From positions 1 through 35,845 of the forward strand of contig JAFZBJ010000009.1 in assembly GCA_017561835.1 (NCBI GenBank): a DNA stretch of 35,845 nt, given 5' to 3'. Each line of letters starts with the position of its first letter. Position 1 is the stretch's first letter. Under the pieces are notes generated by a model. That model did no database searches and was not told the origin of the DNA. It saw only the letters and a list, made by a program, of their open reading frames with translations. The DNA is from Candidatus Saccharimonadota bacterium (lineage in GTDB: Bacteria > Patescibacteriota > Saccharimonadia > Saccharimonadales > Saccharimonadaceae). Shown piece by piece: positions 1 through 35,845 of this stretch. The translations under genes were made by a program, and so were the position numbers.

Positions 1-31
1 CATCCTGAGCCAGGATCAAACTCTCCATTAA
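1..31 (-). rRNA. 16S ribosomal RNA, 5' end only
   Basis: The reverse complement of the first bases reads GGAGAGTTTGATCCTGG, the universally conserved 5' segment of bacterial 16S rRNA. Aligned to E. coli numbering, base 23 corresponds to position 9, so the mature 5' end lies near base 31. The rest of the gene is outside the window to the left. The nearest upstream gene on the same strand is the surface-protein gene that ends at 230. Confidence 0.96.
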
Positions 32-229
32 AGACTTTAAAAGTCATAATTTAGAAATTTGAAAACTCAAATAAATAAAAAAACTGACGATGAAAATTTG
101 AAAAAACGAAGTTTTTGAAAATTTTCAGCGCAAGACGCGAAGCGTCTTACGATGATTCGTTCTTCAAATATAATTGCACAACTAAATTGTTAAAAAATCT
201 CTAAGAACTACCAAGATAATGCCTCGCAG
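32..229 (-). promoter_or_regulatory. 16S rRNA leader with processing hairpins
   Basis: This 200-base gap upstream of 16S rRNA is AT-rich and has clear secondary structure. One long hairpin pairs TGAAAATTT near 88-96 with AAATTTTCA near 119-127. A second, AAGACGC/GCGTCTT, lies at 132-148. Such stems are typical of pre-rRNA leaders and of processing by RNase III-type enzymes. I cannot place the rRNA promoter with confidence; a weak TTACAG/CATTAT pair with 16-base spacing overlaps the end of the upstream gene. Confidence 0.6.
188..199 (-). promoter_or_regulatory. boxA-like antitermination site
   Basis: The minus strand reads GATTTTTTAACAATTT, close to the rrn boxA of E. coli (TGCTCTTTAACA). It sits in the 16S leader, where boxA normally recruits NusB-NusE to protect rRNA transcripts from termination. 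Function is inferred from position and similarity only. Confidence 0.4.
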
Positions 230-1672
230 TTAATAGACTGTAACCATCTTATCGCTAATGGCGAAAAAAGTCAAGACCTTTTTTAAAGATTTTTTGATTT
301 TTTTCATGATTTTGAACGGCCAAAACCACCAAACCGCCAAAATCCCTACTCCAATCAGTGGCAAGATCAAAAATTCCCACGCCTTTTCGCGGTTTCTGTA
401 ACCTGTATTTGGCGCCAAAATCAGCTCTGGTTCGCGTTTTGCCTCTGCTAAGTCCATAATTGTTGCCGCCGGTTCACTTACCGCCGCCAATGTTTCACTA
501 AACGCCGTCGTTTTTACCGCTGTTTCCCCACCCGTTGGTTTGATTTTGGTTGCCAGCGCCACTATTCCCAGTTCGAGTGCGAGCTTATCGTTTTCTGGCT
601 CTACAATTTCCTCGCTAGAAGGCGCGCCGGCAACTTCAAAAACCTCTTCCGGCTCCGCGTCCGGTTCCATGACCTCTGTTTCTTCAACAAATTCAACTGT
701 CTCCGGCTCCAGTTCTAGTTCCGGCTCGAGCTCTATCACCTCTGGTACTTCCGGTTCCAGCTCCAGTTCCGGTCCAGGCTCCGGCGCTATTTCCTCTGGC
801 GCAATCACCCCTGATACGGGTTGCTGTTCCGGTCCTGACTCAGGTTCCGGTTCAGACTCTGGCTCAGCCACCTCTGGGACAATCTCAAAATCTGGTTCCA
901 AATACGGTGCCGCCATTACATCTAAAAACGCCTCATTTGCACCGGAATCAGCATCGTCATCAGGGCTAAAATCGTCTAAACTTCCGCCCGCCTCTATAAA
1001 ATTCGGGTTCAAAGACCTAATCGGGATATATTCCAGTTTGTCATCCCTGGTAACCACCAAGATACACTCGTCTTTAATTCCCCAATAACCGTTTTTATAA
1101 CAGGTGCTGTAATCTATAACTCCATCCGTATAAAACCCAAACGCCTCCAGATAGTAATAGAGTTTCCATTCGCCATTCTCGGCCAGATGAGCCCGCATCA
1201 TGCCAGCCGGCAACTCCACCTCTATCATATCCGGTATTTGGAAGCCATAATAAGGGTTCATATATTCTCTAAACAGTGTGTGCTGTTCGAAATATTCTCG
1301 CCTGCCATCCCTAAGAGCCGGCTCACTTTTTAGCGCCAAATCATCCATCAAAGGATACTGATCAACCCAACCCAAGGTTAATCTTGCCACACCATTTGTC
1401 ATCATTTCCCCCATAAACTGTTTCCTGTTGTCCATTTTTAAGAGATATTCAACGTCAAAAAGCACAAAAACTCGGTTATTTTTGATATCGAGACGCGTAA
1501 TCGTTAAGGTGTTGCGATGCTTAAAACGCCGCGTGCTATTATTCAAAAGCTCTGCGTAATCAGAAAACGTACTATAAACATCCATCGAGCGCACATAGGC
1601 AAAAGCCGCCAAACCACCAAAGGTCGTCACAAGAAACGCCGCTATTATAGTTATAATAATTTTCTTTTTCAT
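230..1672 (-). CDS. Anchored surface protein with Pro/Glu stalk and APNTG sorting-type signal
   Basis: 480-residue protein. A basic N-terminus and hydrophobic segment (about residues 4-27) form a signal anchor or signal peptide. Residues 40-250 look like a folded extracellular domain that I do not recognise. Residues 258-362 are a low-complexity Pro/Glu-rich stalk (many EPE and ELEPE units). Near the C-terminus are APNTG at 420-424, a hydrophobic segment at 432-454 and a Lys-rich tail. This resembles a Gram-positive sortase sorting signal (LPxTG, membrane span, positive tail) with Ala before the Pro. The start is supported by AAAGGAG just before the ATG. Repeats at 1751-1782 lie upstream. Function unknown; a wall-linked or membrane-anchored stalk protein is the best guess. 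Confidence 0.85.
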   Translation of the reverse strand: MKKKIIITIIAAFLVTTFGGLAAFAYVRSMDVYSTFSDYAELLNNSTRRFKHRNTLTITRLDIKNNRVFVLFDVEYLLKMDNRKQFMGEMMTNGVARLTLGWVDQYPLMDDLALKSEPALRDGRREYFEQHTLFREYMNPYYGFQIPDMIEVELPAGMMRAHLAENGEWKLYYYLEAFGFYTDGVIDYSTCYKNGYWGIKDECILVVTRDDKLEYIPIRSLNPNFIEAGGSLDDFSPDDDADSGANEAFLDVMAAPYLEPDFEIVPEVAEPESEPEPESGPEQQPVSGVIAPEEIAPEPGPELELEPEVPEVIELEPELELEPETVEFVEETEVMEPDAEPEEVFEVAGAPSSEEIVEPENDKLALELGIVALATKIKPTGGETAVKTTAFSETLAAVSEPAATIMDLAEAKREPELILAPNTGYRNREKAWEFLILPLIGVGILAVWWFWPFKIMKKIKKSLKKVLTFFAISDKMVTVY

Positions 1673-1750
1673 ATCTCCTTTCTCTTATTTTTGCCCACAT
1701 CAAAACACGCCCCCTATATTTTTACAACCCCCCTCACTATCCCCGAAAAC

Positions 1751-1782
1751 GCCTAGGCTTAAATTCAAACCGCCTAGGCTTA
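1751..1782. repeat. Pair of GCCTAGGCTTA direct repeats, 21 bp apart
   Basis: GCCTAGGCTT occurs at 1751 and again at 1772, a 21-bp period or two helical turns. The same motif pair with the same period occurs at 11698-11728, upstream of tmRNA and comM. The core GCCTAGGC is palindromic. The pair lies 80-110 bp upstream of the surface-protein gene start and just beyond the gyrA terminator. Confidence 0.7.
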
Positions 1783-1805
1783 TTTTTACCCCTGTTAGGC
1801 AACAA

Positions 1806-1834
1806 AAAACCGCCTACTTAATTTCGGCGGTTTT
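1806..1834 (-). terminator. Terminator after gyrA
   Basis: On the minus strand AAAACCGCC pairs with GGCGGTTTT across an 11-base loop, and a run of T residues follows. It lies about 10 bases past the gyrA stop codon. The mirrored A-run on the other arm would let it act in both directions. Confidence 0.85.
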
Positions 1835-1844
1835 GTTGCGCTTT

Positions 1845-4481
1845 TTACTCTTCAGCTTCTTCAACTGGTTCTTCAACTACTTCCTCGGCAGGTTCTTCAA
1901 CCGGCTCTTCTTTGACTGCGTCAGCCAAAGTTGGGGCAGCTGCGTCGTCTTCTTCCTCTGGAAGCACGATACCGATAGAGGCTACCGTGTCGCCTTCGGC
2001 CATGCGCATAATGCGAACACCCTGGGTAGCGCGACCAAGCGTTGGGATTTCAGCCATTGCTACGCGGATTGCTTGACCCTTAGTGGACATCATAATCACC
2101 TCTTTGGCGAGTGGATCCAAGGTATGAACTGCTACGATTGGACCAGTCTTGGCCGTAACCGTAGCTACCTTGATACCTACACCGCCACGCTTGTGTGGTG
2201 GGAAGTTAGCAACTAGGGTGGCTTTGCCGTAGCCGTTAGCAGATACAGCGATCAACTTTTGCTTTGGATCGGTAATCACATCCATACCTACGATTTCATC
2301 TTTTGGACGGAGTCTCATACCACGTACACCCATCGCTGAGCGACCCATCACGCGCACTTCTTTTTCGTTGAAGCGGGTGGCTTGGCCAGCGGAGGTAGAG
2401 ATTACAATATCTTGCTCACCGGTGGTTTCTTTCACCCAGCGGAGTTCATCACCGCTGTCGAGCTTGATAGCAATCAAACCGTTAGAACGAACATTAAAGA
2501 AGTCTTTAATTGCACTCTTCTTGATAGTACCCTTCTTGGTAGCCATAAAGAGATATTGATTTTCACCGGCGTCACCTTGTTTGATGATGGCGGTAATCTT
2601 CTCTTCTGGATGCATGTTAAGCATGTTAACAGCGGCAGTACCCTTAGCGGAAAGTGATGCCTGTGGCACTTCGTAGGCTTTCATGCGGAACAAACGACCT
2701 TGGTTAGTGAAGAACAACAGATAATCGTGCGAGTTGGCCGTGATAATCTGCGCAATCACATCTTCTTCCTTGGTAGTCATGCCGCGTTTGCCTTTACCGC
2801 CTCTGTTCTGGCGACGGAAGTCGTTTTGTGGTACACGCTTCATGTAGTTTTCGGTAGTAAGCAGGATTACGCTCTCTTCCTCTGGGATCAGCTCTTCTTC
2901 GGAGAACTTACCAACTTCGTGATTAATAATCTTGGAGCGGCGTGGATCGTCGTATTTCTCTTTAATAGCGATGAGTTCTTCCTTGACTACGCGAAGCACC
3001 TCTTTTTCATCAGCAAGAATAGCTTCGAGTTTCTTGATAAGTTCGTGAAGTTGCTTGAGCTCTTCTTCGATTTTGTCGCGTTCGAGACCTTGCAAACGTC
3101 GAAGTTGCATCTGAAGGATAGCGTTTGCCTGGATTTCCGAGAGGCCAAAGCGCGTCATGAGTTGTTTATCGGCATCATCATAAGAGGCGCGAATTACCTT
3201 AATCACCTCATCGATGTTATCAAGAGCAATCTTTAAACCTTCCAAGATATGAGCACGTTCTTTAGCTTTCTTAAGATCGAACTCTGTACGGCGACGAATC
3301 ACCTTTTGGCGGTGTTTAATAAACTCTGCCAAAATCTCTTTGAGACCGAGAATACGAGGCTGAATACCATCAACAAGTGCCAGCATATTATAGTGGAACG
3401 AAGTCTGAAGTGGAGTCAACTTGTAAAGTTGGTTCAAGATCTTCTTCGGGAAAGCATCTTTCTTGAGCTCTACCACCACGCGAATCTTACCACGAGCCGA
3501 CTCATCACGAGCATCAGCGATGTGATCAAGCTTCTTAGCCAGCACCAAATCGCGTACCTTATCGATGAAGTCTTCCTTGCTCATGCCGTAAGGCACCTCT
3601 GTAATCACGATGTTGTAGCGGCCATTCTTGCGCTCTTCGATATTGGCCACGGCACGAATCGTTACCGAGCCTTTACCTGTGGCGTAAGCTTGTTTCATTG
3701 GTGCACCACCGTAAACTTCGGCACCGGTTGGGAAATCTGGGCCTTTGACGTATTTCATCAAGCCTTCAAGGGAGATTTCTGGATCATCAATCTGGGCCAC
3801 GGTAGCATCTACGAGCTCACCAAGGTTGTGTGGTGGAATGTTGGTAGCCATACCTACGGCAATACCCATCTGGCCGTTCAAGAGAATGTTTGGCACGGCG
3901 GCCGGCAAAACTGCTGGCTCTTTCTCGGTACCATCGAAGTTATCACGAAAATCTACAGTTTCCTTCTCGATGTCGGCCAAAAGCTCAGCGCCTACCTTAT
4001 CAAGGCGAGCCTCGGTGTAACGCGAAGCAGCGGCTTCATCACCATCCATCGAACCAAAGTTACCTTGACCTTCGACTAGGGTGTAGCGCATCTTCCATGG
4101 TTGCGCGAGGTTGACCATAGCATCGTAAATCGAAGAATCACCGTGTGGGTGATACTTACCCATCACCTCACCGACGATACGAGCGGATTTCACCGTAGCG
4201 TGTGGGGCTTTCCAGCCATTTTTGTTCATTGCATATAATATACGGCGGTTCACAGGTTTAAGACCATCGCGTACATCTGGGAGTGCGCGGTCTACGATCA
4301 CAGACAAAGAGTAGCGCAGGAAGTAATCTTCCATCGTGTTCTCTACGGTGCGAAGCTCGATACCATCCTCGGTGATTACTTCACCATCGGTAGCTTTTAC
4401 GGCTTCAACCTGCTCGATATCACCACCAAAATCGATGTGTTTGCCTTCGTCGGATTCGATTTTTTTGTTGTCGTCTTCCAT
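1845..4481 (-). CDS. gyrA: DNA gyrase subunit A
   Basis: 878 residues, about the normal GyrA length. It carries the breakage-reunion domain of the type IIA topoisomerase that introduces negative supercoils. Visible marks are [14 protein letters not shown] near residue 70, [10 protein letters not shown] near 111 and the catalytic tyrosine in [11 protein letters not shown] (Y155). A long coiled coil lies at 400-500 and a six-bladed C-terminal domain follows. The GyrA-box reads QNRGGKG from residue 558 instead of the usual QRRGGKG. The last 40 residues are strongly acidic. It lies 9 bases after gyrB, so both subunits are made from one transcript that ends at the adjacent terminator. Confidence 0.98.
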
Positions 4482-4490
4482 CTTTCCTCC

Positions 4491-6476
4491 TTAAAAGTCC
4501 AAATCATCAAGGTTAACCGAAGCGGCCCTTGCCTGAATAAAGTTTTTACGTAAATCAGCTTGGTCGCCCATCAACTTCGTGAAGATGGCGTCGGCCTTTT
4601 CGGCATCTTCAATGTTGACTCTAATTAGCACGCGGTTAGCTGGGTTCATTGTGGTTTCCCAAAGCTGTGCGGCGTCCATTTCACCAAGACCCTTAAAGCG
4701 TTGCTGCGCGGTGTAACCGGCTTGCTTAAAGCGTTCGTCTTCTTCGTTAATCTTGGTGCCAGCGGCTTTTCTCTCTTCAATCTTCTTGGTCAAAGTTTCT
4801 TCCAAAGCTTGTTCATCATAGATATAGTCGATCTTACGACCGTTACCGGTACCCTTGATCAGGCCAAATAGCGGTGGTTTAGCAAGATAAACGTGACCAG
4901 CCTTGATCACCTCTGGCATGTAACGGAAGAAGAAGGTGAGAAGAAGCGTAGAAATGTGTGAACCATCGACATCGGCATCCGTCATGAACACAATCTTGTG
5001 ATAGCGAAGACCCTCGATGTTGAATTGGTCACCAATACCCACACCAAGACCTTTAATCAGGGATACGAGCTCGGCGTTGGCTAGCATTTTGTCTAGGCGA
5101 GCGCGCTCGGTGTTAAGTACCTTACCACGTAGTGGCAAGATTGCCTGAATCTTAGAATCGCGACCTTCCTTAGCGGAACCTGCAGCGGAGTTACCCTCTA
5201 CGATAAAGAGCTCACACTCTTCAGCGTTTCTTGATGAACAGTCGGCAAGCTTTGATGGCAAGTTCAAGCCTTCAAAGGCGCCCTTACGGATGATGTTATC
5301 GCGGGCTGCTCTAGCGGCCTTGCGAGCTCTAGCGGCAAGCGCGGCTTTGCCAACGATTTTCTTAGCGATAGCTGGGTTTTCCTCGAGGTAGTAACCAAAG
5401 TATTCAGTCATTACCTTATCTACATAGCCACGGATTTCTGGGTTACCGAGTTTGTTCTTGGTCTGACCTTCAAACTGTGGGTCTGGGAGTTTGACCAAGA
5501 TAACAGCGGTAAGACCCTCCTTGATGTCATCACCAGAAAGGTTTTCTTCTTTCTCTTTGAGGAGGCCGTTTTTACGGGCATAATCATTAATAGTACGGGT
5601 TAAGCCAGAACGAAAACCAACTACGTGCATACCACCATCTGGGGTAAGAACGTTGTTGGCAAATGGTTTCAAGATTTCTGAAAAAGTATCATTATATTGC
5701 AAAGCAATTTCTACTTCAGAATCTTCGATTTTCTTCTCTACGTAAAAGATGTCGTCCGAAAGCACCTCTTTACCGTTGTTCAAACGTTTGACGTAGCTTC
5801 TAATCCCGCCTTCAAAGTAGAATGATTCGTGCGCACCAGTGCGCTCATCGTTGACGGTAATCAAAATCCCCTTAGTAAGATAGGCTTGGTGGCGAGCATA
5901 GTTCGACACCCAGTCGTAATCAAAAGTTGTGGTTTCTTTAAAAATGGTTGGATCTGGATAGAAGGTGATAGAAGTACCGTGTTCTTTTGGTGCTCCTGGG
6001 GTGACCTTGAGATCCATCGTGGTTTTACCGGTATCAAACTCAATGTGGTGAGTTTTCTTATCGCGGTAGACCTCGGCGATCATATGGGTAGAAAGGGCGT
6101 TTACCACCGAAGAACCTACACCGTGAAGGCCAGATGATACTTTGTAACCGCCATCACCGAATTTACCACCGGCGTGGAGTACTGTAAGCACGGTTTCAAG
6201 GGTAGATTTCTTGGTTTTTGGGTGGATATCTACAGGAATACCACGCCCGTTATCGTCGACCCTTACGCCGCCGTCATTTAATATTGTGATATCGATTTTG
6301 TTTGCGTAACCCGCAATTGCCTCATCGATAGAGTTGTCTGCGATCTCTTTGATTAAGTGATGTAGCCCATCATAACCGGTAGAACCGATATACATCCCAG
6401 GGCGTAGCCTAACTGGCTCCAAACCCTCAAGCACCCGAATCTCAGACGAGTCATAAGCTTCCGCTTTGTCGGACAT
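4491..6476 (-). CDS. gyrB: DNA gyrase subunit B
   Basis: 661 residues. It is the ATPase and Toprim subunit of gyrase and partners the downstream gyrA product. An N-terminal GHKL ATPase is shown by EIADNSIDEA, DDNGRGIP and GLHGVGSSVVNALS. The Toprim domain starts at EGNSAAGSAK (E427) and holds DADVDGSHI. The C-terminal QRFKGLGEM block is present. The length matches short GyrB proteins without the enterobacterial insertion. The start MSDKAEAYDSSEI fits the family, and a GAGGT site lies 8-9 bases upstream. A good promoter lies 40-65 bases upstream. Confidence 0.98.
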   Translation of the reverse strand: MSDKAEAYDSSEIRVLEGLEPVRLRPGMYIGSTGYDGLHHLIKEIADNSIDEAIAGYANKIDITILNDGGVRVDDNGRGIPVDIHPKTKKSTLETVLTVLHAGGKFGDGGYKVSSGLHGVGSSVVNALSTHMIAEVYRDKKTHHIEFDTGKTTMDLKVTPGAPKEHGTSITFYPDPTIFKETTTFDYDWVSNYARHQAYLTKGILITVNDERTGAHESFYFEGGIRSYVKRLNNGKEVLSDDIFYVEKKIEDSEVEIALQYNDTFSEILKPFANNVLTPDGGMHVVGFRSGLTRTINDYARKNGLLKEKEENLSGDDIKEGLTAVILVKLPDPQFEGQTKNKLGNPEIRGYVDKVMTEYFGYYLEENPAIAKKIVGKAALAARARKAARAARDNIIRKGAFEGLNLPSKLADCSSRNAEECELFIVEGNSAAGSAKEGRDSKIQAILPLRGKVLNTERARLDKMLANAELVSLIKGLGVGIGDQFNIEGLRYHKIVFMTDADVDGSHISTLLLTFFFRYMPEVIKAGHVYLAKPPLFGLIKGTGNGRKIDYIYDEQALEETLTKKIEERKAAGTKINEEDERFKQAGYTAQQRFKGLGEMDAAQLWETTMNPANRVLIRVNIEDAEKADAIFTKLMGDQADLRKNFIQARAASVNLDDLDF

Positions 6477-6513
6477 TTTGTTTTACCTCAACTTTTAATA
6501 TATATACCATTCC

Positions 6514-6542
6514 AGTATACCCCCTCTTTCCGCAAAAATCAA
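6514..6542 (-). promoter_or_regulatory. Promoter of gyrB-gyrA
   Basis: On the minus strand TTGATT (6542-6537) and TATACT (6519-6514) are separated by exactly 17 bases. Transcription would start near 6507, giving a leader of about 30 bases with a GAGGT ribosome binding site. The upstream gene ends only 15 bases before the -35 box. Confidence 0.75.
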
Positions 6543-6557
6543 CCCTAGGACGCGTTT

Positions 6558-9272
6558 TTACGCGCCAAATGGATCCTGTGGCGAGGCTGGCGTTTCAGGC
6601 GCTTCTGACGGCATTTCTGACGGCTCTAGCGGCGTCTGTATCTGTTGAGTTTCTTCAACTGGCTGTTCTACGGCTGTTTGTGGTTCTGCTGGCACTACTG
6701 GTTCTTCTGACGCTTCTGCAGGCGCTTCTGCGGCCTCTCCCGGATGCTTTTCAAGCCAACCGTCGAGGAATCCACCCTTTTGTTTCTTTTCTTCTTCCTC
6801 AGCCGCTGCTGCTTTTTCCCTGTCCACAGCGTTCCAGCGCTCGTTAATCTCGCGCTCCACCTCGGCTCTGGTCTTGCCGTACTTGGCAGCAGTGTAGACC
6901 TTGAGATTCTTCATCAATTCTTCATTTGGCGTACCCATTGGGGCTGGCAAGTTCATCGTAAAGGCCGCAGATGGCATGCCAAACATCATTACCTTACAGA
7001 TAGCAGCGTGGTTTGGCGTCTTGGTAAGATCCTCGGCTGTAAAGGTCGGCGTAAAGGCTTTCACCATCAGCTCAGCGTCCGTCACACCCACGCGACCACA
7101 GATAATCGTGCCCACGTTACCAAGGATCGCTTCCCTAATTTTGTCGGTAAGCTGCGTCATAAACTGGTTGGCCACGATCAAATTGAGACGATATTTACGG
7201 GCTTCAGACAAGATTGACTCAAAGCTCTCTGTTGCGAAGTTCTGGAACTCATCTACGTAGAGACAGAAATCTTTACGTTCGTGCTCTGGAATATCAGCGC
7301 GACTCATAGCGGCCTGCTGGAACTTCATCACGAAAATCATACCAAGAAGCTGCGCGTTAAGATCGCCCAAGCGACCCTTAGAGAGGTTCACGAGGAAGAT
7401 CTTCTTGTTATCCATAATTTCACGAATATTGAAGCCAGATTTTGCCTGACCCAAGATGTTGCGCATAATCGTATTTGAGAGGAATGGGCCCCATTTTGAC
7501 ACAAACCACGTGATCACCTCACCAGCATCGTTGGATTTCTGCGAGGCTGGGAACTCTTTGGTCCAATAATCATACACGGCCTTATCCGTTACGTACTTCA
7601 ATTTAGACTTCACAAACTCCGGGTCAGTGAAACATTGCGGGATATCCACGAAGGTGGCACCATTTGGATCGGACATGAGAAGAAGCGCAGCATTACGGAA
7701 CATGTGCTGACCACGTGGCCCAAAGAAGCCCTGGTTCTGCGGATCAAAGAGGCTCTGAAGCATATTAATACCTTCTTGCACGATAAAGTCTTTCTGGTCT
7801 GGGTCAGTAAATTCAAACATATTCATACCTACCGGGTGTTCGATATCAGCCGGATCAAAGTAAATTACGTCGTCGATTCTATCTTGTGGCACACGCTGAA
7901 GCAAAGCTTCTACTGCATCGCCGTGCGGATCAATAAAGGCAAAACCGCGCCCAGCTAGCATATCCTGATAAGCAATATTCTCGAGGAATACAGATTTACC
8001 CATACCAGTTTGACCAATTACGTACATGTGGCGGCGGCGGTTGTCATCGTCAAGATAAATCTGCTTTTTGATTCCCCTAAACTCGTTGGTGCCAAGCAGC
8101 ACACCTTCAGTCGCGAGTTTAGCCGGACCATCCACTTGTTTGGTCAACTGACGCTCAACTTGCGAGTTTGGAATCGCATTTTGTTCTGGCAAATGGAATA
8201 TGGATGCAAGCTCCACACTGTTCAAAATATTTGAACACACTTTTAAGGGGAAAAAGCGAAAAGTATAGTCAATCACAAGCTTCTTTGGGTCTTTAAAAGT
8301 ATTAACTTTAAAGCCGTTTAAAGTAGGTGAATCAAACTGTGAGAATGCCGATGCGATACCACCCATCACGGCGTCTGACCTGGCTTTGTTTGGTGCACTA
8401 GCAATCACCCTAATCAGTGTTTCAAAAGCCGGATAACGCATCTTGTTAACTACTGCATTAAGTTCATCCTGCTTAATAGTTGAGATTTGCGTAGTTTCTT
8501 CAGTTTTCTTTTCGTGTTCTTTTGGCACTTCAAGTGGCGCCCACAAAACATCAGAAAACAAATCGCCAAGTGACGCGCCAAACGTTTTGGTCTTTTTGCC
8601 TTTTTGCGTATTCTCGACATATTTTTTGGCCGGCTCGCTCCACTTTTTGTTTGCAGGGCGGAACAAAATTTGTACAGCCGCGCCTTCGCCTTTACCCACG
8701 AGCGACAACGCGTTCAAAATTGCCATGCTGGCATCACGCCGCGTATCTTCATAGGTCGCAATCGGCAAATAACCGTTCTTTTTGAGGCTAAGTTCCGCAC
8801 CGGACACACCGTCAAGCTTGCCTTCCTTTGAGAAGATGTTCTCTTCCATACGCTCTTCAATGCGCGCCGTAGGGTAAGCAGCCTGAATAGCTTGGCGCAC
8901 CGTCTCTGTTAGTACGGCCGGTACGATCGCATAATAACGAATAATTCCCTCTTTGGCGATAATTTCAAACGAAAAATGCCTCTGGCCATAAAGCTTTGCA
9001 TTGGTGCCTTTGATCAAAGTAGATGCCAAGATCGAATACATCACTTGCGCCTGAGAAACGATCTCGCCAGTTAGGTCGCGTTCATCGCGCCCACCCTGTT
9101 GAATGTCATCCGTAGTTGGCGGCAAATGGATAAGAAGTGGCACCATTTTAAGGCCACGTTCATATTTTTTGCGTTTTCTGAGAGAAGCAATGCGAATAAA
9201 TACGAGAATGGCCGTCACTATTGCAAGAAGTGCTACCACCACCAGAACTGTAATCACCACCCAAAGATCCAT
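6558..9272 (-). CDS. VirD4/TraG-like type IV secretion-family membrane ATPase
   Basis: 904 residues. One N-terminal membrane span (residues 4-27) is followed by a basic stretch, then a roughly 390-residue domain that I do not recognise. The motor domain follows, with Walker A GQTGMGKS at 420 and Walker B-type LYVDEFQNF near 672, then ANQFMTQL and GNVGTIICGRVG blocks. This is the layout of conjugative coupling proteins and HerA/VirB4-type ATPases that pump DNA or protein through membranes. The last 100 residues are an acidic, Pro/Glu-rich cytoplasmic tail. No relaxase, pilin or other conjugation gene is adjacent, so a role in a cell-surface or pilus-like export machine is inferred, not shown. 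It overlaps the upstream gene through TAATG, suggesting coupled translation. Confidence 0.85.
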   Translation of the reverse strand: MDLWVVITVLVVVALLAIVTAILVFIRIASLRKRKKYERGLKMVPLLIHLPPTTDDIQQGGRDERDLTGEIVSQAQVMYSILASTLIKGTNAKLYGQRHFSFEIIAKEGIIRYYAIVPAVLTETVRQAIQAAYPTARIEERMEENIFSKEGKLDGVSGAELSLKKNGYLPIATYEDTRRDASMAILNALSLVGKGEGAAVQILFRPANKKWSEPAKKYVENTQKGKKTKTFGASLGDLFSDVLWAPLEVPKEHEKKTEETTQISTIKQDELNAVVNKMRYPAFETLIRVIASAPNKARSDAVMGGIASAFSQFDSPTLNGFKVNTFKDPKKLVIDYTFRFFPLKVCSNILNSVELASIFHLPEQNAIPNSQVERQLTKQVDGPAKLATEGVLLGTNEFRGIKKQIYLDDDNRRRHMYVIGQTGMGKSVFLENIAYQDMLAGRGFAFIDPHGDAVEALLQRVPQDRIDDVIYFDPADIEHPVGMNMFEFTDPDQKDFIVQEGINMLQSLFDPQNQGFFGPRGQHMFRNAALLLMSDPNGATFVDIPQCFTDPEFVKSKLKYVTDKAVYDYWTKEFPASQKSNDAGEVITWFVSKWGPFLSNTIMRNILGQAKSGFNIREIMDNKKIFLVNLSKGRLGDLNAQLLGMIFVMKFQQAAMSRADIPEHERKDFCLYVDEFQNFATESFESILSEARKYRLNLIVANQFMTQLTDKIREAILGNVGTIICGRVGVTDAELMVKAFTPTFTAEDLTKTPNHAAICKVMMFGMPSAAFTMNLPAPMGTPNEELMKNLKVYTAAKYGKTRAEVEREINERWNAVDREKAAAAEEEEKKQKGGFLDGWLEKHPGEAAEAPAEASEEPVVPAEPQTAVEQPVEETQQIQTPLEPSEMPSEAPETPASPQDPFGA

Positions 9273-9712
9273 TACGACGCCTTCCCTATTTCACCCTTGC
9301 CAAACGATTTCAAATTCGCCGGCACCAGGCCTTCTCTAACGTCCTCATAAAACTTGTTAGCGTCACCGGTGCTACCAAGCTCGCTCATCTCAGCTTCAAT
9401 TGCTTGCACAGCACCATCAGATAAACCGGCTTTTTTATCGGTGTTGATTATAGCCGGATCAAAAGAAGTAATTGTGCCTGGCATACTCTGTGCACCACCA
9501 GGAACATCTTCTACCACAGCCATTGGCACATTAACGCCAATCTGTGGAATAACCTCTGTATTTACTGGGCCATTCTCAGGATTATAATTCAGGGCTTCGC
9601 TGACTTTACTACCAGCCGCTTGCAAATCTGGACTCACCTCAAAAGGATCCGGGGTTTGCCCTTGAAAAACCTCCGGATTGAAGCCATTTACCTGATTACG
9701 ACCATTATCCAT
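9272..9712 (-). CDS. Hypothetical protein, translationally coupled to the membrane ATPase
   Basis: 146 residues with no membrane span and no family I recognise. The first 90 residues are rich in Asn, Pro, Gly and Val and look disordered. The last 50 contain a predicted helix (GLSDGAVQAIEAEMSEL). Its stop codon overlaps the ATPase start (TAATG), so the two are almost certainly made together and may work together. No Shine-Dalgarno site is visible. A TAAAAT box with an upstream TGG lies exactly 6 bases before the ATG, so the mRNA is probably leaderless. Confidence 0.75.
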   Translation of the reverse strand: MDNGRNQVNGFNPEVFQGQTPDPFEVSPDLQAAGSKVSEALNYNPENGPVNTEVIPQIGVNVPMAVVEDVPGGAQSMPGTITSFDPAIINTDKKAGLSDGAVQAIEAEMSELGSTGDANKFYEDVREGLVPANLKSFGKGEIGKAS

Positions 9713-9718
9713 ATGCTT

Positions 9719-9726
9719 ATTTTACC
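9719..9726 (-). promoter_or_regulatory. Extended -10 promoter for a leaderless mRNA
   Basis: The minus strand reads TGGTAAAAT, a -10 box with the TGn extension, ending 6 bases before the start codon at 9712. Transcription would therefore begin at or next to the A of ATG. No good -35 box is present at 17 bases; the sequence there is TGTGCA. Confidence 0.5.
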
Positions 9727-9730
9727 ACAG

Positions 9731-10090
9731 TTAAATCCGTTTGCACACAAAAAACTCCGCCAAAGCCACGAAAAGCGCAATTAAGGATATCGTCCAGAGA
9801 GTAACCGCGCCAAAAGACCGCGCGATAAGAAGCATTACTGGTCCAAATGCCGCCACCGCCGCATAGAGATAATCCTTGTTTCTAAAATTAGTGCGCTTCA
9901 GAGCTAATCTGTAAAAAATCTTGAGTAGAAATGTCATCACGCCAAAGGCAAAAACATAAACTGTTGTAAAAAATAATAAAACCCCTGACGGACCAATTTC
10001 CGTCGGAGATGTGAGATTTAGCATTAAGATTAAAACAGCCAAGCTGATGATGCTTGTAAGAATGATAATCCGGTTATGCTTCATAACCAT
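9731..10090 (-). CDS. Small multi-pass membrane protein
   Basis: 119 residues with about four hydrophobic segments (residues 7-26, 35-60, 73-92 and 95-114) and basic connectors such as RLALKRTNFRNKD. I do not recognise the family. It ends 18 bases before the next gene on the strand. Two ATGs are possible, at 10090 and at 10084 (Met3). A TACAAT box ends 6 bases before the second ATG, so a leaderless message starting at Met3 is possible; no Shine-Dalgarno is seen for either. Confidence 0.7.
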   Translation of the reverse strand: MVMKHNRIIILTSIISLAVLILMLNLTSPTEIGPSGVLLFFTTVYVFAFGVMTFLLKIFYRLALKRTNFRNKDYLYAAVAAFGPVMLLIARSFGAVTLWTISLIALFVALAEFFVCKRI

Positions 10091-10119
10091 ATTGTATCAC
10101 AACTGTTTGTAGCCCCCAA
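10091..10119 (-). promoter_or_regulatory. Promoter of the small membrane-protein gene
   Basis: TTGGGG (10119-10114) and TACAAT (10096-10091) are 17 bases apart on the minus strand. The -10 box abuts the first ATG and ends 6 bases before the second. Confidence 0.5.
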
Positions 10120-10139
10120 GTAATATTAACTGCGATCCC

Positions 10140-10488
10140 CCCTTAATGTACTTTATGGGAGAAAGCGGGCGGTTATCCGGCGCATTATACAATTACTTTA
10201 GGCCGCAACCGTAACCCCGCTTTTCTCTCTTTGACCGCTTCACGTATAGTGAAGCATTGATCCTTGTTAGTGTTTTCTCTTACTCTTGTTTATGTTGTGT
10301 TTGTTTTAGAATGTGCTAATAAGAGATTTACCAACGCGCTCAACGCCCTTGGCGGAGCTCTAGGTAATTCCTAATGATGTAATTTATGGCTAGAAATTAC
10401 CTTTTCACCCGCCAAATGCGGTTTCTAAGTCTTTTGTTTCATTTTAAAGTTCCTTTTGTTTTTAGTTTTTATCTTAGTCATCTCGACT
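10140..10488 (-). ncRNA. Candidate structured RNA, unidentified
   Basis: A gene-free 350-base stretch with strong nested pairing on the minus strand. TTGGCGG (10415-10409) pairs with CCGCCAA (10355-10349) and encloses GGTAATTTCT (10401-10392) pairing with AGGAATTACC (10372-10363). Further on, GCTTCAC/GTGAAGC form a perfect hairpin (10255-10237). GAGAAAAGCGGG (10227-10216) pairs with CCCGCTTTCTC (10169-10159) with one bulge and encloses GTTA/TAAC and CGGC/GCCG. A promoter precedes it. The GGCGG arm could pair instead with CCGC at 10421-10418, so a switch is possible. It matches no RNA class I know (not tmRNA, RNase P, SRP or 6S as I can recognise them). The 3' end is uncertain. Confidence 0.45.
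10425..10481 (-). CDS. Possible 18-codon leader ORF
   Basis: Near the 5' end of the structured transcript an ATG opens an 18-codon Lys-rich frame (MTKIKTKNKRNFKMKQKT, stop TAG). An internal ATG at 10442 has a good AAAGGA site 8 bases upstream and would make just MKQKT. The frame stops 9 bases before the first base-paired element. It could be a leader peptide coupling translation to RNA folding, or chance. No codon-level support is possible at this length. Confidence 0.25.
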   Translation of the reverse strand: MTKIKTKNKRNFKMKQKT

Positions 10489-10494
10489 GCTTTC

Positions 10495-10523
10495 ATATTA
10501 GCATAACCTGTTAAAAACTTCAA
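10495..10523 (-). promoter_or_regulatory. Promoter of the structured RNA
   Basis: TTGAAG (10523-10518) and TAATAT (10500-10495) lie on the minus strand with exactly 17 bases between them. The expected start is near 10488. An operator-like palindrome ends 20 bases upstream of the -35 box. Confidence 0.6.
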
Positions 10524-10542
10524 GCCTACTCGCCCAAAAATA

Positions 10543-10561
10543 TGTTGTATTATTTACAACA
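10543..10561. promoter_or_regulatory. Operator-like palindrome 1
   Basis: TGTTGTA, five bases, TACAACA: a perfect 7-bp inverted repeat. The same 19-bp site recurs at 10592-10610. It lies directly upstream of the structured-RNA promoter. The binding protein is unknown. Confidence 0.6.
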
Positions 10562-10591
10562 TTATATTCTGTTACTACTCTATAATTTTTC

Positions 10592-10610
10592 TGTTGTATT
10601 TTTTACAACA
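10592..10610. promoter_or_regulatory. Operator-like palindrome 2
   Basis: A second perfect copy of TGTTGTA-N5-TACAACA, centred 49 bp from the first. The two copies differ only in the spacer (TTATT versus TTTTT). Confidence 0.6.
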
Positions 10611-10631
10611 TAACCCACATTTTTGGCATAT

Positions 10632-10663
10632 TGTTGTAAATTTTACATACACTATTTACAACG
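10632..10663. promoter_or_regulatory. Degenerate palindrome 3 and extra half-site
   Basis: TGTTGTA at 10632 is followed after 5 bases by TACATAC, a decayed right arm. A further good right half-site, TACAACG, lies at 10657-10663. This suggests an array of binding sites for one regulator. Confidence 0.4.
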
Positions 10664-10765
10664 TTTTCCCTGTACTATATTTTTAATAAATTTTGGCCCA
10701 CGTGCAAAATTTTTATAGTCTAAAAAGTCGTCAGCAAAATGTCGCAAGCGTTCTAGTTCGCGCAT
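10652..10765 (-). CDS. Possible small protein, 37 residues
   Basis: An ATG at 10765 opens a 37-residue frame starting MRELERLRHFADDF, mostly charged and plausibly helical. In frame it could be extended to a GTG ten codons upstream. No Shine-Dalgarno site or clear promoter is visible, and its end overlaps the third operator-like site. Composition is protein-like but the evidence is thin. Confidence 0.22.
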   Translation of the reverse strand: MRELERLRHFADDFLDYKNFARGPKFIKNIVQGKRCK

Positions 10766-11077
10766 TTTTTTAAATTTCGTTTCACGGAACACGTATTGTT
10801 TTATTAAACTTCATTTTGTATTTCATTCAACACGCCAGCCAAAAATTAGCACACAAATTTATACACCAAAAATCACACGAAACGCACATGATCGCACGAA
10901 AATCGTTTTAAAATATTTTTAAATCCAGCAAAAAATCTAGCAAAAATTTTGCAAAAAATTCATTAAAATAATTTCACACTTTGATTCCCCCAAAATATAA
11001 AAATCGATAATTAATTGCACATCTAAAACCTGTGGAAAACTCGGCAAAAAATATACAAAAATTGTTCAAAAAAAGTG
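10766..11077. other. AT-rich gene-free stretch
   Basis: No open frame or RNA structure I can defend. It is very AT-rich, with one exact DnaA-box-type match (TGTGGAAAA, 11031-11039, the complement of TTTTCCACA) and one near match (TTATACACC, 10860-10868). An imperfect parS-like sequence CGTTTCACGGAACACG lies at 10778-10793. These are too few to call an origin. Confidence 0.4.
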
Positions 11078-11106
11078 TTGACATAAGCATTTTTTCACGT
11101 TATTAT
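11078..11106 (+). promoter_or_regulatory. Near-consensus promoter
   Basis: TTGACA (11078-11083), exactly 17 bases, then TATTAT (11101-11106): one of the best promoter matches in the window. No protein gene follows it for over 600 bases on this strand. Confidence 0.8.
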
Positions 11107-11112
11107 AGAGGT

Positions 11113-11220
11113 AACTTCTGAATAAAAAAATTACTCGGAAGTCAAAAACAAAAATCTAGCCAAAATAACTCCACACTCTACACGAAAAGACCGGTTTTCC
11201 TCGCAGTTACCGGTCTTTTC
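11113..11220 (+). ncRNA. Candidate small RNA
   Basis: About 110 bases downstream of the strong promoter with no useful open frame. The 5' part folds as ACTTCTGA (11114-11121) with TCGGAAGT (11135-11142). An unpaired A-rich middle follows, then a strong 12-bp hairpin, GAAAAGACCGGT (11184-11195) with ACCGGTCTTTTC (11209-11220), which could end transcription although no separate U-run follows. It lies 75 bases before the 3' end of the convergent tmRNA gene. No known RNA family is recognised. Confidence 0.5.
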
Positions 11221-11265
11221 ACTTGCTTAAAGCCATTTTTAAACATTAATTTAGCCACAAAAAAC

Positions 11266-11279
11266 CCACCAAATGGTGG
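11266..11279 (-). terminator. Terminator of tmRNA
   Basis: On the minus strand CCACC-ATTT-GGTGG is followed by GTTTTTTG. It lies about 15 bases beyond the encoded CCA end of tmRNA. Confidence 0.75.
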
Positions 11280-11294
11280 TTAATTTTTGCTGTG

Positions 11295-11652
11295 TGGTGG
11301 AGCTGCCGGATACTGCCTCCGGGTCCGAAAAATCACGTGGATATCATTCTACGCGTATAGTCTGCTGTTTCATCTCGGCGGATACTAGCAGCAGCAACAA
11401 ACCAAACTGCTAGACGCCATGACTAAATTTTCGAGCAACTTGTCGTCAGTTAAATCACCTTATTCCCGTTGTATGATAATTCGAATCCTACGGAACCTTA
11501 AATCCGAACCAGCCTATAGATATAAATTAGGCAAAAGCTGGCATGTATGCAACATGCGCAGTTTTAGTGTTTTTAGCACTTATTTAATACTTACGGTATT
11601 CAATCGACGCGCCTGATATCTGTTAATAATCCGTCTAAGCTTTGTCAGCCCC
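11295..11652 (-). ncRNA. ssrA: tmRNA
   Basis: 358 nt. The 5' end GGGGCTG pairs with CAGCTCC before an encoded ACCA, forming the tRNA-like acceptor stem. The tag reading frame resumes at GCT (11577) and ends TAA (11527), giving AKNTKTAHVAYMPAFA with a hydrophobic C-terminus for protease recognition. tmRNA acts with SmpB to rescue stalled ribosomes. Oddity: the T-arm is CCGGA-GGCAGTA-TCCGG, so the loop lacks the usual TTC and the conserved A at 58. Its own promoter lies upstream and a terminator downstream. The tag start is chosen by position after AAATAAGT and is likely but not certain. Confidence 0.9.
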
Positions 11653-11663
11653 AACTATCTGTT

Positions 11664-11692
11664 ATTATAGCACGCTTCCCTTAAAAACTCAA
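11664..11692 (-). promoter_or_regulatory. Promoter of tmRNA
   Basis: TTGAGT (11692-11687) and TATAAT (11669-11664), 17 bases apart on the minus strand. The mature tmRNA 5' end is 11 bases beyond the -10 box, leaving a short 5' extension for RNase P to remove. Confidence 0.8.
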
Positions 11693-11697
11693 TACCG

Positions 11698-11728
11698 CCT
11701 AGGCTTATTTTCTAAAATGCTAGGCTTA
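11698..11728. repeat. Second pair of CTAGGCTTA repeats, 21 bp apart
   Basis: GCCTAGGCTTA at 11698-11708 and GCTAGGCTTA at 11719-11728 repeat the arrangement of 1751-1782, with the same 21-bp period. The first copy ends 6 bp from the tmRNA -35 box, and comM starts about 50 bases beyond the second copy on the other strand. Confidence 0.65.
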
Positions 11729-11779
11729 AAAATTGTGGCCCCGGTTGTAAAATTTTCGCCCCCATGCTATCTAGGGCTC

Positions 11780-13294
11780 ATGATCGCAAAAATATATTCC
11801 GCCATCCCTTACGGTTTTGATGGCCGGTTGGTTGAGGTTGAGGGCGATATCAACCGCGGCCTTCCCGCTTTCAATATCGTCGGTATGGCCAATAAAACCA
11901 TTAACGAAGCCAAGGAGCGCGTCAAAAGCGCCATCTTAAACTCTGGATTTATGTTCCCGAGCAAGAAAATTACCATCAATCTTGCCCCAGCAGATCTCTT
12001 AAAGAATGGTTCATTTCTAGATCTACCCATCGCACTATCAGTGTTGGTCCTCTCTGGTCAACTACTAGAACGAGATCTTTTAGACAGTCTTTTTGTAGGT
12101 GAGCTCTCTTTAACTGGTGAGCTTCGCCCCGTTAAAGGCATCATCAATATCGTCGAATTAGCCAGGAATTCTGGCACTCGCAAAGTGTTTGTGCCAATTC
12201 AGAATCTTCCGCAGGCGCAGCTGGTTAAAGGTGTCGAAATATATGGCGTAAAAACGCTAAAAAGCTTGTTTTTACAGCTCAAAAACCTCCAACCGCTAAC
12301 TTATGCATCCGAAACTAAAACCGGGCTTAAAACGGCTCCTACGACCTCGCTTGGGCCGTTTCTAGACCATATTATGGGCCAAGAGCTAGCCAAACGCGCC
12401 ATAGCGATTGCTGTAGCTGGGCATCACAATATCCTCATCTCCGGGCCACCAGGGGCCGGCAAAACCCTGCTCGCCCGTGTCGCCGCCAACCTACTCCCAG
12501 ATCTCACCGAAGAAGAGCAGATCGACATCACCAAAATCTACTCTTTAGCTGGCCTCACAAATGACGAGATCATTAGTTCCCGTCCCTTTAGGAGCCCTCA
12601 CCACACCTCTAGTTTGATCTCGCTCGTCGGCGGTGGTGCTAGCATTACCCCTGGAGAAATTTCATTAGCTCATAAGGGCATTCTCTTTCTTGATGAGATC
12701 CCCGAATTTCCACGAGCTACCCTAGAATCGCTCCGCCAACCCCTAGAAGACAAAACCATTTCCCTGGCCCGCGCCGGCGAAAAGACCACTTACCCCGCCG
12801 ATTTCATGTTAATTGCCACCATGAACCCCTGTCCTTGCGGCTACTACGGCGATCCGACCCATAAGTGTACTTGCACCACCACGCAAATCCAAAACTACAA
12901 AAGAAAGCTCTCGGGCCCGCTTTTTGACCGCATCGACCTTAATATTACAGTCGAAAAAGTAAAAAATACCGAACTCATAAATCCCAAAATAACAGATAGA
13001 AAACAACACGACGTTGTAAAAAGCACAATAAATAACGCCATCAAAGCCCAACAAGCCCGTTACGGCCGGCCGGGTATTTTTAATAGCTCGCTTTCGTCCT
13101 TTAATGTGTCAAAATTACTCGTTTTAGAACCCGCAGCCAGGCAGCTTCTTGCCAAAGCGTCCGAAAGCCTCAACCTTTCCGCCCGCGCCTACTTCAAAAC
13201 TATCAAGGTCGCTCGCACTATCGCAGACCTAGACGGTTCAAGCACCATCAAAACAGCCCACATCACCGAAGCGCTCAACTTCAGAAAACGCTAA
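11780..13294 (+). CDS. comM: ComM/YifB family Mg-chelatase-like AAA+ ATPase
   Basis: 504 residues from the ATG at 11780, which opens MIAKIYSAIPYGFDGRLVEV, the conserved family N-terminus. An AGGG site lies 5 bases upstream. The frame is open further upstream to a TTG, but that part would overlap tmRNA and is not conserved in the family. Order: an N-terminal Lon-S5-like domain (to about 170), an AAA+ core with Walker A GPPGAGKT, FLDEIPEF as Walker B, MNPCPCGYYGD with Cys pairs, then a C-terminal helical domain. ComM is a hexameric helicase that drives branch migration during natural transformation in Vibrio and Haemophilus. A role in integrating taken-up DNA is inferred here. Confidence 0.93.
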   Translation: MIAKIYSAIPYGFDGRLVEVEGDINRGLPAFNIVGMANKTINEAKERVKSAILNSGFMFPSKKITINLAPADLLKNGSFLDLPIALSVLVLSGQLLERDLLDSLFVGELSLTGELRPVKGIINIVELARNSGTRKVFVPIQNLPQAQLVKGVEIYGVKTLKSLFLQLKNLQPLTYASETKTGLKTAPTTSLGPFLDHIMGQELAKRAIAIAVAGHHNILISGPPGAGKTLLARVAANLLPDLTEEEQIDITKIYSLAGLTNDEIISSRPFRSPHHTSSLISLVGGGASITPGEISLAHKGILFLDEIPEFPRATLESLRQPLEDKTISLARAGEKTTYPADFMLIATMNPCPCGYYGDPTHKCTCTTTQIQNYKRKLSGPLFDRIDLNITVEKVKNTELINPKITDRKQHDVVKSTINNAIKAQQARYGRPGIFNSSLSSFNVSKLLVLEPAARQLLAKASESLNLSARAYFKTIKVARTIADLDGSSTIKTAHITEALNFRKR

Positions 13295-13300
13295 TTCCCC

Positions 13301-13329
13301 TTGAAATTACCTGAAAAACTTGGTATAAT
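13301..13329 (+). promoter_or_regulatory. Promoter of infC
   Basis: TTGAAA (13301-13306), 17 bases, TATAAT (13324-13329). It begins 7 bases after the comM stop. The start is expected near 13336, giving a leader of about 25 bases that contains AGAAAGGA. Confidence 0.88.
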
Positions 13330-13361
13330 CACCCCAGATAAAAAGATTAGAAAGGATCACT

Positions 13362-13883
13362 ATCAGCAATTCACTCAACCGCACCAAAATCAACGGCGAA
13401 ATCCGCTATCCGGAAGTCCGCGTTATTGGTGCCAGTGGCGAACAACTCGGCATTATGTCTAGCCGCGAAGCTCAACTTCTTGCAAAAGAGCAAGGCGTAG
13501 ACCTCGTCGAGATCGCTGCCAATGCCAACCCTCCAGTTGTAAAAGTCATCGATTGGGGCAAATATCAATACCAAAAGATGAAAGAAGAGGCCAAAAACCG
13601 CAAAAAAGCCCGCGAAAAACAATCCGAGCTCAAGCAAATGAAAATCGGTCTCAAGATTAGCGATAATGATCTTAATATCAAAATCCGCAAAATCCGCGGT
13701 TTTCTTGAGGATGGTGACCACGTTAAAATCCTGATTGTTTTCCGTGGCCGCGAAATGGCCCACAAAGAAATCGGCGAACAACTCTTAAATCGCATCCTAG
13801 ACGAACTCAAAGACGACGCCATCGTCGATGGCAAATCTCAATTCAACGGCCGCAACCTTTCCGTTGGTATTCGCCGCAAATAA
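13362..13883 (+). CDS. infC: Translation initiation factor IF-3, probable AUC start
   Basis: Homology to IF-3 extends well upstream of the first ATG (13455). The in-frame sequence RTKINGEIRYPEVRVIGASGEQLGI matches the usual IF-3 N-terminus, then MSSREAQLLAKEQGVDLVEI. Between the in-frame TAA at 13326 and that ATG there is no ATG, GTG or TTG. AGAAAGGA sits 5 bases before an ATC at 13362, giving 173 residues, a normal IF-3 length. IF-3 binds the 30S subunit and rejects non-standard start codons. infC genes in other bacteria use AUU or similar codons for autoregulation, and this gene appears to do the same with AUC. The protein has the two IF-3 domains joined by a Lys-rich linker. Confidence 0.9.
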   Translation: MSNSLNRTKINGEIRYPEVRVIGASGEQLGIMSSREAQLLAKEQGVDLVEIAANANPPVVKVIDWGKYQYQKMKEEAKNRKKAREKQSELKQMKIGLKISDNDLNIKIRKIRGFLEDGDHVKILIVFRGREMAHKEIGEQLLNRILDELKDDAIVDGKSQFNGRNLSVGIRRK

Positions 13884-13896
13884 TCCTGCAAGGTTC

Positions 13897-13925
13897 TTGC
13901 ATTTTTACTCTGTCTTTGCTATAAT
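13897..13925 (+). promoter_or_regulatory. Promoter of rpmI-rplT-rpmB
   Basis: TTGCAT (13897-13902), 17 bases, TATAAT (13920-13925). It separates these ribosomal protein genes from infC, with which they are often cotranscribed. The leader of about 115 bases (13931-14045) has no ORF and may carry L20-type autoregulation, but I cannot fold it into the known L20 leader. Confidence 0.82.
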
Positions 13926-14045
13926 AATTCTCACAAGTCGAATTTTTGTGTGTTGAGCACAATAGACCTGCAAATAAAATGACGCCCAACGGTTCCCTAC
14001 ACCCCAAAGCGCCGTAAACATCAACTAAAGTAGGAAAGGTATAAT

Positions 14046-14240
14046 ATGCCAAAACTTAAAACCCATAAGGGTACTGCTAAGCGCATCAAAATTACCGGCT
14101 CCGGTAAGCTTGTTCGCGAGCGTGCCTACGGCAACCATATTCTTGCCAAAAAATCTAAAGCCCGCAAACGCAACATGAAAACTGCTGCAGTTATCAACGG
14201 CAAAATCAAGAAAAACGTTAAAACTGCATTAGGAGTTTAA
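14046..14240 (+). CDS. rpmI: 50S ribosomal protein bL35
   Basis: 64 residues, highly basic, starting [21 protein letters not shown] with [12 protein letters not shown], the standard bL35 pattern and length. It is a structural protein of the large subunit. TAGGAAAGG lies just upstream of the ATG. It is first in the rpmI-rplT-rpmB unit, two bases before rplT. Confidence 0.97.
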
Positions 14241-14242
14241 TC

Positions 14243-14590
14243 ATGAGAGTCAAACGTGGAGTCGCAGCACATGCGAAACATAAGAAAATCTTAAATGCCG
14301 CTAAAGGCATGCAACACGCCCGCACCCGTAGCTTCCGCTTGGGCAATCAAGGCGTTATCAAGGCTCTTCGCTATTCATATCGCGATCGCCGCAATAAAAA
14401 ACGTGATTTAAGAGCTCTCTGGATCACTCGTATCAACAACGCTTCTCGCGAACTTGGTCTTTCCTACTCTCAACTCATCGCCGGTATGAAAGCTAAAAAC
14501 ATCAATCTTGATCGCAAAGTTCTCGCTGACCTCGCTGTTAACGATCCAAAAGCTTTTGCACAAATTGTTAATACGGTAAAGGAGAAATAA
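14243..14590 (+). CDS. rplT: 50S ribosomal protein bL20
   Basis: 115 residues of normal bL20 length: [17 protein letters not shown], then [34 protein letters not shown] and a globular C-terminus. It is needed early in 50S assembly and in many bacteria binds its own operon leader to repress it. AGGAG at the end of rpmI serves as its ribosome binding site, so the two are translationally close. Confidence 0.97.
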
Positions 14591-14591
14591 T

Positions 14592-14801
14592 ATGGCTATC
14601 TGTGAAATTACCGGCAAAGGTAAAATGTACGGTCACAACGTTTCATTCTCCCAACGCCACACTCGCAAAGTCTTCAAACCAAATGTCACCAAACGTACTT
14701 TGGTTATCAACGGCCAAAAAGTAAAATGCAACGTTTCTACTTCAGCCCTTAGGACTTTGAAGAAAAAAGGTCTTTTAGACGACAAAAAAGCTGCAAAATA
14801 A
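14592..14801 (+). CDS. rpmB: 50S ribosomal protein bL28
   Basis: 69 residues with MAICEITGKGKMYGHNVSFSQRHTRKVFKPNV, the bL28 signature, and a basic tail. It starts one base after the rplT stop, with GGAG overlapping the end of rplT. Placing L28 directly after L20 is not the commonest order, since rpmB is usually with rpmG or alone. A strong terminator follows within 10 bases. Confidence 0.95.
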   Translation: MAICEITGKGKMYGHNVSFSQRHTRKVFKPNVTKRTLVINGQKVKCNVSTSALRTLKKKGLLDDKKAAK

Positions 14802-14811
14802 ATTTGCAATA

Positions 14812-14842
14812 AAAAATATCACCCCCAAAGGGTGATATTTTT
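14812..14842. terminator. Bidirectional terminator between rpmB and rnpB
   Basis: AAAAATATCACCC pairs with GGGTGATATTTTT over a 5-base loop. T-runs occur on both strands, so it can end both the rightward rpmB transcript and the leftward rnpB transcript. Confidence 0.9.
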
Positions 14843-14861
14843 TTGTCTTATACAGACTTAA

Positions 14862-15197
14862 ATGAGCTATCGATAAGCCGGGTTCTGTATCTATACAAAG
14901 TATAGACGATGACCATCTATCTAGACGCTACATTGCTATAGCGCTCAAGCGGTGAGCGTGCATCCCCGAGTCAGGGTATCTAGCACTCCTTGCAGCCAGT
15001 AGGGTTTGCCTCTGTAACGTGTCGCCACATCACACTGTGAGCTCTTGCCTCACTCTTTTCACCTTTGCCTTTTCAGGTAGTATTGTCTCTGTGGTACTTT
15101 CCCTATTCTTGCGAACGGTCGCCGTTAGCGACTACCGTGCTCTTTGCTGCCCGGACTTTCCTCTTGGTAACCCAAGCGGTCATCTTTCAAGCTCCCC
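14862..15197 (-). ncRNA. rnpB: RNase P RNA, A-type-like
   Basis: The minus strand holds the conserved P RNA elements: GAGGAAAGTCCGGGC in the 5' third, and ACAGAACCCGGCTTATC near the 3' end. Terminal GAGCT/AGCTC can form helix P1, which sets both ends (about 336 nt). This is the catalytic RNA that matures tRNA 5' ends. No rnpA lies in the window. A well-placed promoter and the adjacent terminator support an independent gene. Confidence 0.95.
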
Positions 15198-15200
15198 TAT

Positions 15201-15229
15201 ATTTTAGCAAAAAATCCCTAATTTTTCAA
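15201..15229 (-). promoter_or_regulatory. Promoter of rnpB
   Basis: TTGAAA (15229-15224) and TAAAAT (15206-15201), 17 bases apart. The -35 box lies inside the end of the Nudix-RNase H gene. Transcription would start 4-7 bases on, matching the predicted RNA 5' end. Confidence 0.8.
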
Positions 15230-16066
15230 CATCTGATCGATGGCTGAATTGGCTTCCCTATCTGCTGTTACATTCTGTGATCTTGGCACATGCGAGAAGG
15301 CTACCACCTCAAAATCATCAAGTAATTTTTGGACATCCTCATAGATTGGCAAGATATCTTGGTTTTTAATCTGGAAAATGCCATTCATCTGGTTCGCCAC
15401 CATCAAACTATCCGTCACAAAGCGCACCGATTTCAAACCCATATCAATCGCCACTTTCATGCCCTCTTCAAGCGCATAGTATTCTGCCACCCTGGAAGTA
15501 GCAAAGCCGATAAACTCGCCACCCTGTTTCAAGACCTCGCCAGTTTCGGAAACCACCACATAACCCACACCAGATGGACCCGGGTTCCCCCTTGAAGCGC
15601 CGTCCACGTACACCGTAGCCGAATTCGCCGTATCTCTTGGCGAAACCTTACTGATATTGATGTGGCCATTTTCGATCTCAAACACCATCATGGTGGCTTC
15701 ATTGAGCTTCACGCCAGCCGCAATCGGATCACGCAAATATTTATAGGCCGTGTATCTGTCACGCGGGTCTGGTTTTGCCCCGTCCGGCACTTGTACTTCA
15801 TATACTATATATAAATTGCTCAGCTGGCTCGAGCCTTCGAGCGCCATAAACGTTACTACGTCTTTCAACTTCAAAGAGGTGGCAGAAAGCCCAACGTTCT
15901 CCGCTAGAGAGCGCACCATTGCCTCCTCTGGTTGTTCGCCAAAGGAGATCTTGCCAGTTGGAAGTTCCCAAAAAACCGGGGCCTCACTGCGACCACGGTT
16001 ACGTTTCAAAACTAAAACCCCATCCGAGTTTCTAATAATCCCAACTACACGAATTCTCTGTTTCAT
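15218..16066 (-). CDS. Nudix-RNase HI fusion protein
   Basis: 282 residues. Residues 1-130 are a Nudix fold. The Nudix box (G38 to L60) keeps G38, E44, R52 and E56 but has Ser53 and Asn57 where the REUXEE motif has Glu, so hydrolysis may be weak or lost. Residues 148-282 are a type 1 RNase H domain: VDGASRGNPGPSG (D155), E195, D219 and D269 give the full DEDD catalytic set. It should cut RNA in RNA-DNA hybrids; the Nudix part could bind nucleotides or clean the pool. The ATG follows GGTGGGA, a weak site. A structured RNA lies just upstream and may control it. Confidence 0.88.
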   Translation of the reverse strand: MKQRIRVVGIIRNSDGVLVLKRNRGRSEAPVFWELPTGKISFGEQPEEAMVRSLAENVGLSATSLKLKDVVTFMALEGSSQLSNLYIVYEVQVPDGAKPDPRDRYTAYKYLRDPIAAGVKLNEATMMVFEIENGHINISKVSPRDTANSATVYVDGASRGNPGPSGVGYVVVSETGEVLKQGGEFIGFATSRVAEYYALEEGMKVAIDMGLKSVRFVTDSLMVANQMNGIFQIKNQDILPIYEDVQKLLDDFEVVAFSHVPRSQNVTADREANSAIDQMLKN

Positions 16067-16085
16067 GTCCCACCATTATTATCAT

Positions 16086-16216
16086 AAAACCCTATCAGCC
16101 TGTTTTCCCCGTAATAGATACAAGGTGGGTAAAATCTTATGCGATACATCCACGGATGTAAGCCACGAAATCCCTAAAACATGATTATTCAGGAAAATCA
16201 TGCTGCCGATAGGGCT
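16086..16216 (-). ncRNA. Structured RNA element upstream of the Nudix-RNase H gene
   Basis: A 10-bp closing helix pairs CCCTATCGGC (16214-16205) with GCTGATAGGG (16099-16090) and is followed by TTTT. Inside are two hairpins: CATGATT/AATCATG (16202-16180) and TACATC/GATGTA (16160-16145). The stretch TTTTACCC...GGGGAAAA may form a third. This is a multibranch fold of the kind seen in riboswitches and small stable RNAs. An extended -10 promoter starts it. It matches no class I recognise (checked by eye for SRP, 6S, TPP, FMN, SAM and T-box cores). Confidence 0.55.
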
Positions 16217-16222
16217 AACTTA

Positions 16223-16231
16223 ATTATACCA
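16223..16231 (-). promoter_or_regulatory. Extended -10 promoter of the structured RNA
   Basis: TGGTATAAT on the minus strand, a perfect -10 with the TGn extension; the -35 position (CTGGGT) is poor. It overlaps the last codons of the M50 protease gene and would start transcription near 16216, at the base of the closing helix. Confidence 0.7.
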
Positions 16232-16865
16232 CATGCACACCTACGACCCAGTAGAAAAAGTTCAGCACACCATTGATGCCACCAGCCATCAGTTCAGAGA
16301 AGGCGCTACCAAACAACAGGATCATAGCATACACGATGAACACGCCATAAGTCTCAAGTTGTAGCAAAAATCCACGCACTACGTCTGGCGAAATAGCGTA
16401 CAAAATTCTTGAACCATCGAGCGGCGGAATCGGAATTAGGTTGAAAATCATAAAACCAAGATTTGACAGCACCATCTGTCGGAAGAAGAATCCAGTAAGA
16501 TCGGCCGCATAAATCATCTCTGTAAAATGACCAATCAAGAAGAATATTAAGGCCAGAAGGAAGTTTGTGAGCGGCCCAGCCACCGCCACAAGCGCCATTC
16601 CCCATTCTTTGCCTTTGAGGTTTCGCGTATTGATTGGCACCGGTTTGGCTCCACCAAAGATTGGCGCATTCATTATATATAATAGTGCCGGCACCAAAAT
16701 CGACATGTATGGATCGATGTGTTTTAAGGGGTTAAGACTGAGGCGCCCAGCTTCTTTGGCGGTTCTGTCGCCCAAAAAGTAAGCTACTACCCCATGGGAG
16801 AGCTCATGCAAAACCACCGAAACCACTATGATTACGATGACGATGATAAATTCTGCTACCTGCAC
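16224..16865 (-). CDS. Site-2 protease family (M50) membrane metalloprotease
   Basis: 213 residues, nearly all hydrophobic, with about five or six membrane spans. HELSH at residues 20-24 in the first span is the zinc-binding HExxH motif, and IPIPPLDGSRIL near residue 147 is the conserved second motif (LDG) supplying the third ligand. This is the short S2P/YwhC-type architecture without a PDZ domain. Such enzymes cut membrane-embedded segments such as anti-sigma factors or signal-peptide remnants. It is last in the thrS operon, 10 bases after the upstream gene. The substrate is unknown. Confidence 0.88.
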   Translation of the reverse strand: MQVAEFIIVIVIIVVSVVLHELSHGVVAYFLGDRTAKEAGRLSLNPLKHIDPYMSILVPALLYIMNAPIFGGAKPVPINTRNLKGKEWGMALVAVAGPLTNFLLALIFFLIGHFTEMIYAADLTGFFFRQMVLSNLGFMIFNLIPIPPLDGSRILYAISPDVVRGFLLQLETYGVFIVYAMILLFGSAFSELMAGGINGVLNFFYWVVGVHVV

Positions 16866-16875
16866 CCTAAGATTC

Positions 16876-17325
16876 CTAGTTTAAAACTACGATTTCTCTA
16901 ACAGTTGGTAAGCTATCTAGACCTTTTACTTTCAGTTTCTTATCAGTACGAGCGCTAAGTTTTAGCTCGGCTACCATACCATCAACATTGCCCATCGAAA
17001 CAATCAATTTTGGTTCAATCTCGCGAACGGCTCTCACAGAAGAAGCACAAAGCACATCGGCCACGCCAAGATCATCAAGACCTTCTTCAATCGGACCAAC
17101 AATACCGGTATGCACACCACCGATTTCTACATCATAAATAGTTTTGCCTCCCTCGGTAGGAATGCCACGCACAGTAGCATCACCAATTTCGAACTCGCCA
17201 GGGCCAGTGATTTTGCCAACCATTAGGCCAGCGTCCACCGTAGCATCAGCAATATTAAAAGTAATCGATGTTTTTTTAGTGATAATCGTCACTTCGTCAG
17301 GATTTTTGCTTTCAATTTCAAACAT
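16876..17325 (-). CDS. Degenerate metallo-beta-lactamase-fold protein
   Basis: 149 residues. The pattern GPGEFEI, TIYDVEIGGVHTGIVG and ADVLCASSVRAVREIEPKLIVSMG recalls the UlaG-like branch of the metallo-beta-lactamase fold. The normal length is over 200, and the HxHxDH metal motif and other His ligands are absent; only the central strands and the late EPK-x-V block remain. It is therefore probably a non-catalytic derivative. It starts 3 bases after the HTH gene stop and precedes the M50 protease, so it belongs to the operon. The family assignment rests on pattern memory only. Confidence 0.6.
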   Translation of the reverse strand: MFEIESKNPDEVTIITKKTSITFNIADATVDAGLMVGKITGPGEFEIGDATVRGIPTEGGKTIYDVEIGGVHTGIVGPIEEGLDDLGVADVLCASSVRAVREIEPKLIVSMGNVDGMVAELKLSARTDKKLKVKGLDSLPTVREIVVLN

Positions 17326-17328
17326 TTT

Positions 17329-17937
17329 TTACCTTTCTTTTATGATTTTCTCTGGGTCAACAATTTCGGTGATTTCCATTTCCATCACGTCCATCACGAA
17401 CCTATCGCGAACGCTCTTTCTATAAACGAAATCTTCTGGGGACATAATCACATAATTGATTGGTTTGCCCTGTTTCTTCTCGATAACCTCAGCCCAACGG
17501 GTAAGCTTCTTGGTGCGATCGTCACCGATAATCAAGAGATCAACACCATCTTGGCCTGGCAAGCGATTAGTAACTACAAGACCACTAAGATAATTCTTAA
17601 CTGGGCGACAAAGAGTTTCCCAAATGCTTTCTCTCACTTCTTTTTCTTGCTTGCCACCATCCTTCTTAGCAAAGATTTCAATCATCGCATGGCTGAATGG
17701 ATGTTTTTTATTAGCTGAGTAATAAATTTTATTGTCGAAAGTCTCTTTTTTAATGATATCGATGCTTTCCAAATTGAGTAGTTCGCGACGAACAGAATTA
17801 ATTTGTTCATCAATTACACGTGCCATCTCGCGCACGTAAAAAGATTTCTCCGGACTTTCAAAGAAAAGTTGTAATAATTTTGCCCGAGTCTTCGAGCCAA
17901 ATAGTTTTTCAGTTGGTGTGCTATTTTCTTTGCTCAT
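17329..17937 (-). CDS. Winged-helix regulator with nucleotidyltransferase-like C-terminal domain
   Basis: 202 residues from the ATG at 17937 (MSKENSTPTEKLFGSKTRAK). A longer frame reaches 17976 but lies further into miaA. Residues 10-85 form an ArsR/MarR-type winged helix (SKTRAKLLQLFF, FYVREMARVIDEQINSVRRELLNL, wing with KIYYSANKKHPF). Residues 115-195 resemble a minimal nucleotidyltransferase fold (GVDLLIIGDD), but the usual GS-x-D-x-D catalytic pattern is not clear. It overlaps miaA by 17 bases, hence coupled expression. Its target is unknown. Confidence 0.7.
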   Translation of the reverse strand: MSKENSTPTEKLFGSKTRAKLLQLFFESPEKSFYVREMARVIDEQINSVRRELLNLESIDIIKKETFDNKIYYSANKKHPFSHAMIEIFAKKDGGKQEKEVRESIWETLCRPVKNYLSGLVVTNRLPGQDGVDLLIIGDDRTKKLTRWAEVIEKKQGKPINYVIMSPEDFVYRKSVRDRFVMDVMEMEITEIVDPEKIIKER

Positions 17938-18691
17938 TCTGAATACATTGTAGCACGAATGAATAAATTTTTTCAAGCGGCAACCAATTTATTTCCGGTG
18001 TTCGTTTAAACCATGTTAACTGCCGCTTCGCTAAATGCCAATCGTCATAAATAAATAGTTCTTTAGCGCGTTCCAAACTAATCTCACCATTCAAATATTG
18101 CCAGACAAACTGGTAAATATTGCTCTTCATGGCCTGCGAATCCCAGCCATATTTTTCAACCAATTTTCGCGTTTCATCGTAGAGTTCCGTACAAAACATT
18201 TGTTCAGCCCGAACAGCCAATCTTTCCCTTAAAACCCCTGAATCCGTCTTTACGCCAACTAATAAATAATTTGTACAAATATGGTCTCGGTCTGGGGCTG
18301 ATTTCAGCTTAAACTCAGAGCCAGATTTGAACTGGTAATCATACACCAAAGCATCAATATAAAGCCCGGTACCACCTACTACCATCGGCACGTGACCACG
18401 CGCTCTAATCTCTTCGATTTTCTCTTCCGTATAAGCCTTCCAGTCCGCCACGGTAAAACGTTCGCCTGGCTCCACTAAGTCGATACCAAAATGTGGCACA
18501 CCGTCTTGCTCCTCAACGCTAGGCTTAGCGGTGCCGATATCCATTCCCTTGTAAATGGCGCGGGAATCCGCCGAAATCACCTCGCCATTAATAGCCTTAG
18601 CGATCTTAATAGACACCCCAGTCTTGCCCGAACCGGTGGGCCCCAAAATGACTACCACCGGTCCGTTGTATCTAGGCAAGTTATTATTCAT
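17921..18691 (-). CDS. miaA: tRNA dimethylallyltransferase
   Basis: 256 residues. MiaA adds a dimethylallyl group to A37 of tRNAs reading UNN codons, steadying codon-anticodon pairing. P-loop GPTGSGKT is near residue 17, then ISADSRAIYKGMDIGTAKPS and VVGGTGLYIDAL, all family signatures. It is about 40-50 residues shorter than typical MiaA, the loss lying in the C-terminal half. The ATG overlaps the thrS stop (TAATG), so translation is coupled. miaB was not seen. Confidence 0.95.
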   Translation of the reverse strand: MNNNLPRYNGPVVVILGPTGSGKTGVSIKIAKAINGEVISADSRAIYKGMDIGTAKPSVEEQDGVPHFGIDLVEPGERFTVADWKAYTEEKIEEIRARGHVPMVVGGTGLYIDALVYDYQFKSGSEFKLKSAPDRDHICTNYLLVGVKTDSGVLRERLAVRAEQMFCTELYDETRKLVEKYGWDSQAMKSNIYQFVWQYLNGEISLERAKELFIYDDWHLAKRQLTWFKRTPEINWLPLEKIYSFVLQCIQNEQRK

Positions 18692-20448
18692 TATTTAAGG
18701 TTAAGTAAGAAATCTTTTAGATCAGCGAGCTTTACTTTTTCTTCAGAATCGCGGAGATGTACCGTAACCTCACCAGTCTCTACATCCTTAGGACCAACGA
18801 TAATAAGAGCAGGAATCTTCAAAGTAGTAGCGCGCTTAATCTTCTTGCCGAGGGAGTCGGAAGAATCATCTAGGCTATAGCGAAGCGCGTTGTTCTTGAT
18901 AGGATCATCGAGTTCAATATCATCTAGAATCTTGCGGATATCGACCACGTAATCGTTCACAGAATCGTTCACGGTAAGGATACGAACCTGTTCTGGCGCA
19001 CACCAGAATGGGAACCAACCAGCCGTGTGCTCGATAAACACGCTCATAAAGCGCTCAATCGAGCCAATCAAAGCACAGTGAATCATAATTGGCGTCTTTT
19101 TGCTGCCGTCAGCATCAACGTATTCAAGACCAAAGCGTTTTGGCATGGCGTAGTCGAGCTGGACCGTAGCAAGTTGCCATTCACGGCCCAAGGCATCCTC
19201 AGCCATGAAGTCCATTTTAGGACCATACATAGCAGCTTCACCAAGACCAATGAAGTATTTCATCTTAAACTTGTCGGCCATCTTCTGGATCGAATTTTGG
19301 GCTTTCTCCCACATTTCTGGGTCGCCAATGTAGCCATCGCCATCGTCACGGAAGGACAGACGGAGGCTGAGTTTCATACCTACACGAGCGTACAAATCTT
19401 TTGCAGATTCAATCAACTCGCCAAACACGCCCTCAACTTGGTCGTCAGTACAGAAAACGTGTGAATCGTCTTGAGTAATCGAACGTACACGGGACAAACC
19501 ACCAAGCTCGCCTTTGCGTTCATCGCGATAAACCATCGTGGTTTCAAGATATTTAATCGGAAGCTCCTTGTAAGAACGTGGCACTGAGGCAAAGATTTGG
19601 CTGTGGTGTGGGCAGCTTACCGGCTTGATTGCAAGTTCATCACCAGATTCAGAGCTCACAAAACGGAGTAATTCTGGGAATTTCTCAAAGTGACCAGAAG
19701 TTTTATAGAGGTCAACGTTAGCAATGTGTGGGATGCAAACCTTTTTGTAGTTACAACGCAAGCGATAACCCTGAGTAAAATCGTTGAGCAAATCGCGCAA
19801 AATCGTACCGCGAGGGGTAAAGAGTGGCAAACCAGCACCAACTAGGTCTGAGAAGCAGAAGAGATCAAGCTCTTTACCGAGTTTGCGGTGATCGCGAGCC
19901 TTGGCTTCTTCTTGTTGCTTAAGATAAGCGTCGAGCTCTTTCTGAGTTTCAAAAGCCACGCCGTAAACACGGGTAAGCATTTCGCGTTTTTCATCGCCAC
20001 GCCAGTAAGCACCAGCCACGCGCATCAGTTTAAACGCACCGATTTCTTTCATTGATTCTACGTGTGGGCCCTTGCAAAGGTCAGCAAAAAGCACCTTGCC
20101 ATCAGGAGTAACCATATCGTAAAACGAAATAGTTTCGTCTTCTGGCAGGTCGTTAATTAGCTCAACCTTGAACTTTTGGCCGTTTTCTTTAGCCCATTTT
20201 AAAGCGTTTTCGCGAGATTCTTCCCTGCGCACCATCTTGCAACCTTGTGCAATGATGCCACGCATCTTTTTCTCAATCTTTGGAAGTTCCGCATCAGAAA
20301 CTTTGGCATCACCAAAGTCGATATCATAGTAAAAACCGTTGTCGATAGCTGGCCCTACCCCAAATGTAGTTGTAGGATAAAGCTCCCGCAGAGCAGCTGC
20401 AAGTACATGACTAAGCGTATGTCGCATTTTTTCTATTTTTTCTTCCAT
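18691..20448 (-). CDS. thrS: Threonyl-tRNA synthetase lacking the N-terminal TGS domain
   Basis: 585 residues (E. coli ThrRS is 642). It charges tRNA-Thr. The protein begins at MEEKIEKMRHTLSHVLAAAL, i.e. directly at the editing (SAD-type) domain with HxxxH, then CKGPHVES. The class II core follows, with motif 2 YRDERKGELGG and zinc ligands in VSCPHHSQ, the DDSHVFC region and IHCALIGSIERF (motif 3). A C-terminal anticodon-binding domain ends it. The usual 60-residue TGS domain is missing. AAGGAT is the ribosome binding site. It heads the thrS-miaA-regulator-MBL-M50 operon. Confidence 0.97.
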   Translation of the reverse strand: MEEKIEKMRHTLSHVLAAALRELYPTTTFGVGPAIDNGFYYDIDFGDAKVSDAELPKIEKKMRGIIAQGCKMVRREESRENALKWAKENGQKFKVELINDLPEDETISFYDMVTPDGKVLFADLCKGPHVESMKEIGAFKLMRVAGAYWRGDEKREMLTRVYGVAFETQKELDAYLKQQEEAKARDHRKLGKELDLFCFSDLVGAGLPLFTPRGTILRDLLNDFTQGYRLRCNYKKVCIPHIANVDLYKTSGHFEKFPELLRFVSSESGDELAIKPVSCPHHSQIFASVPRSYKELPIKYLETTMVYRDERKGELGGLSRVRSITQDDSHVFCTDDQVEGVFGELIESAKDLYARVGMKLSLRLSFRDDGDGYIGDPEMWEKAQNSIQKMADKFKMKYFIGLGEAAMYGPKMDFMAEDALGREWQLATVQLDYAMPKRFGLEYVDADGSKKTPIMIHCALIGSIERFMSVFIEHTAGWFPFWCAPEQVRILTVNDSVNDYVVDIRKILDDIELDDPIKNNALRYSLDDSSDSLGKKIKRATTLKIPALIIVGPKDVETGEVTVHLRDSEEKVKLADLKDFLLNLK

Positions 20449-20473
20449 GCTTTATCCTTTCTTTTATCCCGCA

Positions 20474-20502
20474 ATTATACCATAAAAATAAGAGAGAGCC
20501 AA
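20474..20502 (-). promoter_or_regulatory. Promoter of the thrS operon
   Basis: TTGGCT (20502-20497), 17 bases, TATAAT (20479-20474), with a TGG extension before the -10. The leader is only about 20 bases, so there is no room for a T-box or operator RNA. Confidence 0.85.
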
Positions 20503-20515
20503 GAAACCCCACGAA

Positions 20516-20539
20516 AAAACGGCCCCGAGGGACCGTTTT
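20516..20539 (-). terminator. Terminator of pyrE-pyrF
   Basis: On the minus strand AAAACGG...CCGTTTT enclose a further GC-rich stem and are followed by TTCG. It lies just after the pyrF stop and before the thrS promoter. Confidence 0.8.
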
Positions 20540-20545
20540 CTCAAC

Positions 20546-21334
20546 CTACACACTCAATTGCCCAGTATAGAACGGGAGGATATGCATAAAGATATCGTGG
20601 TAATTCTTCTCGATATTATCAAGAATATCACCATCACCCCTGATCATATCCCGACCAATTACCAATCGGTCTGCGCCATTTCGAAGCGCATTCAAAGGGG
20701 TCGCGGTACGCGACTGATCATCCTTGCTACTGCCCGGCATGCGAACACCGGGAGTATTAATGGAGAGCTCTTTATATTTTGCAATATTTCGAATATCCGC
20801 TGCTTCCTGTGGCGAGCAAACGATATCCGTGAGCCCAGCCTGATGCATCATCTCGACATAAGTCAAAACCTGCTCCGACTGACCCCTTTTGAACTCTTCC
20901 CTGATCACGCACGGCTTCTTGCTTGTTAAAACTGTCACAGCACAGCTCTTAGTTCCAACCTCAGCGCAAGCATCAGCAAAACGCTTCAACGCGTCAATCT
21001 GGTCGTTTTCGTTCTTTTTCTCGAGAAGTCCCGTGCTGCACGCACCAGCCATCACATTCAGCATCCACGGCTTGTACTTGAGATACGTATTAGCAATCTT
21101 AATTACCTTATCCGGTATCTCAATGATCTTTGCATCCACAAACACATGGTAGCCGGCACCCTGGCAATACGTGATTATCTCCTTGTCATTCTCTTCGAAA
21201 AACAGCCGGTCAAGCTTGAAAACGGTTCCTCTCGGCAATAATACATTGTCGACAACCTGCTTCAGAATGGCCCAACTAACGTCAGCACTCCAAATAATCG
21301 TCTCCAGCTTAAAGCTATCAAGTGGGGTTCCCAT
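20546..21334 (-). CDS. pyrF: Orotidine 5'-phosphate decarboxylase
   Basis: 262 residues from the ATG at 21334, which has AAGGAGGACG before it; the longer frame would run deep into pyrE. PyrF makes UMP from OMP. The fold pattern is there: KLDRLFFE near 40-47, FVDAKIIEIPDK at 66-76, and a C-terminal TPGVRMPG plus VIGRDMI phosphate site. The catalytic D-x-K-x-x-D motif reads D67-A-K69-I-I-E72, with Glu in place of the last Asp. It overlaps pyrE by 17 bases. Base use (many GAG and GGC codons, very strong ribosome sites) differs from the neighbours, suggesting transfer. Confidence 0.88.
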   Translation of the reverse strand: MGTPLDSFKLETIIWSADVSWAILKQVVDNVLLPRGTVFKLDRLFFEENDKEIITYCQGAGYHVFVDAKIIEIPDKVIKIANTYLKYKPWMLNVMAGACSTGLLEKKNENDQIDALKRFADACAEVGTKSCAVTVLTSKKPCVIREEFKRGQSEQVLTYVEMMHQAGLTDIVCSPQEAADIRNIAKYKELSINTPGVRMPGSSKDDQSRTATPLNALRNGADRLVIGRDMIRGDGDILDNIEKNYHDIFMHILPFYTGQLSV

Positions 21335-22091
21335 GAAAATCGTCCTCCTTCGATTTGTTATTCTCGCAGGGCACGTCAACGCACTCTGCCTCTTCCGGAG
21401 CCTCATCCGCTCCTTCCCTCGGGCCATACTGCTCGTAATACTTATCAATGGCGGCGACCAGATTGTCATCCAAAGTGCCATTCTCCATCAGATAAGGAAC
21501 CACGTCATCTCTCATCGAGAGAATCGCGGTTGTTTTAAAACCAAACTTCATTTCAATTTCCTGAAGGGCAGTAGTTGATTTTTTAGTACCATACTCCTGA
21601 CGGTTCAGAGAAACCACCAACCCCAGAATTTGAACACCCGGAGTCTTTTTGATAATCGGTACGACTTCCTCCATAGATGTGCCAGCAGTGGTTACATCCT
21701 CAACGATAACGACCCTGTCGCCTTCTCGTAACTTGGAGCCAACCAAACCACCGACATCGCCATGGTCCTTTGCCTCTTTACGGTTCGAGCAAAATCTTAC
21801 ATCAACGCCGTAAAGCTCAAAGAATCTCGTGGCAACACAAGCCGCAATCGAAATTGCCTTGTATGCCGGGCCGAACAAAACGTCAAAATCTTCGCCGTGA
21901 ACCTCGTGGATCATCCTGGCGTAGGCATCCGCGAGCTGCAGCATACTTTTCGCACTGGAAAACTCACCAATATTTGCAAAAAATGGTGATTTCCGGCCAG
22001 ACTTCAATGTGAAGTCGCCAAACTTCACTGCCTTGATTTCACACATAGTATCAATCAGGCCTTTTTGAAACGGAGCCAAATCTTTTGACAA
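21318..22091 (-). CDS. pyrE: Orotate phosphoribosyltransferase
   Basis: 257 residues from a TTG at 22091. The GTG at 22100 lies inside the ribosome site AAAGGAGG, which is ideally placed (8 bases) for the TTG. PyrE joins orotate to PRPP to make OMP, the substrate of the overlapping pyrF. FGDFTLKSGRKSPFF and the PRPP loop VVIVEDVTTAGTS are diagnostic. The last 35 residues are an acidic extension absent from most PyrE. No earlier pyrimidine genes are in the window, so the pair may finish UMP from imported or host-derived orotate. Confidence 0.93.
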   Translation of the reverse strand: MSKDLAPFQKGLIDTMCEIKAVKFGDFTLKSGRKSPFFANIGEFSSAKSMLQLADAYARMIHEVHGEDFDVLFGPAYKAISIAACVATRFFELYGVDVRFCSNRKEAKDHGDVGGLVGSKLREGDRVVIVEDVTTAGTSMEEVVPIIKKTPGVQILGLVVSLNRQEYGTKKSTTALQEIEMKFGFKTTAILSMRDDVVPYLMENGTLDDNLVAAIDKYYEQYGPREGADEAPEEAECVDVPCENNKSKEDDFHGNPT

Positions 22092-22117
22092 GGACTCCAC
22101 CTCCTTTCAATTTTGTG

Positions 22118-22204
22118 TAGATTGTTAATGATACGAAAAAAGGGTAAAAAAATAACCCCTTGCCGATATTTTATCACAAAGTGACAGAGGCGACAAGGGG
22201 TAGC
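22118..22204 (-). promoter_or_regulatory. pyrE leader: promoter inside an inverted repeat plus possible attenuator
   Basis: ACCCCTTG and CAAGGGGT form an inverted repeat, with TTGTCG and TAAAAT (17 bases apart) lying within it. The early transcript then reads AAGGGGTTATTTTTTTACCC followed by TTTTTT, a weak hairpin with a U-run. This could be an attenuator or a slippage-prone start, both known ways to sense pyrimidines. It could also be the terminator of the upstream 22218-22793 gene. The reading is inferred. Confidence 0.45.
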
Positions 22205-22217
22205 ACTTTAAGGCATT

Positions 22218-22793
22218 CTAGAATCTGCCAGAAGCAAGCGTACAATAGCCATCGTCTAAGTCGAAGAACGCAAACAAGTAACCGCCCTCTGAGTTGTACC
22301 AGTGATAAGTTCTTCTGCTTGAATCAACTTTGTCCAACACGCCTTGCACACCGCCAACCAAATCTACAAATTCATCATAAGTGAATTTATCACCATTCTT
22401 AAGTTTTGATTGAATCTCGTCCCATCTTGAGAAATCGGCGCCAGTTGGCCTAAGCTCGGTTGGATAATTCGCCTCAATCGATGCAGTACCGTAATTCTGC
22501 GAAATCATTGCCTCAATCGAAGTCTTTTCGGAAAGCTGCCAAACATAAGTCTTATAAAGATCGGTTTCGCTCTTTAATTCGCCTTCAAAACCAATCACAT
22601 TATTGATTTCTGCCATCGACATATTACCATTTAGCTGCTCCATACATTCAAGAACCTTACAATTCCCTTTCGATTCTTCGCTAGCCAAAGGATTGTCGTA
22701 TCTTTTATTGATCATGATTACTGCGAAAACCACGCCGGCAATCACTACTACACCAGCCAATATCAAGCTGAGTAATTTTTGGTTATTTTTCAT
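22218..22793 (-). CDS. Membrane-anchored protein with duplicated BLIP/BamE-like domain
   Basis: 191 residues. One N-terminal membrane span (8-28) is preceded by MKNNQK, with the rest outside the cell. Two related units follow: MSMAEINNVIGFEGEL...YVWQLSEKTSIEAMIS and FTYDEFVDLVGGVQGVL...YHWYNSEGGYLFAFFDLDDGYC. This helix-then-strands pattern recalls the BamE/SmpA or beta-lactamase-inhibitor-protein fold, often seen in small lipoproteins, but there is no lipobox. AAGGAG precedes the ATG. A TATGAT promoter lies 22 bases upstream, divergent from def. The role is unknown. Confidence 0.8.
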   Translation of the reverse strand: MKNNQKLLSLILAGVVVIAGVVFAVIMINKRYDNPLASEESKGNCKVLECMEQLNGNMSMAEINNVIGFEGELKSETDLYKTYVWQLSEKTSIEAMISQNYGTASIEANYPTELRPTGADFSRWDEIQSKLKNGDKFTYDEFVDLVGGVQGVLDKVDSSRRTYHWYNSEGGYLFAFFDLDDGYCTLASGRF

Positions 22794-22814
22794 AAAACTC
22801 CTTGTTATGACTTA

Positions 22815-22844
22815 ATCATACACTATTCCCTGGTGTCGTTGCAA
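22815..22844 (-). promoter_or_regulatory. Promoter of the 22218-22793 gene
   Basis: TTGCAA (22844-22839) and TATGAT (22820-22815) are 18 bases apart on the minus strand. The site is divergent from and overlaps the def promoter region. Confidence 0.55.
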
Positions 22845-22854
22845 CATTCTAAGA

Positions 22855-22863
22855 TGTTATAAT
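22855..22863 (+). promoter_or_regulatory. Extended -10 promoter of def, leaderless
   Basis: TGTTATAAT, an extended -10 box whose last base lies 6 bases before the def ATG (22870). Transcription should start at the A of ATG. No Shine-Dalgarno is possible. Confidence 0.65.
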
Positions 22864-22869
22864 AATATT

Positions 22870-23421
22870 ATGACAGTTTTAAGAGTCTTAACCACTCCAG
22901 ATCAAACCCTGCGCACGAAAAGCCGCAACCTTAGTGTTGCTGAAATTAATTCTGAAGAAGTCAAAACTCTTATAAACGACATCTACGAAACTCTGCGCGC
23001 CGGCGAATACGGCGTGGGTATGAGTGCTATTCAGGTAGGCCAACCCCTAGCAGTTACCGTCGTCATGATTCACCCTACCCCGAATCGCCCAGAACTCACC
23101 AATTTCAATAAGGTCTATCTTAATCCTAAAATCATCGAAACCTTTGGCGAAAAAGAGCCGATGTGGGAAGGTTGCTGCAGCGTATTAGACGAAAACGCTA
23201 ACCCAGTTTACGCCAAAGTGCCGCGCTACACTAAAATTCGCGTCGAATACCATGACAAAGCCGGTAAAAAGCATCGCAATTTAGCCGATGGCTTTTTGGC
23301 CCACGTTTTGCAACACGAAATCGACCATAATAATGGCATTTTATTCACTGATTTAGTAGACGTAAGAAACATCATCTCACAAGAAGAATATCGCAAATTG
23401 AACAAAATTATTACTCACTAA
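22870..23421 (+). CDS. def: Peptide deformylase
   Basis: 183 residues. It removes the formyl group from nascent proteins. All three metal-site motifs are present: motif 1 GVGMSAIQVG (48-57; usually GxGLAAxQ), motif 2 EGCCS with metal-binding C102 (usually EGCLS) and motif 3 HEIDH (149-153). The motif variants resemble those of divergent type deformylases but keep the catalytic residues Q55, C102, H149, E150 and H153. The mRNA looks leaderless. The 3' end overlaps the convergent dehydrogenase gene by 4 bases. No fmt lies nearby. Confidence 0.95.
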   Translation: MTVLRVLTTPDQTLRTKSRNLSVAEINSEEVKTLINDIYETLRAGEYGVGMSAIQVGQPLAVTVVMIHPTPNRPELTNFNKVYLNPKIIETFGEKEPMWEGCCSVLDENANPVYAKVPRYTKIRVEYHDKAGKKHRNLADGFLAHVLQHEIDHNNGILFTDLVDVRNIISQEEYRKLNKIITH

Positions 23422-24323
23422 TTTACTCTGTTAATTGGCGTTTCTGTCGCCGAAATCATCGTATTCACCCAGATTTCAAACATCTTTTCAAGCGACTCTT
23501 TGGTGTAATATGCGTTGTGCGGAGTTACGAAAACGTTGCCTTTATACTCTTTACTCAGATCATCGCTCTCAAAAGCCACGCCACCCAGCTTACCAGCCTC
23601 AACCAGCTCCGCCATTCGCTTTGCTACATCTTCAAAACCGTTCGCCACAATAATCACCTTAGTTTTTGGGTTAAATTTAGACAAATCGTCAAAGAGCGCC
23701 AAGCTTTCCTTGTTTTTAGAAAGCGTGATAAACATGTATTCGCTCTTTTCGAGCATCTTATCAAAGTCCATATAGTGATAATCCGGATCATCTTTGCGAT
23801 GCGAATAGTAGCAAATCTCTTCTCTGCCCACCAAACCATCTAGCTTTTTAGCCAACGCATGGCCAATTTCGCCAAATCCAATGATATCGGTAGGCTTGCC
23901 AAACATGTCCTCACCTACAAACTCTGTATCCCAGTTCATCTTGCCTTCTTTTTCAAAAAGCGGCAATTTTTTGGCCAAAGCCAGCGCCATCATCACACAT
24001 TTTTCGGCTACAGAATTGGAAGCATAGTGTGGCACATTGGTTACGGCGATTCCCTTTTTGGCGCAGTATTCGCAATCCACCCACTCATAGCCAGTGGTTT
24101 CAAGGCAAATCGCTTTAAGGTTTGGAATCTTGTCGATAGTTTCGTTCTCAAACTTCCAGTCCACAACGTCCGGATCCAAAGCAACCACTTTAGGCTCATT
24201 GTCCTCAAAAAGCGGCGCAAAATCTGGCTGATTCAAAATTATAACAGCCTGAAACTTCTGGTTCAAAGCCTCCATCTGGGCGGATGATAGATCGTTTGGT
24301 TGGCAATAGATATATAAATTCAT
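23418..24323 (-). CDS. D-2-hydroxyacid dehydrogenase-like protein with altered active site
   Basis: 301 residues with the two-domain formate/glycerate dehydrogenase fold. The dinucleotide motif GFGEIG is at 149-154, preceded by DII, and the catalytic-domain half is N-terminal. The family uses Arg-Glu-His. His269 in VTPHNAYYT is present, but the position of the Arg in the usual xARG block reads VANG (N228), and the Glu of the usual DVFExEP block is not evident (FESDDL). It may have a different reaction or be inactive. Its start is 10 bases after the stop of the flavin-barrel gene at 24334, so it belongs to that unit. Confidence 0.82.
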   Translation of the reverse strand: MNLYIYCQPNDLSSAQMEALNQKFQAVIILNQPDFAPLFEDNEPKVVALDPDVVDWKFENETIDKIPNLKAICLETTGYEWVDCEYCAKKGIAVTNVPHYASNSVAEKCVMMALALAKKLPLFEKEGKMNWDTEFVGEDMFGKPTDIIGFGEIGHALAKKLDGLVGREEICYYSHRKDDPDYHYMDFDKMLEKSEYMFITLSKNKESLALFDDLSKFNPKTKVIIVANGFEDVAKRMAELVEAGKLGGVAFESDDLSKEYKGNVFVTPHNAYYTKESLEKMFEIWVNTMISATETPINRVN

Positions 24324-24333
24324 TACTTAGTTC

Positions 24334-24726
24334 CTAAAACCCAATTACCCTTGGCGCACCACCAAATGAATAGAAGGTTGCCTTAGCATTTTCAAAATAC
24401 AACACCTCAGTCTTTTCGTCATCTGGAGAGTACATCGCCTTTAGTTCTGGATTTTTCTCGAGCATATCAGCCTTGGCCTCACGGCGAGGGTCATCAACGA
24501 CCTTACCCTCAAGACGAAGCCATCTATCACCCTTAAAAGCACAAATTTCGACGTTTGGATTAGCGCCCATCTGTTTTGCGACCGGCTTTGACCTACTGGT
24601 TTGGAGATATAATTTCCCCTCAAAAATATTTAACGCGCCAAAAGGACGCACCCTTGGCTTGTCGCCATCAACAGTGGCAAGATAAAAGACGTCACAGTTC
24701 TTTAAAAATTCGTATACTTCTTCCAT
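24334..24726 (-). CDS. Pyridoxamine 5'-phosphate oxidase-family flavin protein
   Basis: 130 residues. MEEVYEFLKNCDVFYLATVDGDKPRVRPFG and EICAFKGDRWLRLEGK are typical of the small flavin-binding split barrels (FMN or F420) of the PPOX-like family. AAGGAGAAAAA precedes the ATG. It lies 12 bases after a second, distant paralogue (24739-25116). Members reduce a range of substrates, and some bind haem or F420. No substrate can be read from the sequence. Confidence 0.85.
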   Translation of the reverse strand: MEEVYEFLKNCDVFYLATVDGDKPRVRPFGALNIFEGKLYLQTSRSKPVAKQMGANPNVEICAFKGDRWLRLEGKVVDDPRREAKADMLEKNPELKAMYSPDDEKTEVLYFENAKATFYSFGGAPRVIGF

Positions 24727-24738
24727 TTTTTCTCCTTA

Positions 24739-25116
24739 TTATTTAAATTCTTGCACTCTTAGCACATCAACTACAATTGCGCCCTTTGGTTTCGTCGCGC
24801 CAAATGGGGTCACTTCATTATTAGCAAAGAAAGTGTTCTTACAGAAATCGTAGTATTCGCCATCAGAATAAAACTTTGCCTTGCCGAATATCTTTAACCC
24901 TACCCACTCTTTATCAAAAACAGTCAAAACAACATTTGGATTAGCCTGGATATTCTCTTGCGTATTGACCATTTCGTTACAGGAAATAATTATTCTGTTG
25001 TCGTCTAAAACCCTGACGTCCGATGCGACAGACAAATTTGGCATATTATTCTTGCCTACTGTTGCTATGTGAAGCGGGTTGTTATTGATTAATTCTTTAT
25101 ATTCCAATAGTTTCAT
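24739..25116 (-). CDS. Second PPOX-family split-barrel protein
   Basis: 125 residues. LHIATVGKNNMPNLSVASDVRVLDDNRIIIS, then NPNVVLTVFDKEWVGLKIFGKAKFYSDGEYYD, is the flavin split-barrel pattern shared with the next gene, though the two are only distantly alike. The ATG lies 8 bases beyond a TATAAT box with no Shine-Dalgarno, so the message is probably leaderless. First gene of a three-gene unit with the second barrel and the dehydrogenase, suggesting linked redox chemistry. Confidence 0.82.
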   Translation of the reverse strand: MKLLEYKELINNNPLHIATVGKNNMPNLSVASDVRVLDDNRIIISCNEMVNTQENIQANPNVVLTVFDKEWVGLKIFGKAKFYSDGEYYDFCKNTFFANNEVTPFGATKPKGAIVVDVLRVQEFK

Positions 25117-25124
25117 CTATACAC

Positions 25125-25130
25125 ATTATA
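25125..25130 (-). promoter_or_regulatory. -10 box for the flavin-protein unit
   Basis: TATAAT on the minus strand, ending 8 bases before the ATG at 25116. The -35 position (CTTATT) is weak and lies in the tRNA-Val terminator. Confidence 0.5.
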
Positions 25131-25142
25131 CCGTAATAGAAC

Positions 25143-25166
25143 AAAAAAATAAGCCCGGAGGGCTTC
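25143..25166 (-). terminator. Terminator of tRNA-Val
   Basis: On the minus strand AAGCCC-TCC-GGGCTT is followed by ATTTTTTTG. It lies 20 bases past the tRNA. Confidence 0.85.
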
Positions 25167-25186
25167 TTTGTTTCTTCTCGAATGCT

Positions 25187-25263
25187 TGGTGGGTCGCAAG
25201 GGGCTCGAACCCCTGACCTTCTCGGTGTAAACGAGACGCTCTAGCCAACTGAGCTAGCGACCC
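25187..25263 (-). tRNA. tRNA-Val (anticodon TAC)
   Basis: A full cloverleaf on the minus strand: acceptor GGGTCGC/GCGACCC, D-stem GCTC/GAGC, anticodon stem CTCG/CGAG with loop TTTACAC (anticodon TAC, codon GTA), T-arm with GGTTCGAGCC and an encoded CCA end. 77 nt including CCA. Confidence 0.97.
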
Positions 25264-25274
25264 AAACTTAGGTT

Positions 25275-25280
25275 ATTATA
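25275..25280 (-). promoter_or_regulatory. -10 box of tRNA-Val
   Basis: TATAAT on the minus strand 11 bases before the mature tRNA 5' end. No convincing -35 box is present. Confidence 0.55.
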
Positions 25281-25309
25281 GCACAAAATCCCCCAATTTA
25301 CCACCCTCA

Positions 25310-25897
25310 TTAATCTTTTCTTGGAATTAGCGAATAAAACACCAGATTCATCAATACGTATCCAGATTCAAAGATATACATGTAATCATTAAAGAAATCC
25401 CAGCCAGCGAAGAAACTAATCACGCAAAAGAGCGAAAGCGCCACCGCCGCTGCACCGAACAAATGCATCACTAACCCTTTACGCACCTCAATCATTAAAT
25501 CTAACGTCAGAAGAATCAAAAATGCGAACAAAGTATACGACGAACCACGGTGCAAATGGCTCACAAGGCCAAAATTACCCCAAGTCTCATCAAACAACCC
25601 CACCGGGAAAACGCTGAGCGATACAAACAACACCGTCATAATAATTGCTAAAATTACAAAAATTGGCGACAATCCATATTCCCTTTTCACGCTGAACAAA
25701 TATTTTAACGTCATCACCGCCACTACGAAGTTGGCCAAACAAAAGATGATTGCGCTCCAGAAATCCGTGCCCATATAGCGGCTAATGGACCAGTTCAAAT
25801 GGAAACCTCGCCCCAAAATAAACGAGTGCATGATCGTAATTATCGCCACTACGGCGACAAAGATAAAGATTGCTGTTCGGATAAATTTCTTGTTCAT
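25310..25897 (-). CDS. DUF998-type multi-pass membrane protein
   Basis: 195 residues with about six membrane spans. The pattern (MHSFILGRGFHLNWSISRYMGTDFWSAIIF, then VSLSVFPVGLFDETWGNFGLVSHLHRGSSYTLF) recalls the DUF998 family of unknown function. It is last in a four-gene operon; its ATG overlaps the glycosyltransferase stop by 4 bases. Context suggests a role in the envelope or polysaccharide handling; nothing in the sequence gives a reaction. Confidence 0.75.
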   Translation of the reverse strand: MNKKFIRTAIFIFVAVVAIITIMHSFILGRGFHLNWSISRYMGTDFWSAIIFCLANFVVAVMTLKYLFSVKREYGLSPIFVILAIIMTVLFVSLSVFPVGLFDETWGNFGLVSHLHRGSSYTLFAFLILLTLDLMIEVRKGLVMHLFGAAAVALSLFCVISFFAGWDFFNDYMYIFESGYVLMNLVFYSLIPRKD

Positions 25898-27519
25898 CTT
25901 TTTATCACTTTCTTTGTTACATCAAATTTTTCCATATACTTACCAAGCAATAAACGAGTCTGGGCGTAAAACGCGGACAAACTCTGGTACAAAATTGATG
26001 TCACCGGCATCAAGATCCACTGTAATACCATTAAAATCGTACGACCCTTGCGATAGCGCTCCGGGCGGCGCGGTAACATTTTAAGAGAGACCAGCACCGT
26101 AATAAGAAGACCAATTGAAGCAATCGTTTGCACCATACTAACCACGCTAGGAAGATTATAAACCACCATATCGCGCGAGGTATTATTCATGATCAGAGGA
26201 ATCCAACCGCCAAATGCCACCATAGGCGCCATAATAGCAAGCGTCACGTGACCATCGAGCAGACGCCAAAACTTCGCGAGCAACGGGAAGAATGGCATTC
26301 CCCGTTTGCTGCGCGACCTAAACAACCTTACACCTACATAGGCAACGTCACTTGCACCATAATTCCAGCGCCTAACCTGCACGAACTGCGCTTTCATCGT
26401 TTTCCAAAGCGTTTCGTCCATCACGGCGTCCTGATAAATCGGCAAACGAATCGGCAGCACCGAATAATCACCATCAAAGAAGAACAAGCTGCGCCAGAAT
26501 TGGTGACCATCCTCCACGATCGTACGTTTACTCCAATAATCCATCGCCTTAAGGGCCTGCAAAGGCTGCGAATGCGAAGCGAAATTACGAATTGCGTGCG
26601 GGCGCATCGTCGAAATAATATTAAAGAATGAGTTAGACACCGCCACCACACGTGTTGGTGCTGGCGCATCCCAAATATTATTCATAAATAGCGATACTGG
26701 CTGGTAACTCAACCTCTGGCGATTCGGGTGCACTACAAATTCATAGGCCACCGCGTCCAAATATTTTGGCGCCATGCGGTTGTCACTATCAAGCGACGTC
26801 ACAATCACATTTTCAATTGGAATCTTCAGTTTTTGCACCTTGTCGGTCAAGAAACTACCCGCATAAGTAAGGTTTGGTCCCTTACCAATCACCTCGCCAG
26901 CCATGTCTTTCGGATGTTTCACTAGCATAAATTCCTTGAACACCCCCTTAAACTTCTCCGCCAGCATATTCACAGTCTTTTCGATCTCTTCCCCACCGCG
27001 CTCTTCATAAGCCATCACAAAAATGATCCGCTCATTCGGGAAAGTTGAGTTTTGGATCGCTTTAATAGATGGTTCCAAAATCTCCGGGCCCTCGTTGTAA
27101 GCCGTCATAATCACCGCGTGATAAATCTTTTCCGGCTTCGGATACTCGCTTTGCATCGCATTCAGCATCCTGAGGTTCTCAACGTGAATATTAAAGTTGT
27201 AGCTCTTGGAAGATTTACCCCTTAGGCGCTCAAAAGCCGCGTGCGGGTCCTCAAGATCTTTCATCCGGCCGCGCCAATCCACCTTGCCGGCCTTTTTCAC
27301 CACCTCATAACCCTGAATCGTACGGAACGCCACACTCACGGCCTTTACCAAAGTGGCAGCAATAATAATAAACAGGTAGCAAGCGCCAAGAATCGGGCTA
27401 ATCCACGACAAAACAAAAAGCAAAATAATTGCTGTATAGCTAATCAGCCCCGGCAACATTTCAAAAAACCGGTAGAGCGGGGTGCGTTTGCCGCTTGGAA
27501 TTTCCAGATTCTTTCTCAT
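25894..27519 (-). CDS. Processive family 2 membrane glycosyltransferase
   Basis: 541 residues. Two N-terminal membrane spans (25-62), a cytoplasmic GT-A domain (about 130-390), then four C-terminal spans. Catalytic marks: YNEG at 141-144, DSD at 244-246, ED at 336-337 and QVRRW at 381-385. The QxxRW motif marks processive enzymes (cellulose, hyaluronan and chitin synthase type) that build and extrude a polymer. The product is unknown. Neighbours are three small membrane proteins that overlap it by a few bases on both sides, so the four genes form one unit that may export a surface polysaccharide. Confidence 0.88.
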   Translation of the reverse strand: MRKNLEIPSGKRTPLYRFFEMLPGLISYTAIILLFVLSWISPILGACYLFIIIAATLVKAVSVAFRTIQGYEVVKKAGKVDWRGRMKDLEDPHAAFERLRGKSSKSYNFNIHVENLRMLNAMQSEYPKPEKIYHAVIMTAYNEGPEILEPSIKAIQNSTFPNERIIFVMAYEERGGEEIEKTVNMLAEKFKGVFKEFMLVKHPKDMAGEVIGKGPNLTYAGSFLTDKVQKLKIPIENVIVTSLDSDNRMAPKYLDAVAYEFVVHPNRQRLSYQPVSLFMNNIWDAPAPTRVVAVSNSFFNIISTMRPHAIRNFASHSQPLQALKAMDYWSKRTIVEDGHQFWRSLFFFDGDYSVLPIRLPIYQDAVMDETLWKTMKAQFVQVRRWNYGASDVAYVGVRLFRSRSKRGMPFFPLLAKFWRLLDGHVTLAIMAPMVAFGGWIPLIMNNTSRDMVVYNLPSVVSMVQTIASIGLLITVLVSLKMLPRRPERYRKGRTILMVLQWILMPVTSILYQSLSAFYAQTRLLLGKYMEKFDVTKKVIKR

Positions 27520-27881
27520 TAGCCCTCTCTTAATAACCTAAACATCACCACGAACGCGCCTAAGATTAGCATTGCGGTAGTTATCAAGAAGAATTTTGCC
27601 ATGCCGGCGCCGCGCTTGCGGAAAATCTTTAGTGCCAGCAGGTTATGCAAGATGCCAAAAAGAATTGCAGCCAAAGAGAAAGCAAATTGATTGGTCCATG
27701 AGCCGTCTCTGTAGCCACCAATATCACCATAGCCAGTTTTGACCATAGCGCTATTTGGATGAAGGTTAATCAGCGAAAACACCAAAAGCAACATCGCGAG
27801 CAAAAAGTTCAAAATCATCAACACTAGCACTGCCTTGTCGCTGCGCACGATATTCAAAAAATCTTCTTTTAGGCCTTTCAT
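27519..27881 (-). CDS. Small membrane protein in the glycosyltransferase operon
   Basis: 120 residues: a cytoplasmic N-terminus (MKGLKEDFLNIVRSDK), three membrane spans (19-41, 66-86, 95-115) and an extracytoplasmic loop around residues 42-65 (NLHPNSAMVKTGYGDIGG). I do not recognise the family. It overlaps the genes on both sides (one base with the glycosyltransferase, four with the DUF308 gene), so it is likely a partner of the glycosyltransferase. Confidence 0.7.
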   Translation of the reverse strand: MKGLKEDFLNIVRSDKAVLVLMILNFLLAMLLLVFSLINLHPNSAMVKTGYGDIGGYRDGSWTNQFAFSLAAILFGILHNLLALKIFRKRGAGMAKFFLITTAMLILGAFVVMFRLLREG

Positions 27882-28495
27882 TTAGACAGTCTCTCCACCA
27901 AGGCATTCACATATTGCATAAACATCACATCGCCCACGATGCCAACAATACCGGCAAGAATCATAATCCAACCAATTATCGAAGTAACGAGGCCAACAGC
28001 CACAAAAATACCGATTATCAACATGATAAGGGCCACGAGCATCGTATAGCGCCAGGCCTGAATGCCCGCTCCGCTCATCTTAAAGGCAGTATTCATGCGG
28101 ACTAAAGCTTCGTAAATAATCCAGATGCCAACTACGAGCTGGAAGGCGTTAAAGATGCCCTCGCCCATCACAAGAATTACTACGCCAGTAATCACGGAGA
28201 TCACACCCCAAAGCAAATCGTTATTAAAGAAGTCCTTCTGCCCTTTCGCGGCAAAATAACTCAATACCCTAAAGCCACCTTTTACAACCAAGAATGTGCC
28301 GATTACGTAGGCAACCACTCTTACCACCTGGTTTGGCCAAATCACGAGTAGAAGCCCGAGGATTACAAGGGCAACCGACTCAAAAAATGCCATCCAAGCG
28401 CTCTTTTTGATCACTTGGCCAGATTTATTTTTCTTCGTGTAGTGCCCACCGTTATCAGACTCGTCTGGGCGTTTAATAATTTCCACCTCTGACAT
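27878..28495 (-). CDS. DUF308/HdeD-like membrane protein
   Basis: 205 residues from the ATG at 28495, which has AAAGGAGAAAT before it; an upstream in-frame ATG lacks a site and would precede the promoter. A charged N-terminus is followed by six hydrophobic segments in three similar pairs, with Gly-rich turns and FFNNDLLWGVISVITGVVIL, as in the DUF308 (HdeD) family linked to acid resistance in enterobacteria. First gene of the operon. A TATAAT box lies 16 bases upstream, divergent from tRNA-Thr. Confidence 0.8.
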   Translation of the reverse strand: MSEVEIIKRPDESDNGGHYTKKNKSGQVIKKSAWMAFFESVALVILGLLLVIWPNQVVRVVAYVIGTFLVVKGGFRVLSYFAAKGQKDFFNNDLLWGVISVITGVVILVMGEGIFNAFQLVVGIWIIYEALVRMNTAFKMSGAGIQAWRYTMLVALIMLIIGIFVAVGLVTSIIGWIMILAGIVGIVGDVMFMQYVNALVERLSK

Positions 28496-28511
28496 ATTTC
28501 TCCTTTTTCTA

Positions 28512-28517
28512 ATTATA
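28512..28517 (-). promoter_or_regulatory. -10 box of the membrane/glycosyltransferase operon
   Basis: TATAAT on the minus strand directly preceded by TG. It is back-to-back with the tRNA-Thr promoter. The -35 position is weak (TACTCT). Confidence 0.6.
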
Positions 28518-28543
28518 CAACAAAACACCGTTTCAGAGTATGC

Positions 28544-28549
28544 TATAAT
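28544..28549 (+). promoter_or_regulatory. -10 box of tRNA-Thr and dut
   Basis: TATAAT ending 8 bases before the mature tRNA 5' end. There is no clear -35. No other promoter is seen before dut. Confidence 0.65.
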
Positions 28550-28557
28550 GAAAAAGT

Positions 28558-28633
28558 GCCGATGTAGCTCAGTTGGTAGAGCAGCTCATTCGTAACGAGC
28601 AGGTCACAGGTTCGAACCCTGCCATCGGCTCCA
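28558..28633 (+). tRNA. tRNA-Thr (anticodon CGT)
   Basis: Acceptor GCCGATG/CATCGGC, D-stem GCTC/GAGC, anticodon loop TTCGTAA (anticodon CGT, codon ACG), T-arm CAGGTTCGAACCCTG and an encoded CCA. The pair next to the anticodon loop is A-C (31-39), a mismatch; the other four pairs of that stem are sound. It lies 7 bases before the dut start codon. Confidence 0.96.
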
Positions 28634-28640
28634 TTTTATT

Positions 28641-29102
28641 ATGAGAGATTTCGAAAAAATTAGTTTCAACCAATTTAAAAAAGACGTCGCGGACGACCGC
28701 GCGCTCTATGAAAGCTTTGCTCTGCCAATGCGAAAAACCAGCAAGGCTGCCGGCTACGATTTCGCGCTTCTTCATGACCTTACCATCAACCCGGGCGAGA
28801 TCGTTAAGCTTCCTACCGGTGTCAAAAGTTTCTTTGCCTCAGATGAAATGCTACTAATTATTGTTCGCAGTTCCACCGGCTTTAAATATAATATCCGCCT
28901 TGTTAACCAGGTCGGCATAATTGATTCCGACTATTATAATAACCCGGACAACGAAGGCCACATCTTTATTAAAATCCAAAACGAAGGCGATAAAGCCGTC
29001 TCATTTAAGGCTGGCGACGCCGTCGCTCAGGGTATTTTTGTAAAATATCTTGCCACCAACACCGAGCGCACTATCGACGCTAGCCGCGGTTCAAAGTATT
29101 AA
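28641..29102 (+). CDS. dut: dUTPase-family protein
   Basis: 153 residues. Trimeric dUTPase splits dUTP to dUMP and pyrophosphate, keeping uracil out of DNA. Motif 1 is KAAGYDFAL, motif 2 RSSTGFK (usually PRSG), motif 3 VGIIDSDYYNNPDNEGHI and motif 4 AQGIF. Motif 5, usually RGxGGFGSTG, is cut to SRGSKY at the very end, so the flexible lid is missing; a dCTP deaminase-like relative is an alternative. It follows tRNA-Thr by 7 bases with no Shine-Dalgarno, so tRNA processing would leave a nearly leaderless mRNA. Confidence 0.83.
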   Translation: MRDFEKISFNQFKKDVADDRALYESFALPMRKTSKAAGYDFALLHDLTINPGEIVKLPTGVKSFFASDEMLLIIVRSSTGFKYNIRLVNQVGIIDSDYYNNPDNEGHIFIKIQNEGDKAVSFKAGDAVAQGIFVKYLATNTERTIDASRGSKY

Positions 29103-30560
29103 TTATTTCTTTTTCCCCTGTTCTTGATGTTCTTTTTCGTTCAAGCGGTGAAGTAGTTTGGCCCTTGCATGGGACGTAAAAATTTTACTCAGCCAAGAGC
29201 TCTTCGGTGTCTGGTTTTTGGAGGTCAAAATCTCCACGATGTCGCCCTGTTCAAGTTTTTTATTAAGGTTGGACATCTTGCCATTAATCTTTACGCCCAC
29301 CACGTGGTCGCCAATTTCCGAGTGCAAACGGTATGCAAAATCTAGCGGCAACGACCCCTTAGGGAGGTCCACGATATCGCCCTTCGGCGTGTATACAAAA
29401 ATTTTATCCGCAAATAGGTTGAGCTTGAGCTTCTCAAGGTCTACTTTCTTACCCTCGCGAAGCTTAGCTGCCGTCTGTTGCAACTCCGTAATCCAGAGCA
29501 AATTCGTCGGTAGATGCTCGATTTTCCCGGCCTTGTAGTTCTCTGTTACCTTCTGCTCGTTGTAATAAAAGCTAGCCGCAAGACCACGCTCGGCGTACTC
29601 ATGCATCTCGCGCGTGCGAATCTGGAATTCCACCACCCGCTTATCCTCAGTAATCACCGTGGTGTGAATCGACTGGTAACCATTCTGCTTCGGCATCGCG
29701 ATATAATCCTTCACGCGACCTTCCATCGGCGTATAAAGCGAGTGAATCACGCCAAGCACCAGATAACAAGTCGTCACATCCTCCACAATAATACGAAGCG
29801 CAGTGAGGTCATAAATCTCGTTGATGTTTTGGTTGTGCTTGGCCATTTTCTTGTGAAGGGAGTAAATCGATTTCACGCGGCCCGAGAGCTCAAACTTAAT
29901 TTTCTCTTTTTTAAGCGCCTCCGAAATCTCGCCCTCAATCTTTTTCAAGCTTTTAGCGGCCTGGCGGTTGTGCTCTTCAATCAAATTTTTGAGGTAATCA
30001 TAGCGCTTTGGATCCACATATTTAAAGGCCAAATCGCTCATTTCCACCCTGAGCTGCCCCATGTTAAGCCTATCGGCTAGCGGTGCAAACACCTCGAGAG
30101 TTTCTTTAGCAATCTTTTTCTGCTTGTCTGGCGGCAATGCCGACAGCGTACGGATATTATGTAAGCGATCCGCAAGCTTAATGATTAGCACGCGAATATC
30201 TGCCCCAAGCGCAATCAAAAGGCGTAAAAAGTTATCCTTCGTCTCTGGAAGATAGGTATCAATGTCACGCATCCCGGCACGCGCGGTCGAAAGCTTGGTC
30301 ACGCCATCCACCAAAAACGCCACCGATTCGCCAAATTCCTTCCTGATGTCATCAAGTGTTACCGAGGTATCTTCCACCGTGTCATGCAAAACACCCGCGA
30401 TAATCGTGTCCTCATCCATTCCCCACTCTTCAAGAATCTTCTTTACGGCCATCGGATGCACAATATATGGCTCACCGGTCTTCCTAAATTGGCCCTCGTG
30501 GGCCTTCCTCGCTAGCTCTACTGCCTTTAAAATTCGTTCTGATTCTTTTGGTTTTTCCAT
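29103..30560 (-). CDS. rel: Bifunctional (p)ppGpp synthetase/hydrolase, RelA/SpoT family, short form
   Basis: 485 residues; full-length Rel is about 730. The N-terminal HD hydrolase is intact (HEGQFRKTGEPYIVHP, GVLHDTVEDT, FLVDGVTKLS). The synthetase follows (YDLTALRIIVED, GRVKDYIAMPKQNGYQSIHTT, VEFQIRTREMHEYAE); the usual AAHW reads AASF. A TGS domain lies at about 385-445. The helical, zinc-finger and ACT domains are missing, the protein ending with a basic tail. It should make and degrade the starvation signal (p)ppGpp, but with altered ribosome control. A consensus-like promoter overlaps the end of parB. Confidence 0.93.
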   Translation of the reverse strand: MEKPKESERILKAVELARKAHEGQFRKTGEPYIVHPMAVKKILEEWGMDEDTIIAGVLHDTVEDTSVTLDDIRKEFGESVAFLVDGVTKLSTARAGMRDIDTYLPETKDNFLRLLIALGADIRVLIIKLADRLHNIRTLSALPPDKQKKIAKETLEVFAPLADRLNMGQLRVEMSDLAFKYVDPKRYDYLKNLIEEHNRQAAKSLKKIEGEISEALKKEKIKFELSGRVKSIYSLHKKMAKHNQNINEIYDLTALRIIVEDVTTCYLVLGVIHSLYTPMEGRVKDYIAMPKQNGYQSIHTTVITEDKRVVEFQIRTREMHEYAERGLAASFYYNEQKVTENYKAGKIEHLPTNLLWITELQQTAAKLREGKKVDLEKLKLNLFADKIFVYTPKGDIVDLPKGSLPLDFAYRLHSEIGDHVVGVKINGKMSNLNKKLEQGDIVEILTSKNQTPKSSWLSKIFTSHARAKLLHRLNEKEHQEQGKKK

Positions 30561-30578
30561 TTTTTAGCCTAACCTTTT

Positions 30579-30607
30579 ATTGTAACACGCTTATGCTAAA
30601 ATGTCAA
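30579..30607 (-). promoter_or_regulatory. Promoter of rel
   Basis: TTGACA (30607-30602), 17 bases, TACAAT (30584-30579). The leader is about 12 bases with no good Shine-Dalgarno. Confidence 0.85.
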
Positions 30608-30609
30608 CC

Positions 30610-31461
30610 CTAAGCCTGTAACTTCAAAATCAATTCCCTTAAATCTTGTTCGTTTTTGCATTTAAACGTCAAGCTGCGGCCCGAAACTCTGGCCACCGCA
30701 TTATATTTGGCAGACAAAGCATCCTCGTCTTTGCGGTAGGCATCGCTTTTTACTAATCTAGCTGAGCTCTTTTTCTTGTTCTCTGCTACATAGCGCTCTA
30801 CTTTGCGCGCCGTCCAGCCTTCATCCACGATTTTTGGCAAAACTTTGCGCATCATCGTTTCATCCATCGTCACGAGCGGGCGCATCACGCCCTCAGACAA
30901 CTTTTCTTTGACCATGGTTTTCTTAACGTCATCTGGCAAATTCAAAAGGCGCATCGTGTTAACCACCGAAGCCTCACTTTTGCCCACACGCGACGCAATA
31001 TCCTTGGCGGTCAAATTAAACTGCGTTTTGAGTTTGGCATAGGCCGTCGCGAGCTCAATTGCATTCAAATCTTCACGTTGAGCGTTCTCGATAATCGAAA
31101 GCTCCAAGCGATTTTGCGTATCAAGCGAACGAATGATTGCTGGGATCTTGGTGAGACCAGCCATCTTAGAAGCGCGCCAGCGGCGTTCGCCAGCCACAAT
31201 CTTGTATTTACCGTCTTCGCGCGTTACCACGATTGGTTGCAACACGCCATGCTCTTTGATTGATGCCGCCAAAGCCTCAATGGCTTCCTGGCTAAACTCT
31301 TTGCGTGGCTGCTCTTCGTCGCGCACCACCTCAGAAATTGGGAGCTCTTTTAGCTCACTCGACTTTTTATCCTCAATTGCGGTTGGATCAAACTCATCGT
31401 CGATTAATTCGGTAGGAATCAAACTATCAAAACTGCGGCCTAGGCCCTTTCCCAAACTCAT
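30610..31461 (-). CDS. parB: Chromosome partitioning protein ParB
   Basis: 283 residues, normal ParB/Spo0J size. MSLGKGLGRSFDSLIP matches the ParA-activating N-terminus. The CTP-binding ParB/Srx domain has QPRKEF and GERRWRASKMAG. A helix-turn-helix follows (LTAKDIASRVGKSEASVVNTMRLL) and a C-terminal dimer domain. It loads at parS sites and slides as a CTP clamp, with ParA moving the origin region. The ATG overlaps the parA stop by 4 bases. Confidence 0.96.
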   Translation of the reverse strand: MSLGKGLGRSFDSLIPTELIDDEFDPTAIEDKKSSELKELPISEVVRDEEQPRKEFSQEAIEALAASIKEHGVLQPIVVTREDGKYKIVAGERRWRASKMAGLTKIPAIIRSLDTQNRLELSIIENAQREDLNAIELATAYAKLKTQFNLTAKDIASRVGKSEASVVNTMRLLNLPDDVKKTMVKEKLSEGVMRPLVTMDETMMRKVLPKIVDEGWTARKVERYVAENKKKSSARLVKSDAYRKDEDALSAKYNAVARVSGRSLTFKCKNEQDLRELILKLQA

Positions 31462-32231
31462 TTCGTTCTCCCTTCTACCTCTTTAGCGAGGTCGCGATAG
31501 GCTTTTGCGCCCTTCGAAAACTTATCATACGCACCCACCGGCACTCCATGACTTGGCGCCTCCGCCACCCGCACATTGCGCGGAATCGTGGTGTTAAAGA
31601 CCAATTTTTTGAAGTATTTGCGAATCTCGTCGAGCACCTGCGCCGAAAGCGACGTACGTTTGTCATACATCGTAGCAAGCACACCGAGTAACTTAAGGTT
31701 TGGATTAGCCTGTTTCATCACCAATTTCATGCTTTCAAGCAACTGTGCCACGCCCTCAAGTGCGTAAAACTCGGTTTGCACTGGTAACAGCAAGTAATTT
31801 GACGCAATCATGCCGTTCACGGTAAGAAGCGACAAGGACGGTGGCGAATCAATAATAATATAGTCATATTTATCGACAACTTTACGCACTGCGTCGCGCA
31901 GGCGCACGAATTTGCGCTGCATCGAAGTCATCTCTACCTCGGCGTTGGCAAGTTCTGGCGTAGCCGGAGCAAGATCAAAATTTTTATACTTGGTTTCACG
32001 GATAGCATCCGTGATCTCGGACAAGCCCATCACCACCTCAGTCATGGTAACACCCAGCGCCTCGGCGTTGTTTTTCTCAATACCAAGACCCGAAGTAGCG
32101 TTTCCCTGCGGATCAAAATCAATTAAAAGCGTCTTGAATTTGTCTTTTGCAAGGTAATAAGCCAGGTTAACGGCCGTGGTGGTTTTACCAACACCGCCTT
32201 TTTGGTTAGTCACACATATTACCTTCGCCAT
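31458..32231 (-). CDS. parA: Chromosome partitioning ATPase ParA (Soj)
   Basis: 257 residues starting MAKVICVTNQKGGVGKTTTAVNLAYYL, the deviant Walker A of ParA/MinD ATPases. LLIDFDPQGNATSGLG and YIIIDSPPSLSLL follow. The short N-terminus makes it chromosomal, without the plasmid ParA DNA-binding extension. An open frame continues 39 bases upstream but starts before the -10 box. TATAAT ends 9 bases from this ATG, so the mRNA is essentially leaderless. The partner is the overlapping parB. Confidence 0.96.
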   Translation of the reverse strand: MAKVICVTNQKGGVGKTTTAVNLAYYLAKDKFKTLLIDFDPQGNATSGLGIEKNNAEALGVTMTEVVMGLSEITDAIRETKYKNFDLAPATPELANAEVEMTSMQRKFVRLRDAVRKVVDKYDYIIIDSPPSLSLLTVNGMIASNYLLLPVQTEFYALEGVAQLLESMKLVMKQANPNLKLLGVLATMYDKRTSLSAQVLDEIRKYFKKLVFNTTIPRNVRVAEAPSHGVPVGAYDKFSKGAKAYRDLAKEVEGRTK

Positions 32232-32240
32232 AATGTCTAT

Positions 32241-32249
32241 ATTATAACA
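32241..32249 (-). promoter_or_regulatory. Extended -10 promoter of parA-parB
   Basis: TGTTATAAT on the minus strand. The start is expected about 2-3 bases before the parA ATG. Confidence 0.6.
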
Positions 32250-32271
32250 CGCAAAAACCGCGCGCGTCAAA

Positions 32272-32293
32272 AAGGGCAGCTACTGCTGCCCTT
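32272..32293 (-). terminator. Terminator of the 32309-32629 gene
   Basis: AAGGGCAGC-AGTA-GCTGCCCTT on the minus strand, with TTTTTGA completing the U-run. It lies 15 bases after the gene and insulates parA. Confidence 0.88.
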
Positions 32294-32308
32294 CGATACT
32301 TATTTTAA

Positions 32309-32629
32309 TTAGCCACCAAAATACCTTATTGTGACTAACTGAACCACCGTTCCTTCTGAAATACTTCCTTTGATTCTCCTTATCAAATCCCTCTCAGAAA
32401 AACGGTGCGCTTGGCTAAAGATTACTTGCTCCTCTTTCACCTTCACGTAAAACCAATCCGGCGGCATTTCGGTTGGCGAAACCTGAAATTCACCACTAAA
32501 GCCCTTCCTCAAAAACTCTTTAAAGGCCTGTATGATTATCTCTCGATCTTTCCAAGTCAATATCTTGCCGCTAATCTTTCTTACTCTCAATTCTTTAATA
32601 TAATCATTCTTTCCATATAGCCCAAGCAC
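32309..32629 (-). CDS. Hypothetical protein
   Basis: 106 residues from a GTG at 32629, chosen because GGAGGTG lies 4-6 bases before it; the frame is also open to an ATG at 32680 that lacks a site and would start at the promoter. I do not recognise it. The sequence is mixed alpha/beta (IKELRVRKISGKILTWKDREIIIQAFKEFLRKGF, PPDWFYVKVKEEQVIF, DLIRRIKGSISEGTVVQLVTIRYFGG), soluble, with a basic middle. It is a single-gene unit with its own promoter and terminator. Whether it binds nucleic acid is unknown. Confidence 0.65.
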   Translation of the reverse strand: MLGLYGKNDYIKELRVRKISGKILTWKDREIIIQAFKEFLRKGFSGEFQVSPTEMPPDWFYVKVKEEQVIFSQAHRFSERDLIRRIKGSISEGTVVQLVTIRYFGG

Positions 32630-32680
32630 GTTGCACCTCCAAAGTACAAAGCTATACCTAGAATCTAGGCACGCCTGCAT

Positions 32681-32689
32681 ATTATAACA
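32681..32689 (-). promoter_or_regulatory. Extended -10 promoter with palindromic leader
   Basis: TGTTATAAT on the minus strand. The following leader of about 45 bases contains CCTAGATTCTAGG (32657-32669), a 13-base inverted repeat that could be an operator or a small hairpin before the ribosome site. Confidence 0.55.
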
Positions 32690-32699
32690 TAAAACCGCA

Positions 32700-32727
32700 C
32701 AAAAAACCAGCCCATTAGCGGGGCTGG
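32700..32727 (-). terminator. Terminator of rplU
   Basis: CCAGCCC-CGCTAAT-GGGCTGG then TTTTTTG on the minus strand, 10 bases after the rplU stop. Confidence 0.9.
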
Positions 32728-32737
32728 CCTTGATGCA

Positions 32738-33046
32738 TTAAGCAATTTTCGTGATTTCGATTTCCGAATATTTCTGGCGGTGACCAGTTTCGGTGTGAAC
32801 ACGTTTTTTGGAGTGATAACGGATGACGCGAACTTTGTCGCCGGCAACCTTTGGTTCCACCACTTTAGCTGAAACCTTCACGCCCTTAACGGTTGGAGTG
32901 CCGACAGTAGTCGTATCGCCATCGATAAGAAGCAAAGCGTCAGTTTCGAGCTCTTTAGTGCCTTCCGGGAGGAGGTCCACCCGTAGGGTCTCTTTCTCTT
33001 CGACGAGATATTGTTTCCCGCCAACGAGGATAACTGCTTTCTTCAT
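32738..33046 (-). CDS. rplU: 50S ribosomal protein bL21
   Basis: 102 residues, normal bL21 length. MKKAVILVGGKQYLVEEKETLRVDLL, then GTPTVKGVKVSAKVVEPKVAGDKVRVIRYHSKKRVHTETGHRQKYSEIEITKI, is the family pattern with the conserved R-x-x-GHRQ block. It binds 23S rRNA. In most bacteria rpmA (L27) follows directly; here a terminator follows and rpmA is not in the window. Confidence 0.97.
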   Translation of the reverse strand: MKKAVILVGGKQYLVEEKETLRVDLLPEGTKELETDALLLIDGDTTTVGTPTVKGVKVSAKVVEPKVAGDKVRVIRYHSKKRVHTETGHRQKYSEIEITKIA

Positions 33047-33074
33047 ATTAATCCTTAGTTAATTAACTTTGCCT

Positions 33075-33103
33075 ATTTTACCACACTTTTCCCTTTTTGT
33101 GAA
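33075..33103 (-). promoter_or_regulatory. Promoter of rplU
   Basis: TTCACA (33103-33098), 17 bases, TAAAAT (33080-33075) with a TGG extension. The leader is about 20 bases with AAGGATT before the ATG. Confidence 0.75.
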
Positions 33104-33107
33104 GAGT

Positions 33108-33142
33108 AAAAACACCCAGGCCTTGAGGGCACTGGGTGTTTT
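33108..33142. terminator. Terminator of the surface-protein unit
   Basis: AAAACACCCAG pairs with CTGGGTGTTTT, with T-runs on both strands. It lies 17 bases after the surface-protein stop. Confidence 0.88.
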
Positions 33143-33158
33143 AGTTTTTAGGCTCAGA

Positions 33159-35159
33159 TTAGGCGTTCAATGCGCCGCCGTCAGTTTTATCTTGGCCGTC
33201 CGTTCCGTTATCGATTGGATCAGCGGTTCCTTCCATCACACCAGCCGTCATTTTCTTAAGGCTGCGCTTTGCGAGGATAAGATAAATCGTACCACCAGTA
33301 ATACCAGTTACAATCATTGCAAACATTGCGATTTCAAGTGGACCAGTATCTGGGATCTTCTTGCATTCTTCCATTTCTGGATTGGTTTTACAAGTTTTTT
33401 CCGGTTCTGGCTCAGTACATTCTTCGTCAGCTTTCTTTACTGTTACCTTAACATCGCTGGTTTCTTCTGTATTTTTGTCGTCACCCTTATAGGTAATCTT
33501 TGCTGTATTGGTAAGTTCTTTGCCCTTACAGTCAAAGTTCTCCCCTGCTTTAACCTTATAAACGATCTCGACATATTCTTCAGGAGCTAACACCTCGATA
33601 CTAACTTCCAAGCTTTCAAGAGCAGTAGCTTTTCCTGAATCAGCTACATTTTCGCCAAAACGAGCGATCGTTGCGCTACCTTCTACAAGGGTCAAGCCCT
33701 CAGGCAATTTATCATCGACTGCAATATGGCCAACATACAAATCGCCAACATTTTTAACCGTGATCTTGAACGTTGCAGTTTCGCCTGGCAAGATTTCAGC
33801 TTTGTCTTTATAAGTTTTACCATCGTTTACGGATACTTCCTTTTTCACAGAAGCCTTAGTAATCTGGGTGCATTCGTCACCAGTCTTACGTACAGTCACA
33901 GAAGCTTGGTCCTCATCGGTAATACCAGCCGCAGTGATGCCGTCGTAAGTGATTTTTGCGGTATTAGTAATCTCTTTGCCAGTACAGTCAAAATCGGTTC
34001 CGGCTTTGGCCTTATATCTTATATATACGGTTTGGCCAGAGCCAATCGTTCCGAGGTTATATTCGCTACTGTCAGTTTGCTTGTCCCAAGTGGTTGAGCC
34101 TTTTTTGGAAAGTTCAACGCTACCAGGTACCAAGGTCAAACCTTCTGGCAAGCTATCATTAAGAATTACGTGAGTAAGTTCTTTTTGGCCAATGTTGTTA
34201 ACTTCTACGAGGAAGGTGACTTCTGCACCTGGCTCGATAGTAACGCTCTCTTTGTAGGTTACGCCATTGTCGACAGAAACAGTTTTGTTGACTTCGCCTT
34301 CGTATTTAGCAGCCTGCAAGACGTATGTCACAATACCGTGATATGGTTCACAGCCATACACATAGCCGCTACCAAATCCGGTCGCTGCATTGCCATTGAT
34401 ACCATCGGCAAAACCGAGATAAATACCGGTATCAGTAAAGATACTATCAGCAATATTTCTCTTGTCTACCACCATTGGTTCGTTTTCGTGGCCTTCAGCT
34501 AGTGGCAAAACCTTGCCGCTTTCGCTCATCCAACCCACGTTATAGTGTCTACCACTACCTGCTACATAGCTCAAAGCAATTTGCTCTTTATCGGTATTAG
34601 TAAGATAGGCTTTTGCCCAAACGCTGCTTTCCTCTTCATCCCAAGACCAAGTGTCGTCGCTGTTTTTATGCTTTTTAACCCAGTTGATGCTAGCTTCAAT
34701 TTCGCCGCGTTGGCCAAGGATCAATTCAGGATAAGAAGAACGCATTCTGGTATTCTTGGCTACGCCGCGCACATTGTAAGCAGAAGTGTTGAAGGTGCTG
34801 GAAGCATTGTTGTGGTAGTAAATATACACCATGTATTGCTCGCCCGGCTCAACCTCGACGCTCTGCTTGAATTCAAGCACACATTCACCAGTTTTGGCCT
34901 CGCCTTCAACTGCGACTTTGTCTTTATCACAGTTACTTGGAATGTGCGCAACTCTTACGAACTTACGCTCATCGCCAAGGGTTGGGTTGTCGGTGATTGA
35001 GTTAAATACTGCGTACTCTGCTGGGTGAGCCATCGTGTAAGTATCACGCTCGTCGCCCCAAGTTGGCTCATCAGCTAAAACTGCTGCTGGCAAGAAAGCC
35101 GCCCCGAACAGTATAGCAAGAGCAATCGTTTTGATGATTTTGTGGTTTCTTATTTTCAT
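33159..35159 (-). CDS. Secreted surface protein with two DUF11-type repeats and IPDTG sorting signal
   Basis: 666 residues from the ATG at 35159, which has AGAAAGGA 4-5 bases before it; a GTG five codons upstream overlaps that site. A Sec signal peptide is clear (cleavage after AVLA, about residue 29). Then comes an approximately 250-residue domain of unknown family, with paired Cys. Two DUF11/isopeptide-like repeats each have TYK.., PG.E.TF...V.N.G and LPEGLTLV.GS. They are separated by Cys- and Asp-rich linkers. At 602 IPDTG is followed by a membrane span and KRSLKK, a sortase-type signal. The tail after it is about 30 residues longer than usual. Probably a wall-displayed stalk or adhesin. 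Confidence 0.9.
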   Translation of the reverse strand: MKIRNHKIIKTIALAILFGAAFLPAAVLADEPTWGDERDTYTMAHPAEYAVFNSITDNPTLGDERKFVRVAHIPSNCDKDKVAVEGEAKTGECVLEFKQSVEVEPGEQYMVYIYYHNNASSTFNTSAYNVRGVAKNTRMRSSYPELILGQRGEIEASINWVKKHKNSDDTWSWDEEESSVWAKAYLTNTDKEQIALSYVAGSGRHYNVGWMSESGKVLPLAEGHENEPMVVDKRNIADSIFTDTGIYLGFADGINGNAATGFGSGYVYGCEPYHGIVTYVLQAAKYEGEVNKTVSVDNGVTYKESVTIEPGAEVTFLVEVNNIGQKELTHVILNDSLPEGLTLVPGSVELSKKGSTTWDKQTDSSEYNLGTIGSGQTVYIRYKAKAGTDFDCTGKEITNTAKITYDGITAAGITDEDQASVTVRKTGDECTQITKASVKKEVSVNDGKTYKDKAEILPGETATFKITVKNVGDLYVGHIAVDDKLPEGLTLVEGSATIARFGENVADSGKATALESLEVSIEVLAPEEYVEIVYKVKAGENFDCKGKELTNTAKITYKGDDKNTEETSDVKVTVKKADEECTEPEPEKTCKTNPEMEECKKIPDTGPLEIAMFAMIVTGITGGTIYLILAKRSLKKMTAGVMEGTADPIDNGTDGQDKTDGGALNA

Positions 35160-35177
35160 ATTTTCCTTTCTCACCCT

Positions 35178-35845
35178 TTAATTAGCGTTTCTTAAATCTT
35201 CGATTGCGCCACCTAAGAGCTCGTCTTCATCTTGAGCTCTTTGAGCTATTACTTCTTCAGTTTGTTTAACTGCGGCCCGTGCTGCTGCTTCTTCTTGTTG
35301 GGCTCTAGCCGCTTCAGCTGCTGCTTCCTCGGCTCTTTGTTGTGCCAATCTTGCGGCTTCTAGATCTGCCGCTTCTTGTCTGGCTGCCGCTGCTTCCTGT
35401 GCTCTTCTCGCGGCTTCGGCTTCAGCTTGCTGTCTGGCTGCTTCGGCTTCGGCTGCTTTTCTAAGGGCTTCTTCATGAGCTAATCTTTCTGCAGTTTCTT
35501 GCTCGGTTCTAATTCGAATTGCTTCTGCGTTTTCGGCTGCAATTCTATTAGCTTCTTCTTGTGCATCAATGTCTGGCTTATAGACGCCGGTTGGCTCATT
35601 TAAGTTTTGGCTATAGTCATTGGCTGCGCTTACGTTCACTTCCTCAGCTGCCGGTACTACCTGACCACCTCTCTCAACGGTTCGAGTTGCTGCCTCGTTG
35701 GTGACAATGTCGCCAGCGCCAGCATCATCTTTCGGTAAGGTTGGCACTGTGTTACCTTGGTTTACATCAAGTTTTTCAATTTCGACTCTGTCAACTCCGG
35801 CTTCCTTAGCAATCTCATCATTAACCGCCGCATCCATTTCTCTCA
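35178..35845 (-). CDS. Ala/Glu-rich coiled-coil protein, possibly partial at the window edge
   Basis: The frame remains open to the edge; an ATG at 35837 would give 219 residues but has only GAGAG three bases upstream, so the true start may lie outside. Residues 1-85 are acidic and probably unstructured. About 90-205 are a long charged helix built from AAEAEAARQQAE-like units (a single-helix or coiled-coil rod). The end is a short DELLGGAIEDLRNAN tail. There is no signal peptide or membrane span in view. It lies 18 bases before the DUF11 surface protein gene, probably on one transcript. The helix composition is common to bacterial scaffold and TolA-like stalks, so homology searches will be misleading. 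Confidence 0.7.
   Translation of the reverse strand, partial: REMDAAVNDEIAKEAGVDRVEIEKLDVNQGNTVPTLPKDDAGAGDIVTNEAATRTVERGGQVVPAAEEVNVSAANDYSQNLNEPTGVYKPDIDAQEEANRIAAENAEAIRIRTEQETAERLAHEEALRKAAEAEAARQQAEAEAARRAQEAAAARQEAADLEAARLAQQRAEEAAAEAARAQQEEAAARAAVKQTEEVIAQRAQDEDELLGGAIEDLRNAN

Follow-up and report, generated by a model that had tools for sequence, protein, structure and literature searches.

Orphan large RNAs are not a new idea in themselves, and leader-peptide attenuators and termination-stalling leaders, which include the tnaC type, are likewise known. For the OLE RNA, the commonest immediate downstream neighbour is OapA, a small membrane protein with four predicted helices (PMC12265935). 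In the window analysed here (the whole stretch of DNA, 35,845 nucleotides in length, which is contig 22 of a 625-kb genome), we found a structured RNA gene of ~350 nt in Candidatus Saccharibacteria that runs on the minus strand from 10488 to about 10140. Comparative sequence analysis suggests that it is, rather probably, a free-standing ncRNA gene of a new Saccharimonadales class that acts in trans within a ribonucleoprotein, with its folding coupled to a mini-ORF in the genus of the window (g1).

A scan of all 4227 Rfam families (Rfam 15) gave no match to the RNA even at permissive thresholds, and no description of it was found in Rfam 15 or in the literature searched, which comprised open-access papers, no preprints and few subscription papers. 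The RNA family is apparently undescribed and would constitute a new class. The first-pass annotation had proposed either a new structured ncRNA, to be checked against the Rfam covariance models, or a cis-regulator of the downstream genes. The former proposal has held up, the RNA being conserved, covarying, equipped with a promoter and matched by no known family.

Conservation and promoter of the RNA gene

The minus strand of the RNA region folds better than dinucleotide shuffles by 4.7 standard deviations (z -4.67), with 0 of 100 shuffles as good, and the plus strand gives a z of -3.5. When the 501-bp region was used as a BLASTN query, a match was found in 95 of 100 genomes of the genus, implying that the RNA locus is conserved far beyond chance; many of the best matches cover about positions 84-449 of the query, corresponding to window 10517-10152, from the promoter to P7. 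Loci that contain an invariant 20-mer from the RNA are labelled Candidatus Saccharibacteria in all cases but one, which bears just the label 'bacterium'; many come from the ruminant gut. A GC-rich hairpin is the probable 3' boundary of the RNA (Table 1). Some loci (L033, L037, L038, L042, L043, L047, L048 and L058) are enlarged by an insertion of as much as several hundred bases that separates the P1-P2 module from the remainder of the RNA. Two copies or matches were seen on separate contigs of one genome in G087, G059 and G488, reflecting contamination or duplication.

The TTGAAG-17-TAATAT promoter and the upstream operators named in the first-pass annotation are both present. Transcription is predicted to start at about 10488, and 65 of 90 loci passed a strict pattern search for the extended -10 element. 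In 71 of 81 loci the centre of the proximal palindrome falls between -65 and -63 relative to the predicted start. A second palindrome in relatives usually lies at about -123, mostly 56-60 bp upstream of the first (the commonest spacing is 59 bp, with 39 cases, and 58 cases fall within 56-60 bp). This fixed phasing suggests a class-I-like activator, and we infer that the operators would be bound by a dimeric regulator, probably an activator. Genome-wide there are 6 perfect operator sites, of which the 4 outside the RNA locus all lie within coding regions, and a regulon based on these sites was rejected. Half-operators, TGTTGTAAAAAATAC among them, appear again in L031-L050 at a distance of about 1.0-2.7 kb on the upstream side of the RNA, perhaps at other promoters, and from these a wider regulon appears possible.

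Table 1 Features of the RNA locus in window coordinates.
Feature	Positions	Strand	Details and basis
tmRNA gene (ssrA), upstream of the RNA	11295..11652	-	Rfam match RF00023
Distal operator	10592..10610	.	TGTTGTA-N5-TACAACA; 49 bp from the proximal operator in the window
Proximal operator	10543..10561	.	TGTTGTA-N5-TACAACA; centre about -64 from the predicted start
RNA promoter	10495..10523	-	-35 TTGAAG 10523-10518, 17 nt, extended -10 TGCTAATAT 10503-10495 (TAATAT 10500-10495); conserved
5' terminal hairpin	10476..10488	-	AGTC-GAGAT-GACT; kept in 29-locus alignment
Mini-ORF MKQKT*	10425..10442	-	Upstream SD AAAAGGA within 10457-10450
P1, 7 bp	10348..10416	-	10416-10410 with 10354-10348; compensatory changes, e.g. 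G-C to A-U
P2, 12 bp	10362..10402	-	10402-10391 with 10373-10362; G-C to C-G and A-U to U-A changes
P3 pseudoknot	10338..10358	-	GCTC 10358-10355 with GAGC 10341-10338; comparison of loci
P4	10266..10335	-	10335-10330 with 10271-10266; covariation E<=0.05
P5	10276..10326	-	10326-10318 with 10284-10276; covariation E<=0.05
P6, perfect 7-bp hairpin	10237..10255	-	GCTTCAC/GTGAAGC; compensatory changes in 4/7 pairs
P7	10160..10225	-	10225-10216 with 10169-10160; covariation E<=0.05, model alignment only; poorly aligned in A1
P8	10170..10211	-	10211-10207 with 10174-10170; covariation E<=0.05
P9	10178..10205	-	10205-10202 with 10181-10178; covariation E<=0.05
3' GC-rich hairpin	10137..10161	-	CTCCC...GGGGGG, from sequence; no T run, no terminator-like site found there
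Downstream-gene promoter	10091..10119	-	TTGGGG 10119-10114, 17 nt, TACAAT 10096-10091; near-leaderless
119-aa four-helix membrane protein	9731..10090	-	Synteny; AlphaFold model

A nine-helix fold with a pseudoknot

Nine helices were defined on alignment A1, a sequence-only alignment of 32 sequences from genera g1 and g11. In A1, 91.4% of the cells pair, compared with 40.8-47.5% when the partners are slid by 1-3 columns, and two-sided changes were counted in 38 of the 61 pairs. All nine helices, including the pseudoknot, show the compensatory changes among homologues that the first-pass annotation had suggested looking for. This comparison shows a predicted fold in which a 5' pseudoknotted module (P1, P2 and P3) is followed by P4/P5, by P6 and by a nested 3' arm (P7, P8 and P9).

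A covariance model (R1) provided an alignment of 95 sequences for a tree-aware covariation test, our own implementation, in which substitutions are replayed on a FastTree tree. Of the 12 pairs that reached E<=0.05 on the R1 alignment, all 12 lie inside the proposed helices. Because this alignment is fitted to the structure and thus biased toward it, the test was repeated as a guard on a structure-blind MAFFT alignment, where 7 of 7 pairs at E<=0.05 fall within helices (P4, P5, P8 and P9). For P1, P2, P3 and P6 the support comes from compensatory-change counts on A1, not from the tree-aware test.

Of the helices described earlier, the 7-bp helix (P1), the perfect 7-bp hairpin (P6) and the long 3' stem (P7) were found again, and the 10-bp helix nested in P1 actually has 12 bp (P2); the pseudoknot P3 and helices P4, P5, P8 and P9 are new. 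P3 reads GCTTC/GAAGC in L034, L039 and L057, and P6 is flanked by conserved AAGGA and CGGTCAA. The P5 loop carries TAGCACATT, an AGYACMUU motif. In the distant loci L220, L222, L223 and L228, the leader has a second AGYACMUU motif besides the one in the P5 loop, a possible protein-binding site. A loop-loop pseudoknot between the P2 and P9 loops was unsupported (mean z -0.44).

The earlier proposal of an RNA switch, in which a GGCGG arm has competing partners, did not survive the comparison: among 95 loci, only that of the window has the upstream CCGC partner. A P2-internal switch, GTAATTT/AAATTAC, is gone in genus g11, where P2 itself is retained via compensatory changes. Among these two alternatives no conserved mutually exclusive helices were found.

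The P2 loop GCCATAAATTACA is invariant in most of the genus. Such invariant loop sequences (e.g. GCCAUAAAUUACA), together with the RNA's own activator-type promoter, would suit an antisense-type small RNA that pairs with mRNAs in trans through its conserved loops. We consider this very improbable, as the RNA is bigger and more elaborate than typical antisense sRNAs and it is the loops that vary between genera, whereas the scaffold stays constant.

RNAs of the CPR can be diverged, as in the case of RNase P RNA (PMC8172020), and the RNA might accordingly be asked to stand for a strongly diverged housekeeping RNA, above all SRP RNA. Indeed, RF00169 was undetected in 20 Saccharimonadales genomes, 13 of high quality, in a first-look search of perhaps limited sensitivity, and a strict S-domain pattern gave no match in 12 genomes of the genus. 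Nevertheless, this identity is extremely unlikely. The window and two distant members gave no meaningful Rfam match at E up to 3-10, no conserved hairpin with the SRP tetraloop and symmetric loop was seen by eye, and the ends of the RNA do not pair with each other. In the SRP search itself, which covered G000 and 19 relatives, controls were positive in 11 of 14; the result may reflect loss of the SRP RNA, its divergence or a limit of the search.

A mini-ORF in the leader of the genus

The tiny ORF had been read earlier as either MKQKT or 18 codons. The former stands (MKQKT*); the latter is not conserved, since L027 and L030 keep the 5' hairpin but not the ATG within it. A Shine-Dalgarno sequence with a 1- to 13-codon ORF ending near P1 was found in 56 of 80 g1 loci, compared with 5% of shuffled leaders, and this count is a lower bound because the filter skipped L005, L008 and L022, where a mini-ORF is visible by eye. 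In g11 it was found in 1 of 10 loci, compared with 15% in shuffles, and it was unrecognised in most other genera. The Shine-Dalgarno-led leader ORF expected of an attenuator thus occurs in g1 only, implying that the mini-ORF is not the core function of the RNA.

In many of the mini-ORF loci the stop codon stands at one fixed distance from the core. Among 41 distinct peptides, a count that leaves out four entries of 1-2 residues and the one from g11, 39 have Pro or Thr as their last residue, compared with 9% P+T inside the peptides (binomial 6e-39, relatedness ignored); another subgroup has the peptide MKYK*. In E. coli, a C-terminal Pro can stall termination, an effect that ssrA relieves, and one stalling motif requires Thr, whereas in M. 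pneumoniae a C-terminal Thr or Pro is without effect on the expression level (PMC7246954).

Given that the mini-ORF stops just before P1, a terminating ribosome would hide P1. We propose that, in the genus only, formation of the P1/P3 pseudoknot may be coupled to translation. A ribosome finishing the 1- to 13-codon ORF would cover the 5' strand of P1 and hold P1 open, and upon its departure the pseudoknot would form. A bolder version, which we regard as distinctly unlikely, is that the RNA is a membrane-linked ribonucleoprotein throughout the family and that the genus RNA folds only once ribosomes have cleared a termination-slow mini-ORF, so that this RNA, encoded beside tmRNA, would report the capacity for translation termination or ribosome rescue.

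Genomic neighbourhood and the downstream gene

To the left of the RNA lie gyrB, a VirD4/TraG-like ATPase gene and the genes of a 146-aa protein and a 119-aa membrane protein; to the right lie tmRNA and a ComM-like gene. A replication origin was rejected, the sign of the GC skew being unchanged through the window. A tmRNA gene was detected at 14 of 14 loci in one set and at 16 of the 20 distant ones. It mostly shares the strand of the RNA and lies upstream of it, but in G158 (L274) and G001 the two strands are opposite. The window tmRNA was matched by Rfam but not by ARAGORN, which points to a diverged tmRNA.

The membrane-protein gene stands beside the RNA in 19 of 20 distant loci. AlphaFold models the 119-aa protein as four helices (pLDDT 86.8); Pfam and NCBIfam gave no match to it, and the PDB gave no match to its fold below E 0.001. 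By synteny, the protein is a candidate partner of the RNA, and the RNA would work in trans as a component of a ribonucleoprotein that may include this protein.

A separate, near-leaderless promoter serves the downstream gene: TAnnWT lies 3-12 nt ahead of its start in 90 of the loci examined (mostly TATAAT, TATGAT or TACAAT). A hairpin, GGTTATG-AAG-CATAACC (window 10072-10089), lies over the start-codon region of this gene. In the window, no clear intrinsic (T-rich) terminator stands between the RNA and this gene, so read-through is possible, and the fixed gene order likewise keeps cis-regulation conceivable. In such a case, the RNA would be a cis-acting leader or attenuator of the membrane-protein/T4SS-ATPase operon: a transcript begun at 10488 would extend into the operon, and the fold, and with it downstream expression, would depend on the ribosomes translating the mini-ORF. 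That the same gene almost always follows the RNA and that a leader peptide ends right before a helix, as in attenuators, speak for this. We give it a small chance all the same, because in 90 loci the downstream gene carries the promoter described above, terminator-like hairpins were seen by eye after the RNA in some relatives (L218 and L300), the mini-ORF is nearly absent from g11, the GGCGG competition is not conserved, and nine conserved helices exceed the needs of a simple attenuator. The cis-regulatory part of the first-pass annotation is therefore the less likely one, and the separate promoter and the elaborate fold together make a trans-acting RNA likelier than a leader.

Distribution across Saccharimonadales

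With R1, the RNA was found in 49 of 151 genomes of the family and in 17 of 61 genera. A second model, R2, trained on 20 sequences from more genera, added genera g30, g36 and g60, giving at least 20 genera of one family. In another family, f37, the R2 matches are weak (E 2e-6 and 4e-4) and the presence of the RNA is tentative; tmRNA is located elsewhere there, and the membrane-protein match is weak or missing. Twelve family genomes missed by the genome searches have the membrane protein, and in 7 of their 12 upstream stretches unfiltered R2 gave E<0.01, covariance-model E-values being rough; conserved motifs such as GCGGTCA are readable in 12 of 12. Five genomes of the genus (G036, G379, G015, G084 and G095) showed no RNA, no membrane protein and no tmRNA over the cut-off. 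An argument from co-loss was dropped, since the whole locus may simply be absent from these assemblies; the contig ends of two of them held none of seven locus proteins, which is not decisive on co-loss.

Saccharibacteria genomes measure 0.6-1.3 Mb, and the RNA is kept in a fixed place, usually beside tmRNA. Its retention in such small genomes across at least 20 genera suggests an important job. For a radiation that has been studied little, it would be an additional class of structured RNA, and its single promoter, operator pair, mini-ORF and candidate partner protein make sharp tests possible.

Comparison with known RNAs

6S RNA is a single long hairpin with a central bubble, in contrast to the multi-helix, pseudoknotted fold without an Rfam match seen here. 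tmRNA is a neighbour in most loci and is likewise a structured RNA with a tiny ORF (a likeness limited to the genus), but RF00023 matches only at 11295-11652 and our RNA has no tRNA-like end. With attenuators and stalling leaders the RNA shares a Shine-Dalgarno-led short ORF that stops just before a helix and whose last residue is reported to slow termination in some contexts; it differs in that the mini-ORF is not found in g11 above the shuffled rate, that it has a nine-helix fold of its own and that the downstream promoter is separate. Like GOLLD, ROOL and the raiA motif, it is an intergenic, multi-helix and strongly conserved orphan large RNA, but no covariance match links it to them and, as far as searched, it is limited to Saccharimonadales.

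OLE/OapA of Bacillota has a comparable layout, in which a large structured RNA gene is followed by the gene of a small four-helix membrane protein. OLE is longer, at ~600 nt compared with about 350 nt here, and its covariance model gave no match; the 119-aa protein differs from the OapA/CNNM family in matching neither Pfam or NCBIfam entries nor a PDB fold, and belongs to a different phylum. We read this likeness as an analogy of layout rather than as membership.
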